Source: Thermoflexibacter ruber (GTDB lineage Bacteria > Bacteroidota > Bacteroidia > Cytophagales > Thermoflexibacteraceae). Taken from it: 64,000 bases of DNA. Of the stretch, positions 1-64,000 are shown piece by piece (positions within the stretch are counted from its first letter, which is position 1; every line of letters starts with the position of its first letter). A program made the position numbers and the translations under genes. The notes under the pieces were generated by a model. That model did not search any database, was not told where the DNA came from, and saw only the letters and a program-made list of their open reading frames with translations. The stretch is taken from NCBI RefSeq assembly GCF_900113045.1, contig NZ_FONY01000023.1:1-64000 (forward strand), in the 5' to 3' direction.

Positions 1-317
1 ACCCTGACAAGGAAAAGATTTATGTGATTTGTGATAATGCACGATATTACAAAAATAAGCACTTACAAGAAAAATTGGCAAGTAGCAGGATAAAACAGCT
101 TTTCTTGCCTGCTTACTTGCCTAATCTTAATCTAATTGAAAGATTATGGAAATTTATGCGTAAAAAGGTCATTGATACTTGTTTTTATAGGAAGTTTCAA
201 GATTTCAAGGAAAAGGTCTGTGAGTTTTTTACCCATATTGCCCAATATAAGCAGGAATTAGAAACCTTAATTTCTTGGAATTTTCATATCCCTAAAACCA
301 AAACCAATTTTTATTGA
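1..317 (+). mobile_element. IS630-family transposase, C-terminal part (runs off the left edge)
   Basis: The reading frame is open from base 3 to the TGA at 315-317 and enters from outside the window, so only about the last 104 residues are present. The sequence CDNARYYKN followed by LPAYLPNLNLIERLW is the C-terminal signature of the IS630/Tc1-mariner DDE transposases: the second catalytic Asp lies in the CDNA motif and the third acidic residue in the LIERLW motif. Such enzymes cut and paste an IS element into TA dinucleotides. The TA-rich text just after the stop (316-326) is a plausible right boundary of the element, but the left end and terminal repeats are outside or not recognisable, so I cannot say whether the copy is intact. 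Confidence 0.88.
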
Positions 318-559
318 GTATATATAAATTTGGAGTAACAGATGCTAATTTTAAAAGGATGAATGAAGCAATAGACGAAATGGGAGCTAACTTTGGGAAA
401 GCAAAATTCTCTTATATTATGCCTAAAAACCAAGCCCATTTGATGGAAAAATACCTAAGAAGTTTGCATTATACCTCCACAGGGCAGTGGAGATTAGATG
501 GAATGAAAGTTCCTTTTCCTCATGATTTAAACACGGGGAAAAGAATTCCAAAACCTTAA
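314..559 (+). pseudogene. Fragment resembling a toxin C-terminal domain, probably cut off by the IS insertion
   Basis: The frame is open from base 296 and can begin only at a TTG (314) that overlaps the transposase stop. I therefore read it as the 3' end of a longer gene whose upstream part was separated by the IS630 insertion. The start IYKFGVTDANFKRM resembles the YKxGxT...R half of GIY-YIG nucleases of the T5orf172/Uri type. The later HLMEKYLRSLHY could hold the conserved Glu of that fold. This family assignment is my inference and is weak. The next gene follows after 11 bp, and an RHS core remnant lies at 2109-2246, so the fragment may be the variable C-terminal toxin of an RHS polymorphic toxin. 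Confidence 0.45.
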
Positions 560-570
560 AAATCACTTCA

Positions 571-1278
571 ATGAAAAAAAATATAGGAAGAACCTTATTT
601 TGGTTCAAAGATGGAGATGAGAAGCTTCATAAATTAGCTGATAAATATTTTGGTTTAGGCACTTTGCTCAATAGATTGATGAATGAAGTCTATATTGGTA
701 AAAAAATTATTTTTATTAATATTAATTTCTATTCAGAATTATCATATAAAATATATGATGGCTTACTAAAACATTATACCCATTTTGGTGGGCAAAATTT
801 GACTCATAATGCTGTTTTGGATTTTGAGATGTTCTATGCCTTAACAGAGGAAGAAAAAGAGCATTTTCTTTGGAAAAGAGGGTATGAGATTTTGCAAGAG
901 GCTGCTATTGTTATCAAGAATCCGTACTTGGCAGAGGCAAGCAAGTACGCATACCAAAAAGGGCTTGAAACTAATCTAAACCTTGATTTTAGGGTACTCG
1001 AAGTAGATATAATGCTTTATGATGTTCCTTTGAAAGCCTGTGTTTGGATACGTTTTACCAAAGAAGAAATGTACTCACAATTTACTTTGGAAAAAAATGG
1101 TATTATTATTTTTGAAAAACATTTGATGACTACTGTACATGGGGTTGAATTTTTCTTGGAGATGTATAAAAAGATAGAGGTAAAAGATAACATTATTCTA
1201 TTGAGAGGCGCAAAAGAAGCAAAATTACCAATGAAAATTCCTATTGAGGAAGAAATTGTAAAAGGCAAAGATTGGTAA
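571..1278 (+). CDS. Hypothetical protein, candidate immunity protein
   Basis: A 235-residue protein of no family I recognise. It has no signal peptide and no membrane segment, so it is probably cytosolic, and it is rich in aromatic and charged residues. It begins 11 bp after the toxin-like fragment and reads in the same direction, which is the usual position of the immunity gene of a polymorphic toxin. I infer the immunity role from position only. If the toxin part was disabled by the IS, this gene may now be an orphan that protects against neighbours. The 149 bp after it carry no gene except the promoter of the next operon. Confidence 0.5.
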   Translation: MKKNIGRTLFWFKDGDEKLHKLADKYFGLGTLLNRLMNEVYIGKKIIFININFYSELSYKIYDGLLKHYTHFGGQNLTHNAVLDFEMFYALTEEEKEHFLWKRGYEILQEAAIVIKNPYLAEASKYAYQKGLETNLNLDFRVLEVDIMLYDVPLKACVWIRFTKEEMYSQFTLEKNGIIIFEKHLMTTVHGVEFFLEMYKKIEVKDNIILLRGAKEAKLPMKIPIEEEIVKGKDW

Positions 1279-1402
1279 GAGTATGTTTAAATTACCGTTT
1301 GCGATAGATTTGAGCAATTTTCACTTCCGTTTTCTCAACCTTCAGCACTTCGGCAAGACTTAAAAAAGTCAAAAATAAATATAGGTTTAGCCTTAAAATC
1401 TG

Positions 1403-1410
1403 TAACTTTG
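1403..1410 (+). promoter_or_regulatory. Bacteroidota -7 element of the toxin-antitoxin operon
   Basis: TAACTTTG matches the Bacteroidota housekeeping -7 consensus TAnnTTTG and lies 17 bp before the antitoxin ATG. It gives the small TA operon its own promoter, which is usual for such modules. Confidence 0.6.
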
Positions 1411-1427
1411 ACAAAATTAGATAGACT

Positions 1428-1640
1428 ATGAAAGCATTAGAATTCTCAACAGTAATTGATACCACTCGTCAAATAGAAATTCCTCAAAATTACTGGAATC
1501 TGCTTTCCAAGCAGTCCAAGGTAAGAATTATCATACTGATAGATGAGCCTGAAAAAGAAGCAGAAGACTGGGATAAACTAACAGCACAACAATTTTTAGA
1601 AGGCTATGCCGCAGAAGATGCTATGTATGATAAACTATAA
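1428..1640 (+). CDS. Antitoxin of a MazF/PemK-type pair
   Basis: A 70-residue protein with a short beta-rich N-terminus (FSTVIDTTRQIEIPQNYW) that resembles AbrB/SpoVT-like or Phd-type antitoxins of Bacteroidota. Its acidic C-terminus, with many Glu and Asp and a final YDKL, would suit binding to a basic toxin surface. The gene is followed after 11 bp by a PemK-like toxin gene. In such pairs the antitoxin normally binds the toxin and represses the shared promoter. Assignment rests mainly on gene order and size. The exact antitoxin family is uncertain. Confidence 0.75.
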   Translation: MKALEFSTVIDTTRQIEIPQNYWNLLSKQSKVRIIILIDEPEKEAEDWDKLTAQQFLEGYAAEDAMYDKL

Positions 1641-1651
1641 ATCTGCCTCTT

Positions 1652-1975
1652 ATGTATCGCTTTGGAGATATGGTATTGATAGCTTTCCCTTACTCTAATA
1701 ATGAAGGAAACAAAAAGCGACCCGCACTTGTGCTTTTAGATGCAGGAGATGATGATGTACTCTTGGCAAGAGTTACCAGTCAATATACTAATACAAATTT
1801 TGATGTAGAGATTAACGAATGGCAACAAGCGGGTTTATTAGTTCCTTCGTATGTTCGTTTGCATAAACTTGCTACTCTTGAAAAAGTCTTAATAGACAGA
1901 CGATTGGGGTATCTATCGTCCAATGACTTATCAAAGGTAGCGTCAAAACTCAATGAAATTTTTGGCGATTTGTAA
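1652..1975 (+). CDS. MazF/PemK-type endoribonuclease toxin
   Basis: A 107-residue protein with the PemK/MazF fold signature at its start: YRFGDMVLIAFPYSNNEGNKKRP, that is GDxVLxxFPxxx...KxRP, followed by ALVLL. The KRP region and the following Thr/Ser (VTSQYT near residue 42) match the active-site area of ribosome-independent mRNA interferases. The length is typical of the family. It is the second gene of a two-gene operon with the 70-residue antitoxin. No truncation is evident, so the pair is probably functional. Confidence 0.88.
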   Translation: MYRFGDMVLIAFPYSNNEGNKKRPALVLLDAGDDDVLLARVTSQYTNTNFDVEINEWQQAGLLVPSYVRLHKLATLEKVLIDRRLGYLSSNDLSKVASKLNEIFGDL

Positions 1976-2108
1976 GATTTATTCCTTACTTGCTCATTAT
2001 TGGCGTATAAGTATATAAAGATAAGAAGTAAGCTATTATTTGTTGATAACCAATATTTTATAGCTAAGTAAATAAATCTTACCTTTTCATTCCAGATTCC
2101 TAATTTAG

Positions 2109-2246
2109 TCTTTCGGCTTGGGCATGAAGGGCTTGGATTATGTGCAGACGGCGAGTAAGGAGAATAAATGGCAGTTCAATGGAAAAGAAAAGCAGACCGA
2201 ACTTGGGCTACACCACTATGATTTCAATTTACCCTCATTCATCTAA
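2109..2246 (+). pseudogene. RHS-repeat core remnant
   Basis: The only open stretch in this frame reads GMKGLDYVQTASKENKW, then QFNGKEKQTELGLHHYDF, then a stop at 2244-2246. The motif KWQFNGKEKQTELGLHHYDF is the hallmark of the RHS-repeat-associated core of Bacteroidota, just before the variable toxin tip. There is no start or upstream RHS body: a stop lies at 2106-2108. The C-terminus leaves the consensus after HYDF, where GARxYD is expected. This is a decayed fragment and shows that an RHS locus once occupied this area. Confidence 0.85.
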
Positions 2247-2401
2247 TCAGAAACAAGCCTTTACTTATGTATGAAGTTTTTTTATAATATTATCGAAACC
2301 TCCTGTTAGTCCGAATTTGCAATGCGGATGTCCTTTATCAACTCTTTGTAATCCGACTTTATTTTGGGTTTATAACCATGCCTTTTCATTTCAGATTTTT
2401 A

Positions 2402-2454
2402 TTTTCGCCTTTGTTGATATTGAACGCAGCATGCAATGCTAACAAAGGCGAAAA
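2402..2454. repeat. Perfect 14-bp inverted repeat (hairpin)
   Basis: The arms TTTTCGCCTTTGTT (2402-2415) and AACAAAGGCGAAAA (2441-2454) are exact complements around a 25-nt spacer. The right arm is followed by a mixed sequence and no long T-run, and no gene stops close upstream. It may be a small mobile palindrome or a degraded terminator rather than an active terminator. Confidence 0.6.
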
Positions 2455-2530
2455 CTTTAGAAAAACTTTATTATATGAAAATAGAATATCGAGCTAATAA
2501 AACCAAAACCCTGATGAGATTAACTACAAT

Positions 2531-2620
2531 ATGGGAAGAGAGTAAAGTCTTTGATTATCAAGAAGTCTCTCCTCTTTTGGGGAAAGATTTAGATAGGGGC
2601 AAAAGGCTGTTTTAATTTGC
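2531..2620 (+). repeat. Dispersed repeat, copy 1 (inverted relative to copy at 47276-47364)
   Basis: About 90 bp, including TTTGATTATCAAGAA and GGGGAAAGATTTAGATAGGGGC, recurs with a few mismatches and a small gap on the opposite strand near 47.3 kb. The repeat has CTCTCC...GGGGAAAG text of the kind found as short intergenic repeats in many Bacteroidota genomes. It also encodes a short open stretch ending at TAA (2613-2615), which I do not regard as a gene. Confidence 0.75.
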
Positions 2621-2672
2621 TTTATTACTTAATTCATTAGAAATTTAAACATAATTTTAGGCAAATATTTTG

Positions 2673-2680
2673 TATTTTTG
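2673..2680 (+). promoter_or_regulatory. Bacteroidota -7 element upstream of the glycosyltransferase
   Basis: TATTTTTG matches TAnnTTTG and ends 22 bp before the ATG at 2703. No clear -33 TTG was identified. Confidence 0.5.
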
Positions 2681-2702
2681 CTAAAACATTGATGAATCGC
2701 TT

Positions 2703-3593
2703 ATGCCATTTTTCTCTATTGTTATTCCTACTTATAACCGAGCGCATCTCATCGTGCCTACTATCCAGTCCGTCCTTGCCCAAGACTTCCCCGACTTTGA
2801 AATTTTAATCATAGACGATGGTAGTACAGATGACACCGAAGAAGTCATAGAAACTGTATTTGGACATCATGAGAAAATTTATTACATCAGAAAGAAAAAC
2901 GAGGAGAGGTCTATTGCTCGAAATACTGGCTTCCATTTAGCAAAAGGAGAATACGTTGTTTTTTTTGATTCAGATGACTTGCTTCTCCCCCATTATTTAA
3001 CTACTCTGTATGAAGCTATAGAAAAGTATCCTGAATGTAATTTCTTTGCTACCAAATACCAGATAGCTACTGATGGCGAAGTTGCTATGAACGAAATCAA
3101 GGACTTAGCAGAAGGCTTTTATGATTATCGCCTTTTGCTCAAGGGGAGTATTTTGGGGACGATGGTATGTGTAAAACGGCAAATTCCTAATTTCTGTCCA
3201 TTCCCTCCTGAGTTCAATATGTGTGAGGATTGGATTTTTAACATGCTAAATCTAAGAGAAAATAAAATCTATTTGATTGATAAAGTGGGAATAACGATTG
3301 TTAATCATAATACTCGCTCTATGGCAAACAACCAAAAAGCTATAGAAGGACGACTAAAAGCAATGCAATTTATTAAGGAAAAAATATCGTTTTTGCCACA
3401 AGAAGCAAAAGAACTTACAGGCTATTCCTATTATTTTTGTGCTACCCACAGTTATATAGAGGGCAAAAGAAAACAAGCCCTCATTTTTTGGTTTAAAACG
3501 ATTAAAAATTTAGGCATACAAACAAGCACTATCTTACTGTTTATCAAAATACTGATAGGCAAAAAACTGATAAACAAGGTACGGAAAAGATGA
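2703..3593 (+). CDS. Family 2 glycosyltransferase
   Basis: A 296-residue GT-A-fold enzyme that transfers a sugar from a nucleotide sugar to an acceptor, probably in cell-surface polysaccharide synthesis. The N-terminus SIVIPTYNRAHLI and the nucleotide-binding DDGSTDDT (residues 38-45) are classical. The metal-binding DSDD is at residues 89-92, and the CEDW motif near residue 170 supplies the likely catalytic base region. The C-terminal 80 residues are basic and hydrophobic (a membrane-association region) without a clear transmembrane helix. It stands alone next to the accessory scar, so its pathway is unknown. It is convergent with the next gene, with only 7 bp between the stops. Confidence 0.9.
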   Translation: MPFFSIVIPTYNRAHLIVPTIQSVLAQDFPDFEILIIDDGSTDDTEEVIETVFGHHEKIYYIRKKNEERSIARNTGFHLAKGEYVVFFDSDDLLLPHYLTTLYEAIEKYPECNFFATKYQIATDGEVAMNEIKDLAEGFYDYRLLLKGSILGTMVCVKRQIPNFCPFPPEFNMCEDWIFNMLNLRENKIYLIDKVGITIVNHNTRSMANNQKAIEGRLKAMQFIKEKISFLPQEAKELTGYSYYFCATHSYIEGKRKQALIFWFKTIKNLGIQTSTILLFIKILIGKKLINKVRKR

Positions 3594-3600
3594 AATACCC

Positions 3601-4101
3601 TCAGGCGTTTACTTCATGCTTAAAATATTTGGCTAACCAAGTTTGGTAGGCAGGTACTTGCCAATGCGTATCTAAGTCTTTTTTACTCTGAACAGTATTA
3701 TTGAATACCAAAGTTTCAGACAAAAACTCTCCTCTGTCAATTTTTTCCTTTAATTCCTTACTTTTTAGAGTCTTAATTTGTCCATTTTCCCAATAAGCAA
3801 TGGTAAGTCTATCAAACAGTTTCAAACCAAACTCTTGCTCTATATGTCTAATAACAGCTACAGACTTATCTATGGAGCAGCCACTTGGCTCATAGTGGTC
3901 TTGATTGACAGCCAATATGATAAATCGGTGATAAAGAATTTGATACGAAGCTTGGAGCGGGTGTTGATGGGCTTCCCAGTTTTGAGTGAAGTAACGAAGT
4001 GCAAAATCTATAGTTTCTATTTCTGAAGCCTCTAAGAGTCTATCCGATTGGTAAATCCAAATACGGCTATGTACTGGTAATTGCTCAAATGGTATAAACA
4101 T
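3601..4101 (-). CDS. Conserved Bacteroidota protein of unknown function
   Basis: A 166-residue cytosolic protein that resembles a family found widely in Bacteroidota, sometimes mislabelled as an ABC transporter ATPase although it has no Walker motifs. Visible features are a conserved-looking start (FIPFEQLPVHSRIWIYQSDR), the internal GCSIDKSVAVIRHIEQEF, and a C-terminus ending in LAKYFKHEVNA. The Cys-Ser-Ile-Asp motif near residue 79 is the only likely functional residue cluster. It lies just downstream of the Fe-S protein gene on the same strand (gap about 97 bp) and could share its transcript. Confidence 0.75.
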   Translation of the reverse strand: MFIPFEQLPVHSRIWIYQSDRLLEASEIETIDFALRYFTQNWEAHQHPLQASYQILYHRFIILAVNQDHYEPSGCSIDKSVAVIRHIEQEFGLKLFDRLTIAYWENGQIKTLKSKELKEKIDRGEFLSETLVFNNTVQSKKDLDTHWQVPAYQTWLAKYFKHEVNA

Positions 4102-4135
4102 ATTGATAATGAGTTTTCTATCTTTCTAACAGAAA

Positions 4136-4171
4136 AGATATGCCCTCAAGCAGGTGCTTTCAGACATATCT
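4136..4171 (-). terminator. Possible terminator after the Fe-S protein gene
   Basis: Read on the minus strand, the short arms AGATATG and CATATCT (7 bp) enclose 22 nt and are followed by TTTTCT. The stem is weak, so transcription may continue into the next gene. Confidence 0.3.
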
Positions 4172-4198
4172 CATAAACCTATTAAACCTTATCTACCT

Positions 4199-4999
4199 TT
4201 ATAAACCCTGTGCAGAGGCGATAAGTTCAGATAAATCGTAAACTTTTATTTCTGCTTCTTTTTCTTTGCGTTTTACACCGTCTATCATCATGGTCATGCA
4301 AAAAGGACAAGCTACTGCTATCGTATCTGCCTTGGTTGCTATAGCATCTTCTATGCGCTCGTGATTGATTTCTTTTTTGCCTTTCTCGGCTTCCTTGAAC
4401 ATCTGCGCTCCGCCTGCTCCACAGCAAAGTCCGTTCTTTTTGCTTCTTTTCATCTCTACCAAGTCAGCATCAAGGCTTTCTAAGAGCTTCCTTGGGGCTT
4501 CGTAAATATCGTTGGCTCTGCCCAGATAGCAGGAATCGTGGTAGGTGATGCGTTTGCCTTTAAAATCTCCTCCTTCTTTGAGCTTGATTTTTCCCTTGTC
4601 TATGAGTTCTTGTAAAAAAACGGAGTGATGTACCACCTCGTAAGTACCTCCTAAAGAGGGATATTCATTTTTTAGCGTATTAAAGCAATGAGGGCAAGCT
4701 GTAACTATCTTTTTTACTCCGTATCCGTTAAGCACTTGGATATTACTAATTGCCTGCATTTCAAAGAGAAACTCATTTCCAGCACGCTTAGCAGGGTCGC
4801 CTGTGCAAATCTCCTCTGTACCAAGCACCGCAAAGCTAATACCCACCTGATTCAAAATCTTTATCATAGACCAAGTTACGCGCTTGTAGCGGTCATCAAA
4901 AGCACCTGCACAACCTACCCAAAAAAGAATTTCTGGAGTTTTTCCTTGTGAGGCAAGCTCAGCCATAGTAGGTATTTGTATCTTATTTTCGGTCATCAT
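4199..4999 (-). CDS. CCG-domain (Fe-S)-binding oxidoreductase subunit (heterodisulfide-reductase B-like)
   Basis: A 266-residue protein with two cysteine-rich CCG domains, as in the C-terminal part of glycolate-oxidase Fe-S subunits, LutA and HdrB. The first domain shows VGCAGAFDDR (about residues 28-37), CPHC (C102, C105) and C157. The second has the paired CCGAGG (C192, C193) and CPFC (C231, C234). Such proteins take part in electron transfer, often next to a ferredoxin-like partner with two 4Fe-4S clusters. That partner is not in this window on this strand. The start is a double ATG. The true substrate is unknown. Confidence 0.85.
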   Translation of the reverse strand: MMTENKIQIPTMAELASQGKTPEILFWVGCAGAFDDRYKRVTWSMIKILNQVGISFAVLGTEEICTGDPAKRAGNEFLFEMQAISNIQVLNGYGVKKIVTACPHCFNTLKNEYPSLGGTYEVVHHSVFLQELIDKGKIKLKEGGDFKGKRITYHDSCYLGRANDIYEAPRKLLESLDADLVEMKRSKKNGLCCGAGGAQMFKEAEKGKKEINHERIEDAIATKADTIAVACPFCMTMMIDGVKRKEKEAEIKVYDLSELIASAQGL

Positions 5000-5112
5000 A
5001 TTTTTTGTTGCAATCTTTTTATGCCTTGTTTGTTGGCTCTAAATTAAATCAAAATTCTTTGGAATAGAAAAGTTTTGAGGAAAAGTGTTTCTTATAATCG
5101 TTATTTTTCTTA

Positions 5113-8025
5113 TTAAATTCTTTCGTTTTTCATCTCCTCCCGTAAAAACAGCGCAGTGTGGCTATTTTTGTGCTTAGCTACCTCCTCGGGAGTGCCTTCG
5201 CAGACAATCGTACCACCACCCTCTCCGCCCTCAGGACCCATGTCTATAATATGGTCTGCAACCTTGATGATGTCCAAGTTATGCTCTATGATGAGAACCG
5301 TATTACCCTTGTCTGTCAGCTTGTTAAGTACGTCCAAAAGGTGTTCTATGTCTTGGAAGTGCAAGCCTGTGGTTGGCTCGTCCAAGATGTAAAGCGTTTT
5401 TCCTGTGTCTTTTTTGGAGAGTTCTGTGGCGAGTTTTACTCGCTGGGCTTCTCCGCCTGAGAGCGTAGTGGCGTGTTGCCCAAGCGTGATGTAACCCAAA
5501 CCTACGTCATTGAGTGTCTTTAACTTGCGGTAAATTTTGGGCATTGCCTCAAAAAATTCTAAGGCATTTTCTACTGTCATGTCGAGTACATCAGAGATGG
5601 ATTTGCCTTTGAAGCGCACCTCTAAGGTTTCTCTGTTGTAGCGTTTGCCCTTGCAGTTTTCGCAGTCCACGAGTACATCGGGTAGGAACTCCATTTCTAT
5701 GGTTTTTTTGCCTGCACCTTCGCAAGTTTCGCATCTGCCACCTTTCACATTGAAAGAGAAACGACCTGATTTGTAGCCTCTTATCTTTGATTCGGGTAGT
5801 TCAGCAAAAAGATTTCTGATGTCGGTAAACATCTCGGTATAGGTCGCAGGATTGGAGCGTGGTGTTCTCCCTATGGGCGATTGGTCTATTTCTATCACCT
5901 TGTCCAAGTGCTCCAGTCCCTCTATGTTTTCAAAGGGAAGTGGGTCTTTTTTTGCCCTAAAAAAGTGTTTATTCAAAATTGGATACAAGGTTTCGTGAAT
6001 TAGAGAGGATTTTCCGCTTCCCGATACGCCTGTAATGCAAATCATCTTGCCCAAAGGAAGTTTTAAAGTTACGTTTTTGAGATTATGTCCTGTGGCATTT
6101 TTTAGTACAATAAACTTCCCATTGCCCTTGCGTCTTTCTTTGGGAATGGCTATTTTTTGTGTTCCATTCAGATAATTAGCTGTTTGAGAGTGTTTGGTCA
6201 AAAAAACTGGGGGACTTCCCTCTGCGACTACTCGCCCTCCATGTACGCCTGCTCCTGCCCCAATGTCCAAAATGTAGTCCGAAGCCAACATCATATCTTT
6301 ATCGTGTTCCACCACAATTACCGAGTTTCCCAAATCTCTCAAATCTTGCAATGCTTTGATTAGCTTTTCGTTATCTCTTTGGTGAAGCCCTATGCTTGGT
6401 TCGTCTAAAATATACAAAACGCCAACTAATTGCGTACCTATTTGTGTAGCCAACCTAATTCTTTGCGCTTCTCCTCCCGAAAGTGTTTTCATTTGGCGGT
6501 CTAATGTCAAGTAATCCAACCCCACGCCTAACAAAAAGCCCACTCTTTTGTTAATTTCCTTCATCACTTCGCTTGCGATTGCTTTCTGCTTTTCAGAAAA
6601 TTGGGGTTCTGCATTCCTGAACCAATCTGCCAACTGGTTGATGTCCATTTGTGCCAACTCTGAAATATTTTTTCCTACTATTTTGAAGTGCAAAGCTTCT
6701 TTTTTTAGCCTCATGCCGTTGCAAGTAGGGCAAGTTTGCGCAACCATGAACTCATTTGCCCATTCTACCATTTTGTCAGTACCGTATTGATATTGGTCTT
6801 TTACGAAATTAATTACCCCGTTAAACTTGGTAGTCCACTCTGTTCCAGGGTATTTCACCGAAGGCACATTGACTTCTAAATCAGAACCATACAAAATTTC
6901 ATGGATAATTTCTGCAGGAATTTTTTTAATTGGCGTGGTCAAACTCAGTTTGTGTTGTTTCAAAAGCGATTCTAATTGCTTGAAAATCCATATTTCCCGA
7001 TACTCTCCAATGGGTGCAATTCCCCCTTGCGAAATACTTAAACTGTCGTCAGGAATGACGGATTCTTTGGTGATTTCTTCTATATAACCCAAGCCGTTGC
7101 ACGTTTCGCAAGCTCCATAAGGAGAGTTGAAAGAGAACAAGTTAGGAGCTGGTTCGTTGTAGGCAATGCCCGAAGTAGGACACATCAAAAATTTAGAAAA
7201 AAAGCGAGTTTTTCCGTTTTCGTCTAAGGTAAGCATAATTCCGTTGCCTTCTTTTAAGGCTGTGCGAACCGAATTGGCAACTCTGGTGCGTTCTGTTTCT
7301 TTGGGGACAACCCTATCTACCACAATCTCAATATCATGGATTACGTAGCGGTCAAGTTGCATCTTGGGCTTGATGTCCTGCACTTCACCGTCCACACGCA
7401 CTTTGGTATAGCCTTTTTTGCTAATTTCTACGAACAGTTCTCGGTAGTGTCCCTTGCGACCTTGTACTACGGGAGCAAGCAAGACCAATTTCTGTCCCTT
7501 AAAAGTTTCAATAATGTAATCAATAATCTGGTCTTCTGACCATTTTACCATCTTTTCACCTGTAATGTAAGAAAAAGCCTCGCCAGCACGAGAAAAAAGC
7601 AGTCGCATGAAATCATAAATCTCTGTAACTGTGCCAACTGTACTGCGTGGATTTTTAGAAGTGGTTTTTTGCTCAATGGAAATCACAGGGCTGAGTCCAT
7701 TGATTTTGTCCACATCAGGGCGTTCCATGTCGCCAATAAAGCCACGCGCATAAGAAGAGAAACTCTCCATGTACCGCCTTTGCCCTTCGGCATAGATAGT
7801 GTCAAAAGCCAGAGAAGACTTCCCACTCCCACTTATCCCCGTGATAACCACTAACTTATTGCGGGGTATAAAGACATCTATATTTTTGAGATTGTTTTCC
7901 CTTGCTCCAAAGATTTCTATAAATTCCTCTGGCGAGGGGTTAGATGGTTGGATAGTTGAATTATTCTTTGAATTAATTGTTGTTTGATTATTGTTAATTG
8001 ATAATTGTTTCTTTTTTGCTGACAT
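5113..8025 (-). CDS. uvrA: Excinuclease ABC subunit A
   Basis: The 970-residue damage-recognition ATPase of nucleotide excision repair, which loads UvrB on damaged DNA. Walker A of the first ABC half is GISGSGKS (residues 63-70) and that of the second is GVSGSGKSS. Both signature motifs, [14 protein letters not shown] and [14 protein letters not shown], are present, as are the Walker B sequences [11 protein letters not shown] and [11 protein letters not shown]. Zinc-binding Cys pairs are visible in CETCNG, CPTCNG and CETCEG...CENCKG. The length agrees with the family, allowing for a low-complexity N-terminal extension of about 30 residues rich in Asn, Gln, Ser and Thr before [15 protein letters not shown]. 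The start is therefore a little uncertain. The gene appears monocistronic. Confidence 0.98.
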
Positions 8026-8064
8026 GGTGATTTTTTGATTAAGTAGAGTAGATTAGTCTTTTAA

Positions 8065-8113
8065 GTGAAAACACGTAAAAGAAGGAATATAGTACCTCTG
8101 TACGTATTTTCAC
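8065..8113. repeat. Inverted repeat GTGAAAAyACGTA
   Basis: Arms GTGAAAACACGTA (8065-8077) and TACGTATTTTCAC (8101-8113) pair with one mismatch around 23 nt. It sits 40 bp upstream of uvrA and could be an operator or a small mobile palindrome. Confidence 0.5.
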
Positions 8114-8142
8114 GTGCAGAGCAAAAATCTATAAAAATTATC

Positions 8143-8206
8143 TTACCACGAAGGCACAGAGAAATTTTAAAATACAAATCTTAGTAGCTCTGTGGCTTAG
8201 TGATAA
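8143..8206. repeat. Small palindromic repeat (ACCACGAAGGCACAGAG type)
   Basis: TTACCACGAAGGCACAGAG (8143-8161) is matched on the other strand by CTCTGTGGCTTAGTGATAA (8188-8206) with three mismatches. The text ACCAC-AAG-CACAGAG ... CTCTGTG-CTTAGTGGT belongs to a widespread class of short intergenic palindromes in bacterial genomes. It is probably a non-autonomous mobile element. Confidence 0.65.
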
Positions 8207-8648
8207 AAAATATAAACAAGGAAGTGATTGATATGGTTTTTAGCAAAAATAAGGAAAAAACATGAGTTTTAAAGAAAAAATAAATAAAACGGTTCGCCGT
8301 AGCGATTGTAAGGAGTGAATTAAGAATTGAAAAATAGATTCAAGCAGGATTATTTGAAAAATAAATTCTCTAAAAACCGCTAAAAAATAAATCAAATCGT
8401 GTGAATGCCTCAAACTCAAATCAAAGGATATAAGTGCCGCTTTATATATTTTTCAACTGATGCTGACACTGAAAAGCAACAGGGTCAGGGTAGAGAGTAC
8501 TATCTAATCCCTTCTTTTACAAACATTTTTCCGTTGAGGTCATTATAAAGACTACGATAATGCTCTAACGTTGAGGGACTTCTACTCCTATTCTGATAAT
8601 TACAAATCCTCTCTCACTGTATAACTAAATAAAATTTTTGAAAAAATT

Positions 8649-8689
8649 TGTGCAATCAAATAATTGCATTTATATTTGCAATCAAATAG
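8649..8689 (+). promoter_or_regulatory. Promoter with overlapping putative ArsR operator
   Basis: The -7 element TATATTTG (8672-8679) has a TTG (8649-8651) about 20 bp upstream. The 12-mer TGCAATCAAATA occurs twice, at 8652-8663 and 8678-8689, and the first copy also forms the palindrome TGCAAT-N6-ATTGCA (8652-8669). Both copies frame the promoter, which fits autorepression by the ArsR protein encoded 15 bp downstream. Confidence 0.6.
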
Positions 8690-8703
8690 TAGTATAAAAC
8701 AAA

Positions 8704-9027
8704 ATGAAAACAAGACGAGACGTTTTTCAAGCCATTGCCGACCCTACCAGACGGGCTATCATTATGCTATTAACCGTAGGGGCAATGACACCTAATGCTG
8801 TTGCAGAACATTTTAACAGTAGCAGGCAAGCAGTATCCAAACACTTGCAAATACTTGCAGAGTGTGAAATTGTAATACCTGAACAGCAGGGTAGAGAAAT
8901 TCATTACCATTTAAATGCAAAAAAAATGAACGAAATAGAAAAGTGGTTAGAGCAGTTCAAACAACTACTTTCTAAGCGCTTTAACCAATTAGATGATGTA
9001 TTAGAACAACTTAAAAATAGTAAATAA
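8704..9027 (+). CDS. ArsR-family winged-helix transcriptional regulator
   Basis: A 107-residue repressor of the ArsR type. [18 protein letters not shown] (from residue 6) opens the winged helix, [13 protein letters not shown] is the recognition helix, and GREIHYHLN forms the wing. It lacks the CVC metal motif of arsenic sensors and belongs to the group that is usually paired with SRPBCC (AHSA1) proteins. Its stop overlaps the next start (TAATG), so the genes are translationally coupled. It probably controls its own operon through the repeated TGCAATCAAATA sites. Confidence 0.92.
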
Positions 9028-9437
9028 TGAACAATCCGATTACGGTAACTGCAACCATTAATGCAGACTCCAACAAAGTTTGGGAGTATTATACCAACCC
9101 CAAGCACATTGTTAATTGGAACTTTGCAGACCCAACGTGGCACTGTCCCAAAGCTCAAAATGAGCTAAGAAAAGGCGGACAGTATTTTGCACGAATGGAA
9201 GCCAAAGACGGCAGCTTTGGTTTTGACTTTATAGCTATCTATACCGAAGTAATTGTCTGGCAATCATTTACTTATGAGTTTGGTGGACGCAAAGCAACAG
9301 TTCAAATAAATAAAATGGACAATCAGACTGAAATTACAGTAACATTTGAGCCTGAAAGCGAACACCCAATAGACATTCAAAAAGCCGGTTGGCAAGCCAT
9401 ACTTAATAATTTTAAAAACTATACCGAAACTAATTAA
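9027..9437 (+). CDS. SRPBCC (AHSA1-like) domain protein
   Basis: A 136-residue START/Bet v1-like fold protein. The beginning ITVTATINADSNKVWEYYTNP and the end GWQAILNNFKNYTE are diagnostic of the AHSA1/polyketide-cyclase-type family that binds hydrophobic ligands. In Bacteroidota such genes commonly follow an ArsR regulator, as here. The ligand is unknown. Its start overlaps the regulator's stop, and the next gene begins 11 bp after its end. Confidence 0.88.
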   Translation: MNNPITVTATINADSNKVWEYYTNPKHIVNWNFADPTWHCPKAQNELRKGGQYFARMEAKDGSFGFDFIAIYTEVIVWQSFTYEFGGRKATVQINKMDNQTEITVTFEPESEHPIDIQKAGWQAILNNFKNYTETN

Positions 9438-9448
9438 ACCCCATTTTT

Positions 9449-10411
9449 ATGCACAAAGCCATTTTATTCAATTTCATGGTTGATAAAGACAACAATCAAA
9501 TAAAGGTAGAACGCTCTTTCAATGCGCCCCTTGATTTAGTGTGGGATGCATGGACAAAAGCCGATATTTTAGACCAATGGTGGGCACCAAAACCTTGGCG
9601 AGCCGAAACTAAGTATATGGATTTCAGAGAAGGTGGTTATTGGCATTACGCTATGGTTAGTCCTGAAAATGAAAAGCATTGGTCAAGGGCAGACTATTTA
9701 GCAATTAATCATCAAAAATATTTTGCAGCCATAGATGGCTTTGCTGATGAAGCAGGTAAGCCAAATAACACGCTACCCCGCAACAAATGGGAAAATAATT
9801 TTATTGACAAAGGCGAGCAGACGCAAGTGAATATTCTTTTAACCTTCAATAGCCTAACTGACCTTGAAACCATTATTCAAATGGGCTTTAAAGAAGGGTT
9901 TACCGCAGGGCTTGAGAACCTTGACCTATACATAGAAACTCAATTCAAACTTCGTAAACAAAATAAAATCAGTAACATGGCACGAGTATCCACTTATCTC
10001 AATTTTCCGGGCAATACGGAAGAGGCATTCAACTTCTATAAAAAAGTTTTTAGGTCAGAATTCATCAACGGTATTCAGCGTTTTGGTGAGTTGCCGGCAG
10101 ACCCTAACCACCCACCCATAGCAGAAGAAGTCAAGAAAATGGTGTTACACATAGAGCTACCGATTATGGACGGACATATTCTAATGGGAACAGATGCACC
10201 CAAAGAAATGGGCTTCACGGTAACAAAAGGCAACAATATGCACATACAAATTGAACCCGAAAGCAGAGAAGAAGCGAAAAGACTTTTTGACGAACTATCG
10301 GAAGGAGGTAAAGTAGAAATGCCCATCCAAGATATGTTTTGGGGGGCTTACTACGGTAGTTTTCAAGACAGGTTTGGAGTGAATTGGATGATAAACTTTC
10401 AAAATAAATGA
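9449..10411 (+). CDS. Fused SRPBCC (AHSA1-like) and VOC (PhnB-like) protein
   Basis: A 320-residue protein of two normally separate parts. Residues 1-170 are an SRPBCC domain (FNAPLDLVWDAWTKADILDQWW and GFKEGFTAGLENLDLYIE). From Met177 (ATG at 9977) a complete glyoxalase/PhnB-type VOC domain follows, beginning ARVSTYLNFPGNTEEAFNFY and ending FGVNWMINF. The fused point (RKQNKISNMARV) looks exactly like the end of one gene joined to the start of another. The stop between them may have been lost, giving a bifunctional protein. The usual VOC metal-binding positions cannot be judged by eye. It is the last gene of the ArsR operon. Confidence 0.88.
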   Translation: MHKAILFNFMVDKDNNQIKVERSFNAPLDLVWDAWTKADILDQWWAPKPWRAETKYMDFREGGYWHYAMVSPENEKHWSRADYLAINHQKYFAAIDGFADEAGKPNNTLPRNKWENNFIDKGEQTQVNILLTFNSLTDLETIIQMGFKEGFTAGLENLDLYIETQFKLRKQNKISNMARVSTYLNFPGNTEEAFNFYKKVFRSEFINGIQRFGELPADPNHPPIAEEVKKMVLHIELPIMDGHILMGTDAPKEMGFTVTKGNNMHIQIEPESREEAKRLFDELSEGGKVEMPIQDMFWGAYYGSFQDRFGVNWMINFQNK

Positions 10412-10549
10412 GTAATGAATGCGAATATATAACTATTTTTGTTGAATTAACTCTATGAAAATTAGGATAAATGATTGATTGCTCGTTAAGCGTATCATTA
10501 CAGGGCATTTTATAAGTAGCTAAATCAAAATCATTATTTTTCTTTCTAC

Positions 10550-10557
10550 TACCTTTG
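10550..10557 (+). promoter_or_regulatory. Bacteroidota -7 element of truB
   Basis: TACCTTTG fits TAnnTTTG and lies 25 bp before the truB ATG. The preceding 140 bp contain no recognisable gene. Confidence 0.6.
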
Positions 10558-10582
10558 CCTAAAATTACATATACAAAACGCT

Positions 10583-11284
10583 ATGTTTGACTTTATAGAA
10601 GGTGAAGTACTACTCGTAGATAAACCGCTCAAATGGACATCTTTTGATGTAGTAAAAAAAATTCGCAACCAGCACAAAGCCATCAAAGTAGGTCATGCGG
10701 GTACACTTGACCCTTTGGCTACGGGCTTGCTTATCATCTGTACAGGGAAAAAAACCAAGCAGATAGAACATTATCAGGGACTTACCAAAGAATATACAGG
10801 TAGGATTTTATTGGGGAAAACTACTCCTACCTTAGACTTAGAAATGCCTTTTGATAGCGAGCATGACATTAGCCACCTGACCAAAGAGGATATTTTAGAA
10901 GTAGTAAAATCATTCACGGGCAGACAGTTGCAAGTGCCTCCTGTGTTTTCTGCGATTAAAATAGACGGCAAAAGATTGTATAAAAAAGCTCGTAAAGGCA
11001 AGGAAATAGACATAGAGATTAAGCCAAGAGAAATAGAAATTCATGCTTTTGAGATTACTGACATGAGCCTGCCTGAGATTAGCTTCAGGGTAGTATGCTC
11101 TAAGGGGACTTACATACGCTCTTTGGCAAGAGATGTAGGGGAAAAGTTAGGCGTAGGCGCTTGCCTATCTGCACTTAGGCGTACTAAAATTGGTGATTTT
11201 TCGGTAGAAAATGCTTGGCAGATTACAGATTTGATTGAAAAAATCAAAGAAAATAAGCAAATAGCAAATACACAACAAAAATAA
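10583..11284 (+). CDS. truB: tRNA pseudouridine(55) synthase
   Basis: This 233-residue enzyme makes pseudouridine at position 55 in the T-loop of tRNAs. LLVDKPLKWTSFDVV and KVGHAGTLDPLATGLL are the family motifs, with the catalytic Asp at residue 43. The later VPPVFSAIKIDGKRLYKKAR and CSKGTYIRSLARDVGE are also typical. It is slightly shorter than the E. coli protein and lacks most of a C-terminal PUA domain, which is normal for Bacteroidota. It has its own promoter and is followed after 102 bp by pdhB. Confidence 0.97.
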   Translation: MFDFIEGEVLLVDKPLKWTSFDVVKKIRNQHKAIKVGHAGTLDPLATGLLIICTGKKTKQIEHYQGLTKEYTGRILLGKTTPTLDLEMPFDSEHDISHLTKEDILEVVKSFTGRQLQVPPVFSAIKIDGKRLYKKARKGKEIDIEIKPREIEIHAFEITDMSLPEISFRVVCSKGTYIRSLARDVGEKLGVGACLSALRRTKIGDFSVENAWQITDLIEKIKENKQIANTQQK

Positions 11285-11386
11285 TTTTCATGTTTTTTAT
11301 TTTTTTGGTGAATGTTGTTATTATTTTTACGATGTGAAAGACGGTAATAAGTCAATCAAATCCTTCAATAAAAATCTTGGTATAAC

Positions 11387-12367
11387 ATGAGAGAAATACA
11401 ATTTAGAGAAGCACTAAGAGAAGCTATGTCAGAAGAAATGAGGCGCGACCCCAATGTATTTTTGATGGGAGAGGAAGTAGCTGAGTACAATGGTGCATAC
11501 AAAGTAAGTCAGGGAATGTTAGATGAGTTTGGGGCAAATAGAGTAATAGATACACCTATTGCAGAGCTGGGCTTTGCAGGAATTGGAATTGGAGCGGCGA
11601 TGAATGGTTTGCGACCTATCATAGAGTTTATGACTTTCAATTTTTCTTTGGTTGCTATCGACCAAGTCATCAACTCAGCAGCAAAGATGCTCTCTATGTC
11701 CGGCGGGCAATATGGAGTGCCGATTGTTTTTAGAGGACCTACAGGCAATGCCGGACAGCTGGCGGCACAGCACTCTCAAAACTTTGAAAATTGGTACGCC
11801 AACACGGCTGGATTAAAGGTAGTAGTTCCCTCTAATCCGTATGATGCCAAAGGCTTACTAAAAACGGCTATCCGCGATGATGACCCTGTCATTTTTATGG
11901 AATCAGAAGTAATGTATGGTGATAAAGGTCTGGTTCCTGAAGGCGAATACCTTATACCTATTGGAGTAGCTGACATTAAAAAAGAAGGTAATGATGTAAC
12001 TGTGGTATCTTTTGGAAAAATGATGAAAGTAGCCCTGCAAGCCGCAAGCGAGGTTGCCAAAGAAGGTATTTCCGCAGAAGTAATTGACTTACGCAGTGTT
12101 AGACCTATAGACTATGCTACGGTGATTAAATCAGTACAAAAAACCAATCGCTTAGTAATTGTGGAGGAGGCTTGGCCGCTTTCTTCTATTGCTACAGATA
12201 TTGCGTTCAATATCCAACGTCATGCTTTTGATTACTTAGATGCACCTATATTTAGAGTCAATTCTATGGACGTACCACTGCCTTATGCGCCTACTTTGAT
12301 AGAGGCAGTACTTCCAAACGTTAAGAGAACGGTAGATGCGATTCATAGAGTACTTTATAGAAAATAG
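11387..12367 (+). CDS. pdhB: Pyruvate dehydrogenase E1 component, beta subunit
   Basis: This 326-residue protein forms the E1 alpha2beta2 heterotetramer that decarboxylates pyruvate with thiamine diphosphate in the pyruvate dehydrogenase complex. Family motifs are FREALREAMSEEMRRD, the TPP-contact GEEVAEYNGAY, FDTPIAE-like RVIDTPIAELGFAG, and the C-terminal VEEAWPLSSIATDI and YAPTLIEAVLPN. It is collinear over its whole length with bacterial E1-beta. The alpha subunit and the E2 gene are not adjacent, as in other Bacteroidota with scattered pdh genes. A strong hairpin terminator follows directly. Confidence 0.95.
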   Translation: MREIQFREALREAMSEEMRRDPNVFLMGEEVAEYNGAYKVSQGMLDEFGANRVIDTPIAELGFAGIGIGAAMNGLRPIIEFMTFNFSLVAIDQVINSAAKMLSMSGGQYGVPIVFRGPTGNAGQLAAQHSQNFENWYANTAGLKVVVPSNPYDAKGLLKTAIRDDDPVIFMESEVMYGDKGLVPEGEYLIPIGVADIKKEGNDVTVVSFGKMMKVALQAASEVAKEGISAEVIDLRSVRPIDYATVIKSVQKTNRLVIVEEAWPLSSIATDIAFNIQRHAFDYLDAPIFRVNSMDVPLPYAPTLIEAVLPNVKRTVDAIHRVLYRK

Positions 12368-12385
12368 ATAAAAACTATACAAATG

Positions 12386-12420
12386 AAAAAGGGTTAGCTC
12401 GTATCAAAGCTAACCCTTTT
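12386..12420. terminator. Bidirectional terminator between pdhB and msrB
   Basis: AAAAAGGGTTAGCT and AGCTAACCCTTTT are complementary over about 13 bp with a 9-nt loop, with A-rich and T-rich flanks. It lies between the convergent stops of pdhB and msrB. Confidence 0.85.
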
Positions 12421-12441
12421 ATTTCTTATGAAAATGGCTTT

Positions 12442-13011
12442 TTATTTTTCCTCTTTCTTTTTGAAATCTATAGAAAGAGAATTGACGCAATAACGCAAAC
12501 CTGTTGGATTAGGACCGTCCTCAAATACGTGTCCCAAATGCCCATCACAACGAGCGCACATAATCTCTGTACGAATCATGCCATGGCTGGTGTCTAAGGC
12601 TGTTTTAATCTTACCCGCAGCAACAGCATCGTAAAAGCTGGGCCACCCACAACCAGAATCATATTTCTGCTCCGAAGTAAATAATTCATTGCCACAACCC
12701 GCACAAATATAAATGCCTTTTTCTTTGTGTTTATAAAACTTTCCGGTAAAAGCATACTCCGTTCCCTTCTTTCTTAGAATCTGAAACTGCTCAGGTGTGA
12801 GTATCTTCTTCCATTCCTCTTCCGTCTTTGTTACCTTATCGTTAGGATTTATTTTGCTATTGTCTAAGGTTTTGTCTTTGATAATCCATTTGCTTTCGTC
12901 CATAGTATTTTTAGAATTTTGAGTATTACTTTGATTTTGGGCATGGCTACAACTACTAATGCTAAAAAGTAGTGTGGCAAGGAAATAAATTTTTATCAAT
13001 GAATTTTTCAT
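12442..13011 (-). CDS. msrB: Peptide-methionine (R)-S-oxide reductase, lipoprotein
   Basis: A 189-residue reductase that repairs methionine-R-sulfoxide in proteins. The SelR domain spans about residues 62-184. Zinc is bound by CAGC (C103, C106) and CARC (C152, C155), and the catalytic cysteine is C175 in [24 protein letters not shown] is also characteristic. The N-terminus has a lipobox (FSISSC, C21), so it is exported and probably anchored in the envelope, where it would repair periplasmic proteins. The spacer at residues 22-60 is Asn, Ser and Lys rich. Confidence 0.96.
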
Positions 13012-13149
13012 AGATTTTGGGATATTTATTTAGTCAATAATTTATGCTATTTCTTTCAATTTACGTGCAAAGCCATACCGACTATAGTAAAGTAGCTGAC
13101 ATTTTAACAGTATTTGTAAGTAAGAAGTTTAAAGATTTGGCATAAAAAC

Positions 13150-13179
13150 AAAAAAGCGAACCTAATGATTCGCTTTTTT
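13150..13179 (-). terminator. Terminator of the FecR-like gene
   Basis: AAAAAAGCGAA and TTCGCTTTTTT form an 11-bp stem with an 8-nt loop. The stem is flanked by A/T runs that also make it readable from the other side. It lies 25 bp beyond the stop at 13204. Confidence 0.85.
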
Positions 13180-13203
13180 GGGTAATGAGTAACTTACGAT
13201 TTA

Positions 13204-14157
13204 TTAGTTCTTTTCTGAGGCACTTTCTAAGGTGAAACCATTGCGTTCTAAGAAAAATTGGTAGATTTTCTTGAACTGCTCAGTACCCCCAGAGAGTTTG
13301 ATAGCTTCTTCGTAAGCATGAATAGCATCGGCATATAGTTCTTTGTCCTCAAAGAATCTTGCCTCTATCAACTTGCCCAAAGCTCCTTGAGCCTCTTTGC
13401 TAATTGTTCCAAGCTCTATACTTATCTGCTTGCTTTCAGCATTGTCCAATCTTGTCAAAGCAACTCCATCTATGGTGTGAGTTTTTTCTAATTCTTGACC
13501 ATTCTTGTCCAAAGGAGTTACTTTGCAAATGATAATGTTCTCAGTAGAAAGTTTATCCTTGCTCAAATCAATCACAGCAAAATCCTCTTTCACCTCTTGA
13601 GCAAACAGCAAGTCATCACTTAGGTTGAAAAGTTGTACTTTGTATCTGTCTATTGCTTCTTTAGGAATACCGCCTTCCTTGATGTACCATCTTAGGGTCA
13701 AGGTATTTCCAAAGATTTTTTGCTTTGCTTCCAGCATAGGAACTACACTACCGACATCTCGTTTTACCGAACCTGTTTTGTTCATGTGCTGAAAACGATT
13801 TTTGGCAGCTATACCATCACTTCCAGCTTCTGTCAATTCGTCAATAACAAATTTGCCATACTGACTTGCAAAACTTCCAGAGGAATTTATCTGTGCGGTA
13901 AGGTCTTGTACTTTGTAAGTACCTTTTTTGGTTAGTTCTATGGTTTTTCCAGAACTGTGTGCCAAGCCAAGATAAGAACCCTCACCCACCTCGATGGTTT
14001 GATTTGCTGTCAATTTAGCACCTACTTTGATAGATGCCCCACCAGCGATAACGTTATGACCTCTGCTACCTAATACCTTAAAAGCATAATCTTGTGCAGA
14101 TACACTTCCAACTATCAAAAAAAACATTGCACAATAAGCAAAAAATTTAATCTTCAT
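13204..14157 (-). CDS. Secreted FecR-like protein with a C-terminal TPR-like region
   Basis: A 317-residue exported protein with a Sec signal (residues 1-21, cut after SVSA). Residues 22-100, with IKVGAKLTANQTIEVGEG, YLGLAHSSGKTIEL and TKKGTYKV, resemble the FecR beta domain seen in stand-alone periplasmic proteins. The end (ARFFEDKELYADAIHAYEEAIKL) looks like one TPR unit. It follows a CHASE2 protein on the same strand (gap 204 bp). Pairs of FecR-type and CHASE2 proteins are known in other bacteria, so the two may form one envelope sensor. The role is inferred. Confidence 0.75.
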   Translation of the reverse strand: MKIKFFAYCAMFFLIVGSVSAQDYAFKVLGSRGHNVIAGGASIKVGAKLTANQTIEVGEGSYLGLAHSSGKTIELTKKGTYKVQDLTAQINSSGSFASQYGKFVIDELTEAGSDGIAAKNRFQHMNKTGSVKRDVGSVVPMLEAKQKIFGNTLTLRWYIKEGGIPKEAIDRYKVQLFNLSDDLLFAQEVKEDFAVIDLSKDKLSTENIIICKVTPLDKNGQELEKTHTIDGVALTRLDNAESKQISIELGTISKEAQGALGKLIEARFFEDKELYADAIHAYEEAIKLSGGTEQFKKIYQFFLERNGFTLESASEKN

Positions 14158-14361
14158 GTTCGTAGGGAATTAAATAAAATGTATTTTAGTTTCTTTAATT
14201 TCTGTTTTTAAGATTTATTAGCAATAAACGGTGAAACGATGCAACAGGTTTTCTTTATAAAACTATTTTTTTGCATATTAAATTCCAAAAGATGCTTCAT
14301 CCTTACAACTTCTTTAAATATTCCAATTCTATCCTGTTTATGTGCTAAAATTTGTATTAGC

Positions 14362-15606
14362 TTAAATCTCATGCCCTTTTAGCATTTTGGGCTTTCCTGT
14401 CAAATACTTGGACAAATTTTGTACCATTACTTGATAAATCTCAATCAATTCACCTGCCAAAAGAATCACAATAAAAGTAAGTGTTAGGTCTAATTTGATA
14501 TTTTGATTGATAAAAAAGTATAGCATTACATAAACAAGTAAAATCAGTTCTATGACTTGAATGAATTTGGACACCACTCCATACCAAGGTCCCCAAAACT
14601 TATGCTCAGTGAGCCATGCAAATACAGCTACATTGAGATAGCAAAAAATAACAGCTAAGAGCCAAGTGAGCCAATTAGGAATGGTATCTATGTATTCTTT
14701 ATTCAAAATCATGGAAATAATATTGGCGTGAACCACCACCCCATACATATCAGGGGGGACTCTGCCCACCGGCTTTTCGTTTAGTGGAGAGTAGTACTTA
14801 TCATCGTCCCATGTACTTCCTGTGTACTCATCGCCTAAGTATCCCATAAGTACGATTTTACCTTTGATAGTTTCAGCAACAAAATTGGTATCAAGCACGT
14901 CGCTCACATCTAATTTAGTGAATTTGTCTAAGTTCCCACGAAAGTTAATGATTTCTATAGGGTAGTCCTTATTCCTGTTAATAAAGGTCTGTGCTGCCAA
15001 AGAGTCAAATTTTTGAGTGATTTTGGTAGCAAAACTGTATTCTACTTGTCCGTTGGAAAGATGCTCGATAGAAGAAGTTTCTCTCCAAGTTTCGAATTTG
15101 CTTTCTCCTTCGGTTAGGGCATTGGTATAGCCATGCTCGGCTACATTGGCAAAGCGGGGAATAGTAAGTAGTAAAGAATCCCAAATGATTTTCTCCTCAT
15201 CTTCGGGGTCTGGTTGCCCATTGATTACTTTGCTCCAAAGGATTAGGTTTTTGGTTTTGGCAAAAGCATCAGCCAAAAGAGAATCCTCAAAAGCATCTTT
15301 CTCCTCTGAAAACTCTACGTCTATGCCTATCACGGCAGGTTCAAAATGGTTTAGTATATTTACTTGTTGAGCTATTTCTGCTCGCCCTAATCTTCCAATA
15401 TTTACAACTACTATATTGGTATCAGAGCTTGCATTAGGGACTTTGAATTGGGAAAAAGCTATATCTGTGGTATTGTAATCATCTATGACTTCTCCAAATA
15501 CATCTAAAAAACTTAGATTGAAGGCTATCTGCCCCAATGCCCACATAATTAAAAACACAAAAGCAGTTCCGCCAATGCCATTCCAATTTAAAAAAATTTT
15601 CTTCAT
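14362..15606 (-). CDS. CHASE2-domain membrane protein without output domain
   Basis: A 414-residue membrane protein. A first transmembrane segment (about residues 12-31) precedes an extracytoplasmic CHASE2 domain (IVVVNIGRLGRAEIAQQVNIL, VIGIDVEFSE, GKIVLMGYLGDEY, MYGVVVHANIISMIL). Three more segments follow near the C-terminus (about 316-400). CHASE2 domains normally sense an unknown signal and are fused to kinases or cyclases. This protein ends after the last membrane helix with only about 20 cytosolic residues, so a partner would have to transmit the signal. The FecR-like protein downstream is a candidate. Confidence 0.85.
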   Translation of the reverse strand: MKKIFLNWNGIGGTAFVFLIMWALGQIAFNLSFLDVFGEVIDDYNTTDIAFSQFKVPNASSDTNIVVVNIGRLGRAEIAQQVNILNHFEPAVIGIDVEFSEEKDAFEDSLLADAFAKTKNLILWSKVINGQPDPEDEEKIIWDSLLLTIPRFANVAEHGYTNALTEGESKFETWRETSSIEHLSNGQVEYSFATKITQKFDSLAAQTFINRNKDYPIEIINFRGNLDKFTKLDVSDVLDTNFVAETIKGKIVLMGYLGDEYTGSTWDDDKYYSPLNEKPVGRVPPDMYGVVVHANIISMILNKEYIDTIPNWLTWLLAVIFCYLNVAVFAWLTEHKFWGPWYGVVSKFIQVIELILLVYVMLYFFINQNIKLDLTLTFIVILLAGELIEIYQVMVQNLSKYLTGKPKMLKGHEI

Positions 15607-15742
15607 TAATTCTCTGCTATTTACTTAACTTATTTTTTACCAAGATTAAATAAAGGGGGAAGGATACTTTTATTTGAAAATCTAAAATTAGCAAAATGAT
15701 GCTAAAATATTGCGATTGTAAGGAAAAACTTTAAAAAAATTT

Positions 15743-16756
15743 TCATTGCATAGGTCTATACTTAGATTTTTCAAAAATAAGTTGTGCTTTTGGCTCTGAC
15801 ATTAGTCGGGTAAGCGTTACTTCAGGGTTATTTTTGAGATAACTCCTTACGATTTGCCAACCCACCCAGCGTCCTATACGACCGGGACAGTCATCACCGA
15901 TTTCGCTGGTAAAAGGTCTTTCTCCGATATACCTATTAAGCATAGCATAGCTTTTTTCAAAAAATAAGTTTTTTTCTACAAAATGCGCCCATAAAATATC
16001 TTGATTAGCAAAACATTTGGCTATTCCTTCACTGGAGTAGCTGATAATCAAAGAGTCAGCTACATGGGGGGCAGTCATTTTGGCAAACTCATAGGTCTTT
16101 CCCCAAGCAATCATCTCAGCCAACAAAGTCTTGTCCATAGGGTCTCTTTCATTGAACTGTTGGGAAACAAGAAGCATGACGGCAGGGACGATGTATTCTT
16201 TTTGGTAACGGTCAGTCATATACTGAGGAAGTCGCTCCCCGCGATGATTCCTAATAGTATAGCGAGTATGCTTTCCCAAAAAGTAATCCAAGCCAATAAC
16301 GACCATGCTACTATCTACATACAAATCATTGCTAAAGCCTGTGATGATGGTATAAATAGTCGGTATGTGAAAGTCGGGATAGTAATATTTCACTACTCTA
16401 AAGGCTGTTTCCAAATCATTTCTGATGTCTTCCATTTCTCCGAAATAAGCTTCTACTTCTTGGGAAAGCGTGTCTATGTACGGGCTTTGAGAAAGCCTGT
16501 AAATCTCCTCTGCTTGAACGCTATCAGGGAAAGGAAGATAGGCTGTAGCAAAGTCCGAATACTTCTTGATAAAATTAAATGCTTCTGCAGGGTCTTTAAA
16601 ATTACTTATTTCCCTGTCTAAGCGATTGATTTTCAAAGATAACTTGACTTTTGATAAATCTGGTAGTTTTTCCAACTGCTCGTCGGAGGAGCAGGATAGT
16701 AAACTTATAAGCAGAAAAACGAAGGCACTTGCTTTATACAAATATGCTTTACTCAT
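15743..16756 (-). CDS. gldB: Gliding-motility lipoprotein GldB
   Basis: A 337-residue lipoprotein (lipobox SLLSC, C22). The start of the mature part, LSLKINRLDREISNF, and the later PTIYTIITGFSNDLYVDSSM and CPGRIGRWVGWQIVRSY match GldB. This protein is required for gliding in Flavobacteriia and Cytophagia and is also conserved in non-gliding Bacteroidota. Other gld genes are not adjacent, so motility cannot be concluded from this gene alone. It follows dnaE on the same strand with a 64-bp gap. Confidence 0.88.
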   Translation of the reverse strand: MSKAYLYKASAFVFLLISLLSCSSDEQLEKLPDLSKVKLSLKINRLDREISNFKDPAEAFNFIKKYSDFATAYLPFPDSVQAEEIYRLSQSPYIDTLSQEVEAYFGEMEDIRNDLETAFRVVKYYYPDFHIPTIYTIITGFSNDLYVDSSMVVIGLDYFLGKHTRYTIRNHRGERLPQYMTDRYQKEYIVPAVMLLVSQQFNERDPMDKTLLAEMIAWGKTYEFAKMTAPHVADSLIISYSSEGIAKCFANQDILWAHFVEKNLFFEKSYAMLNRYIGERPFTSEIGDDCPGRIGRWVGWQIVRSYLKNNPEVTLTRLMSEPKAQLIFEKSKYRPMQ

Positions 16757-16820
16757 AGTAAAAAAACAGACATTAGTAAATTTAACATTATTACTGATTA
16801 ATAGCTTTTTTTGCTAAAAG

Positions 16821-19800
16821 TTACCCAAACTTACATTCTACCTCTATCTCCTCCAATTCCTTGATTAAATTTGTAGAAGGGTTGATTTTGAACTGGTGGG
16901 CGGCAGTAGGGACAGAAAGTCCTTCTTTACGGTCAAAGAGCTTTACTCGCAACTCATTACTGCCTTTATTTTTCTGTAAAACTTCCATGAGTCTATCTAA
17001 GAAGTCTTGGCGTTGAAGAAGTTGAACATCTATGCTTACTTCCACGCTTACATTGCCTGCTTTAAGCTCGGAAAGAGGCTTTACTTCCATTGGGTCAAAA
17101 TCCCAAGTTCCGGGTTGGTTGTAGCGTTCCCTGACTTTACCTTTAATCACTACAAAAGCACCTGCTTTGAGTTGGTCTTTCACTCTTTCATAAACGTTGT
17201 TGAAAAAGGTAACTCGGCTGGCTTTTTCGTAGTCCTCAATGTTTACAAAGGCGAAGTTTCTACCATTTTTGTCGGTTCGCAAATCTACTTGGCTAATAAT
17301 ACCACCCACCAATACTTCCTTGCCTTTGAAAAGTTCAATATTTGCCAAACTGATGACTTTATTTTTATCCATCGCAATTTTATATTGGTCGAGAGGGTGC
17401 CCTGAAAGATAAAAACCCAGCACCTCTTTTTCTAATTTTAGTTGCTCTAACTCTGAATATTTCTCACAATCAGGAAGTTTAGGATTGCTAATGCCGTTGC
17501 CACCGCTTGCACCAAAGAGAGAAGCCCCTGAATGGTTCTTATTGGCTTGTTCGTTTGCACCATATTTGAGAATTTTCTCTATGCCAGAGGTTTGTTCATT
17601 GGGAGGTGTAAAGAAAAACTGCGCCCTGTGTATTTCATTGAAACTATCAAAGGCGCCTGCTTGGGCTAAGGATTCAAAGGTTTTTTTGTTTACTGTTCGC
17701 AAGTTTACCCTTTTAGCAAAATCCCAAATATCTTTGAAAAATCCATTTTTTTCTCTTTCTTCTATAATGTTAGCGACTGCCGCATCACCTGTTCCCTTTA
17801 CTGCCCCCAAGCCAAAGCGAATTTGTCCTTTTTTGTTTACGTCAAAAGTTCTCGCACTTTCATTCACATCTGGACCTAATACCTTCAAATTCATGCGTTT
17901 ACACTCCTCCACAAAAAAGGCTATTTTTTCAATTTGTCCTATGGAGTGCGTCATCACCGAAGCCATGTACTCGGCAGGATAGTTGGCTTTAAGATAGCCT
18001 GTTTGATAAGCTAAGACGGAGTAAGCGGCTGAGTGAGAACGGTTAAAGCCGTACTCCGCAAACTTTTCCATGATAGCAAAAATCTCGGCCGCCTTGTCCT
18101 CTGGAATATTGTGTAGTTGCTTTGCACCCGCAATGAACTTGTCTTTTTCCTTTGCCATCTTCTCCTTGTCCTTTTTCCCCATTGCCCTACGCAACAAGTC
18201 CGCACCGCCCAAAGAGTAACCTGCCAAGACCTGTGCGGTCTGCATGATTTGCTCTTGATAAACCATGATACCAAAGGTATAACCCAAAATTGGTTCTAAG
18301 AGCGGGTGTGGGAATTCGGTTTTCTCTCTGCCGTGTTTCCTTTCTATATAGTTGGGAATGAACTGCATAGGTCCTGGACGGTATAAGGCGTTCATAGCAA
18401 TCAAGTCCTCTATATTGGTCGGTTTTAACTCCTTCAAATACATACGCATACCTTCGGACTCAAACTGGAAAGTCCCCACCGTTTCGCCTCTTTGGTAAAG
18501 TTCATAAGTTTTTTTATCATCAAAAGGAATTTTGTCTATGTCAATGTCTATGCCTTTGTTTTTCTTGATGAGGGCAAGCGCATCTTTTATGATAGTCAAG
18601 GTTTTAAGCCCCAAAAAGTCCATTTTCAACATTCCTGCATCTTCTATCACCTTGCCGTCAAACTGCGTAACCCACAAGTCCAAAGCCTCACCTCCACCTT
18701 CTTCATCATTTTCCTCATTTTTTTTCTCTCCCCCTTTGTCTTTTGCTAAGCAAACAGGGATATAGTTGGTAATATCATCTGGTGCGATGATGACCCCTGC
18801 GGCGTGAATCCCTGTATTTCTGACCGAACCCTCAATGACTTGTGCTGCTTGTAAAATCTTGGCTTTCAAATCGTTCCCTTTACGTAGGTTGTCCAATTCT
18901 GGATTTTCCTCAAAAGCCATGGCTAAGGTCGTCCCTGGTTTTTCAGGAATCATTTTAGCAATTGCATTGGACTCGTCTAAGGGCAAGTCCATGACGCGAG
19001 AAACATCTTTGACGGACATTTTTGCCGCCATAGTGCCGTAAGTAATGATTTGTGCGACTTGGTTTTTCCCGTATTTTTCTACTACATAATCAATCACTCT
19101 GCTACGTCCTTCGTCATCAAAGTCTATATCAATATCGGGCATACTCACCCTTTCTGGATTTAAAAAGCGTTCAAAAAGTAGGTTGTATTGAATCGGGTCT
19201 ATGTTGGTAATGCCTGTGCAGTAGGCAACTACGGAGCCTGCCGCTGACCCGCGACCAGGACCTACCGCCACGCCTATATCTCTTGCGGCTCTAATGAAGT
19301 CCTGTACAATCAAAAAGTACCCCGGAAACCCCATTTTTGCTATAATTTCTAACTCATAGTTAATGCGTGCTTCTATCTCAGCGGTAATTGTGCCATAATG
19401 TTTTTGCGCCCCTTTGAACGCCAAGTGTCTAAGATAATCATTTTGGTCTTGGAACTCTGGTGGAAGTGGGAAGGCAGGCAAGAGAATATCTCGTTTGAGC
19501 TTGATTTTTTCTACTTTATCTAAAATTTCGTTGGTGTAGTCTATCGCCTGAGGTACATCTCTAAATAGTTCGTTCATCTGTGCTTGGGTCTTAAAATAGA
19601 ACTCACTGTTGGGAAAACCAAAGCGAAAACCCTTTCCGTCCCCTTTGGGTGTAGCTTTTTTCTCTCCTGTGTTGATGCAAAGCATGGTGTCGTGGGCGTC
19701 CCAATCCTTTTCGTCTATGTAGTGCGAGTCATTGGTTGCTATCACTTTGAGGTTGTACTTTTTAGCCCATTTGAGCAAAACTTGGTTTACATCTTCTTGG

Positions 19801-20369
19801 CTAATGCCTGTGCCATCTATATTTTCTAAGTGATGTCGCTGTAATTCAATGTAATAGTCTTCTCCAAAAATATCAATCCACCACTGCAATAGTTTTTCTG
19901 CTTCCTCTTCGCCTTTGTGCAGAATAGTTTGAGGAATCTCCGCTCCTATGCAACAGGAGGTAGCAATTAAATCCTCATGGTATTTGAGAATCAGCTCCTT
20001 ATCTATGCGTGGATACTTGCTATAATACCCCTCAATAAAGCCCAAAGAACACAATTTGGACAAGTTTTTATATCCATTTGGATTTTTTGCTAATAACAAC
20101 TGATGATAACGTATATCTTTACTTCCTTTCCCAAAAGTTTTGTGGTGTCTGTTTTCAACTAAGTAAAACTCACAGCCGATAATAGGTTTTAGCCCGTGTT
20201 TATCTGCTTCATTGACAAACTTAAATGCACCAAACATATTGCCGTGGTCGGTCAGTGCGACTGCTTTCATGCCATCGGCAACTGCCTTTTTCATCATACC
20301 AGAAATGCTTGCCGCCCCGTCCAAAAGGGAAAATTGAGTATGACAGTGTAAGTGAGTAAATTGTGGCAT
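16821..20369 (-). CDS. dnaE: DNA polymerase III subunit alpha
   Basis: The 1182-residue catalytic subunit of the replicative polymerase. The N-terminal PHP domain (FTHLHCHTQFSLLDGAAS) is followed by the polymerase core with GPGRGSAAGSVVAYCTGI and the catalytic PDIDIDFDDEGR. A helix-hairpin-helix region, and then an OB-fold near residues 1020-1090 (VLVGGIISQVDLRTDKNGR), complete the standard DnaE1 layout. The sequence has an acidic low-complexity insert (KKNEENDEEGGGE), where the DNA has many codon-3 A/G repeats. The length is usual for the Cytophagales type. It starts at an ATG 26 bp from the HEPN gene on the same strand. Confidence 0.98.
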   Translation of the reverse strand: MPQFTHLHCHTQFSLLDGAASISGMMKKAVADGMKAVALTDHGNMFGAFKFVNEADKHGLKPIIGCEFYLVENRHHKTFGKGSKDIRYHQLLLAKNPNGYKNLSKLCSLGFIEGYYSKYPRIDKELILKYHEDLIATSCCIGAEIPQTILHKGEEEAEKLLQWWIDIFGEDYYIELQRHHLENIDGTGISQEDVNQVLLKWAKKYNLKVIATNDSHYIDEKDWDAHDTMLCINTGEKKATPKGDGKGFRFGFPNSEFYFKTQAQMNELFRDVPQAIDYTNEILDKVEKIKLKRDILLPAFPLPPEFQDQNDYLRHLAFKGAQKHYGTITAEIEARINYELEIIAKMGFPGYFLIVQDFIRAARDIGVAVGPGRGSAAGSVVAYCTGITNIDPIQYNLLFERFLNPERVSMPDIDIDFDDEGRSRVIDYVVEKYGKNQVAQIITYGTMAAKMSVKDVSRVMDLPLDESNAIAKMIPEKPGTTLAMAFEENPELDNLRKGNDLKAKILQAAQVIEGSVRNTGIHAAGVIIAPDDITNYIPVCLAKDKGGEKKNEENDEEGGGEALDLWVTQFDGKVIEDAGMLKMDFLGLKTLTIIKDALALIKKNKGIDIDIDKIPFDDKKTYELYQRGETVGTFQFESEGMRMYLKELKPTNIEDLIAMNALYRPGPMQFIPNYIERKHGREKTEFPHPLLEPILGYTFGIMVYQEQIMQTAQVLAGYSLGGADLLRRAMGKKDKEKMAKEKDKFIAGAKQLHNIPEDKAAEIFAIMEKFAEYGFNRSHSAAYSVLAYQTGYLKANYPAEYMASVMTHSIGQIEKIAFFVEECKRMNLKVLGPDVNESARTFDVNKKGQIRFGLGAVKGTGDAAVANIIEEREKNGFFKDIWDFAKRVNLRTVNKKTFESLAQAGAFDSFNEIHRAQFFFTPPNEQTSGIEKILKYGANEQANKNHSGASLFGASGGNGISNPKLPDCEKYSELEQLKLEKEVLGFYLSGHPLDQYKIAMDKNKVISLANIELFKGKEVLVGGIISQVDLRTDKNGRNFAFVNIEDYEKASRVTFFNNVYERVKDQLKAGAFVVIKGKVRERYNQPGTWDFDPMEVKPLSELKAGNVSVEVSIDVQLLQRQDFLDRLMEVLQKNKGSNELRVKLFDRKEGLSVPTAAHQFKINPSTNLIKELEEIEVECKFG

Positions 20370-20395
20370 TGTGTTTTATAGTTAAGTGCTTGGAT

Positions 20396-20770
20396 TTATG
20401 ACAGTATTTTTTTAGTAGTTTCTAAAAACGATTTGGCAATTTCTAGTGCCTTTTCTGCATCTTCTTGTGTAAGAGTTGCGTCATAATCATAATCTTCTGC
20501 TTGCCGCAAGTCAAATACAAAGTCAAGTTTTGCGCCTAAATCTTCTGGTAAAATTCTTGTCTTCAGGTAGAGTTCGTGAAATTTAATGTGAGTACCTTGG
20601 TGTGTTTTTACAAAAATACCTTTGACATAAAGTAGAGCTTGTAAACAGTCAAAAATACAGTAATAAGAACGATTAATACAAGCGATATATCTTTGAAACT
20701 GATGGTTCAGTTGTGCATCAAAAAGACAATCTTCTGCTCTGTGTATAATTTTAGTTATTTCCTCATTCAT
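20396..20770 (-). CDS. HEPN-domain protein (toxin-type partner of MNT)
   Basis: A 124-residue all-helical HEPN (UPF0332-type) protein. The key late motif is RQAEDYDYD (Arg89), which fits the RxxxDYD version of the family, and the helix with NRSYYCIFDCLQALLY is also typical. In HEPN/MNT modules this protein is an RNase-type toxin or a target that the nucleotidyltransferase inactivates by AMPylation. Its start overlaps the MNT stop by 4 bp, so the pair is translationally coupled. The module sits between dnaE and a divergent DUF721 gene, and it may be a mobile insertion or a stable resident. Confidence 0.85.
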   Translation of the reverse strand: MNEEITKIIHRAEDCLFDAQLNHQFQRYIACINRSYYCIFDCLQALLYVKGIFVKTHQGTHIKFHELYLKTRILPEDLGAKLDFVFDLRQAEDYDYDATLTQEDAEKALEIAKSFLETTKKILS

Positions 20771-21093
20771 ATTACTTTACCTTCTTTTCTAATTTGACTA
20801 TAAAACATACTTTGAGAGTTTTCCAACTTTTTTCTGGTCGTTGGATAGTGCGAAATCATTATCCCATAATGTAAAGTAAGACGAAAAATAGCAGAATTCA
20901 TAAAATAAAGTTCTTTTCCTAATGCTATCTCTTCCTCATTAAGTACTACTAAAAAATCTATATCAGAGTTTTGATTATTATCTCCTCTGGCATAAGAGCC
21001 ATAAAGAATTATTTGTGAAAGTCTATCACCGTAGAGTTTATTTATCGCTTGCTTAAAATCTCTTTTAATACACTCTATCTTATTCATACTCAA
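20767..21093 (-). CDS. Minimal nucleotidyltransferase (MNT)
   Basis: A 108-residue polymerase-beta-like nucleotidyltransferase. The signature is IILYGSYARGDNNQNSDIDFLV, with GS at residues 32-33 and the metal-binding Asp44 and Asp46. Such MNT proteins can act as antitoxins that AMPylate the partner HEPN protein. It is the first gene of the two-gene operon. No TAnnTTTG element was found in the 160 bp before it on this strand. Confidence 0.9.
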   Translation of the reverse strand: MSMNKIECIKRDFKQAINKLYGDRLSQIILYGSYARGDNNQNSDIDFLVVLNEEEIALGKELYFMNSAIFRLTLHYGIMISHYPTTRKKLENSQSMFYSQIRKEGKVI

Positions 21094-21259
21094 AATATTC
21101 TATTACATTCACTTAATAATCATGTAAATTTAGGGAAAAAATTGGAGAAGAAAAAAAAGGCTACTTTGCAAATTAGTTGATTTTTTGTAACTTCGTATTT
21201 ATTACTTCATGCGCTATATTTTTGGACAGTTTTTGTTACTATTTTCTAAATAAAACTCA

Positions 21260-21574
21260 GTGAAATCAATTTACCATGAAAATATGCGTCAGTCAGAGGT
21301 TTCCTCTTTGGGGGAGGCTATAGATGCATATTTGAAGGCATACAGGCTCAAAGACCGTTACCAAGAGGCAGGCATTGTAGTTTCTTGGACAGAGTTAATG
21401 GGGGCACCTATTGCCCGCTATACTCAACGAATTTTTATTAAAAACAAGACTTTATTTGTAGAGATTTCTTCTGCGCCCCTCAAAAATGAACTATTGATGT
21501 CCAAGAATCAAATCATTAAAATATTAAATCAAAACGCCGGGGGAAACTTAGTAGAAGAAGTTATTTTTTTATAA
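21260..21574 (+). CDS. DUF721 (DciA-like) protein
   Basis: A 104-residue protein of the DUF721 family, related to DciA, the helicase-loading protein of bacteria that lack DnaC/DnaI. Key features are LGEAIDAYLKAYRLKDRYQE, VVSWTELMGAPIARYTQRIFI and the end FVEISSAPLKNELLMSKNQI. The listed start is a GTG. An ATG at 21284 (MRQSEV) fits the family better, giving 96 residues. It lies divergent from the HEPN/MNT operon and 37 bp before manC, with which it may be co-transcribed. Confidence 0.82.
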   Translation: MKSIYHENMRQSEVSSLGEAIDAYLKAYRLKDRYQEAGIVVSWTELMGAPIARYTQRIFIKNKTLFVEISSAPLKNELLMSKNQIIKILNQNAGGNLVEEVIFL

Positions 21575-21611
21575 AATTATACTAACTAAATCCACAAAAA
21601 TTTGAAAACAG

Positions 21612-22691
21612 ATGAATTCAAATAACTATGTAGTTATCATGGCAGGCGGAGTAGGTACGCGTTTCTGGCCCTACAGCCGAGTTACCAATCCCAAGCAATT
21701 CCAAGATATGTTAGGCATTGGTCAAAGTCTTATTCAAATCACCATAGAAAGATTTAAAAATATCTGTCCTGATGAAAATATTTACATTGTTACCAATGCC
21801 GACTATTACGGCTTGGTAAAAAAACAATTACCTCAATTAGCAGACGAGCAGATTCTTTTGGAACCTACCATGCGTAATACTGCCCCATGTGTCGCTTACG
21901 CTTCGTATAAGATTCAGAAAAGGAATCCCAATGCCAATATCGTAGTAGCACCTGCTGACCAGATTATTCATAAGTTAGATGCTTTTACAGAGGCTTTGCT
22001 GACTGCAATCAATGCTGCGGCTACAGAAGATGTATTACTGACCTTAGGCATACAACCCACACGTCCTGACACAGGTTACGGATACATCAAAGTGGCTGAT
22101 ATGGAGTCTCTTTCTAAGGTGAAAAAGGTAAAAACCTTTACAGAGAAACCTAATTTAGAATTAGCTTTAGAGTTCTTGGAAAGTGGAGATTATGTATGGA
22201 ACGCAGGAATTTTTATTTTTAATGTCAATACGATTACAAAAGCATTTAGGCGATACCTACCTGACATACACGGTATTTTTAATGAGTTGAAAGAAGATTT
22301 TTATTCTCTTAAAGAGGAGGAGAGCATCAAAAAAGCCTACTCCCAATGCCATAATATTTCCATAGACTATGGTATCATGGAAAAAGCGGATAACGTGTAT
22401 GTTGTGCCTTGTGATTTGGGTTGGTCTGACCTTGGTACATGGAAGTCTCTCTATGAGCAGTCCCCAAAAAATAAAGACGGTAACGTGTTAAGTGGAAATA
22501 TCATGACTTATGAAACTGCTAAATCTATTATCAAAACTCCAGAGGATAGATTAGTAGTGGTGCAAGGATTGGACAACTACATAGTAGCAGAGTATCAAAA
22601 TGTTTTGTTGATATGCCAGAAAGACCAAGAGCAGAGGATAAAACAATTTTTAGATGATGCTATCAAACAAAAGGGAACACAATTTTCATAA
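21612..22691 (+). CDS. manC: Mannose-1-phosphate guanylyltransferase
   Basis: A 359-residue enzyme that makes GDP-mannose from mannose-1-phosphate and GTP, for polysaccharide and glycoprotein synthesis. The nucleotide-binding signature VIMAGGVGTRFWPYSR, the FTEKPN motif and NAGIFIFN are diagnostic. The C-terminal phosphomannose-isomerase domain of bifunctional ManC/AlgA proteins is absent, so it is the short form. It acts in the cytosol. The DUF721 gene is 37 bp upstream and may share the transcript. Confidence 0.92.
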   Translation: MNSNNYVVIMAGGVGTRFWPYSRVTNPKQFQDMLGIGQSLIQITIERFKNICPDENIYIVTNADYYGLVKKQLPQLADEQILLEPTMRNTAPCVAYASYKIQKRNPNANIVVAPADQIIHKLDAFTEALLTAINAAATEDVLLTLGIQPTRPDTGYGYIKVADMESLSKVKKVKTFTEKPNLELALEFLESGDYVWNAGIFIFNVNTITKAFRRYLPDIHGIFNELKEDFYSLKEEESIKKAYSQCHNISIDYGIMEKADNVYVVPCDLGWSDLGTWKSLYEQSPKNKDGNVLSGNIMTYETAKSIIKTPEDRLVVVQGLDNYIVAEYQNVLLICQKDQEQRIKQFLDDAIKQKGTQFS

Positions 22692-22730
22692 AATATGCTC
22701 CTTTAATTTTGCTCTTTTAAAAAATATACC

Positions 22731-22738
22731 TAACTTTG
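22731..22738 (+). promoter_or_regulatory. Bacteroidota promoter of the DUF177-rpmF operon
   Basis: TAACTTTG matches TAnnTTTG, and a TTG at 22709-22711 lies about 19 bp upstream in the -33 position. The first codon of the operon (TTG at 22760) is 21 bp downstream. Confidence 0.65.
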
Positions 22739-22759
22739 CGGTCTTAAAATTCGGGTGCT

Positions 22760-23311
22760 TTGAGAAAGTTCAAAGAATTTGATATAGATTTAGCTGGCTT
22801 AGCTAACAAACAGCATGATTATCAGTATGTTGTAGATGATGCTTTCTTTGCTTTGTTTGAAAATAGTTTAGTAGAAGTAGGTAAGTGCGGGGTAAGCATT
22901 GCGCTAAATAAGACTGAAACTATGCTGATTTGTGATTTTGATATTAGCGGTTCTATTCGGCTTACTTGTGACCGTAGCCTTGAATTGTTTGATTATCCTA
23001 TAAAGAGTACAGAACAGATAATTTTTAAGTACGGAGATGAAGCAAAAGAACTTTCTGATGAGATAATCATTATTCCGAGAGAACTTACTACGCTTAATCT
23101 TGCGCAGTACATTTATGAGTTTATCGGCTTATGTGTACCAATAAAAAAGTTACACCCAAGATTTATAGAAGAAGATTTAAGCCAAGAAGGGGACGCAGAT
23201 GAAGATATTTTAGTATATTCATCTACTACAATTTCCTCTGAGGAAGATGACAGTGAAAGTTCGCAAGGAATTGACCCGAGATGGGAAGATTTAAAAAAGT
23301 TAATCAAATAA
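22760..23311 (+). CDS. DUF177 (YceD) protein
   Basis: A 183-residue acidic cytosolic protein of the DUF177 family, linked to 23S rRNA accumulation and ribosome biogenesis in other organisms. It begins at a TTG with the text MRKFKEFDIDLAGLANKQH. The core CDRSLELFDYPIKSTEQIIFKYG and PRELTTLNLAQYIYEFI agrees with the family. The C-terminus is very acidic (SSEEDDSE). The gene is 50 bp upstream of rpmF, which is the nearly universal arrangement and supports the assignment. Confidence 0.9.
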   Translation: MRKFKEFDIDLAGLANKQHDYQYVVDDAFFALFENSLVEVGKCGVSIALNKTETMLICDFDISGSIRLTCDRSLELFDYPIKSTEQIIFKYGDEAKELSDEIIIIPRELTTLNLAQYIYEFIGLCVPIKKLHPRFIEEDLSQEGDADEDILVYSSTTISSEEDDSESSQGIDPRWEDLKKLIK

Positions 23312-23361
23312 AAAATTAGTTGGTAATAAAATTATTGAGCATATATTAATTTGTTGTAACA

Positions 23362-23565
23362 ATGGCACATCCCAAGAGTAAGATTTCGAAAACGAGAAGA
23401 GATAAACGCAGAACACATGATAAATGTACGCCTGCTACTATTGCCACTTGCCCTACTACAGGTGAAGCACATCTATATCATAGAGCGCATTGGCATGAAG
23501 GAAAGTTGTATTACAAAGGAAAAGTAGTAATGGAAAAAGAAACTACTACTACAGATTCTGAATAG
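23362..23565 (+). CDS. rpmF: 50S ribosomal protein L32
   Basis: A 67-residue basic protein, [20 protein letters not shown], with the sequence [15 protein letters not shown], as in Bacteroidota L32. It is part of the large ribosomal subunit. The classical zinc-binding CxxC pairs are not complete (only C22 and C29), so this is the zinc-free form. It follows the DUF177 gene. The plsX and fabH genes that often come next are absent here. A terminator follows. Confidence 0.95.
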
Positions 23566-23603
23566 AACTTAATTTGGTGTTTTCATAGTTGTTTTTAGTT
23601 TTG

Positions 23604-23638
23604 AAAAAGGGGGAATCTTTATGATTCCTCTTTTTTTT
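23604..23638 (+). terminator. Terminator of rpmF
   Basis: AAAAAGGGGGAATC and GATTCCTCTTTTTTTT form a stem with a short TTTAT loop and an 8-T tail, 39 bp after the rpmF stop. Confidence 0.85.
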
Positions 23639-23679
23639 GGCTATCTCGATTGATGTATGCTGGTTTCTGCTCCAATAAA

Positions 23680-23725
23680 AAAATCCTGAACAGCTATCAA
23701 AGATTTGATAGCTGTTCAGGATTTT
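23680..23725. terminator. Perfect 21-bp hairpin, terminator of the minus-strand gene
   Basis: AAAATCCTGAACAGCTATCAA (23680-23700) and its exact complement (23705-23725) leave a loop of only 4 nt. It lies 25 bp beyond the stop at 23750 of the minus-strand gene and would also work for read-through from rpmF. The arms are unusually long for a simple terminator. Confidence 0.8.
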
Positions 23726-23749
23726 ATATTTATTATTCATTCATACTCC

Positions 23750-24178
23750 TTACATTCCAGGGTCTGGAAGCATAGGGGTAGAGAGCATTTTAATCACGAA
23801 TGGAACTTTATCTATCAGAATGTATAAGATAATTAAGGAAAAAAGTATCACTTGAACCATTTTAAGTTTAGCAAGCGATAAAAATGCCTCCAATAGATGT
23901 TGGATATCTTCACCATCGGTACCATGGATAAGTCGAAAATACTTCGCTACAGTGAGCGTTAGCAAACCAATAATGACGTACATGGAAGTAACTGCCAATT
24001 CATAAACCATGTCAGACCAATCCACCTCCATATCGGGGTAGAGAAAAGCGGTAAGGTAACTCAGTAAATTAATGACACCATATACAATAGCGATTACTCC
24101 TGCCCAAGTCATTCTTGTAGCTACTTTTAGGATAACCTTATTTTCTTCTGCATCAAATTCGTATTTTTGACCGTGCAT
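23750..24178 (-). CDS. Hypothetical membrane protein
   Basis: A 142-residue protein with three predicted membrane segments (about residues 23-45, 60-82 and 109-130). The soluble N-terminus (HGQKYEFDAEENKVILKVA) is short and the C-terminus ends in a Pro/Leu/Met-rich stretch. I do not recognise a family. It is transcribed alone and is followed by a strong hairpin. Confidence 0.65.
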   Translation of the reverse strand: MHGQKYEFDAEENKVILKVATRMTWAGVIAIVYGVINLLSYLTAFLYPDMEVDWSDMVYELAVTSMYVIIGLLTLTVAKYFRLIHGTDGEDIQHLLEAFLSLAKLKMVQVILFSLIILYILIDKVPFVIKMLSTPMLPDPGM

Positions 24179-24379
24179 ATTATTTCATTTTTTGGGTGAT
24201 AAAATCAAAATTTGTTGTATCTACATCAATAACGGGCTAAAACTACAAATCTTAAAACAATAAATCAACAAATTATAAGATTGTTTTAAATTTTTTAAAC
24301 TCAATGTACTAAAAACTCTTTTGCTTAGCTACTTTTTGATAAAAGTTGTTTATCTTTATCTTATTTAAATCTATTTTTT

Positions 24380-25948
24380 ATGAAGTTCATAAGACTTTTT
24401 ACAATATTTCTATTTTATATGAACAGCCTGATAGCCCAACAAAGCGATATTGCTGTTTTCAAAAATGGAACGGCTTTTTTGGTCAAAAAAATGCAAATCA
24501 ATGCAGAAAACGGCACTGCTATATTGCCAACCCTACCCCAAGCTACTTTTGGAACGCTGTGGTTCTTAGCGGACAATAACGCAATTAAGCAAGTAAGCAG
24601 TTTTACAGAAGAACTGAATACTTCGCTTGTCATTACTAATGTAGCCGATATGCTTAAAGCTAATCAGGGGAAAAAGGCTATTTTTGTTTTTGATAATAAT
24701 GTAAGTGTAGAGGGCGTATTGGAAAGTGTGTCAGGAACAGCCGTGTTGATTCGGACAAATGCTGGAAAATATTATACTAATGATGCCCAAAACTGTAAAT
24801 CCGCAGAGTTTTCTGAAAAACCTAATACGCTTTTAACTCAAAAAGAAAATAAAAGGATAGTAAAGTTAGAATTTGCGAAAAAAAATACTTCCCAACCGCT
24901 GCAAATGATGTACTTGGCAAAGGGGCTTTCTTGGGTGCCAAGCTATCATATAGACCTGCTCAATGAAACCCAAGCCAAAGTTACGCTTCGGGCTACTTTG
25001 ATGAACGATTTAGAAGATTTGGAAAATGCCAACCTAAATCTGGTAGTAGGTGTACCTAATTTTGCTTATAGCTACTTATCATCTCCCCTTGTTTCTACCG
25101 AAGGGGTCGTTACTTTTCTCAATCAACTAAACCGTTACAGTAACCAATACTATGGTGGGGGGGGGAGAACGGGAGCGGTAAGCAGAGGCGATATAAGTAT
25201 GCAGTCTTTTTCAAATGTGATGAGTAGTGATGTAGAAGGAGAAGACGAAGACTTACCGAGTATTGAAACAGAAGGTAAGCAATCAGAAGATTTTTTCTTT
25301 TATCAACTAAAAAATGTTACGCTAAAAAAGCAAGGTAGAACCTTTCAAGATATTTTACAGCAAAGCACTACTTACGAGCATTTGTACGAAGTAAATCTCA
25401 ATAGTAACAACACAAGCAGCTACACCAATCCGAACGAAAGCACTTATGAAAACATCAGTTTGGTAAAGCATGCCGTTATGATAAAAAATGAGTCCAAATT
25501 TCCGTGGACTACGGGAACAGTACTGCTCACTAAACTACTTGATGGAGTAGCCCAGCCTATCAGCCAAGACAAGCTAAACTATACTCCCGTTGGCGGGAAA
25601 GTAAAGATTCCACTTACCGTCGTTTCTGATGTATCCGTAAAAGATAGCGAAAAAGAGGTAGATAGAAAAGTAAATATCAAACAAAAAGATGGCTATTTTT
25701 ATGATTTAGTAACCGTAGAGGCAAAAATAGAAGTTAAAAGTTTCCGAAATAATGCTATTGAGTTGAAAATCAATCGTAGTTTTACAGGAGAGGGTTTGAA
25801 ATGCAATATTGCATGGAATATTCAGAAATTGGTAAGCACTAATAGCTATAACTACAATGCTTTGTCAAGTGCAGAGTGGAAAATAAAATTAGAAGCAGGG
25901 AAAAGCGAAACAATTACCTATCAATATCAATTTTATGTTAGGAAATAG
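24380..25948 (+). CDS. DUF4139 (MuiA-type mucoidy-inhibitor-like) secreted protein
   Basis: A 522-residue exported protein with a signal sequence (residues 1-19, before QQSDIAVFKNG). The first part (AVFKNGTAFLVKKMQINAENG) looks like the DUF4140 N-terminal domain. From about residue 160 the DUF4139 beta-rich domain follows: KGLSWVPSYHIDLLNETQAKVTLRATLMND, and later VMIKNESKFPWTTGTVLL. Functions in the family are poorly known. The middle has an unusual GGGGRTGAVS linker encoded by nine consecutive G (25157-25165). A one-base change there would stop the frame, so the gene could be switched on and off. Confidence 0.85.
   Translation: MKFIRLFTIFLFYMNSLIAQQSDIAVFKNGTAFLVKKMQINAENGTAILPTLPQATFGTLWFLADNNAIKQVSSFTEELNTSLVITNVADMLKANQGKKAIFVFDNNVSVEGVLESVSGTAVLIRTNAGKYYTNDAQNCKSAEFSEKPNTLLTQKENKRIVKLEFAKKNTSQPLQMMYLAKGLSWVPSYHIDLLNETQAKVTLRATLMNDLEDLENANLNLVVGVPNFAYSYLSSPLVSTEGVVTFLNQLNRYSNQYYGGGGRTGAVSRGDISMQSFSNVMSSDVEGEDEDLPSIETEGKQSEDFFFYQLKNVTLKKQGRTFQDILQQSTTYEHLYEVNLNSNNTSSYTNPNESTYENISLVKHAVMIKNESKFPWTTGTVLLTKLLDGVAQPISQDKLNYTPVGGKVKIPLTVVSDVSVKDSEKEVDRKVNIKQKDGYFYDLVTVEAKIEVKSFRNNAIELKINRSFTGEGLKCNIAWNIQKLVSTNSYNYNALSSAEWKIKLEAGKSETITYQYQFYVRK
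25157..25165 (+). repeat. G9 homopolymer inside the DUF4139 gene
   Basis: Nine G in a row in the codons for Gly-Gly-Gly-Gly-Arg. Such a run in an AT-rich genome is rare and can slip during replication. Confidence 0.8.
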
Positions 25949-25969
25949 TTAAATTTTAATGAAGTTTTG

Positions 25970-25977
25970 TAACTTTG
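25970..25977 (+). promoter_or_regulatory. Bacteroidota -7 element of the plsC-like gene
   Basis: TAACTTTG fits TAnnTTTG and ends 39 bp before the ATG at 26017. It overlaps the TTG at 25975, which makes the longer frame start unlikely. Confidence 0.6.
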
Positions 25978-26016
25978 GTCTTAGTAAAATCAATCAGATA
26001 TTGTTATTTTCAGATT

Positions 26017-26847
26017 ATGGGATTAAATATGAAATTATTAAATTTTAAAAAGCTAAAACTACCCAGACTGCGACTTATTCGGACAGACCCTTTTGGCAAT
26101 GTCATATTGTTAAAGCGTGCTTTGATAGGAATGTTGGCGGTAGTTACTTATAGCAGGTTCAATATTGTCAATAAGTTGAAAATTGAAGGAACAGAGTACC
26201 TCATGGATTTGCCTGACAAGAATGTGATGTTTATTTCCAACCATCAGACTTACTATGCAGACGTGATGGCTCTGTACCATATATTTTGTAGCGTAAAGTG
26301 GCGTTTTCGCGATACGGTACGCTATCCTATTTACTTTTTGCTTCCAAGAGCCAACTCCTATTATGTAGCGGCAGAGGAAACGATGAAAGACAGTGGACTG
26401 ATACCTAAGATTTTTTCTTATACTGGTGCCGTAACTGTAAGGCGTTCTTGGAGAGCAAAAGGGCAAGAGATACAACGCGGTGCGGATAGAAAGGCACCAG
26501 AGAAAATACAAAAAGCATTGGAATATGGCTGGGTAGTAAACTTTCCTCAAGGTACTACCAAACCCTACGCACCTGTGCGAAGGGGAGTAGCACACTTGAT
26601 TAAGGAATATAATCCTATCGTTGTTCCTGTAGTGATTAACGGATTTCGCAGAGCATTTGATAAAAAAGGCTTAAAGTTTAAGAAAAAAGGCACAACACTT
26701 TCTGTGAGATTTAAACCCCCTATTCGCTTTGACGATAGTTATACTTTAGACCAGATTCAGGAAGAAATTGCCAGATTGATAGAGCAGGAGCCTGAGAGAG
26801 CCAAGATATTTAGCACTACCGAACCTTCTATCCAAGCAGAAAGTTAA
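26017..26847 (+). CDS. 1-acyl-sn-glycerol-3-phosphate acyltransferase-like protein
   Basis: A 276-residue PlsC-type acyltransferase that would acylate lysophosphatidate or a related glycerolipid at the inner membrane. The catalytic HX4D motif is in NHQTYYADV, and the binding motif FPQGTTKPYAP replaces the usual FPEGTRS. KRGVAHL-like RRGVAHLI and PIVVPVVI follow. I chose the ATG at 26017 rather than the TTG at 25975, because a promoter lies over the latter. The N-terminal 45 residues are basic and hydrophobic, with a possible membrane anchor. The next gene starts 3 bp downstream, so both form one operon. Confidence 0.85.
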   Translation: MGLNMKLLNFKKLKLPRLRLIRTDPFGNVILLKRALIGMLAVVTYSRFNIVNKLKIEGTEYLMDLPDKNVMFISNHQTYYADVMALYHIFCSVKWRFRDTVRYPIYFLLPRANSYYVAAEETMKDSGLIPKIFSYTGAVTVRRSWRAKGQEIQRGADRKAPEKIQKALEYGWVVNFPQGTTKPYAPVRRGVAHLIKEYNPIVVPVVINGFRRAFDKKGLKFKKKGTTLSVRFKPPIRFDDSYTLDQIQEEIARLIEQEPERAKIFSTTEPSIQAES

Positions 26848-26850
26848 GAT

Positions 26851-27462
26851 ATGCACGCAAATACTGCAAGGCTGATTTCTGTGTTACTTCACCCAGCACT
26901 CATACCAACTTATGTTTTTTCTGTTATATTCTTTTTTGCTCCTTCTTTGATTGCGTATAAAAGTGAGCAGAAACTTGCCTTATTAGCCATGATTTTTCTG
27001 CTCACTTTTATTTTTCCTGTGCTAAGTTTATTCATCTATTACAAACTACGTCTAATCTCGTCTTTATCAATAGTAAATCGCCAAGAAAGAATCTTGCCTT
27101 TTCTTACCATTAGTATTTTTTATTTGGTGATTACCTACTTTTTTTCTACTCAACCGCATATTTTCTCTTTGGTTGGGCAGGTCATGTTAGGGATTACTTT
27201 GGTAGTAGTTGCGGTAGCTATTGCTACATTTTTTTACAAAATTAGCGTACATAGTGCGGGAGTAGGAGGGGCTGTAAGTATTTTGATGGGGCTTCAATAT
27301 TTATATCCTCAAGAGTATTTTTTGTATCCTATTATTTTATGGATTTTTCTTTTGGGTTTAGTCATGTCTGCACGTCTTGCCTTAGAGGCACATACTTTTG
27401 ATGAGTTAATCGCTGGTGTATTAGTAGGTTTAGGATTACCTATTATGGCTTTGTTTCTTTGA
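26851..27462 (+). CDS. Multi-pass membrane protein, PAP2-like
   Basis: A 203-residue protein with about six membrane segments. The pattern KISVHSAGVGGAV (about residues 129-141) followed by SARLALEAHTFDELIAGVLVG resembles motifs 2 and 3 of the PAP2 phosphatase superfamily. The first motif is not clear, so activity is uncertain. It is co-transcribed with the acyltransferase gene 3 bp upstream, which would suit a lipid phosphatase role. The 3' end overlaps the convergent cheB-like gene by 20 bp. Confidence 0.65.
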   Translation: MHANTARLISVLLHPALIPTYVFSVIFFFAPSLIAYKSEQKLALLAMIFLLTFIFPVLSLFIYYKLRLISSLSIVNRQERILPFLTISIFYLVITYFFSTQPHIFSLVGQVMLGITLVVVAVAIATFFYKISVHSAGVGGAVSILMGLQYLYPQEYFLYPIILWIFLLGLVMSARLALEAHTFDELIAGVLVGLGLPIMALFL

Positions 27463-28021
27463 AATAGCTATTGAGCCAATTTCCAATACCTTCAGAAGTA
27501 AGCACATGGTCTATGGCAGTTACGTGCATAGCGGCTCTGGGCATAGTATCTATAAAACATTCACTTGGCTCTTGTACTATAGTAATCCCACCGCTTGCTC
27601 GTATTGCTTTCATACCAAAAGCTCCGTCTTTGTTTGCTCCTGTGAGTAAGATGCCTACCATGTCTTCTTGGAAAACTTCGGAGGCAGAGAGGAAAAGTAC
27701 ATCTATAGAGGGACGCGAATACTGCACCAATGGGCTGGAGGAAAGTGTAAAACACAAATCAGGCTCTACTACTAAATGATAATTGGCGGGGGCTAAGTAA
27801 ATATGTCCACCCTGAATTGCCTCTCGGTCTTGTGGCTCTACAACAGGGGTGGTAGTAGAGTATTGGAGTACATCTTTCAAACCTGAGGAGGTGTCTGTTT
27901 GCAATCTATGTAGGCAAATCATCACTGCACTATTTGCTGAAACAGCCACTTTCTCCAAAATTCCTTTAACAACCTTGATGCTTCCTGCTGAGCCTCCTAT
28001 GACAGCTACTTTTCTAATCAT
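27443..28021 (-). CDS. CheB-type methylesterase domain protein (no receiver)
   Basis: A 192-residue stand-alone CheB catalytic domain. The catalytic triad of the family is visible: Ser11 in IGGSAGS, His38 in CLHRLQTDTS and Asp132 in TGANKDGAFGM. In chemotaxis CheB removes methyl groups from receptors and is normally regulated by a fused receiver domain. Here a separate receiver is encoded just upstream with a 4-bp overlap. No other che gene is in the window, so the system is probably one of the stand-alone CheB/receiver modules. Confidence 0.88.
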   Translation of the reverse strand: MIRKVAVIGGSAGSIKVVKGILEKVAVSANSAVMICLHRLQTDTSSGLKDVLQYSTTTPVVEPQDREAIQGGHIYLAPANYHLVVEPDLCFTLSSSPLVQYSRPSIDVLFLSASEVFQEDMVGILLTGANKDGAFGMKAIRASGGITIVQEPSECFIDTMPRAAMHVTAIDHVLTSEGIGNWLNSYFKETKP

Positions 28022-28434
28022 TCTTTAACTACCTTTTTTTTATGCTGAATAATAATGAGTAAGTCCTCGATAACGTGATGTAAATAATGCAGGCAAGCCT
28101 CACTTTTCACAAGGTAGTTATAAATACCTTCTGCCTGAAGTTCAGCTATTAACTCTATGCTTCTCTGTGCAGAAACAACAATAATTCTGATATTTTCATT
28201 AAAAGCCCTCACTTGTCTAATCAAATCAATGCCTTCCATATCAGGCAAAATTAAATCTGCAATAACGATTACAGGGTTTTCATGTAGTCTTTCTAACATA
28301 CTTTTTCCGTCAGGAAAGATAACAAGGTCTATGTTTTCCCTTTCGGTTAAGGTTAGCTTGAGCAACATTCCTTCTGTGCGATTATCCTCTATGACAAAAA
28401 TCTTGTAGGTATTTTCTGTATTAGTGTGTTCCAT
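28018..28434 (-). CDS. Single-domain response regulator (CheY-like)
   Basis: A 138-residue receiver with the full phosphorylation pocket: Glu16-Asp17 (FVIEDNRTEG), phospho-acceptor Asp60 (VIADLILPDMEG), Ser88 in VVSAQ and Lys110 in YLVKSEA. There is no output domain. It starts the operon whose second gene is the CheB-type protein, with a 4-bp overlap, so phosphorylation could regulate that enzyme. The upstream -7 element at 28462-28469 serves both. Confidence 0.92.
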   Translation of the reverse strand: MEHTNTENTYKIFVIEDNRTEGMLLKLTLTERENIDLVIFPDGKSMLERLHENPVIVIADLILPDMEGIDLIRQVRAFNENIRIIVVSAQRSIELIAELQAEGIYNYLVKSEACLHYLHHVIEDLLIIIQHKKKVVKE

Positions 28435-28461
28435 GTATCAATGGGAATGAGGTTGTTAGAG

Positions 28462-28469
28462 CAAAGTTA
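28462..28469 (-). promoter_or_regulatory. Bacteroidota -7 element of the response regulator/CheB operon
   Basis: CAAAGTTA on the plus strand reads TAACTTTG on the minus strand and lies 27 bp before the start codon at 28434. Confidence 0.65.
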
Positions 28470-28497
28470 AATAAATAATTTTACTGAGGCTAATTTT

Positions 28498-29604
28498 TTA
28501 CTGACTTCTGGCAACGCGAAAGCCTATATTATAACCACAATAAGAGGGATTGCCATTGAAGCGGCTGGCGACGCGATTTTTTTCTGCCGTATCGTGCCAA
28601 CTTCCTCCACGTACTACTCTGCTAATGCCACTTTCCGCTCCTTTGGGGTTTTGGATAGGGCTATTGAGGTAATATTCGCTATCATACCAATCGGCACACC
28701 ATTCATATACATTGCCGCTCAAGTCATATATGCCTAACTCGTTAGGTCTTTTTGTGCCTGTGGGATAAGTACCTTTGTCTTGCGAAGAGCCTATGTACCA
28801 AGCTGTTTCGTCTATATTATTGCTACCGCTATATTTATAGCCTTTGCTTTGCAGTCCTCCACGAGCCGCAAACTCCCACTCTGCCTCTGTCAGCAGGCGA
28901 TAGGGCTTTTTAGTTTGCTCGGAAAGCCAATTACAGTATGCCATAGCATCATTCCAACTTACGTGAATTACAGGATGGTCGTATTCGCTCTCAGGTCGCA
29001 AATTTCCTCTTGCATCATGCCGCCATGTAATTCCTTTCATATTTTTCCAACTACCTGTATAGATGTAGCTTTTGCCTGTCTTTTCTGCTTCAGTTTGGTA
29101 GTTAGTTGCTTCTACGAAAGATTTGAACTGAGCAACGGTAATTTCAAACTTGCCAATAAAAAAATCATCTACGCTGACTTCGTGGATATTGACCTCATCG
29201 TCTTTAGCTTCAGGGTCTTTGCTTCCCATTTTGAAAGAGCCTCCTTTGACTTTTATCATTTCAGGAAGCAGCGGGACGAGGTCTTTTTTGGGCTTCCCTG
29301 TAGCTTCTGAAATTTGTGTGTCAGTGGATTTGGTAGGGACGGAATCTGTTTTTGAGTTATTTTCTAACTTATCTATTTTTCCTTGATTGCCATTGAGTTT
29401 TTCTTTACTTGTGGTATTGTTTTCATTTATCTGATTTTTTGACCGCTCATCAGTAATGATACTTGCAGAGTCTTTGGTAGAGTTTTGAATAACAGAATCC
29501 TCTCTTGCTGTTTCTTTTTCAGCTACTCTGCTCCCACAAGCCCATAGTAGAAATAACAAGGCAAAGAAAATGGCTTTACACGTAATATTCATTGGAAGTT
29601 GCAA
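28498..29604 (-). CDS. SUMF1/FGE-type (GldJ/GldK-like) lipoprotein
   Basis: A 368-residue lipoprotein (lipobox near FLLWAC, C23) with a long charged Ser/Thr/Asn/Lys-rich linker (residues 27-110). The sulfatase-modifying-factor fold follows: GGSFKMGSKDPEAKDDEV, VSVDDFFIGKFEITVAQF, HVSWNDAMAYCNWLSEQT, RLLTEAEWEFAARGG and the closing RVVRGGSWHD and GFRVARS. Related domains occur in GldJ and GldK of gliding Bacteroidota, in serine/threonine kinase clusters and in formylglycine enzymes. The copper-binding Cys pair of true FGE is not obvious. A surface structural role is likely, but the specific function is unknown. Confidence 0.86.
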   Translation of the reverse strand: MQLPMNITCKAIFFALLFLLWACGSRVAEKETAREDSVIQNSTKDSASIITDERSKNQINENNTTSKEKLNGNQGKIDKLENNSKTDSVPTKSTDTQISEATGKPKKDLVPLLPEMIKVKGGSFKMGSKDPEAKDDEVNIHEVSVDDFFIGKFEITVAQFKSFVEATNYQTEAEKTGKSYIYTGSWKNMKGITWRHDARGNLRPESEYDHPVIHVSWNDAMAYCNWLSEQTKKPYRLLTEAEWEFAARGGLQSKGYKYSGSNNIDETAWYIGSSQDKGTYPTGTKRPNELGIYDLSGNVYEWCADWYDSEYYLNSPIQNPKGAESGISRVVRGGSWHDTAEKNRVASRFNGNPSYCGYNIGFRVARSQ

Positions 29605-29685
29605 GTCAAAAAGATGAATACATCAAAATTAGTATAATTAACAATTTGCAGGGGGTGATGACCTATGGCACGTTAGGTTATAGTA

Positions 29686-29693
29686 CAAAGGTA
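29686..29693 (-). promoter_or_regulatory. Bacteroidota -7 element of the SUMF1-like gene
   Basis: CAAAGGTA reads TACCTTTG on the minus strand, matching TAnnTTTG, 81 bp before the start at 29604. Confidence 0.55.
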
Positions 29694-29756
29694 AGGGAAA
29701 AAATATTTAACTTGCTATTTTCTATGCACGATTATTTGTAATTCTCCAATAATTAC

Positions 29757-29791
29757 AAAGGATTTCTTGGCTATGTCCCAAAAAATCCTTT
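29757..29791 (-). terminator. Terminator of the sigma-factor operon
   Basis: AAAGGATTT (29757-29765) pairs with AAATCCTTT (29783-29791). It lies about 30 bp beyond the stop at 29822. The T-run follows on the plus strand, so it can act in either direction. Confidence 0.55.
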
Positions 29792-29821
29792 TTTGCGTCT
29801 ATAAGATTACTCAAATCCTTT

Positions 29822-30307
29822 TTAATCATCTATATCGTCAATTCCTTCCAGATTTCCTCTGCCCTTGCCGTCTCGCTTAGCAATACGCTGAAGGAGCATG
29901 GCTTTGAACATTTTTTCTGCTCGATACAAAGAGGCTAACTGCCTTACATTGATAACTTTGAGAAATTCTTGTTGGTATTTTCGTTCCAAGACAATTTCTT
30001 TTTCCCTGATTTCCAATATCTTGTCCAAGTCTTTACGGAGTTGGTCATCAGACTTGTTGTTGAAGCCTCTTTGCAGTTCTCGCTGTTGTTTTTTCAATCC
30101 CTCTATTTCTTCAGTATATTTGTTATATACTACCCAAAACTGCTTTGACTGCTCAGAAGTGAGGTTCAACTGTTGAGTAATTAGTCCTACTTTTGCCGCT
30201 TCTATTCGCTCTTTGATTTCGCCTCCCTGCGCACAGAGTCCATGAACGGAGGTAGAAAATAGGATAGATAGCAATATATAATTCAGTAATTTTTTCATCA
30301 TCTTCAC
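29822..30307 (-). CDS. Exported Spy/CpxP-like helical protein
   Basis: A 161-residue exported protein (signal about residues 1-26, ending SVHGLCAQ) that is highly charged and helical. LTSEQSKQFWVVYNKY (about residues 49-64) resembles the LTxxQ motif of Spy/CpxP-type periplasmic chaperones, and KKQQRELQRGFN and EKEIVLERKYQQEFLKV suggest a long coiled coil. It is the last gene of the sigma-70/membrane-protein operon, which fits an envelope-stress system. The family assignment is moderate. Confidence 0.7.
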   Translation of the reverse strand: MKMMKKLLNYILLSILFSTSVHGLCAQGGEIKERIEAAKVGLITQQLNLTSEQSKQFWVVYNKYTEEIEGLKKQQRELQRGFNNKSDDQLRKDLDKILEIREKEIVLERKYQQEFLKVINVRQLASLYRAEKMFKAMLLQRIAKRDGKGRGNLEGIDDIDD

Positions 30308-30396
30308 TTGGTTTAACTATGTTTTCAAATATTTCTTACTAATATCTCGTTCCCCTTTTGCTTGGCTTAGGGAAAATCAGAGTTCTATCGGGCTAC

Positions 30397-30819
30397 TTAC
30401 AATAAGTCTGCTATTTCCTCTACATCAACATCATCACTTAAAATTTCCTCTTCCAAAAGGAACTCCTCCTCGTCTTCTAATTCTCCATTCGCCAAATAAA
30501 AACTTACCAAGTCATACTCATGAATCTCGCTTTGGAGTAAATATTCTTTGATTTCTTGGGTAGAAAAATCCAAACTTGTCAAAGTTACGGATTTCTCTTG
30601 ATTTGGATTCATAAAAGTTACTCCTGCTACCAATAAAATCACTATGGAAGCAATTATTAGGGCATATTTAGGTTGTAAATACAAAGTCCAAATAGGTACT
30701 TTTTGGGACTGCTGAATCCGCTTGTTCACTTTTTGAGGCAAATTCTCAAAATACTCCTTAGGCGCATCAAAAATGCTATTTACCTTATCAGATTCATCTA
30801 AATAAAATTGCTTTTTCAT
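30397..30819 (-). CDS. Probable membrane-bound anti-sigma-like protein
   Basis: A 140-residue protein with a basic cytosolic N-terminus (about residues 1-51) that begins MKKQFYLDESDKVNSIFDAP. One membrane segment (about residues 52-70, ALIIASIVILLVAGVTF) and an acidic periplasmic tail (DEEEFLLEEEILSDDVDVEE) follow. It is 20 bp downstream of an ECF-type sigma gene and 89 bp upstream of a Spy-like gene, so it is a candidate anti-sigma factor. It has no obvious zinc-anti-sigma motif. I infer the function from gene order and topology. Confidence 0.7.
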   Translation of the reverse strand: MKKQFYLDESDKVNSIFDAPKEYFENLPQKVNKRIQQSQKVPIWTLYLQPKYALIIASIVILLVAGVTFMNPNQEKSVTLTSLDFSTQEIKEYLLQSEIHEYDLVSFYLANGELEDEEEFLLEEEILSDDVDVEEIADLL

Positions 30820-30839
30820 TTCTTTTATCTGTTTAAAAC

Positions 30840-31487
30840 TTATAATTCCTGCGATAGCTGTTCCTCTATTTTCTTGACTGCGTGGTGATAGGAAGCCTTT
30901 AATGCCCCTACCGAAGTCCCCAAAACCGCAGACATCTCCTCGTAAGTCATGTCGTCAAAATACTTCATATTAAACACAAGTCGCTGTTTATCAGGTAAAG
31001 TAAGTAAAACTTTTTGGAGCTTTACCTCTATTTCTTCCCCTGAAAAGTACATGGATTTACTGGATATATATGTGTTTAATTTCTGTGCCAGTTCCTTTTT
31101 TACATCGTGAATTGGGAGTAGGAATTTGCGTTTTTTCTTTTCTAAAAAAGTTAAACATTCATTACTTGCAATTCGATATAGCCAAGTAAATAACTGTGCC
31201 TCTTCGCGAAAGTTTACCAATCCCTTCCAAACCTTGATAAAGACCTCTTGCAGAAGGTCATCAGTATCATCATGGTCAATGACCATATTGCGAATATGGT
31301 GGTAAAGTCGCTCTTGGTACTTGCGTACTAAGAGATTAAAAGCATAATTTCTGCTTTCCTCATTTCTAAATCTGGCAATTAAGTCCTTATCTTCCAATTC
31401 ATTCTGATTTAATTGGCTCTTATTTTTCTGCTCGTTTTGGCGAAATTGTGCTTGCTTAGGGATTTCTTGACTTTGCTCTTTGCTCAT
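30840..31487 (-). CDS. ECF-type sigma-70 factor
   Basis: A 215-residue sigma factor with region 2 (YAFNLLVRKYQERLYHHIRN, DDTDDLLQEVFIKVWKGLVNF) and region 4 (LTLPDKQRLVFNMKYFDDMT YEEMS...GTSVGALKASYHHAVKKIEE). It directs RNA polymerase to promoters for stress or transport genes. The N-terminus is a 25-residue Gln/Asn/Lys-rich extension. It starts a three-gene operon with a putative anti-sigma and a Spy-like protein. Confidence 0.93.
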   Translation of the reverse strand: MSKEQSQEIPKQAQFRQNEQKNKSQLNQNELEDKDLIARFRNEESRNYAFNLLVRKYQERLYHHIRNMVIDHDDTDDLLQEVFIKVWKGLVNFREEAQLFTWLYRIASNECLTFLEKKKRKFLLPIHDVKKELAQKLNTYISSKSMYFSGEEIEVKLQKVLLTLPDKQRLVFNMKYFDDMTYEEMSAVLGTSVGALKASYHHAVKKIEEQLSQEL

Positions 31488-31841
31488 ATTGGCACTTTTT
31501 TTTATTTGTCAGTTTGACTAAACAAAAGAACGAAGGTTTAATCAAAAATGAATTTTCTTTTCATTGTTTATCTGGCTTCACTTTTCCCTAAGCAAATGTT
31601 TTTTAATTTTATCTTAAAAATAGCGGATTATCAGTAATTTTAGTGCAAAACTTAATAAGTAGGGGCAAAATCTTGCCTTAAGATTTGGCGTTCTTGATAG
31701 CCATTTTGCCTTCTTTTCTCCAAAGATTCTGTCCCTACGAGTGCTGTTTTTTACAATTTATTAATAATCAATATGTTGGATTTCTAAATATATGCGTAAT
31801 CGTATTTGACTATCAACTGTTAGAAAGTTGCGTTTTCATAA
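31488..31841. other. 354-bp intergenic region with an 80-bp inverted-repeat element
   Basis: The sigma-operon start lies at 31487, and its promoter should be in the first 100 bp; no TAnnTTTG element is clear there. The rest holds the palindromic element at 31659-31738. No gene is seen. Confidence 0.6.
31659..31738. repeat. 80-bp element with 16-bp terminal inverted repeats
   Basis: The left end GTAGGGGCAAAATCTT (31659-31674) and the right end AAGATTCTGTCCCTAC (31723-31738) are complementary with two mismatches. The 48-bp interior has no coding potential. The architecture suggests a MITE-like or palindromic repeat element. Copies elsewhere would prove it. Confidence 0.6.
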
Positions 31842-32318
31842 CTATTTGTCTTGTGGTGCTGAATATTTTACAATGTCAATACCAATGCCATTAGGGTCTT
31901 CAATGGCGAAATGCCTGTCGCCCCAAGGTTCATTGCGGATTTCTATTTTTATCGGCACACCCTTCTTTTTAAGGTCGTTGTAGATGTTGTCCACATCATC
32001 TACTTCAATAGTCAGATACATTCCTTGCCCCAAAAAAGGTTTGTGGAATAAAGGTTGCTGACTGGGGTGGTTGGGAAGCAAAAAACTAATTTCTGCTTCG
32101 TGGTTTGGGGTGTGTAATAAGAGGTAGAACTCATTTTCAAACGTTACCCCGAAACCTAAATCGTTGGTATAAAAAGCCTTGCTTTCTGCCAACTTTGTGG
32201 TGATAATTCCTGCGTTTAACTTCATTTTGTTCTGATTTTTAGTTGTTGAACTTGATTGTGAAAAAGCATTTGCCGTTAAGCAAACCATTGTTAGAATTGT
32301 AAGTATTCGTTTCATCAT
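31842..32318 (-). CDS. VOC-family protein with signal peptide
   Basis: I chose the double ATG at 32313-32318 (MMKRILTILTMVCLTANAFSQ) because it gives a perfect signal peptide. The upstream start at 32342 adds eight residues. The VOC domain begins NKMKLNAGIITTKLAESKAFY and ends DRHFAIEDPNGIGIDIVKY, with the conserved PNG and the glyoxalase-like GDRHFAI. Export of a single VOC domain is unusual, but known in Bacteroidota. It lies 69 bp downstream of an AraC-type regulator on the same strand. Ligand unknown. Confidence 0.85.
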   Translation of the reverse strand: MMKRILTILTMVCLTANAFSQSSSTTKNQNKMKLNAGIITTKLAESKAFYTNDLGFGVTFENEFYLLLHTPNHEAEISFLLPNHPSQQPLFHKPFLGQGMYLTIEVDDVDNIYNDLKKKGVPIKIEIRNEPWGDRHFAIEDPNGIGIDIVKYSAPQDK

Positions 32319-32387
32319 TCTTTGTTTTGATTTACGATACAAAATTCAATTAAATCAAGCCTCAAACCTTGTAAAAAACGGACATAA

Positions 32388-33203
32388 TCATCTACCAAAC
32401 GCTTTGCTTGGGGTTACTCCATAAAAATTCTTAAACTCTTTTATAAAGTGGGCTTGGTCGTAATATCCTACATCAAAAAATAATTTGTTCTGTCGCAGAC
32501 TTTGTTGCGAAGGCTTGGCACGAAGAATATTTTGAAAACGAACCACTTTTGCAAAAGTCTTAGCCGTATCACCTATGTAGTATTCAAACAGTCTGCGAAG
32601 CTGTCTTTGACTTATGCCCGTGTCTAAGTCCTTTTCAATATTGATAACTCCAAACTCATTAAGAATTTTTCCAATTGCATTGTAGAGCCTGCTGTCGTTG
32701 TCAAAAGTAATGTCTTCAGTTAGATTGATAAAATAACTATCAAATGTTTTTTGTATTTGTTCTGGCGTTAATTGATGATGAAAATTATCAGCAATGAAAG
32801 TTGACACTCTGGGAACTACATTGCCCAATTGTTCAAAACGATTACTCAATTCAGAAGCATTAACCCTGAAAAGTTGCGGGAACATTGTTGGCAAGAAACG
32901 AACTCCTATGTAATGAAATGAGTTGTCAAGCGGGAACTCCGTGAACTTTTTACAAAATCCCATTACAAAACTGTCTCGGGGATTGTTGAGTTCAAAAAAG
33001 ATGTCAATACAACCGTCAGCTACCACACGATAAATAAATGGTTCAGAAAGTATCTCGGTCGTTTTAAGTTGCCAATAACAATAAATATAGTTTTGCAGTC
33101 TTATGTCGGGCAGAAATTCCGAATAGGCTACGTTGTCAGCCGATTGTTTAACTGTCGGTTGAATGGGTTTGTAAAGTTGTCGTATGTCAGCCGATGTTTT
33201 CAA
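32388..33203 (-). CDS. AraC-family transcriptional regulator
   Basis: A 271-residue regulator. The C-terminal double helix-turn-helix is seen in ISQRQLRRLFEYYIGDTAKTF and VGYYDQAHFIKEFKNFYGVTP, which is the diagnostic AraC signature. The N-terminal 150 residues (FLPDIRLQNYIYCYWQLK, VADGCIDIFFEL) are the DUF6597-type cupin-like part found in many regulators of Bacteroidota. The gene is followed by the secreted VOC protein and probably controls it. The 201 bp upstream (33204-33404) carry no recognisable gene. Confidence 0.92.
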   Translation of the reverse strand: MKTSADIRQLYKPIQPTVKQSADNVAYSEFLPDIRLQNYIYCYWQLKTTEILSEPFIYRVVADGCIDIFFELNNPRDSFVMGFCKKFTEFPLDNSFHYIGVRFLPTMFPQLFRVNASELSNRFEQLGNVVPRVSTFIADNFHHQLTPEQIQKTFDSYFINLTEDITFDNDSRLYNAIGKILNEFGVINIEKDLDTGISQRQLRRLFEYYIGDTAKTFAKVVRFQNILRAKPSQQSLRQNKLFFDVGYYDQAHFIKEFKNFYGVTPSKAFGR

Positions 33204-33404
33204 TATTTGCGGTGTCTTTGTAGTATAAAAAAATTATAATCAGTAGTGTTTTTCGTTTACGACAAAAGTTCACAGATGGCATTTGTATCTTTTTCAGGTT
33301 GCTCTTCTAATGAAAAATGTCTGCTTGTTTCAAGTTTACACTTACTTAATTATCTGAATAATTACCTCTTTTAGGCACAGATAGTTCCCCCAACCTGTCC
33401 TATT

Positions 33405-34157
33405 CTACAAATACAAATAATAATCTTTCATCAAATCCACAAAATCACTTGTATATGCGTCTGTCGCATCTTTAATCGTTAATAACTTAGTAATAATTTT
33501 TGAATCATAATTTTGAGATGATTTTTTCAAAGTCAAAATAACTCTGTGAGGTTGTTTTGAAGGATTATCCGAGATAAATAACTTTTCAATCACTTGTAAA
33601 TAAGCACTTTGCAAATAAAAATCTTGCAATATATTTTCAAAAATTTCTGATTCTCGGATAGGAAGCAGAACTACAAAAAGGGAACCTTGGTGAGTAAGTT
33701 TTTCTGCTCCTATAAGCAAGTCTTCAAATGGTAAACTGTCTGTATGCCTTGCTAAGTTTTTCTCCTTTTTTTCTGATTTCAAGCTATTGACAAAAAATGG
33801 GGGATTGCAGATGAGTAAGTCGTATGATAGGGTAGGGGAGAAAGCATTGAAGTATTCTTGGAAAGATTGATAGAAAATATGCAGTCTATCTGTCCAAGTG
33901 CTGTTGGCAAAATTGGATTTTGCTTGTAAGAATGATTTTTCATCTATTTCTATAGCTGTAATATTTGCTTGGCTTGCTTGGGCAAGCATCAGAGAGAGTA
34001 CGCCTGTTCCTGCCCCTATGTCTAAAATAGTTCTTGGACTCTGAGCATAATTTTTTGCTACATAAGCCCCTAATATACAGGCATCGGTGCTTACTTTCAT
34101 GGCACAGTTAGCTTGCTCTATGCGAAATTGTTTGAATTGGAAATAGGTATTGGGCAT
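33405..34157 (-). CDS. trmN6: tRNA1(Val) (adenine(37)-N6)-methyltransferase
   Basis: A 250-residue SAM-dependent methyltransferase. The SAM motif is ILDIGAGTGVLSLMLAQ and the catalytic N6-adenine motif is LLICNPPFF. The N-terminus FQFKQFRIEQANCAMKVSTDACILGA is typical of TrmN6/YfiC. The enzyme methylates A37 in tRNA-Val, next to the anticodon. The gene starts 11 bp from the previous gene's stop on the same strand and may be co-transcribed with it. Confidence 0.92.
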   Translation of the reverse strand: MPNTYFQFKQFRIEQANCAMKVSTDACILGAYVAKNYAQSPRTILDIGAGTGVLSLMLAQASQANITAIEIDEKSFLQAKSNFANSTWTDRLHIFYQSFQEYFNAFSPTLSYDLLICNPPFFVNSLKSEKKEKNLARHTDSLPFEDLLIGAEKLTHQGSLFVVLLPIRESEIFENILQDFYLQSAYLQVIEKLFISDNPSKQPHRVILTLKKSSQNYDSKIITKLLTIKDATDAYTSDFVDLMKDYYLYL

Positions 34158-34168
34158 GGGGAAACGCT

Positions 34169-35326
34169 CTACTTTACTCGATAAAAGAAGCCTTTGGGAT
34201 TGACCCTAAAAATGCCTGACCCTGCTTTCAAAATGTCATGTATTTGGGCATTAGCTAAGTTTTCTATGTCTTCTTCTATGGTATGCACTGACCCCCCTGT
34301 AAACTTAGCAATGTTGAGGTACTGCGGATTGATACGCCCATTTTCTACTCCACATAAGATAACTCTGACAGGTTTAGTAATTTGTGGAGTTAGGCGAATA
34401 TCTCTGACAGGGCTATTATTATCAGCTATCAGAATTACTTCCTCTATGTCTTTGTATTTTTCTATGCCTGCTAAGATAGCTTCTATATCATTCTCAGGGA
34501 CATCGCCTCCATGACCATTTTGCAGGGCTTGTATCATCACCTCTATGATATGGCTAATGTCATTGGTTTGGGTAAAATAGACTCCTCCTGTTTCTCCTAT
34601 TTTTTTTTCTTTATCTTTTTTGTCATCTCCGTCATTGAAAAACACAAAATGCCTTACCAATTTATCTTTCAAGTTGAGCCTATACCAATTCACGATTTGG
34701 GAGGAGTAAGGGTAAATACTTCCTGTCCAATCACTTACAATTAGCGCATTTTTCCATTTCTTTTTATTTCTTTCTATGACCTTGAATACTACTGAATCTT
34801 TAAAAGTACCTTCAAAAACATATTTTTTTACTTTTTCTATTTCTTTTTTCTTTGCCGCTAAGGTAGGAGGGAGTTTTTCATCCTCAAAATGCACCACGAC
34901 TCCGTGGAACATTTTTACTGCATTCGCATAATTCTTGCAATCTGTTTGCTTAATTAAACTCCATGTAACTTTTTGATTATAAGATAATTCTGGCAAAAGT
35001 TTTAGTAATTGTTTGACTCTGTTGGTATTTAGCTTGTCAAAATTGCGACCAGCAGGAAAGTCAGTATAAACGATGTCTATTTGTTGGATAGTGCGGTTTT
35101 GCAGTGCTGCCAAGGTGCCTTGGTCAATCACATACTCGCTGGCAAAAGACATTTTTAAGAAAACCAAGTTGGCACTGTCTTTTTTTACTTGGTACTGGGG
35201 TATGGCTATCTCTTGCATCTTTTTAAAAATAGAATCTGCCACTTGCGCATTTAGAGAGCAAGGGCAAAGAAACAAGCAGAGAAATGCAAAGAGAGTAATG
35301 CCAATAAAATTTTTAGTGAATATCAA
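34169..35326 (-). CDS. Secreted VWA-like hypothetical protein
   Basis: A 385-residue exported protein (signal about residues 1-28, ending SLNA). A central stretch (ALIVSDWTGSIYPYSSQIVNWYR) carries D199-W-T201-G-S203, which resembles the MIDAS DxTxS/DxSxS motif of von Willebrand A domains, and later VILIADNNSPVRDI and VRVILCGVENGRINPQYLNIA are consistent with the Rossmann-like VWA fold. The C-terminus has GSVHTIEEDIENLANAQ. The family is not one I can name. It is upstream of trmN6 on the same strand, with no functional link. Confidence 0.65.
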   Translation of the reverse strand: MIFTKNFIGITLFAFLCLFLCPCSLNAQVADSIFKKMQEIAIPQYQVKKDSANLVFLKMSFASEYVIDQGTLAALQNRTIQQIDIVYTDFPAGRNFDKLNTNRVKQLLKLLPELSYNQKVTWSLIKQTDCKNYANAVKMFHGVVVHFEDEKLPPTLAAKKKEIEKVKKYVFEGTFKDSVVFKVIERNKKKWKNALIVSDWTGSIYPYSSQIVNWYRLNLKDKLVRHFVFFNDGDDKKDKEKKIGETGGVYFTQTNDISHIIEVMIQALQNGHGGDVPENDIEAILAGIEKYKDIEEVILIADNNSPVRDIRLTPQITKPVRVILCGVENGRINPQYLNIAKFTGGSVHTIEEDIENLANAQIHDILKAGSGIFRVNPKGFFYRVK

Positions 35327-35431
35327 AATGTTAAACTTTTAAGTAGTATTGAAGATTATAGTAGTATTAGTTTATTACCCATTTTTATACCAAAAGTTTT
35401 ATTTAGTAAACACAAATGTAGCATATATTTT

Positions 35432-36847
35432 CTATAAAGACTCTAAAAACGCAATTAATGCTTTTCTATCTCTTTTAGACATCTTTAAGAAAGCATTTTT
35501 AGAAAATTCTGCCTCTCCTCCATGCCAAAGGATAGCTTCGGATAGATTTCTTGCCCTACCGTCGTGCAAAAAGTTGCTATGCCCGTTGATTTTTGGGATT
35601 AGCCCTATGCCCCAGAGCGGTGGAGTGCGCCATTCCCGACCGCTTGCCTCGAAGTCCTCCCTGCCGTCTGCCAGCCCTTCTCCCATGTCGTGTAAAAGCA
35701 AATCTGTGTAAGGGCGAATAACTATGCCTTGATATTCAGGATATTCTTTAGTGGCTTGCGTAATAAACTTAGGAGTATGGCAGGAAGCACATTTGGCTTC
35801 GGCAAACAGTTTTTTCCCTCGTAGTACTTCTTTGCTTTGTGCGTTTCTTCGCACAGGCACTGCCAAAGAGGAAGAGTAGGCAGTAGTAAACGCTAATATC
35901 TCATCAGAAATCTCTGGATTCCCTCCACTCGTTGCTTTCTTGCAGTTGGTTTGATAGTCAGTACAGTGGTCTGAGGTAAAAATAGAAGTAGTCAGCCCAA
36001 TATCTCCATTAAAAGCACTGGCTACCTGCTGTTTGAGGTTCGGTTGATTGGCTTTCCACCCAAATCTACCGAGTACTTTCTCTTTTTTCACATAGTCCCA
36101 AACGTAATTGGGTTTGCCTGAGATGCCATCGCCATTTTTATCTTCTATGTCTGCATTGGCTAAAATATCTTTTTCAGGAATCGCCTCTAACAAGCCCAGT
36201 CCTATCATAAAGGGAGCAGTGCGTGGAGAAAACTTGGTTTGAGGGTGCATAGCACCATATTGTAAATTAGTAAACTCATAAATAGGCTTTTTCAAAGAAA
36301 ACTCCTCACCGTCAGCAAACAAGCCCTTGATTTCTTCGTATTTTATTCTCACATCGCCTTCTGCCTTTACTCCTTGGATGGCACGGTTTTGCAACTGCCC
36401 ACCGTAGGTAGGTTCTGGCAAAGGTGCCCCTTCGGCAGTCTTTCCTTCTATGCTCAAACGGACTAACATAGAAATCAGCGGTTCTCCATATTTTTGAGGT
36501 GGTGCCCCTCTACCATCTCTGATATGACAACCTGTGCAAGAAATAGAATTGAATAAGGGTCCTAAACCATCTCGGGCAGAGGCGGTGGCTGGTGCTGTTA
36601 CCCAAGCGGAGCGAAAAAAGGAATTACCCGTTTGGAATCGGTCAAAATTCCTTTCTGACAGATTGGGAGCTGGACGGTCAAAAGCCCTAAGAGAACTATC
36701 ATTGGTAGTGCAAGCACTTGCAGAAAGTTCCTCTCCTACTTCGTAATCTGCTAATTGAGCAATAGGTTTGCATTGGACAGCAAATAAAATTACTGATAAA
36801 TAAACTATGATAGAAAATAATACTAACCAATAAGACGTTTTCACCAT
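35432..36847 (-). CDS. Di-haem DUF1111 (thiol oxidoreductase-like) protein
   Basis: A 471-residue exported protein with two c-type haem sites: CTGCH (C104, C107, H108) and CASCH (C353, C356, H357). The DUF1111 family is named after the CotA-like thiol oxidoreductases and is related to di-haem peroxidases. Motifs include RNFDRFQTGNSFFRSAW, GPLFNSISCTGCH, DGISGKPNYV and the C-terminal LWGIGLIPKINGHSNFLHDGRARNL. The N-terminus holds one hydrophobic segment (about residues 7-25). It acts in the periplasm. Neighbours do not reveal its electron partner. Confidence 0.9.
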   Translation of the reverse strand: MVKTSYWLVLFSIIVYLSVILFAVQCKPIAQLADYEVGEELSASACTTNDSSLRAFDRPAPNLSERNFDRFQTGNSFFRSAWVTAPATASARDGLGPLFNSISCTGCHIRDGRGAPPQKYGEPLISMLVRLSIEGKTAEGAPLPEPTYGGQLQNRAIQGVKAEGDVRIKYEEIKGLFADGEEFSLKKPIYEFTNLQYGAMHPQTKFSPRTAPFMIGLGLLEAIPEKDILANADIEDKNGDGISGKPNYVWDYVKKEKVLGRFGWKANQPNLKQQVASAFNGDIGLTTSIFTSDHCTDYQTNCKKATSGGNPEISDEILAFTTAYSSSLAVPVRRNAQSKEVLRGKKLFAEAKCASCHTPKFITQATKEYPEYQGIVIRPYTDLLLHDMGEGLADGREDFEASGREWRTPPLWGIGLIPKINGHSNFLHDGRARNLSEAILWHGGEAEFSKNAFLKMSKRDRKALIAFLESL

Positions 36848-36914
36848 TACTTTATTGTCATCATTTTGTAAACAAACCTGCTTTACTTTACCTTTTGTAA
36901 ATACAATTTGTTGG

Positions 36915-36922
36915 CAAAATTA
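36915..36922 (-). promoter_or_regulatory. Possible -7 element of the DUF1111 gene
   Basis: CAAAATTA reads TAATTTTG on the minus strand and lies 67 bp before the start at 36847. Confidence 0.45.
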
Positions 36923-36930
36923 CTAATAAA

Positions 36931-37791
36931 TTATTGCTTTACTACTAAAAGTGGGCAAGTGGTTTGAAATATCATTTGTTTAGTTTTGCTCGGTCTAAAA
37001 ATATGCTCATACCACATTCTTTCGTTGGTTGCCATAGCCATGACTGAGGGCTTTTTCTGAGCCACATACGCCTCTATGCCGTCTATGAGGTCATCTCCTG
37101 CCTCTTTTAAGCGAACAAAAGCAAGCGTAAAATGCTCATAGTCAAACTGTTTTTTGATTTCTTCTAAAAAACTATTGCGGTCAAAGGTGCTTGGGTCTGT
37201 TTGCCCTCTTGCCCCTGCAAAATATACGTTAAAAAGTTCTATGGAAGCGTTGAAAAACTTAGCAAAGTTTACCACTACGCCTAAACTCTGTTCTACATTT
37301 TGGAAATCTGTGGCATAGGCTACTCGAGTAACAGGGGCATTGCTGTACTCGGCAGGAATTGCCAACACAGGGCAGGGGGCTTTTTCCATGACATCTGCCG
37401 TATTGCTCCCTACAAATATTTTCTTTAAGCCTGATGCCCCCAGAGTTCCCATGACTATCAAATCTATGCCTAATTCTTTGACAGTACTGACTATCTCCTC
37501 ATTAAAGCTGCCATACTTTACCAAGACATCATTATTGACCTCTCCCTCCCCTACAATCATTTTGTGATAAATTTCTATTACTCTTTGTTTAAGTCTTGTC
37601 AAGTCTGCTTCAAGTTGAGTAGCTATTGTATCTTCCAACTCTTTTTTAGAAATTCCTGTAGGTATCAGGTCGCTATTGACATGGAAAAAGGTCAGATGAG
37701 CCTCTTTATTGCCTTGCACCATACGTATAGCGAATTGCATGGCTTTCTCGGCATTAGTAGAAAAGTCTGTAGGGACTAAAATTTTCTTCAT
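36931..37791 (-). CDS. Universal stress protein, tandem UspA domains
   Basis: A 286-residue protein of two UspA domains (about residues 1-148 and 150-286). The first carries the ATP-binding motif MGTLGASGLKKIFVGSN (G-x2-G-x9-G-S). The second lacks the motif. It begins KILVPTDFSTNAEKAMQFAI. Such proteins act in the cytosol in stress and low-energy states. It lies 49 bp downstream of a paralogue on the same strand, from which it probably arose by duplication. Confidence 0.93.
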   Translation of the reverse strand: MKKILVPTDFSTNAEKAMQFAIRMVQGNKEAHLTFFHVNSDLIPTGISKKELEDTIATQLEADLTRLKQRVIEIYHKMIVGEGEVNNDVLVKYGSFNEEIVSTVKELGIDLIVMGTLGASGLKKIFVGSNTADVMEKAPCPVLAIPAEYSNAPVTRVAYATDFQNVEQSLGVVVNFAKFFNASIELFNVYFAGARGQTDPSTFDRNSFLEEIKKQFDYEHFTLAFVRLKEAGDDLIDGIEAYVAQKKPSVMAMATNERMWYEHIFRPSKTKQMIFQTTCPLLVVKQ

Positions 37792-37840
37792 TATATTATA
37801 GCTTTTTAATTTGCATAAATTTTACGGATTCTTGCCAAAA

Positions 37841-38716
37841 CTACTCCTGTTCTCCTTTCTTCTTGAAAGCAAATAAAGGGATTTCTGTATGAAACAGCAT
37901 CTCTTTGGTAAGACTTGGGTTGATGAGTTTTTCAATCCAAGCACGGTCATAAGTTGCCATTGCCAAAATGGAAGGGTGCTTTTCGCTCACGTACATTTGT
38001 ATCCCCAACAGGGCATCGTCGCTGTCTTCCTCACTAAGTTCTATAAATTCCAAAGTCAAGGCATCATAGTCAAACTTCTTTTTGAGCTTTTCTACAAACT
38101 GGGTTTTATCAAAAGTATCAGGCTCTATCCTGTGCGGTAAGATAGAATTGATGTGGAAAATATCAATAGAAGCATTGAATAGCTTTGCCAGTTCCACTAC
38201 ATATTCAAAACCTTCCTCTACTGCCAAGAAGTCCGCAGCGTAGGCGATGTGTTTGACAGCGTGAAACTTATAATTATCAGGAATAGCCAATAAAGGGCAG
38301 TTTACTCTTTCCATTACGCTTACCGTATTACTTCCAAAAAATACTTTCTTGAGTCCGCTTGCCCCACAAGTTCCCATGATAATCATATCTATCCCCAATC
38401 TTTTGACTTCACTTTGGATATTATCTTTGAAACTTCCGTAAATTGCTACTGTTTCGCTACTTACATCGCTTGGGTTCATCTCCAACTCTTTGAATTGGGC
38501 GTGTACTTCTTTTTTCAGTTTTTCTAATCCTTCGGCAATATCTTCTTCTACCAACTCAGCATACATACGACTGGGGGTACGTGCAGGAATTTCGGTGCTT
38601 GTAGCATGAAAAAATACCAAGTGCATCTGTGGATTATTTTGTGCGGCACGCATGGCAAATCGCATTGCTTTTCCTGCATTGTTAGAGAAGTCTGTGGGAA
38701 TCAAAAATTTTTTCAT
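37841..38716 (-). CDS. Universal stress protein, tandem UspA domains (paralogue)
   Basis: A 291-residue protein with the same two-domain design as its downstream neighbour. Key matches are FLIPTDFSNNAGKAMRFAMRAAQNN and MGTCGASGLKKVFFGSN in the ATP loop, which has Cys in place of Leu. The pair is clearly a tandem duplication, although the two have diverged widely. The C-terminus ends in FAFKKKGEQE, with an extended basic tail. Confidence 0.92.
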   Translation of the reverse strand: MKKFLIPTDFSNNAGKAMRFAMRAAQNNPQMHLVFFHATSTEIPARTPSRMYAELVEEDIAEGLEKLKKEVHAQFKELEMNPSDVSSETVAIYGSFKDNIQSEVKRLGIDMIIMGTCGASGLKKVFFGSNTVSVMERVNCPLLAIPDNYKFHAVKHIAYAADFLAVEEGFEYVVELAKLFNASIDIFHINSILPHRIEPDTFDKTQFVEKLKKKFDYDALTLEFIELSEEDSDDALLGIQMYVSEKHPSILAMATYDRAWIEKLINPSLTKEMLFHTEIPLFAFKKKGEQE

Positions 38717-38945
38717 AGTATAGTGTTGTTAAGATGGAGTTATTAAAATTTTATGAGATGTTTGGTTATCTGAAAATTTTTTCATGCCTAAAATTAGTGC
38801 TAAGCTACACTTTAAACAATGAGAAAAGTCATATTTGCAAAAATAATTTTCTTCATCTTGACAAAAGAAAAGTGAATTAAAAGAGAATAGACGGTTAAAT
38901 CTGCCAAAAGTGAGTTAAGTCATTTTTTTGTTTTTGCCCTGTTTT

Positions 38946-38953
38946 TAGCTTTG
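38946..38953 (+). promoter_or_regulatory. Bacteroidota -7 element of the DUF2490/DASS operon
   Basis: TAGCTTTG fits TAnnTTTG and is 20 bp before the ATG at 38974. A minus-strand TATTTTTG (38838-38845) could serve the divergent stress-protein genes. Confidence 0.55.
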
Positions 38954-38973
38954 CCCTCATAAAAACATCAAAC

Positions 38974-39762
38974 ATGAAGATTAGACTTGCTGTAAAAAAC
39001 ACTCGATACTTAAAATTTATCTTATTTTTTTATTACCTATGCCTTTTCAATTCCGAATATCAGGCAGTAGCACAAGCCTCCTCTGCACCTGCAAAGATTT
39101 TTACCGAGCAGTATCGGGCTTGGTGGGGCTACATGACTACGGCTCGCATCAGCAAGAAACTGTCTATCTGGAACGATTTTCATTTTGTTGGGCAGACCTT
39201 TACTGTACTGCGAACAGGGCTGATGACGCATTTGACGGATAATACTACTTTTACGGCAGGTTATGGGTATTTGATTTTGCCTATTAGTGTGAATGGTAAT
39301 CTACTCAATCGGAAAGAGCATCGTCCATGGGTGCAGTTACAAACTTCTTCTCCCTTGCACAAAAATATACAACTGACTAACCGAATCCGCTATGATTTCC
39401 GCAATGTGCAAAGAGTAGTGAACTGGGAACTTTCCGAGGAGTATGTATCTTATCATCGCTTGCGGTTTTTGGTTTCTTTCCGATATAGATTTCACAAATT
39501 AAAGTGGAAAGAAGGCACGCCTTTTATTAACTTAGCCGATGAGGTACTGCTTAACTTTGGCAGAGAAATTCTCTATAATCAGTTTGACCAAAATAGGATT
39601 TCTCTTACTACGGGAATACAATTTAAAAACTTAGTTTTCCAAACAGGATATATGTATAGATTTGTGCAGCAAAGTGCAGGTAATCACTTTATTAACAATC
39701 ATTTATGGATAATTTGGGCAAATCATACTATCAATCTAACCAAGAAAGATGCAAACAAATAA
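38974..39762 (+). CDS. DUF2490 outer-membrane-type protein
   Basis: A 262-residue exported protein with a signal sequence (about residues 1-35, ending QAVAQ). The mature part begins TEQYRAWWGYMTTARISKK and has alternating beta strands (YRFHKLKWKEGTPFINLADEVLLNF, NRISLTTGIQFKNLVFQTGYMYRF), as in DUF2490 outer-membrane beta-barrels. It overlaps the next gene by 14 bp, so both are translated together. A role in uptake linked to the transporter is possible, but this is inference. Confidence 0.85.
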   Translation: MKIRLAVKNTRYLKFILFFYYLCLFNSEYQAVAQASSAPAKIFTEQYRAWWGYMTTARISKKLSIWNDFHFVGQTFTVLRTGLMTHLTDNTTFTAGYGYLILPISVNGNLLNRKEHRPWVQLQTSSPLHKNIQLTNRIRYDFRNVQRVVNWELSEEYVSYHRLRFLVSFRYRFHKLKWKEGTPFINLADEVLLNFGREILYNQFDQNRISLTTGIQFKNLVFQTGYMYRFVQQSAGNHFINNHLWIIWANHTINLTKKDANK

Positions 39763-41437
39763 AACTATGAAAACAACTCAAACTAAAAACAAACCTTTTC
39801 GCTTCTCACTTCCTATTCTCGGACTTTTTTTAGGCTTTTCCATTTTTGTTCTTTTTTTGGCTTTGCCTACTTTTGATTCGTTCAAAGAACTTTTGCAAAG
39901 CAAGTATCCCAATCAGAGTGCAGAGAATATAGCTATTGCGGCAGAAAGTATGCAAAAATCTTTTGGATTGCTCTTGATGATGATTATATGGTGGCTAACA
40001 GAGGCAGTCCCTATCCCTGTAACGGCTCTTGTTCCTGCTGTAATGATTCCATTCTTAGATATTTATAAAATTAATGAAAGTAGCATTAAGAAAATTACCA
40101 ACTTGGAAATCCTTTCTAATTATGCTGACCCCATTGTGTTTTTATTTTTAGGTGGATTTGTGCTTGCTTCTGCTATGACTTATCACCACTTGGACAGACG
40201 CATTACTTTTAACTTATTGTCTTACCCCATTTTTACTAAAACTCCTCAAAGGCTTCTGCTTGGGCTGATGCTAGCGACAGCTTTTACTTCTATGTGGATA
40301 AACAATACTGCCGTAGCGGCAATGCTGATGCCCATAGGGATAGGGATTGCTCATAGTACAGCGTCTTTGTCTGGTGAAAAAGCTGACGCTCATGCAGTTA
40401 GCAACTTTGCCGCTTGTATTGCTATTAGTATTGCTTACAGTGCTTCCATTGGGGGAGTGGCTACTATCGTAGGTAGTACCCCTAACGGCATTGTCGTTTC
40501 CGTACTCAAGCAACAAGGCATAGCAAGCATGAATTTTTTGAGTTGGCTCGCTTACGGCTTACCTATTATGCTTATGCTTTTATTGTTTACTTACTTTTAT
40601 CTTTCAAATGCATTATCTTTCAAAGGTGTATCTTTTGAGAATATAGAAGAAAAGGTCAAAGTAGAATTAAAAAGTTTGGGCAAGATGAAATCAGGAGAAC
40701 GCCGCACAATGTATGTTTTCCTTATTACCGCTTTTTGCTGGTTACTTCTCCCTTTTTTGAAAGGCGTATTTATCCCAAGCATAGATAAAATTGTTTCTGC
40801 TATAGATACTTGGGTGGTAGCCATGCTGTCTGCCCTTGCCTTATTTTTTATTCCAGAAGGCAAAGTTACCAGCAAGAAAACAGTCTCCCATCCTTTAAAA
40901 GACTTGTCAGAAGAAGAAATAGAAGGTTTAGCTTCTGCCTTAGATGCCCCTAAGGCAGTCGAGAATACCCGCTTAGTATCTTGGGAACATGCTCAAAAAA
41001 CAGTGGATTGGGGGGCATTGATTCTTTTTGGGGGAGGATTGGCAATGTCCAAGATTCTATTTGAAACGCAGAGCGTAGAGTTTATCGCCAAGCAAATCTC
41101 CATGCTACTTGGTCAACCTCCCTTGTGGGTATTTGTTTTGGTCATCACGCTTTCGGTCAATCTACTCACCGAAGTAAGTTCCAATACTGCCGTAGCCTCT
41201 ATTATGACCCCCATAGCCATTTCCATTGCTATAACTTCTGGATTTTCGCCAGTAGCATTGAGTTTAGCTATTGCTTTTGGAGCGTCTATGGCATTTATGC
41301 TTCCCATAGCTACTCCTCCCAATGCGATTGCTTACGGTACGGGGCTAATAAAAATCCGCCAAATGGTCAGCGTAGGTTTTGTACTCAATATTATTTCTAC
41401 GCTTATTATTACTTTGGTCATTATGTTGAATAGCTAA
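39749..41437 (+). CDS. DASS/SLC13-family sodium:dicarboxylate-type transporter
   Basis: A 562-residue inner-membrane protein with about 11-12 segments. The two family signatures are visible: INNTAVAAMLMPIG in the first repeat and SSNTAVASIMTPIA in the second. They form the SNT sodium and carboxylate sites. The loop MMIIWWLTEAVPIPVTALVP is also typical. Substrates are likely C4-dicarboxylates or sulfate. A large cytosolic loop with EEIEGLASALDAPK is longer than usual. Translation may begin at 39749 or at the Met at 39767. Confidence 0.93.
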   Translation: MQTNKTMKTTQTKNKPFRFSLPILGLFLGFSIFVLFLALPTFDSFKELLQSKYPNQSAENIAIAAESMQKSFGLLLMMIIWWLTEAVPIPVTALVPAVMIPFLDIYKINESSIKKITNLEILSNYADPIVFLFLGGFVLASAMTYHHLDRRITFNLLSYPIFTKTPQRLLLGLMLATAFTSMWINNTAVAAMLMPIGIGIAHSTASLSGEKADAHAVSNFAACIAISIAYSASIGGVATIVGSTPNGIVVSVLKQQGIASMNFLSWLAYGLPIMLMLLLFTYFYLSNALSFKGVSFENIEEKVKVELKSLGKMKSGERRTMYVFLITAFCWLLLPFLKGVFIPSIDKIVSAIDTWVVAMLSALALFFIPEGKVTSKKTVSHPLKDLSEEEIEGLASALDAPKAVENTRLVSWEHAQKTVDWGALILFGGGLAMSKILFETQSVEFIAKQISMLLGQPPLWVFVLVITLSVNLLTEVSSNTAVASIMTPIAISIAITSGFSPVALSLAIAFGASMAFMLPIATPPNAIAYGTGLIKIRQMVSVGFVLNIISTLIITLVIMLNS

Positions 41438-41507
41438 ACGGAAAGGGCTTTTTTCATAAAAACTCCTTTGGGAAAAAATTTTTTACATTTCGTTAAGCCT
41501 TTTTCAC

Positions 41508-41515
41508 TATTTTTG
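41508..41515 (+). promoter_or_regulatory. Bacteroidota -7 element of the second ECF operon
   Basis: TATTTTTG fits TAnnTTTG. The start codon lies 210 bp downstream, which would give a long leader. The leader holds an AAGATAA-TTATCTT hairpin (about 41532-41552) but no known riboswitch. Confidence 0.45.
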
Positions 41516-41725
41516 CGTTTAGAGTAAAACCAAGATAACTAAAAATTATCTTAGAGGGTAAGGCATATTTTTTAACAAATTAATAATTAATACTTAACCT
41601 AACCAAAAACGAATTTTTTGAAAATCTCTTATCTAAGATGCAACTATTTTGGCTTGATTTGGGTCTTGACCCTGAAGGCAGATAAGCTGATTTTCTTCTC
41701 TAAAACTACCTGAGCGAATTTTTGA

Positions 41726-42298
41726 ATGCAGCAAATCAATCACGATAGCGAAGAAAGGAAATTAGTATCCGCCTGTATCCGTAATGATGCTAAAGCACAA
41801 AGAATTTTGTACGAGCATTATTACAAGAAGATGTATGTGGTGGCTTTGCGTTATTCCAAAACCACTTTTGAGGCAGAGGATATTTTACAAGAGGCTTTCA
41901 TCAAAATTTTTCAAAATATCCAAAACTTCAATTTTGATTCCTCTTTGGACTATTGGATAAAACGCATCGTAGTCAATACAGCATTGAAGCAAAATCGCAA
42001 AATCTTAGAAAAAATGCACATGGAAGATGTGGCAGAAATACATGATGAACCTGTGGCGGATACTGTATTTGCTACGCATAATTTCCAAGAACTGCTAAAA
42101 ATGATTCAAAAACTCTCCACAGGCTACCAAGTCATCTTCAACTTGTATGCGATTGAGGGTTATAAACATAGCGAAATTGCAGAAATGTTAGGTATTTCAG
42201 AGGGGACATCTAAATCCCAATATGCAAGAGCAAAAGCACAAATTCAAAAAATGTTAGAAAAAGAAGAAGAAAAAATAAGAATAAACCAAACGGCATGA
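41726..42298 (+). CDS. ECF-type sigma-70 factor
   Basis: A 190-residue sigma factor of the ECF class. Region 2 shows LYEHYYKKMYVVALRYSKTT and AEDILQEAFIKIFQNIQNF, and region 4 shows YQVIFNLYAIEGYKHSEIAEML and GISEGTSKSQYARAKAQIQ. The stop is 8-11 bp before the next gene, which encodes a membrane/beta-barrel protein that may be its regulator. Such two-gene units are common in Bacteroidota. Confidence 0.94.
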   Translation: MQQINHDSEERKLVSACIRNDAKAQRILYEHYYKKMYVVALRYSKTTFEAEDILQEAFIKIFQNIQNFNFDSSLDYWIKRIVVNTALKQNRKILEKMHMEDVAEIHDEPVADTVFATHNFQELLKMIQKLSTGYQVIFNLYAIEGYKHSEIAEMLGISEGTSKSQYARAKAQIQKMLEKEEEKIRINQTA

Positions 42299-42309
42299 AC
42301 AACTAATTG

Positions 42310-43704
42310 ATGAAGCCCCAAGATAAAAACATAGAAGACCTGTTTAGGTCTGCATTTGAAAATGCTTCTTTAGAACCCCCACGCAAGGAGGAGATGTGGA
42401 CGCATATTCAAAGTGCAGTGCAAAAACCACCTGTATCTCTTTGGAGAACTAAGCGATTCAGAGTAAGTAGTATTGCTGCTTCTATTGCTTTACTCATCGG
42501 GCTATTGTACTATTCCTATCAAGACAATGCTGTTTCTTCTGCTGATAAAAAAAGTAATGAGTCTGTGGTTTCTTCTCCTTCAGTAGAAAATCAGGCTTCT
42601 TTAGATGAGCAAGCACTTACAGAAAAGAATACATTGCTTAAAAAAGGCAATGAGAATGAGTTAAAAACAGAAAAAAATAATAAAGTAGAGAAAAAACAAG
42701 ACTTTGAAAGTGATGGGAAAAGTGATAGAAACGATAACGATATAGTTCTCAAATCTAAATCTGCGAAGTCAAATTCAAATGATGTTTTAAAAGACGAGTT
42801 TGAGAATGAAAGTGAGTTGAGTGCTTTGTTAGAAAATATAGATAATCCTACTACTCCCAAGGATGAGAAAACACTCGCAAAAACATACTTAGAAGTCAAA
42901 GAGATTATTTCCATAGCCAATCCTAAAATTATCGTTCCTTTTGCTTTAGACAAACAACCTGTCTTGCAATTAGTAAAGGTGGCGCCTGTTGTGCTTCAGA
43001 CAGATAAAGACGAAAAAGCAGAAAATGAGTGGTGGATAGGCTTTACAGGTTTTTATAATCATTATACGCCTAATATTACTGTTACTTCGCCAGATTTGCC
43101 TACATCTCTGCTTAAATTTAGCACGACAAGAAATTTTACTGATTGTACCAACGTTGCTAAAGCAATCAGAGATGATATTCAGGTGAGTCCTTCTATCTCG
43201 GTGGGAATAGATATTGGTAAATTGGTAGGTAAAAACTGGTTTTTTAGGTCTGGTATTAGCTTTACTAATTTCAGATACAGTTTTAATTCTCCTATTTTAG
43301 AAAAACCTTCTGCCAGTTCAGCACAATCAAGGGCAATAAGGTACGAAAATGTTACATCTAATACTACTTCGCAAATAGTTATTCCTGTCCAATTTGGTTA
43401 TCAGTCTTTTAGCAAGAGTAACTTGTTAGACTGGTTTGTGGCGGGAGGCTTTACTTCAGATATTTTGTTGAATAACTCTTTAACCCCGACCTACTCTGAA
43501 GTAACTTATGACTTTGGTACTTACAAGTCTTTAAATATCTCTTTCACGGGCAGTGCAGGCGTGCTATACCATGTTACTCCCAAGTTTAGCACTTTATTAG
43601 AGTTAAACTACCGCCGTACCACTTCTTCTGTGTATGATTCTCCTAACTTAACTTCACAGCCACACTGGATTGGGGTAGGGTTAGGGGCAAGATTGAAGTT
43701 TTAA
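42310..43704 (+). CDS. Membrane-anchored protein with C-terminal outer-membrane beta-barrel (putative sigma regulator)
   Basis: A 464-residue protein; I use the ATG at 42310, since the frame's first codon at 42307 is a TTG. A short cytosolic part (IEDLFRSAFENASLEPPRKEE, MWTHIQSAV) is followed by one membrane segment (about residues 50-65). A Ser/Asn/Lys/Glu-rich linker (about residues 75-190) comes next. The last 230 residues have alternating strands (WWIGFTGFYNHYTPNI, FQVSPSISVGIDIG-like, YHVTPKFSTLLELNYRR) ending in a beta-barrel-like GLGARLKF. So one chain could span from cytosol to outer membrane. An anti-sigma role is inferred from the neighbour. Confidence 0.75.
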   Translation: MKPQDKNIEDLFRSAFENASLEPPRKEEMWTHIQSAVQKPPVSLWRTKRFRVSSIAASIALLIGLLYYSYQDNAVSSADKKSNESVVSSPSVENQASLDEQALTEKNTLLKKGNENELKTEKNNKVEKKQDFESDGKSDRNDNDIVLKSKSAKSNSNDVLKDEFENESELSALLENIDNPTTPKDEKTLAKTYLEVKEIISIANPKIIVPFALDKQPVLQLVKVAPVVLQTDKDEKAENEWWIGFTGFYNHYTPNITVTSPDLPTSLLKFSTTRNFTDCTNVAKAIRDDIQVSPSISVGIDIGKLVGKNWFFRSGISFTNFRYSFNSPILEKPSASSAQSRAIRYENVTSNTTSQIVIPVQFGYQSFSKSNLLDWFVAGGFTSDILLNNSLTPTYSEVTYDFGTYKSLNISFTGSAGVLYHVTPKFSTLLELNYRRTTSSVYDSPNLTSQPHWIGVGLGARLKF

Positions 43705-43705
43705 A

Positions 43706-43743
43706 AAACGTTTATAAGGTCTTACTCAACCCTATAAACGTTT
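43706..43743. terminator. Bidirectional hairpin between convergent genes
   Basis: AAACGTTTATAAGG and CCTATAAACGTTT pair over about 13 bp with one bulge. It lies between the stops at 43704 and 43755. Confidence 0.75.
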
Positions 43744-43754
43744 GTGCCAAAAGA

Positions 43755-46700
43755 TTACTTATCCGCCGCTTTGAACTCCTCAAAACTTCTAAGTTTGATT
43801 TCCTCTAATTTAAGTTTGGCTAATTGAGTATTGATAGTTAGTAAGATTTTACTTTTGAAACTATCTACCTCACTTTGTGCGGTTTTAAGTTTCCCTTCTA
43901 ACAGTGCTAAGTTACTCAGCTGCGCATTAGAGGGTCTGCCGTAATAGCCAGCCACTTCACTATACAAGGTAGCTATTTTTTCCCTTAGCTGCGGTTCAGC
44001 ACTACCTACGTAGTTATCGCCTTTGGTAATGACCAAAGTTTCTTTGAGCTTGCTTAGCTGATTGAGATAAGGAGTAAAACTTTTTTTCAAAGTAGCATTT
44101 TTATTTGCTCTATCACTAATTGCTTCGCTGAGGGCATCTACGTTGTCGACCATGTAAGCCAACTGCTCAGTCATATTGTAAAGTTTCATGGCAGTTTCGT
44201 ACTGTATTTTGCGGTCAGCGTCAGTATGTAGGCTATTAGGGTCAGCGACAAGTTCTATTTTGGTTTCGTAGGTTTCATTGCCTTTGACCATTCTTACTGT
44301 ATAAATGCCTGCTGGCAAGCGTGGGGCAGTAAAACCTCCAAAAGATAGAGTTTTTCCTTTGGCAACTTTGGGAGTTTTAAGCCTATAATTCCAATTCACA
44401 ATATTGATTCCTTTGGCTTTGCTTGGGGCTAAATCTGCTATTACCTTTCCGTTTTGGTCTAATACTTCTAAGGTCATTTTCCCAAAGGTATGTCGGTTTT
44501 TGAGGTAATAAATCACTTGTGCGTTTCTGTTTGGATTTGCCCCTACGTACTCGCCCATATCGCCACCTTCGGAGAAAGGGGTATCATCTCTGAGTACAGT
44601 AGGCTTAGTTTTGAAAAAATACACATTTTTACTGATATTTTCATTGGTAATTTGTCGCAAAGGGCTAATATCGTCTATGATGATAATTCCTCTGCCATGC
44701 GTACCCATCACCAAATCATTGGTTTCAGGGTGAATAGTGATGTAGTGAACGGCTACACTTGGCATATTGTTAGTAAACTGCGACCAATTTTGTCCTCCAT
44801 CTACGGTAATGAACAAACCTACTTCCGTACCTAAAAATAAGAGGTTAGGGTTTTCTAAATCTTCTTTGATGTTTCTTGTAAATCCTTTAATATCAGGTGT
44901 AACCAAAGATTTCCAAGTTTTGCCCATGTCGGTAGTTTTGTAAACGTAAGGGGTCATATCGTTTTGGGTATGCCCTTCAAAGACTACATAGCAAATGTTT
45001 TTATCAAAACGGCTGGGTTCTACGTGGTAAGTCCACGTATTTTTAGGCAAATTAGGGACGTTGGCAATGAGGTTTGTCCAAGTTTTTCCTCCATCAGTAG
45101 TAAGTTGTAAATTACCGTCATCAGTGCCTACCCAGATGATATTTTCATCTAAGGGCGACTCGGCTATGGTAAAAATAGTACAGTGATTTTCTGCCCCAGA
45201 GTTATCCACAGAGATTCCACCTGAGTTTTCTTGGTCTTGCTTTTTCTTATCATTGGTGGTCAAATCGGGAGAAATTTTTACCCAAGTTTCGCCCATGTCG
45301 TCTGACCTATGCAAAAACTGACTACCTACATAGAGCCTATCGGGTTTGTGTGGGCTAATTTGGATAGGGGTATTCCAGTTGAAACGCAGTTTTTCTTTCT
45401 CATCGGTAGGGTAGGGCTTAATAATTTTTGACTGTTGCTTGTCTGTATTGTATCGCCAAATATTTTCTGCCCCCTGCATTTCAGAGTAGATAATGTTTGG
45501 CTTAGTTGGGTGGCGATATACCCTAAAGCCATCGCCTGCGCCTACGGAAAACCAATCTCTGTTCTCTATGCCCCCGGGGCTTTCTGAAGGACCGTACCAG
45601 GAGCCATTGTCCTGCAACCCACCATAGATTTTATAAGGTTTGGAATTGTCCACGCTGACGTGATAGTATTGGGAAACAGGAACATTTTTGACCATTTCAA
45701 AGACATTGCCACCGTCCCAAGAGCGATACAAGCCTCCGTCAGTTGCTACAAAAAGCATATTGGAATTATTGATGTCAAACCAATAATCGTGAATATCGCT
45801 ATGTACGCCTCCATGTTGGCGGAAAGTTTTGCCTCCATCTCGGCTGATAGAGCCATTCAAACCCGCCTTGCAAATAATATCAGGGTTTTTAGGGTCTATG
45901 ACGATGCGTGAAAAATAAAAAGGTCTAACAGTAAGTTCAAAATCTCCGTTTAAGAACTTCCAATTTTGCCCTCCATCATCAGAACGGTACAAACCTTTGC
46001 TTTCAGGTTTTTCAGATTCTATGACTGCATACAGAATATTGGTATTAGAAGGGGCGATAGCTACAGCGATGCGTCCCAGTTTGCCTGTGGGGAAACCATT
46101 GTGGATTTTCTGCCAAGTTTTTCCTGCGTCAGTAGATTTGTATAAAGCACTTTTTGTACCTCCTGAACTGAAAGAGTAAGCAGTTCTGCGAAACTCCCAA
46201 AAGGCAGCATACAAAATGTTAGGATTTTTAGGGTCTATACTTAGGTCAGAGCAACCTGTGGTCTCGTCCACGTACAAGATTTTTTCCCAAGTTTTCCCAC
46301 CGTCAGTAGTTTTGTAAACTCCTCTTTCTGTACTATTTCCCCAAAGATTGCCTAGTACACCCACATAAATCGTACTCGGATTGTTAGGGTCTATTTGGAT
46401 ACTACTGATGCGTTCGGATTTTTCCAAGCCCATTTTCGTCCAATTTTGTCCGCCATCTTCGCTTTTGTAAATGCCATCGCCAATAGAAACGCTGTTGCGT
46501 GTCCAGACCTCTCCTGTACCTACCCAGACTATCTTGTCGGGGGTCTTAGGGTCGACAGCTACTGCGCCTATAGATTGGATATGCTTATCAAAAATGGGTT
46601 TGAAAATTACCCCCCCGTCAGTAGATTTCCACACACCGCCGCCCGCAGTGCCTATGTAGATAATGCGGGAGTCGGTAGGGTGTCCCTCTATGTCCGTAAT

Positions 46701-46844
46701 ACGACCGCTCATAAGGGCAGGACCTATCTGCCTTGCGCGCATAGAGCCAAAAAGCTCTTCGCCTTTAAGTAGAATTGCTTCTTGGGCAAGAACGGCTACG
46801 AGGGAAAAAAAGTAGCAAATTGCCAATAAATACAGTTTTCTCAT
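43755..46844 (-). CDS. Large secreted sortilin/BNR-repeat (VPS10-like) beta-propeller protein
   Basis: A 1029-residue exported protein (signal about residues 1-20). It contains many BNR/Asp-box repeats of the type STDGGKTW or KTTDGGKTWEKI (for example DGGVIFKPIF, EDGGQNWTKM, TTDGGKTWEKI, SDDGGQNWKFL, TTDMGKTWKSL, TVDGGQNWSQF), as in VPS10/sortilin and exo-sialidase-like propellers. The C-terminus (about residues 740-1029) is not repetitive. Homologues in Bacteroidota are often labelled glycosyl hydrolases, but the catalytic residues of a known GH family are not recognisable. It has a minus-strand orientation and no operon partner. Confidence 0.86.
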   Translation of the reverse strand: MRKLYLLAICYFFSLVAVLAQEAILLKGEELFGSMRARQIGPALMSGRITDIEGHPTDSRIIYIGTAGGGVWKSTDGGVIFKPIFDKHIQSIGAVAVDPKTPDKIVWVGTGEVWTRNSVSIGDGIYKSEDGGQNWTKMGLEKSERISSIQIDPNNPSTIYVGVLGNLWGNSTERGVYKTTDGGKTWEKILYVDETTGCSDLSIDPKNPNILYAAFWEFRRTAYSFSSGGTKSALYKSTDAGKTWQKIHNGFPTGKLGRIAVAIAPSNTNILYAVIESEKPESKGLYRSDDGGQNWKFLNGDFELTVRPFYFSRIVIDPKNPDIICKAGLNGSISRDGGKTFRQHGGVHSDIHDYWFDINNSNMLFVATDGGLYRSWDGGNVFEMVKNVPVSQYYHVSVDNSKPYKIYGGLQDNGSWYGPSESPGGIENRDWFSVGAGDGFRVYRHPTKPNIIYSEMQGAENIWRYNTDKQQSKIIKPYPTDEKEKLRFNWNTPIQISPHKPDRLYVGSQFLHRSDDMGETWVKISPDLTTNDKKKQDQENSGGISVDNSGAENHCTIFTIAESPLDENIIWVGTDDGNLQLTTDGGKTWTNLIANVPNLPKNTWTYHVEPSRFDKNICYVVFEGHTQNDMTPYVYKTTDMGKTWKSLVTPDIKGFTRNIKEDLENPNLLFLGTEVGLFITVDGGQNWSQFTNNMPSVAVHYITIHPETNDLVMGTHGRGIIIIDDISPLRQITNENISKNVYFFKTKPTVLRDDTPFSEGGDMGEYVGANPNRNAQVIYYLKNRHTFGKMTLEVLDQNGKVIADLAPSKAKGINIVNWNYRLKTPKVAKGKTLSFGGFTAPRLPAGIYTVRMVKGNETYETKIELVADPNSLHTDADRKIQYETAMKLYNMTEQLAYMVDNVDALSEAISDRANKNATLKKSFTPYLNQLSKLKETLVITKGDNYVGSAEPQLREKIATLYSEVAGYYGRPSNAQLSNLALLEGKLKTAQSEVDSFKSKILLTINTQLAKLKLEEIKLRSFEEFKAADK

Positions 46845-47461
46845 TTTTTTTGTATTTTTAAGTTATTGAATTGTTGGTATTTTCTGTGATTAGAGTTTTT
46901 ACTATTTGATTTTCAATAGCCTACTTTTTTAGTATTCAATGGTTAATTCATCTAAGTTGTTGCTGACTATTGATAAAACACAGACTTTTGAGTAATTCAT
47001 CAGTGAAAATCGGTCTAATCTATAAAATCTGTGTTCTAAAATTATTACATGAAAGGTTATTCATTCAACTTGGTAATTCATATACAAGTGAAAGCTCTAA
47101 TTTCTATAAAAAAACTATATACTTGATAACAAATATAAACTTTTAGAAAAAATCCTAAAAATTGTAAGAGGCTTTTTGGGCTAAAGTTTGGGCTACTTCA
47201 AAAGATTTTCATGATTTTTTTGAATGATTGAGAGCCAAAGAAGTTTTTATATTTGAAAAAATAATCTAAGTACATGAGCAAATTAAAACAGCCTTCTGCC
47301 CCTATCTAAATCTTTCCCCACAGGAGAAAGAATTCTTGATAATCAAAGGCTTGACTCTCTTCCCCAAAAGGGGGTGCAGTGCAACGGAAGGGTTGGGGAT
47401 GGGGCGGTTATTTTTGTTGATGTACTTAAGGCGAGCATTTTAATTTAAAAGACCATAGCGA
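46845..47461. other. 617-bp intergenic region
   Basis: It contains the inverted copy of the dispersed repeat (47276-47364). The text just after it (CCCCAAAAGGGGGTGCAGTG to 47420, a short GC-rich stretch) is also atypical of the surroundings. Otherwise it is AT-rich, and no gene is seen. Promoters of the BNR gene and of the Crp/Fnr gene should lie here. Confidence 0.55.
47276..47364 (-). repeat. Dispersed repeat, copy 2 (inverted relative to 2531-2620)
   Basis: This is the reverse complement of the repeat at 2.5 kb, with a few mismatches: TAAAACAGCC, CTATCTAAATCTTTCCCC and TTGATAATCAAAG are shared. It lies in the gap between the BNR gene and the Crp/Fnr gene. Confidence 0.75.
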
Positions 47462-48043
47462 ATGAAAAATATACTCCTTAATTTCATCTCAAATTATATT
47501 TCTCTCACCGAAGAGGAAATGAATGCTATATTTTCTTTGGACATATTTCGTTCAGTAAAGAAAGGTACGATTTTATTAAGAGAAGGGCAAAAATCAAAAG
47601 AAAGCTACTTTGTTCTTAAAGGCTGTATTAGAACCTATTTCCTAATAGACGGAGAAGAAAAAACAACTGCTTTCTATACAGAAATGGAGGCTTTGACTCC
47701 CCCTTGTGTGATAAGCCAAACTCCCTCTGAATATTATGTGAGTTGTTTGGAGGACACTATTCTTGTTGCTTCAAATGCTGACATGGAAGCAGAAATGAAC
47801 AGTAAATTTCCAAAGTTTGAGATTATGTGCAGAAAACTGTCAGAAGAACTATTAGCAAAACAACGGATAGATTTTGATGAATTTAAGACTTCTTCACCCG
47901 AGCAGCGATACCTGAATTTATTGCACAAACGCCCCGACCTTATTCAGCGTGTACCTCAACATCAGTTAGCAAGCTACCTTGGCATAACACCGCAATCATT
48001 GAGCAGACTTAGGGCAAGAATTATGGAAAAAAGCAAGGGCTAA
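47462..48043 (+). CDS. Crp/Fnr-family transcriptional regulator
   Basis: A 193-residue regulator with an N-terminal cyclic-nucleotide-binding-like domain (VKKGTILLREGQKSKESYFVLKGCIRTYFLIDGEE) and a C-terminal helix-turn-helix (HQLASYLGITPQSLSRLRARIM). In Bacteroidota these short members control diverse processes, often without bound cAMP. It is followed after 84 bp by a gene for an exported protein, with a promoter in between. The next 6 kb look like a mobile region, so a local role is possible. Confidence 0.92.
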   Translation: MKNILLNFISNYISLTEEEMNAIFSLDIFRSVKKGTILLREGQKSKESYFVLKGCIRTYFLIDGEEKTTAFYTEMEALTPPCVISQTPSEYYVSCLEDTILVASNADMEAEMNSKFPKFEIMCRKLSEELLAKQRIDFDEFKTSSPEQRYLNLLHKRPDLIQRVPQHQLASYLGITPQSLSRLRARIMEKSKG

Positions 48044-48089
48044 TTTCGTTTCTTAACTTAGGTGAACGAATTATTGTAGGGTACCAATC

Positions 48090-48097
48090 TACTTTTG
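48090..48097 (+). promoter_or_regulatory. Bacteroidota -7 element of the exported-protein gene
   Basis: TACTTTTG fits TAnnTTTG and ends 30 bp before the ATG at 48128. It overlaps the TTG at 48095, so that start is unlikely. Confidence 0.6.
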
Positions 48098-48127
48098 CAG
48101 TATCGTTTAACAAAAACACATACAGAT

Positions 48128-48757
48128 ATGCAAAAGAAAATTTTTTGGATTGGACTTGCCTTAGTTTTGGCAAGCAGTTTACAAGTGAATGCACAATATG
48201 CCAAGACCGACAGTACTTACAAGCGGTGGTTTGTAGGGACTTCTCTTTTTGTCATAATGGGTAATTTTGATAAAGAAAATCCACCCAATTTTGCTCAAAT
48301 AGATATAGGTTATCGGATTACAGGAAAAGATATAATTAGATTTTCTCCCAAAACTTGGAAATATGCTTGGCCGAATGGTATTCACCCATTTTTAAACGAA
48401 GCCTACAAAAAGCCCGAAGAAAAATTTCCTGGGTATGTACGTGAGATAGGTATAACAGCGTCATATCAAAGATTTTTATGGAAAGGTTTGTATGCCCAAT
48501 TGGACGTTATGCCTACTTGGCAAATTTTTGCGAATGACAATGGTAACAAAATAAAAGACGGTTTTCAAATTTTTAATTCATACCGTTTGGGTTATCATAT
48601 CAAGCTCTTTAAAGACAAATTTTTCTTCCAACCTTCAATATGTGTAACCCACCGTGCCTATCATACACAATTACCCGATGGGTTTAAGCAGTTGGACGAT
48701 AAGTGGTCTAAGTTTGTCTTTCCTGAACCAGGGTTTAATATTGGTTTTAATTTTTAA
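48128..48757 (+). CDS. Exported hypothetical protein
   Basis: I use the ATG at 48128, which starts a signal peptide (QKKIFWIGLALVLASSLQVNA, cut before QYAKTD). The 209-residue product is rich in aromatic residues, has alternating strand-like segments, and ends FVFPEPGFNIGFNF, typical of an outer-membrane beta-strand end. I do not know a family. Its 3' end reappears in a diverged form (GEKWSKFVFPEP) at 50476-50513 and its last 23 bp lie in the 163-bp repeat. Originally the quinone-oxidoreductase start came directly after it. Confidence 0.65.
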   Translation: MQKKIFWIGLALVLASSLQVNAQYAKTDSTYKRWFVGTSLFVIMGNFDKENPPNFAQIDIGYRITGKDIIRFSPKTWKYAWPNGIHPFLNEAYKKPEEKFPGYVREIGITASYQRFLWKGLYAQLDVMPTWQIFANDNGNKIKDGFQIFNSYRLGYHIKLFKDKFFFQPSICVTHRAYHTQLPDGFKQLDDKWSKFVFPEPGFNIGFNF

Positions 48758-48897
48758 AGAAACAGAAATGAAAGCCGCAATTTGCACAAAATATGGTTCG
48801 CCTGAAGTCATAATCATTCAGGATATACCAAAGCCCAATCCCAGCAAGCAACAAATCCTTGTAAAAATAATGGCAACTGCCGTCAATTCGGGTGATG
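48735..48897 (+). repeat. 163-bp direct repeat, copy 1
   Basis: Identical base by base to 50515-50677 (offset 1780). It covers the last 23 bp of the exported-protein gene and the first 130 bp of the quinone-oxidoreductase frame. Homologous recombination between the copies would delete 1780 bp and restore the two original genes side by side. Confidence 0.95.
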
Positions 48898-48926
48898 GTG
48901 GTAATTTTACAAAAATACCTTACTAA
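48768..48926 (+). pseudogene. Truncated N-terminus of the quinone-oxidoreductase gene
   Basis: This frame begins MKAAICTKYGSPEVIIIQDI, as in the full gene at 50548, and after 43 residues (AVNSGD) diverges into GGNFTKIPY and a stop. It is a duplicated 5' fragment, cut at the left edge of the insert. Confidence 0.85.
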
Positions 48927-48945
48927 ATTTCAATTAAATAAAAAA

Positions 48946-50339
48946 ATGAAGAGATTAATTTTAGCAATTTCACTAATTCTAATTGGACAATTAACATTTG
49001 GACAAGACCGCATCAAAAAACTTGATAGTTTATTGACAGCAATGCACTCAAATGAAAATCTAAATGGCAACATTCTAATCGCTGAAGAAGGCAAAGTTAT
49101 GTATAAAAAAAGCTTTGGAAATGCAGATGAAGATACTAAACAAAAACTAAATGAAAACTCCATTTTTGAATTAGCATCTTGTTCCAAGCAATTTACTGCA
49201 ATGGCAATAATGATACTAAAAGAAAAAGGGAAATTAAATTTAGATGATAATATTTCAAAATTTATTCCTGAATTAGCGAACTACAAAAATATAACAATCA
49301 AAAATCTACTTAATCATACAGGCGGACTGCCTGATTATATGGATTTAATGGACAGCTTGTTTGATAAATCAAAAATTGCAACTAACAAAGACATAATTGC
49401 ACTATTTAGTAAAGTCCAACCCAAAATCCTATTTGCACCAAATACAAAATATGAATACAGTAACACAGGATATGCCTTATTAGCCTCAATTATAGAAAAA
49501 GCATCAGGACAATCCTATGCCGATTTTTTACAAAACAACATTTTTAAACCTTTAAAAATGACAAGGAGCTTTGTTTATACACGAAGATTTGCACCAAAGA
49601 ATATAGACAATTATGCTTTTGGTTATATTTATTCAGACAGTTTAAAAAAATATATTTTACCTGATGACTTGACTGAAACAAAAAGTGTGATTTGGTTAGA
49701 TGGAATTGTTGGCGATGGTTGTGTAAACTCAACCATAAATGATTTATTGAAATGGGACAGAGCCTTATATACAAACAAATTACTTTCAAAAAATGGAATG
49801 AAAGAACTTTTTGAAGCAGCTACTTTAAATGACAAGTCCAAAACTAAATATGGTTTTGGCTGGGTAATTGATGACAATGCCGACTTTGGGAAAATTGTTT
49901 CGCATGGTGGGGTTTGGCCGGGTTATGTAACCTATATTGAAAGACACATCGCAAATGACAAAACTATTATTATACTACAAAACCATGATAATGTATCAAT
50001 TCCATTTAAACATATAAGAAGTATTTTGTATAACAGGTCACATTACCACCAACGAAAATAAGAACTGAAATAAAATTGCCAGTTGAGCAGTTACAGAACT
50101 ATGTTGGAACGTATGAAATTGATAAAGACTTCAAATTGATAATCAAATTAAAAAATGACCAATTATTTGCAGAAGCAACGGGACAGAACGCATTGCCAAT
50201 ATTTGCTGAAAGTGAAACACTCTTTTTCCTGAAAGTTGTGGATGCTCAATTAGAATTTGAAAAAAATGATAAAAATGAAATTGTAAAATTATTTTTACTT
50301 CAGAATGGAAATAGAATAGAAGCAAAACGGACAGAGTAA
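48946..50339 (+). pseudogene. Class C beta-lactamase-like serine hydrolase, frameshifted
   Basis: The first frame (48946-50061) encodes an exported serine hydrolase: signal MKRLILAISLILIGQLTFGQ, the SxxK motif in SCSKQFTAMA, YSNTGYALL as the YxN motif, and FGWVIDDN...VSHGGVWPG. The frame ends early at YHQRK. The continuation is in another frame, open from 50034: KIRTEIKLPVEQLQNYVGTYE, the normal linker and DUF3471 C-terminal domain, running to 50339. A single missing base near 50031-50036 (TATAACAGGTC) explains this. So the gene is damaged, or the sequence has an error. The catalytic domain itself may still fold. Start 48946 is preferred over 48892, since it gives the signal peptide. Confidence 0.85.
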
Positions 50340-50347
50340 AAAACTGC

Positions 50348-50481
50348 TACCAACAGCCGTATTCCAAAAGCGAGGGTGAAGTGCTTCGATTAACAGTTTT
50401 TTCGTATAATTGAAGGGCGGTTTTCCAAATGAACGGTAGTGCTAAAAAGCCCTGCCTTCCCAAAGAGGCAACACGTTGGGC
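50348..50481 (+). other. attC-like palindromic recombination site
   Basis: About 134 bp without coding potential, ending in GTTGGGC (50475-50481), a perfect match to the integron R' core GTTRRRY. It begins with TACCAAC (50348-50354), which fits the RYYYAAC core in 5 of 7 positions. The two ends are imperfectly complementary further inward (CCAACAGCCGTATTCCAAAA against the reverse complement of the right end, CCAACGTGTTGCCTCTTTGG). Size, end motifs and position just after a gene on the same strand match a cassette recombination site. A related sequence lies at 53444-53602. I infer function by shape; no integrase is in the window. Confidence 0.55.
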
Positions 50482-50514
50482 GAAAAATGGTCAAAATTTG
50501 TCTTCCCAGAGCCA

Positions 50515-50677
50515 TTAATATTGGTTTTAATTTTTAAAGAAACAGAAATGAAAGCCGCAATTTGCACAAAATATGGTTCGCCTGAAGTCATAATCATTCA
50601 GGATATACCAAAGCCCAATCCCAGCAAGCAACAAATCCTTGTAAAAATAATGGCAACTGCCGTCAATTCGGGTGATG
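50515..50677 (+). repeat. 163-bp direct repeat, copy 2
   Basis: Identical to 48735-48897. It contains the true start of the quinone-oxidoreductase gene (50548). The 33 bp just before it (50482-50514) are a diverged version of the same 3' end (GEKWSKFVFPEP against DDKWSKFVFPEP), mostly with silent changes. Confidence 0.95.
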
Positions 50678-51471
50678 TACGTACTCGTAGTCTTGATGCA
50701 AAGGGGATTTTGAAATTTTTGATGAGGATAGTTCTGGGTTGGTCAAAGCCAAGAAAACCTATTTTAGGAACTGTATTTTCTGGCATAGTTGAAAGTGTTG
50801 GCAATAAGGTTACTACATTTAAAGCAGGAGATAAAGTATTTGGAATGACGGGGTTTAATTTTGGTGCCCATGCAGAGTATATTGTTGTTAATGAAAATAG
50901 TCATGTTTTACCAAAGCCAGAGAATGCCGGCTTTGATGAAGCAGCAGCCATTGTTTTTGGTGGACAAACTGCTATATATTATTTGCATAAAGCCAAAATA
51001 ACACAAAGACAAAAAGCAAAAGTGTTGATATTGGGTGCAACAGGTTCAGTAGGTATTGCGGCTTTGCAAATAGCCAAATATTATAAGGCTAATATAACTG
51101 CTGTTTGCAGTACCCAAGGAGAACAAATAGTAAATGAGTTAGGGGCAGAGCAAATTTTACTTTACGACAAAGAAGGCATTTTTCAATGTAAAGAAAATTT
51201 TGACATTGTTTTTGATGCAGTGGGTAAATACAGCAAAAATCAATGCAAGCATTTTTTGAACAAAAATGGAATTTTCGTTACCGTAAAAAATGGATATGCT
51301 GCAGAAACCTTGCAACAATTACAACTGTTAAAAAAACTTTTTGAACAAGGGCATCTAAAAGCAGTAATTGATAAAATTTTTTTATTGGAAGAAATTGTTG
51401 AAGCTCATCGTTATGTAGATACAGGACGTAAGAAGGGTAATGTAGTTTTAAAAATTAGTCATCACCAATAA
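50548..51471 (+). CDS. NAD(P)-dependent quinone-oxidoreductase-like alcohol dehydrogenase (zinc-free MDR type)
   Basis: A 307-residue enzyme of the medium-chain dehydrogenase/reductase superfamily. The N-terminal substrate domain starts MKAAICTKYGSPEVI, the cofactor site is LILGATGSVGIAALQIAKYY, and the Zn-ligand cysteines of alcohol dehydrogenases are absent. The frame runs back to 50476 through a fused piece of another gene, but the true start is the ATG at 50548, as in the intact context of copy 1. It is followed after 10 bp by the dioxygenase-like gene, so the two are an operon. Confidence 0.9.
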   Translation: MKAAICTKYGSPEVIIIQDIPKPNPSKQQILVKIMATAVNSGDVRTRSLDAKGILKFLMRIVLGWSKPRKPILGTVFSGIVESVGNKVTTFKAGDKVFGMTGFNFGAHAEYIVVNENSHVLPKPENAGFDEAAAIVFGGQTAIYYLHKAKITQRQKAKVLILGATGSVGIAALQIAKYYKANITAVCSTQGEQIVNELGAEQILLYDKEGIFQCKENFDIVFDAVGKYSKNQCKHFLNKNGIFVTVKNGYAAETLQQLQLLKKLFEQGHLKAVIDKIFLLEEIVEAHRYVDTGRKKGNVVLKISHHQ

Positions 51472-51481
51472 TCATACAAAT

Positions 51482-52696
51482 ATGAATTATCTAATTAACT
51501 TTTTATATGTTTTACTTGTGTTGAATATTATTACAAGTTGTAATGGTCAAACAAAATCTAAGCAACCAATCAGTAATCAACCCCAATCTATAGCTGCAAA
51601 AGCAGTAGGTGGCGGTTGTGAAGGTTGTGAGTTAATGTATGTAGGTATGCCGGAAAATATATCAACTGAACATACAAGTATTGGTTGGAATGAAGGCAAA
51701 CAGAAACTTATTATAACAGGAAAGATTTTTAAAGTGGATGGCAAAACACCTGCATCTAATGTAATAGTATATTATTGGCATACAGATGATAATGGTTTAT
51801 ATGCTGCGGATAGTTCAACTCCTGCAAAAGCCAAAGAGCATGGCAAACTAAGAGGCTGGATAAAAACTGATGAAAACGGTAATTACAAAATAAAAACCTC
51901 ACGTCCGGCAGCATACCCTAATCAAAATATTCCACAACATATTCATTTATCCATTAAAGAGCCGAATATCAACGAATATTACGCAGACCTTTATTTTGAT
52001 GATGACCCTTTGTATCTCAATCATAAGAAAAGGTATGGCAAACTTGATAGAGCAGGAACAGAAATTTTAAGAATTGTTTTGGACGATAACATTCAAATTG
52101 CAGAACACAATATTGTGTTAGGGTTGAACATACCAGACTACCCTGCAAAAAAAGAAACTGCTACTCAGTCTGGTTTAAACATTGGCGAAGACCAACCTTC
52201 TTTCATGCCCTTTCATGCATTTGGACCAGATAAAGGAACCAGAACTTGCCCTGTTTGTAAATATGGTCGCTATCATGGCATAGTATATTTTGTAGGCAAT
52301 AAACCCAATTGGGAAGAAATAAAACAATGGCTCAAATATTTAGACAATGAAAGCCTGAAAAGAGAAAAATACCTGAAAGCCTATTTTGTTTATGGAAATG
52401 CTTACGATTACAATAAACAGGCAAGGCAAACAGCTTTAGAAAAAATAGGAGTAGCATTAGGGCTTCAAAAAGTTGCTTTAACTTTTGTGCCATCCTTTAC
52501 TGATACAGAAAGCGAGGCAAACCTTAATAAAATAAATGCTGAAGTTGAAAATACTTTTATCATTTACAGACACCGTACCATTATAGATAAATTCATCAAC
52601 ATTAAACCTACAAAAGATAATTTTGATAAAATTTCAGATGCCCTAAATAAAACAAAAAGTGAGTATTTTAACTTTTCTGAACCAAAACATGAATAG
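51482..52696 (+). CDS. Lipoprotein: intradiol dioxygenase-like domain fused to a thioredoxin-like domain
   Basis: A 404-residue lipoprotein (lipobox in NIITSC, C20). Residues 75-215 match intradiol-ring-cleavage dioxygenases: VYYWHTDDNGLY, RPAAYP and QHIHLSI contain the candidate iron ligands Tyr107, Tyr145, His153 and His155. From residue 245 a thioredoxin-like segment begins GTRTCPVCKYGRYHGIVYF, with a CxxC (C256, C259), and then KAYFVYGNAYDYN and VALTFVPSFTDTESE. The fusion suggests redox control or a redox partner on the cell surface. It lies between the oxidoreductase and a cytochrome b-like gene, so the set may act on phenols or quinones. That is inference. Confidence 0.82.
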   Translation: MNYLINFLYVLLVLNIITSCNGQTKSKQPISNQPQSIAAKAVGGGCEGCELMYVGMPENISTEHTSIGWNEGKQKLIITGKIFKVDGKTPASNVIVYYWHTDDNGLYAADSSTPAKAKEHGKLRGWIKTDENGNYKIKTSRPAAYPNQNIPQHIHLSIKEPNINEYYADLYFDDDPLYLNHKKRYGKLDRAGTEILRIVLDDNIQIAEHNIVLGLNIPDYPAKKETATQSGLNIGEDQPSFMPFHAFGPDKGTRTCPVCKYGRYHGIVYFVGNKPNWEEIKQWLKYLDNESLKREKYLKAYFVYGNAYDYNKQARQTALEKIGVALGLQKVALTFVPSFTDTESEANLNKINAEVENTFIIYRHRTIIDKFINIKPTKDNFDKISDALNKTKSEYFNFSEPKHE

Positions 52697-52777
52697 TGTA
52701 GGCATAAGCCTCAAAATTACAAAAAATTTAAAGATGAAATCATTAATAAATTCAAATCAAGTCATTTCAACAGAGCA

Positions 52778-53407
52778 ATGGATATAAAAAAAATTCACTA
52801 TATATCAGGTATCCTATTATTTTCATTTATTGCACTGCACCTGTCTAACCACTTATATAGTATTTATGGAGCAGAAGCCCATATACAATTGATGAAAACC
52901 CTGCGTAGGCTATATCGCAATACGCTGGTGGAAAGTATCTTGTTGCTTGCAGTTATATTTCAAATATATTCAGGTGTAAAATTGGTTTTACTTAGAAAAA
53001 AAAGTGCAGGGGCATTTTTTGAAAAACTGCATATTTGGTCTGGGCTTTACATAGCTTTTTTTCTGGTTATACATGTGAGTGCTGTACTGGTAGGTAGGAC
53101 AGTACTTAAACTGGATACTAATTTTTATTTTGGTGCAGCGGGTATTAATTCCTTTCCTGTAAACCTGTTTTTTGTACCTTACTATGCTTTGGCTATTTTG
53201 TCTTTCTTTGCACATATAGCTTCTATTCATGCTCAAAAGATGAAAATGCAAGTCTTTAACTTAGCTCCTGTTCAGCAATCTTATTTTATTCTGGGGATAG
53301 GTTTGAGCATTACCATTCTGATATTTTACGGGCTTACTCAGCAATTCAATGGTTTAGCAATTCCTAAGGAATATGAAATTTTAACAGGTAAATTATCAGC
53401 AAATTGA
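52778..53407 (+). CDS. Cytochrome b-like integral membrane protein
   Basis: A 209-residue protein with about five membrane segments and several histidines in or near them (H7, H21, H25, H85, H99 and a pair in ILSFFAHIASIH), as in succinate dehydrogenase cytochrome b or DUF4405-type membrane haem proteins. The first segment, IHYISGILLFSFIALHLSNH, resembles such proteins. It follows the dioxygenase gene after 81 bp. A haem-carrying electron-transfer role is likely, but unproven. Confidence 0.7.
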   Translation: MDIKKIHYISGILLFSFIALHLSNHLYSIYGAEAHIQLMKTLRRLYRNTLVESILLLAVIFQIYSGVKLVLLRKKSAGAFFEKLHIWSGLYIAFFLVIHVSAVLVGRTVLKLDTNFYFGAAGINSFPVNLFFVPYYALAILSFFAHIASIHAQKMKMQVFNLAPVQQSYFILGIGLSITILIFYGLTQQFNGLAIPKEYEILTGKLSAN

Positions 53408-53443
53408 ATAAAATGATACAGGCGAGTCTGTTACCAATCACAA

Positions 53444-53602
53444 AGCCAACAAGTGAATCTGTCAATCCCTCATTTATCAACTTGCCGATATCGAGTTTTC
53501 TAAATGGGCTACTCAGGGGATAGTCTTTATAAGTTTGAAAATAAAATAGTTGAACGGTGGTACTAAAATCCCTACCTTTGCAAAGCCGCAAAAATGTTAG
53601 CA
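53444..53602 (+). other. Decayed relative of the attC-like site
   Basis: The segment at 53551-53591 (TGAACGGTGGTACTAAAATC and the following 21 bp) matches 50430-50470 at about 33 of 41 positions, by my alignment. The left end AGCCAAC (53444-53450) fits RYYYAAC in 6 of 7 positions, and the right end GTTAGCA (53596-53602) fits GTTRRRY in 5 of 7. The copy is degenerate and includes the promoter of the next gene at 53573. It marks the right edge of the putative cassette region. Confidence 0.45.
53573..53580 (+). promoter_or_regulatory. Bacteroidota -7 element of the DinB gene
   Basis: TACCTTTG fits TAnnTTTG, with a TTG at 53550-53552 in the -33 position. The start codon lies 114 bp downstream. 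Confidence 0.6.
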
Positions 53603-53694
53603 TACATATAGCAACTCATGCGATTTGGTAAATTTTGAGTAGTTATATTTATTGGAGAAATAGCTCTATTTTTGGGTTATAAAAAAACAATAAT

Positions 53695-54243
53695 ATGAAT
53701 TGGATAACTGAAATTGACCAAATTACAGATGCCTTTAAACAAAACTTTAGTCATCTGAACAATGCCCAATTGAATTGGAAACCCAACCTAAACGCTTGGA
53801 GTATTGCACAAAATATGGAGCATTTGATAGTCGTAAATGAGTCGTACTATCCTGTTTTAGCCTCTTTAAAAGAGGGAACTTATAAAACACCTCTCATCGC
53901 CAAAATCGGATTTATGGTTTCTTTCTTTGGTAAAATAGTGTTGAAGGCAGTAAGTCCAGACAGAAGAAAGAAAATGAAAACTTTTCCAATTTGGCAGCCA
54001 AGCACGAGTGAAGTGCATACCGATATTTTGATGTGTTTTGACAATCATCAGAACGAACTCAAACGACAGATAGAAAATGCCAAAGTATTTGTTGAGAAAG
54101 GTGTAACTATATCATCGCCTGCCGATAAGAATATTGTTTACAAATTAGGAACGGCTTTTGACATCATCGTTACACACGAAAAACGGCATCTCGAGCAAGC
54201 TAAAGAAGTGTTAAATCTTTTGAATAATACAAGCCAGAAGTAA
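53695..54243 (+). CDS. DinB-family protein
   Basis: A 182-residue four-helix metalloenzyme-like protein of the DinB/YfiT superfamily. LSHLNNAQLNWKPN-type text (SHLNNAQLNWKPNLNAWSIA) and NMEHLIVVNESYY hold the first His (near residue 43), and TAFDIIVTHEKRHLEQAKEVL holds the two C-terminal His. Members bind metal and act in thiol-dependent detoxification or in unknown stress reactions. It is transcribed alone. Confidence 0.88.
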   Translation: MNWITEIDQITDAFKQNFSHLNNAQLNWKPNLNAWSIAQNMEHLIVVNESYYPVLASLKEGTYKTPLIAKIGFMVSFFGKIVLKAVSPDRRKKMKTFPIWQPSTSEVHTDILMCFDNHQNELKRQIENAKVFVEKGVTISSPADKNIVYKLGTAFDIIVTHEKRHLEQAKEVLNLLNNTSQK

Positions 54244-54354
54244 AAATCCCATTCAAAGCACCTTATTTTCTCTTTTCTTAGTTTCTTATCTCGACCAAAT
54301 AGTTTATTTTTGTATTAGGCAACGGTATTCTCATTTTACCAATAACAAGCATCA

Positions 54355-57300
54355 ATGAAAGTTTTTACCCAATTTCTCTGTAAATATATCTCTATTTGTT
54401 TTTTACTTTTTGCTTTCTCCTGCTCCCCAAAAGAGCCAGAAAAAGAAAGTATGCCTGTCCAAGAGGAAACCAAGCAGGAAGAAACCCTATTTACCTTGCT
54501 ATCCCCGAACCAAACTAACATTAATTTCCAAAATACCTTGGAAGAAGGTTTGAATACCAATATCTTGATGTATGAATATTTTTACAATGGCGGTGGCACT
54601 GCGACAGCTGATTTTAATGGGGACGGTTTGATAGACATTTATTTTGTTTCCAACATGGGAGAAAACAAATTTTATCTGAATAAAGGGAAAATGGTTTTTG
54701 AAGATGTTACGGAAGTTGCCAAAGTAAGCGGCGAAAAGCGACCTTGGAAGACAGGAGTTACGGCAGTGGATATAAATGCTGATGGAAAACTGGATTTGTA
54801 TTTATGCTATTCTGGTGCTTTGCCCCCAGAAAAACGTAAAAATCAACTCTTTATTAATCAAGGGAATAACGAAAAAGGGATTCCAATTTTTGAGGAAAAA
54901 GCCGAAGAATACGGTTTGGCAAGCGTAGGTTTTAGCAATCAGGCTTACTTTTTTGACTATGACCTCGACCACGATTTGGATATGCTCTTGCTCAATCATA
55001 ATCCCAAAAATCTGCCACTCCTAAACGAAGTAGGCACAGCCGAACTACTCAAACAAGACAGCCCAGAAATGGGTTTGCGACTTTTTAAGCAAGACAAAGG
55101 GAAATTTACAGATGTTACCACCAAATCGGGGATAAATGGTTCAGAGTTAAGCTACGGTTTGGGTATAGGCATTTCTGATTTTAATGAAGATGGCTATCCC
55201 GATTTTTACCTTTCCAACGACTATTCTGTGCCTGATTATTACTACATCAATAACAAAAATGGCACTTTTTCCAACCAACTGACCAAAGCAATAGGTCATA
55301 TCAGTCAGTTTTCTATGGGCAATGATGTGGCGGACATTAATAATGACGGATTCCAAGACATTTTCACTTTGGATATGTTGCCAGAGGACAATGCAAGGCA
55401 GAAACTGCTCTTAGGCGCAGATAATTTTGGCAAGTTTGACCTCAACGTAAAAAGTGGTTTTTACTACCAATACATGAGAAATATGTTACAGCTGAACAAT
55501 GGAAACGGCACTTTTAGCGAAATAGGGCAGTTGGCAGGAATCTCGAACACCGATTGGAGTTGGTCAGCTTTATTCGCTGATTATGACAATGATGGCTGGA
55601 AAGACCTTTTCATTACCAATGGTTACGTCAGGGACTATACCAACATGGATTTCATCAAATACATGGACGATTTTGTGAAGCAAAAAGGCAGGTTGGCAAG
55701 GACTGATGTCTTGGAAATCATCAGTAAAATGCCTGCTTCCAATGTGGTAAACTATATTTTCAAAAACAATCAGGGTATTACTTTTAGCAAGCAAACCCAA
55801 TCTTGGGGAATGAATCGCCCCTCGAATAGTAATGGGGCAGCTTATGCTGATTTAGACAATGATGGCGATTTAGATTTGGTCGTAAATAATATCAACCAAA
55901 CAGCTTTTATTTACGAAAATAATGCTCAAAAACTCTTCAGACAAAACTATATCCAACTCAAATTGAATGGATTAGCAGGAAATACGCAAGGCATTGGAGC
56001 GAAAGTAAAAATTTTCATTAAAGGGAAAGTACAAGTCTTGGAGCAGTCGCCTGCAAAGGGTTATTTGTCCTCAGTTTCGCCTATTTTGCATTTTGGTTTG
56101 GGAGAAAATACACTCATTGACACCTTGCAAATCACTTGGATAGGAGGCAAGGCACAACTTTTGACCAATGTAACTGCCAACCAAGTTTTAGTTTTAGAAG
56201 AAAAAAATGCCAATGCCAAACCAATCATAGAAAAAAGTCAAAAACCTATTTTCCAAGAAGCTACGAGCGGTATTGACTTTGTTCATGCCAAATCTCCTTT
56301 CCGAGATTTTGATAGGCAATCTCTACTTTTGAACGAATTTTCTCATATTGGCACTTGCTTCGTTAAAGACGATTTAAACAAAGATGGTTTGGAAGATGTG
56401 TATGTAGGAGGCGGTTTTGAGCAAGCAGCAGCTATTTATTTTCAGGAAAAAAATGGGACATTTAAAAAAAAGGAAATTACCGCTTTTGAAGCAGATAAAA
56501 AGTACATAGATGCCGATGCAGTGATTTTTGATGCGAATGGAGATGGCAATTTGGATATTTACGTAGCAAGTGGTGGCTATCACAATTTTACTGAAAATGA
56601 TGAGAACCTCCAAGACCGCTTGTATCTCTCAGACGGAAAGGGGAACTATGAGAAAGCCAATAACTTGCCGAAATTATTATCAAGCAAGTCTTGCGTAAGG
56701 GCAAGCGACTTGAATAACGATGGTTTTATAGATTTGTTTGTAGGTGGGCGAGTCGTTGCAGGGAAGTATCCAGAAACACCTGAAAGCTATGTACTTATCA
56801 ATGATGGAAAGGGAAATTTTACCAATGCCACTCAAAAAATCGCCCCAGAAATCCAAAGAATCGGCATGGTTACAGATGCAATTTTTGCTGACTTGGACGG
56901 AGATAAAATCAATGAATTAGTGATAGTTGGCGAGTTTATGCCTATCAAAGTGTTTAGTTTCCCATCTGGTACAGCCAAAGACGCAAGTTCCCAATATTTT
57001 GAAAAAGAGTACAAGGGATTTTGGAACAAAATAGCGATTGGCGATTTTAATGGGGACAGCAAGCCTGATTTTATAGTAGGAAATATTGGTAAAAATGTTC
57101 AGTTCAATGCCACCGACAGCGACCCGGCCGTTTTGTATTATGACGATTTTGACCAAAACGGGCAGATTGACCCTATTTTTACTTTCAATATTCAAGGTGT
57201 AAGCTACCCCTACGTTTCCAGAGATGAGTTGCAAAACCAAATGCCCTTATTCCGAAGGCTTTACACCGATTTTAAAAGCTACTCAACCGTTAGTACTCCC

Positions 57301-57708
57301 CAATTATTCAAAAATGGAGAATTGGAAAAGGCAAAAAAACTCTCAGCTAATTTTACAGAAACGACCTGTTTTTTAAGTACAAATACTGGGAGATATGTAC
57401 AAAAATCGCTACCTATAGAGGTACAGTACTCCCCAATCTATGCAATTTTAGTTTTTGACTACGACAAAGACGGCAAGCAAGACTTGATTTTGGGTGGCAA
57501 CTCTTTTTATGCTAAATTGCGACTTGGGAAGTTTGATGCCAACTACGGTATCTTGCTGAAAGGCTACGGGCAAGGCGAATTTCAATACATCAATCAGCGT
57601 GCATCAGGACTAAATGTGAGTGGAGATGTGAGAAGTATTATTGAGATTAAAAACAAGATTTTCTTTGGAGTGTGCGAAGGGAAGGTTAAGGGGTATAAAA
57701 TACAATAA
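54355..57708 (+). CDS. FG-GAP/VCBS-repeat and ASPIC/UnbV lipoprotein
   Basis: A 1117-residue lipoprotein (lipobox in LFAFSC). It contains many FG-GAP/VCBS calcium-binding repeats such as ATADFNGDGLIDIYFVS, ADYDNDGWKDLFITNG and AYADLDNDGDLDLVVNN. An ASPIC/UnbV domain lies near residues 535-610 (GIGAKVKIFIKGKVQVLEQS...SVSPILHFGLGENTLID). A second propeller follows to the C-terminus. Such surface proteins are common in environmental Bacteroidota and may bind polymers. The next gene starts 31 bp downstream on the same strand, so the two form an operon with the haloperoxidase-like genes. Confidence 0.9.
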   Translation: MKVFTQFLCKYISICFLLFAFSCSPKEPEKESMPVQEETKQEETLFTLLSPNQTNINFQNTLEEGLNTNILMYEYFYNGGGTATADFNGDGLIDIYFVSNMGENKFYLNKGKMVFEDVTEVAKVSGEKRPWKTGVTAVDINADGKLDLYLCYSGALPPEKRKNQLFINQGNNEKGIPIFEEKAEEYGLASVGFSNQAYFFDYDLDHDLDMLLLNHNPKNLPLLNEVGTAELLKQDSPEMGLRLFKQDKGKFTDVTTKSGINGSELSYGLGIGISDFNEDGYPDFYLSNDYSVPDYYYINNKNGTFSNQLTKAIGHISQFSMGNDVADINNDGFQDIFTLDMLPEDNARQKLLLGADNFGKFDLNVKSGFYYQYMRNMLQLNNGNGTFSEIGQLAGISNTDWSWSALFADYDNDGWKDLFITNGYVRDYTNMDFIKYMDDFVKQKGRLARTDVLEIISKMPASNVVNYIFKNNQGITFSKQTQSWGMNRPSNSNGAAYADLDNDGDLDLVVNNINQTAFIYENNAQKLFRQNYIQLKLNGLAGNTQGIGAKVKIFIKGKVQVLEQSPAKGYLSSVSPILHFGLGENTLIDTLQITWIGGKAQLLTNVTANQVLVLEEKNANAKPIIEKSQKPIFQEATSGIDFVHAKSPFRDFDRQSLLLNEFSHIGTCFVKDDLNKDGLEDVYVGGGFEQAAAIYFQEKNGTFKKKEITAFEADKKYIDADAVIFDANGDGNLDIYVASGGYHNFTENDENLQDRLYLSDGKGNYEKANNLPKLLSSKSCVRASDLNNDGFIDLFVGGRVVAGKYPETPESYVLINDGKGNFTNATQKIAPEIQRIGMVTDAIFADLDGDKINELVIVGEFMPIKVFSFPSGTAKDASSQYFEKEYKGFWNKIAIGDFNGDSKPDFIVGNIGKNVQFNATDSDPAVLYYDDFDQNGQIDPIFTFNIQGVSYPYVSRDELQNQMPLFRRLYTDFKSYSTVSTPQLFKNGELEKAKKLSANFTETTCFLSTNTGRYVQKSLPIEVQYSPIYAILVFDYDKDGKQDLILGGNSFYAKLRLGKFDANYGILLKGYGQGEFQYINQRASGLNVSGDVRSIIEIKNKIFFGVCEGKVKGYKIQ

Positions 57709-57738
57709 ATAATTTGTATCAATTGGCTTTTGGCATTT

Positions 57739-59079
57739 ATGAATATGAAAAAAACACATATCTTTCTTTATATATTATTGATAATCAGCATCAATTCCTG
57801 TCAAAAGAAGCAAAAATTTTCCGAAACCCAAGTTGTGCTTTCTTGGGTAGATTTGACCTTACATTTATTGAAAAATACTCCTGCTAATACCCCTACTTTT
57901 GCTTCGCGAACTTTGGGATATATTGGACTGAGTATGTACGAAAGTATAGTACAAGGCTTTGAAAGTCATCAGTCTATGAGTGGTCAATTGAATGGTTTGA
58001 CTAACTTGCCCCAAATAGAAAAAGATAAAAAATATGCCTGGCTTGCTTCCCTTAATGCTGCACAAGCAGAAATATTGCGAAATATATATATTCAAACAAG
58101 TGATGAAAATAAAGCCAGCATCGACTCTTTGGAAAAATTAGTTTATGAAAGTTTGAAAGATGAAAAATATAGCGAAACAGATTTGGAACGCTCAGTACAG
58201 TTTGGCAAGGAAATATCGAAGCGGATTTTTGAGTGGTCAAAAACTGACAGTGGGCATAGAGGCTATTTGCGAAACTTTGACAAAAAATTGGTTTTCGAGC
58301 AGAAAAAAGGAGGCTGGCAACCACCTTTGTATGCCCAATCTTTTAGCCACTTCCCTCTGCACCCACATTGGGGAAAAAATAGGACTTTTTTAAGCAAAAA
58401 TTCCAATATGGTGGCTCCCGATTTTATTCCTTACAGCGAGGATACTGCCTCTGCTTATTATCAGCAATTTTGGGAAGTTTATCAAAAAAGAAAAACACTC
58501 ACCCAAGAGGAAAAAGAAATCGCTATTTGGTGGGGAGATGACCCCGATGAAACCTATACTCCCCCCGGACATTCTTATTATTTGGCTTCCCTTGTAGTAA
58601 AGGCGAAAAAACCTTCTTTAATCAAAAGTGCAGAAACTTTCGCCAGAGTAGGCATAGCAGTTGCCGATGCTTTTATCAACTGTTGGAAGTGGAAATATCA
58701 GTTTTTCTCTGAAAGACCTAATACCTACATTACCAAGCATATAGACTCTACTTGGGTGTCTTTTTGGCCTGACCCTCCTTTTCCTGCATTTCCTTCGGGG
58801 CATGCAATACAAGCTGCGGCTACTGCCACAGTGTTAATAGATTTATATGGCGAAAAGTTCTCATTCACAGATAGTTTACACTATGGAAGAAGGAAAGATG
58901 ATTTGCGAAATACAGAGTATAAACCCAGAAGTTTTGAGTCTTTTTGGGCAGTAGCAGAGGAAATTGCCGACTCGAGATTTTATGGAGGAATCCATACTCC
59001 ACAAGACAACCAAGCAGGTTTGGAAAAAGGCAAGGAGATAGGCGAGAACATTAATCAACTAAAATGGCAGCAACGATGA
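57739..59079 (+). CDS. Vanadium-dependent haloperoxidase/PAP2-type lipoprotein 1
   Basis: A 446-residue lipoprotein (lipobox in IISINSC). I use the ATG at 57739 (the frame's first codon at 57730 is a TTG). The vanadate/phosphate pocket is visible in three parts: KWKYQFFSERPNTYI, PAFPSGHAIQAAATAT and DSRFYGGIHTPQDNQ. In vanadium chloroperoxidase and in PAP2 phosphatases the Lys/Arg-Pro, Ser-Gly-His and Arg-His residues bind the oxyanion. The long N-terminus (120-290) is helical. Substrates may be halides or organophosphates. The gene overlaps its paralogue by 4 bp. Confidence 0.88.
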   Translation: MNMKKTHIFLYILLIISINSCQKKQKFSETQVVLSWVDLTLHLLKNTPANTPTFASRTLGYIGLSMYESIVQGFESHQSMSGQLNGLTNLPQIEKDKKYAWLASLNAAQAEILRNIYIQTSDENKASIDSLEKLVYESLKDEKYSETDLERSVQFGKEISKRIFEWSKTDSGHRGYLRNFDKKLVFEQKKGGWQPPLYAQSFSHFPLHPHWGKNRTFLSKNSNMVAPDFIPYSEDTASAYYQQFWEVYQKRKTLTQEEKEIAIWWGDDPDETYTPPGHSYYLASLVVKAKKPSLIKSAETFARVGIAVADAFINCWKWKYQFFSERPNTYITKHIDSTWVSFWPDPPFPAFPSGHAIQAAATATVLIDLYGEKFSFTDSLHYGRRKDDLRNTEYKPRSFESFWAVAEEIADSRFYGGIHTPQDNQAGLEKGKEIGENINQLKWQQR

Positions 59080-60371
59080 GGAAAATAATTTTTTTTCTTA
59101 TGATGATTTTTGGCTGTACGACCCAAGAAATACGGCAATTTGACGAGCCTGAAATTTTCCATCAGGTATTAGAAAAAGTTACCGAAGTCATTATCCATGA
59201 TATTTTTTCACCTCCTGTTTCGTCAAGGATATACGCTTACGTGAGCATTGCCGCCTATGAGGCTTTTATTCCTAACCAAACGCAATACCGCAGTTTAGAA
59301 AATCAATTAAACGGTTTCGAGCATGTGCCAAAACCAGAAGCAAGCAAAAAATATAATTTTGCTTTGGCTTCGGTCAAGGCAATCATGACCGTAGCCCGAA
59401 CGCTTACTTTTTCAGTAGAAAAATATAACGATTTTGAGAAAAGCATTTATCAAAAATTTAACTATCTACCTGCTGACATTTATGAAAACTCCATAGCTTA
59501 TGGAGAGCAAATAGGAAAGTACGTGTTAGCCTATGCAAAAGATGACAACTACCTAAAAACAAGAGGCTTACGATATACAGTAAAACAAAATGAGAATAAA
59601 TGGCAGCCTACACCACCCCAATATGCCGATGGCATGGAGCCTTATTGGCATACGATACGCACTATGGTCTTAGACTCGGCGGGGCAGTTTCCTGCACCAG
59701 CGCCTTTTGCGTTTTCAAAGGAAAAAAATAGTGATTTTTGGAAAGAACTCATGGAAGTATATCATACCGTAAATAGCCTGACAGAGGAACAGAAGAAAAT
59801 AGCACTATTTTGGGACGATAATGCCTTCGTAATGAACGTACAAGGTCATGTGGCTTTTGCCGACAAGAAAATGACCCCCGCAGGGCATTGGATGGCAATT
59901 ACCCGCACTGTTTGCAGGCTGGCTAAGAAAAATAGTGCGGAATCCATAGAGGCTTACTTGCGAGTTGCCTTAGCCTTGCACGAAGGGTTTATTGCTTGCT
60001 GGAACGAAAAGTACAAGTATGAAAAAATAAGACCAGAAACAGCTATCAATCAGTTTCTTGATACAAAGTGGACTCCGTTTTTGCAGTCCCCCCCCTTCCC
60101 TGAATATACAAGCGGACATAGCACGATTTCTGCGGCTTCTGCCGAGGCACTGACTTACTCCATAGGAGATAATATTGCTTTTACTGACTCAACTGAGTTT
60201 CCGTACAATCACGGCGTAAGAAGTTTCGACTCATTCCGAAAAGCAGCAGCAGAATGTTCTCTTAGTAGGGTTTATGGAGGGATTCACTATACTTCCGGCT
60301 GCCGAGAAGGACTAAAAATGGGTGAGAAAATAGGACGGTATATCAATGAAAAAATAGTTACAAGAAAGTAA
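59076..60371 (+). CDS. Vanadium-dependent haloperoxidase/PAP2-type lipoprotein 2
   Basis: A 431-residue lipoprotein. I chose the ATG at 59076 because it makes an ATGA overlap with the preceding stop and gives a lipobox (MMIFGC). The pocket motifs are KYKYEKIRPETAIN, PEYTSGHSTISAAS and SRVYGGIHYTSGCREG. In this copy the sequence before SGH is EYT where the paralogue has AFP, and the metal/His loop is shorter. The tandem arrangement suggests two functions in one process with the FG-GAP lipoprotein upstream. A run of eight C (60088-60095) lies in the coding region. Confidence 0.88.
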   Translation: MRKIIFFLMMIFGCTTQEIRQFDEPEIFHQVLEKVTEVIIHDIFSPPVSSRIYAYVSIAAYEAFIPNQTQYRSLENQLNGFEHVPKPEASKKYNFALASVKAIMTVARTLTFSVEKYNDFEKSIYQKFNYLPADIYENSIAYGEQIGKYVLAYAKDDNYLKTRGLRYTVKQNENKWQPTPPQYADGMEPYWHTIRTMVLDSAGQFPAPAPFAFSKEKNSDFWKELMEVYHTVNSLTEEQKKIALFWDDNAFVMNVQGHVAFADKKMTPAGHWMAITRTVCRLAKKNSAESIEAYLRVALALHEGFIACWNEKYKYEKIRPETAINQFLDTKWTPFLQSPPFPEYTSGHSTISAASAEALTYSIGDNIAFTDSTEFPYNHGVRSFDSFRKAAAECSLSRVYGGIHYTSGCREGLKMGEKIGRYINEKIVTRK

Positions 60372-60423
60372 AAAATACCGTCAGAGGCTTTAATCGTATC
60401 TTGGAGAAAGAATCCAAAAATGC

Positions 60424-61080
60424 TCAAATTTCTCGATACAGTATTTCCATTTCTTGCTTAAAAAATAGCAAGACAGCAAAAAGGTCAAATATATCTTCCG
60501 AAGTAACCACATAAGGATTACTTGTTGCATAATTCTTTCCGTCTAATACAACAAAAAACCAGTTTCTACCATTTACATATACTCCGTAAATAGGTTTATC
60601 ATCTTGGTTTAATTTTTGGGCAGCCACCATCGCAATCAATAACTGCCCAAGTGGGTCATTTTCCCTATTTTTCTCAGGTTTGTACTCATTAAGGAAAAAA
60701 TGTGGCTTTTGAGGAATCTGCCTACCTTTTGCAAGCATAAATTCTACATTACCGCTTGTTATTTTAGTATCGTTGTCGTACTTGACAGAAAGAGGGCGTT
60801 GAGTGAATACCTTATAATAAGCACTTGTAAAATCCACTAACTTAAAAAACGGGCTGATAAAGATGAACTTATACTCATCTTCATTCCAAGACTCTATAAA
60901 GTCAAAAGCCTCCAAGCGATACTTTTCAAGGTTTTGTCTTAATTCATGATTTTCAGGCAGTTTTATCTTTTTAATTTCCTCTAAAAGTGGCAAAGAACGT
61001 AACCTTTGAATCCCAAAAGTTTGCTCTACTTCTTCTGCTTGCCAGTCTTTGAAAGGTTTATTGGGTTTCCTCTTAGCCAT
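60424..61080 (-). CDS. Hypothetical protein, PD-(D/E)XK-like
   Basis: A 218-residue cytosolic protein. The stretch GNVEFMLAKGRQIPQKPHFF followed by LNEYKPEK and DPLGQLLIAMVAAQ resembles the core of PD-(D/E)XK nuclease-like proteins, with the expected Glu-x-Lys order (EYK) and a following helix with Gln. The N-terminus (basic, PNKPFKDW) does not help. A nuclease role is inferred only from this pattern. It faces opposite to its neighbours and may have an independent history. Confidence 0.55.
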   Translation of the reverse strand: MAKRKPNKPFKDWQAEEVEQTFGIQRLRSLPLLEEIKKIKLPENHELRQNLEKYRLEAFDFIESWNEDEYKFIFISPFFKLVDFTSAYYKVFTQRPLSVKYDNDTKITSGNVEFMLAKGRQIPQKPHFFLNEYKPEKNRENDPLGQLLIAMVAAQKLNQDDKPIYGVYVNGRNWFFVVLDGKNYATSNPYVVTSEDIFDLFAVLLFFKQEMEILYREI

Positions 61081-61185
61081 ACTTACAATCCAATTTTATT
61101 AACAAAGATACATTTTTTCCAAGAAAAAAAACATGTTTCTACTCTGATTTACCTCTCTCAAATCATTTTTCTTGCAATATTCATT

Positions 61186-61193
61186 TAATTTTG
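61186..61193 (+). promoter_or_regulatory. Bacteroidota -7 element of the second UnbV gene
   Basis: TAATTTTG fits TAnnTTTG. It ends 35 bp before the ATG at 61229 and overlaps the longer reading frame, which supports the shorter start. Confidence 0.6.
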
Positions 61194-61228
61194 TAAATAT
61201 GCTATTAGATTATCATATTGATAGAAAA

Positions 61229-62950
61229 ATGAAATACAAACCATTAAAAATCAATCTATTAAAAAATAAAAGTTATATAAAAGTAGTAAACCTTTATATA
61301 TTTCTTATTCTTTTTTCTTTTTCTCTTTTTGCCCAAACTCCTTTTAGAGAAGTAAGCAAAGAGGCAGGCATCGACCACGTTTTCAAGGTTTTTGAAGGCT
61401 TTTTTGGTGGTGGGGCTTGCGTTTTAGATTACAACAACGATGGCTTCGAGGATATTTTTTTAGCAGGAGGTATGGGAGATGATAAACTCTATAAAAACAA
61501 TGGAAATGGAACATTTACGGATGTTTATGTCAGCTCAGGACTTACGCCAAGCCGCAAGTTTATTACTCAGTCTGCCGTAGCTGCCGATGTAAACCGAGAT
61601 GGTTTTGTAGATATTTTTATCTGTACGATTAGCACCAAAGACACTTTAAAAGTAATTCCAAGAGCAGAAAATTTACTTTTTATAAATAATGGAAATGGCA
61701 CTTTTAGAGATGCAACCAAAGAATACGGTTTGGCAGACTTAGAATGTTTTACCACAGGGGCGAGTTTTGGCGACATCAATGCTGACGGCTTTCCAGACCT
61801 TTACGTGGGTAATTATTTTACTGAATATCAAGGAAAACTCAATACCATAAGCGATGCAACCATAGTGGGTGCAAACCAAATCGCCAAAGGGCATTTATTG
61901 CTAAATATCAGTGGGAAAAAGTTTGAAAATGTTTACGAAGACTATGGCTTGAAACACAAAGGCTTTGGGTTTGGGGGGGTATTTACTGATTATGACAATG
62001 ACGGCGACCAAGATTTGATAGTCAATCACGATTTTGGCTACAAACGCACCCCCAATTTATTACTGGAAAATAGGTATCCCTTGGCAAGATTTGCCAATGT
62101 AGCAGAAAAAAAACAAATGGATTTGCGAATCAATGCTATGGCTTCTGCGGTAGGCGATTACAACAACGATGGACTCATGGATTACTTTTTTACTAATATT
62201 CGCTTTAATTATTTCATGGTCAATTCGGGTAAAAACAATGTGTTTGAAAATAAGATTATAGAATTTAAAATGGACTTCATGAGCATAAGTTGGGGGGCAA
62301 ACTTTGCTGATTTTGACCATGATAGCGACCTTGACTTGTTTGTAGCAAATGGAGATTTGAACCCTAACTGTACCCCCATGGGAAATTTTTATTTTGAAAA
62401 TAACAACTACACTTTCAAAGAAGAAGGACCAGCAATGGGCTTAAATGACTATGGAATTGGTAGAGGCTCAGTAGTTTTTGACATGGACAATGATGGGGAC
62501 TTAGATATTTTGGTGGTCAATCAAACGCCCGTGATGACTTATCCTGTAGAGTCCCGCACCAAACTGTTTCGCAATGATTTGGCAAAAGGAAATTGGGTAA
62601 AAATAAAGTTAAAAGGTTTACAAGCAGAAAGTTATGGCATAGGGTCAAGGGTAGAAGTGATAGCCAACGGCAAAAAAATGGTACGAGAAATAGACGGCGG
62701 CGGGTCAAGCCATTTGTCGCAAAACACAACTTTTGCTCACTTTGGGCTTGGCGATGCCAAACAGATAGAGAAGATAACAGTTTATTGGACGGGAGGGAAA
62801 CAGCAAGTTTTGACTAATCAAAAAGTAAACTCGGTCATTGTCATTACAGAAAGCCCAGAGGAAGGCTTCAAATTTAGTTACTATTGGCTAATAGGGCTGG
62901 GGATTTTGGTGATTTTAGCTGGCTGGTGGGCAAGAAAGCAAAGGAATTAA
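61229..62950 (+). CDS. CRTAC1-type FG-GAP and ASPIC/UnbV protein with C-terminal membrane anchor
   Basis: A 573-residue exported protein (ATG at 61229; the frame can be extended to 61199 or 61172). The N-terminus has a signal (about residues 20-36, FLILFSFSLFAQ) and then FREVSKEAGIDHVFKVFEGF. The FG-GAP repeats (DYNNDGFEDIFLAGG, ADVNRDGFVDIFICT, FDMDNDGDLDILVVNQ) lead to the UnbV domain (IGSRVEVIANGKKMVREIDGG). It ends in a membrane helix, FSYYWLIGLGILVILAGWWA, followed by RKQRN. This is like a tail anchor or sorting signal. Its family is the same as that of the large lipoprotein at 54.4 kb. Confidence 0.86.
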   Translation: MKYKPLKINLLKNKSYIKVVNLYIFLILFSFSLFAQTPFREVSKEAGIDHVFKVFEGFFGGGACVLDYNNDGFEDIFLAGGMGDDKLYKNNGNGTFTDVYVSSGLTPSRKFITQSAVAADVNRDGFVDIFICTISTKDTLKVIPRAENLLFINNGNGTFRDATKEYGLADLECFTTGASFGDINADGFPDLYVGNYFTEYQGKLNTISDATIVGANQIAKGHLLLNISGKKFENVYEDYGLKHKGFGFGGVFTDYDNDGDQDLIVNHDFGYKRTPNLLLENRYPLARFANVAEKKQMDLRINAMASAVGDYNNDGLMDYFFTNIRFNYFMVNSGKNNVFENKIIEFKMDFMSISWGANFADFDHDSDLDLFVANGDLNPNCTPMGNFYFENNNYTFKEEGPAMGLNDYGIGRGSVVFDMDNDGDLDILVVNQTPVMTYPVESRTKLFRNDLAKGNWVKIKLKGLQAESYGIGSRVEVIANGKKMVREIDGGGSSHLSQNTTFAHFGLGDAKQIEKITVYWTGGKQQVLTNQKVNSVIVITESPEEGFKFSYYWLIGLGILVILAGWWARKQRN

Positions 62951-63016
62951 TTGCTTTTTGAGTGTGATTTGCGATTTTTGTAAGTAAAAATACTCTTTAC
63001 CATAAATTATAACTCC

Positions 63017-64000
63017 ATGAAAAAATCTATTTATTTACCTAAAAGCAGTATTCTTTTTATATTGCTTTTTTTTACATCTATAGCGTTTTCACAAAAACTT
63101 TCCTACACAGTAGCTATTCCTGAACCTCATACACACTACTGCGAGGTTGAAATCAAATTAGAAGGCATCAAAAAGCCTTACATAGACTTTAAGATGCCTG
63201 TTTGGACACCTGGGTCGTACTTGGTACGTGAGTTTGCCAAAAATGTAGAAGCAGAACAAGCCAAAGACCTTGCAGGAAAGAGCCTCAAAGTTCAAAAAGT
63301 TTCTAAAAACACTTGGAGAGTTTTTTTAGAAAAAACTGAAAATGTTATTTTTAGTTATAAGGTATATGCTTACGAACACTCTGTACGGACAAGTTTTATA
63401 GATGACTCCCATGCTTTCCTGAATGGGGGTAGTATTTTTATGTACCCTGATAGCTACCTCAATTTAGCCTCTACAGTAACTATCCAACCTTTCAAATCTT
63501 GGCAGCAAATTTCTACAGGTCTGCCCCAAGTCGGTTCTAACAAGTGGGTGCGTTCCTCCGAAAACTTTGATATTTTAGCAGATGCGCCCATAGAAGTAGG
63601 CAATCATCGTATCTTAGAATTTACTTTAAACAATATTCCTCATTATATCGCCATGTACGGTGAAGGAGTAGATTACAATGCCAATCTATTAGTGGCAGAC
63701 GTAAAAAAAATTGCAGAGGAAGCCATCAAAGTTTTTGGAGAAAATCCTTGCAAGGATTATACTTTCATCGTGCATAATACCAATCAAGGTGGAGGCGGTT
63801 TAGAACACCTGAACTCTACTGCACTCATCGTAGAACGCCAACGCTACGATACCAACGGAGGGTATTTTAGTTTTCTTTCCTTAGTAGCCCACGAGTATTT
63901 TCATCTTTGGAATGTAAAAAGGTTGCGTCCTACTCCTTTAGGTCCTTTTGACTATGACAATGAGAACTATACTCGCCAACTTTGGATAGCAGAAGGTTTT
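63017..64000 (+). CDS. M61-family peptidase (glycyl aminopeptidase-like), partial
   Basis: The frame begins at the ATG at 63017 and is open through the last base, so the 3' end lies outside the window (about 328 residues visible). The signal is MKKSIYLPKSSILFILLFF and the rest to SIAFSQ. The N-terminal beta domain (WTPGSYLVREFAKNVE, YKVYAYEHSVRTSFIDDSHAFLNGG) and the catalytic HEYFHLWNVKRLRP motif (HExxH at about residues 293-297) are typical of M61 metallopeptidases. These exported enzymes take N-terminal Gly or Ala. The C-terminal PDZ domain would follow beyond the edge. Confidence 0.92.
   Translation, partial: MKKSIYLPKSSILFILLFFTSIAFSQKLSYTVAIPEPHTHYCEVEIKLEGIKKPYIDFKMPVWTPGSYLVREFAKNVEAEQAKDLAGKSLKVQKVSKNTWRVFLEKTENVIFSYKVYAYEHSVRTSFIDDSHAFLNGGSIFMYPDSYLNLASTVTIQPFKSWQQISTGLPQVGSNKWVRSSENFDILADAPIEVGNHRILEFTLNNIPHYIAMYGEGVDYNANLLVADVKKIAEEAIKVFGENPCKDYTFIVHNTNQGGGGLEHLNSTALIVERQRYDTNGGYFSFLSLVAHEYFHLWNVKRLRPTPLGPFDYDNENYTRQLWIAEGF

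Follow-up and report, generated by a model that had tools for sequence, protein, structure and literature searches.

Organization of the locus

Within the window (the whole 64-kb stretch of DNA analysed), positions 48735-48897 and 50515-50677 are identical at 163 of 163 nucleotides, in direct orientation and with a spacing of 1780 nt. They are the sole exact repeats of at least 40 nt in the window, so that the pair far exceeds what chance would produce. In both copies, the 3' end of an exported-protein gene is fused to the start of a zinc-type/quinone oxidoreductase gene (PF08240, PF13602), and copy 1 leaves an oxidoreductase stub of 43 codons followed by 9 extra codons. The repeats enclose a serine hydrolase with a frameshift, a site with secondary structure, and 39 nt of a diverged gene end. 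The repeats, their composite nature, the 43-residue stub and the frameshift had all been named in a preliminary description of the locus, and each was borne out. The features, all on the forward strand, are as follows.

47462-48043 (+): Crp/cNMP-binding regulator gene (PF00027), whose pairing with the exported-protein gene recurs in relatives
48128-48757 (+): intact exported-protein gene, with a GTTGGAC core-like site at its LDDKW codons
48735-48897 (+): direct repeat copy 1, 163 nt, including the 43-codon oxidoreductase stub
48895-50475 (+): putative gene cassette, left end G^ATGGTGGTAAT (expected G^TTGGTGGTAAT), right end G^TT
48946-50061 (+): serine hydrolase (beta-lactamase/DD-peptidase family), C-terminus frameshifted (PF00144, 5.8e-57)
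50076-50339 (+): DUF3471 C-terminal domain of the hydrolase in another frame (PF11954, 1.5e-11), in frame in homologs
50345-50482 (+): attC-like site, R'' CTACCAAC to G^TTGGGC, with decayed arms (model R1, 84.6 bits, rough E-value 8e-19)
50476-50514 (+): decayed 3' tail of a second exported-protein gene copy (GEKWSKFVFPEP) with a 4-nt deletion, from comparison with the loci of relatives
50515-50677 (+): direct repeat copy 2, 163 nt
50548-51471 (+): intact oxidoreductase (PF08240, PF13602)

Site family and cassette arrays

A DNA search with the window site yielded seven further copies in the genome, three of them on a single contig (C102). The aligned copies are conserved through ..CG^TT and divergent beyond, and the site boundary was therefore placed there. 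A structure and covariance model, R1, was built from twelve copies with the window site left out. The structure consists of a 12-bp stem and an inner stem, with 95.6% of cells paired, a covariation score of 0.42 (0.14 when shuffled, at most 0.06 when slid) and 37 double-change cells in the stem (0 of 500 shuffles). With 84.6 bits for the window copy, R1 corroborates the attC-like site of the preliminary description. The latter had let the palindrome end in GTTGGGC; the site itself holds, but it stops at G50475, and the adjoining TTGGGCGAAAAATGG is the exported-gene tail. Rfam holds no family for the site, and searches of plasmid and phage collections gave no match to it.

Across the genome, R1 detected 61 sense sites of about 137 nt at E<1e-3, these E-values being rough, with R1 runs covering Bacteroidota genomes. 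Fourteen contigs carry at least two sites and together hold 55, all 14 being strand-uniform; six sites, including that of the window, are solitary. This 61-site cassette system, together with the nature of the insert ends as cassette boundaries, had been missed in the earlier reading, which is supported in part. Immediately after G^TT, the bases of a cassette agree with the reverse complement of its own R'' box over a mean of 7.4 nt in 45 neighbouring pairs, mostly 9-10, compared with 4.07 for the next cassette and 3.96 after shuffling (maximum of 2000 shuffles 4.76); such agreement is what a circular unit linearised at G^TT would show. Judged from their open reading frames, the cassettes encode a GNAT acetyltransferase, a CAAX protease, methyltransferases, an LD-carboxypeptidase-like protein and restriction-modification genes. 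Among the solitary sites, one (contig C57, L159 4113-4248) follows a phenylalanine-hydroxylase-like gene and another (C56, L160 3917-4053) a restriction-modification gene pair. Flanking direct repeats were found at none of three other solitary sites (C57, C56, C55), so that they are not a rule.

The order comprises 391 genomes, of which 216 contain sites, 184 contain close relatives of the integrase described below, and 142 contain both (74 sites only, 42 integrase only, 133 neither; odds ratio 6, p 1e-16). Among the matches listed for the order, all 35 sites within 30 kb of an integrase are on its strand, and 34 of the 35 are downstream of it. In a sample of the phylum, sites occur in 146 of 376 genomes, with R1 sites in 60 genomes of the window's class; a canonical IntI above cut-off is found in 100 of the 376, only one of which belongs to this class. 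Two sites in genomes of different families (L019 1496-1633 and L012 290-427) are 96.6% identical over 117 bp, which points to recent cassette transfer.

The candidate integrase

No protein in the own genome or family passes the IntI family cut-off. The best IntI-like protein is a 544-aa tyrosine recombinase (contig C75, L152 1219-2853), followed by ssb at the contig end; it scores 220 bits with TIGR02249, below the cut-off of 265, and carries the XerA-like NCBIfam label 'site-specific tyrosine recombinase/integron integrase'. The same integrase-ssb pair stands, in fragmentary form, at the head of the array on contig C19, and in other family members an integrase, with or without ssb, precedes a co-directional array; a one-strand cassette array thus adjoins an integrase, as in IntI-type integrons. 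In a tree that carries long-branch warnings, the integrase falls beside IntI (support 87/82) and XerC/XerD stand apart (99/95), and we conclude with moderate confidence that it is closer kin to IntI than to XerC/XerD. In the alignment, it has the SPLD tail in common with IntI, and the IntI-specific additional domain of about 40 residues is absent. Its N-terminal extension of about 270 residues contains three similar W-x-IP motifs, one of which is kept in shorter relatives, and gives a sub-threshold match to HARP (PF07443, 21.9 bits); this part perhaps binds branched or single-stranded DNA. Directly 3' of the integrase, ssb is found at L152 2896-3258, L173 12597-12932, L174 7677-8039 and L178 2562-2897. 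Host factors discussed for folded attC sites include SSB, and this coupling may therefore be functional.

Content, ends and decay of the insert

In the hydrolase of the insert, the SxxK, YSN and HGG motifs of the PF00144 family are recognisable, and relatives that share about 70-80% identity with it are found in Flavobacterium, Chitinophagaceae and other groups. Homologs keep DUF3471 in frame, and the frameshift near 50036-50045 is thus real relative to them. The left cassette boundary was set from homologous cassettes (L038, L040) and the own R'' box, the right one from the aligned element copies. The hydrolase cassettes of F. enshiense and F. amniphilum begin with the leader G^TTGGTGGCAAT, and the own R'' box predicts GTTGGTAGCA; the window reads G^ATGGTGGTAAT at 48894-48905. 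On this comparison, the left end of the insert lies no more than about 1-2 nt from the expected cassette start, at codon 43 of the oxidoreductase. At the right end, G50475 adjoins TTGGGCGAAAAATGG, where the intact exported gene has TTGGACGATAAGTGG at the aligned position. Judged by these alignments, both ends are cassette boundaries, exact at the right and within about 1-2 nt at the left. The left junction is GATGG instead of GTTGG, so that it is possibly a microhomology join rather than an integrase join. We regard the insert, with a probability of roughly 75%, as a single cassette that belongs to a chromosomal integron-like system in Bacteroidota and lies outside its arrays. An ordinary IS or transposon with a long target-site duplication, which the flanking direct repeats might bring to mind, is hardly credible: no transposase domain is found in the two reading frames of the insert, and 163 bp exceeds known target duplications; by this length the preliminary description had rightly set aside a simple target-site duplication. 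The coincidence of the insert ends with cassette boundaries contradicts this reading as well.

For the window site alone no fold was found, its signal needing the array copies; the hairpin z is +1.31, versus -2.3 to -3.1 in three array copies, and the stable hairpin of an attC site is thus missing from the window copy. With its hydrolase frameshifted and its hairpin lost, the cassette appears to be decaying. Since the site no longer folds, only the 163-bp repeats could now delete the cassette precisely. Excision driven by the integrase is unlikely, deletion through the repeats possible, and any precise loss today would probably proceed by RecA recombination.

The exported-protein gene as proposed landing place

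Homologs of the exported-protein gene were found in 61 of the 391 genomes of the order, with identities of up to 83%. GTTGGAY occurs naturally in the exported genes of these relatives, which carry GTTGGATGATAAATGG or close variants. As TTGGGCGAAAAATGG aligns with TTGGACGATAAGTGG, and with these sequences in the relatives, the cassette was placed in a second exported-gene copy: it appears to sit, joined by its G^TT end, at a core-like TTGG site within this decayed copy. A number of relatives, among them G008 (C177) and G254 (C5), show two matches to the exported-gene region within about 1-3 kb, and extra copies thus seem common. The gene following the exported gene differs in each relative locus inspected.

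For a secondary, attG-like insertion, the flanks should be contiguous with one another; here, oxidoreductase sequence precedes the insert and exported-gene tail follows it. The succession of exported gene and oxidoreductase, sought in relatives as a donor, was found in none of the 391 genomes of the order. As the flanks are not contiguous in any known target, a single clean insertion cannot account for the locus.

Origin of the repeats

As read from these junctions, a G^TTGG site close to the 3' end of one copy of the exported-protein gene would once have received the cassette. Later or simultaneous recombination with an intact copy or allele would then have restored an unbroken gene on the upstream side, with the 163-bp segment remaining to the left and right of the insert. 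An integrase did not make these repeats; our best guess is that they arose when the locus recombined with a further copy or allele. The preliminary description had likewise invoked recombination with a related allele; this stands as source of the diverged tail, relatives having the gene at up to 83% identity, and as the step that made the repeats it is a best guess only.

How such recombination could have duplicated 163 bp can be pictured in several ways. The locus is consistent with homologous recombination on one side only, combined with a microhomology join on the left. In the form of homology-facilitated illegitimate recombination, as described for transformation and conjugation (PMC3240628), a linear fragment from a relative whose exported gene contained the cassette would have paired on the right and been joined at the left through a 2-nt microhomology (TG), whereby 163 bp were duplicated. 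The right side is indeed homologous, with 39 nt at about 79% identity followed by complete identity, and the left sequences GGTGA[TG] and GT[TG]GTGG suit end joining; however, this route does not account for the position of the left join, no more than 1-2 nt from where the cassette starts, and no donor genome was found among the 391. We consider it a tentative proposal, with the odds somewhat against it, and compatible with the cassette reading, to which it would add a way of making the repeats. Its main rival is Campbell-type integration of a circle, composed of cassette, exported-gene tail and the 163-bp segment, into a single 163-bp copy, which would generate the repeats in one step. This predicts precisely the observed order of intact gene, repeat, cassette, diverged tail, repeat and intact oxidoreductase, and such cassettes are expected to circularise. 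Yet the circle would need 163 bp without a single difference from the host next to 39 nt of only about 79% identity, no such circle was found, and no second close match to the hydrolase DNA is present in the genome, so that we hold this entry to be unlikely.

The repeats could also stem from the assembly, by joining of two strains or molecules via the 163-bp sequence. Contig ends share exactly 127, 95 and 94 nt, which is typical of short-read graphs, and from the pair sharing exactly 127 nt the draft assembly probably derives from such a graph; the repeat may exceed k. Such a graph would not distinguish the insert from a loop of unknown copy number, or from a free circle together with an empty site. 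The repeat, however, stands on both sides of the hydrolase, which two linear loci cannot give, only a loop or free circle; moreover, the contig measures 89 kb and the window is free of N. An artefact is, on balance, quite improbable.

Comparison with known integrons

Like IntI integrons, the system has one-directional arrays of single-gene units, each ending in a structured imperfect palindrome, with R''/R' boxes that end in AAC and start with GTT, a G^TT cut, an R'' box complementary to the cassette's own start, and a nearby tyrosine recombinase with the IntI-like SPLD tail. It differs in that the integrase is devoid of the IntI-specific additional domain, falls under the TIGR02249 cut-off, points in the same direction as the array and often has ssb next to it, and in that the core match extends over about 10 nt, not 7. 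The integrase encoded beside ssb would recombine the sites, probably as folded single strands. The sites have the paired R''/R' boxes, the G^TT cut (its position being inferred) and the conserved structure without conserved sequence of attC. Canonical attC sites, however, have unpaired central spacers of about 5 nt on each side and extrahelical bases, whereas here the R box is separated from the stem by 1 nt on one side and by 5 nt on the opposite one, and all 12 bp of the stem are paired. Integrase-less arrays of integron cassettes are known as CALIN.

Cassette insertion outside integrons, at attG sites, is described by Loot et al. (2024), as related in PMC12901181. The window resembles this in having a lone cassette at a G^TT-type site within an ordinary chromosomal gene, but involves another integrase branch, and one flank is rearranged by the 163-bp duplication. 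Surveys relying on IntI and standard attC models found almost no integrons in Bacteroidetes; complete ones are reported for Salinibacter ruber (PMC9024848), of the same phylum, and were, unlike the R1 sites, detected by IntI and standard attC models. The IntI-specific domain is held necessary for IntI-mediated recombination (PMC9668308).

From these comparisons, many Bacteroidota probably harbour a separate integron branch, with an IntI-related, often ssb-coupled integrase lacking the IntI-specific domain, own folded sites of about 137 nt with 10-nt cores, large arrays, sites that are nearly the same in different families (up to about 97% identity over 117 bp), and cassettes shed into ordinary genes. 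Judged against the published open-licence literature, the system is provisionally considered novel. Should it prove active, a widespread cassette exchange would exist that is a major phylum's own, and folded single-stranded sites may be used by a recombinase without the IntI-specific domain. The window copy would further indicate that cassettes also leave the arrays and lodge in genes.
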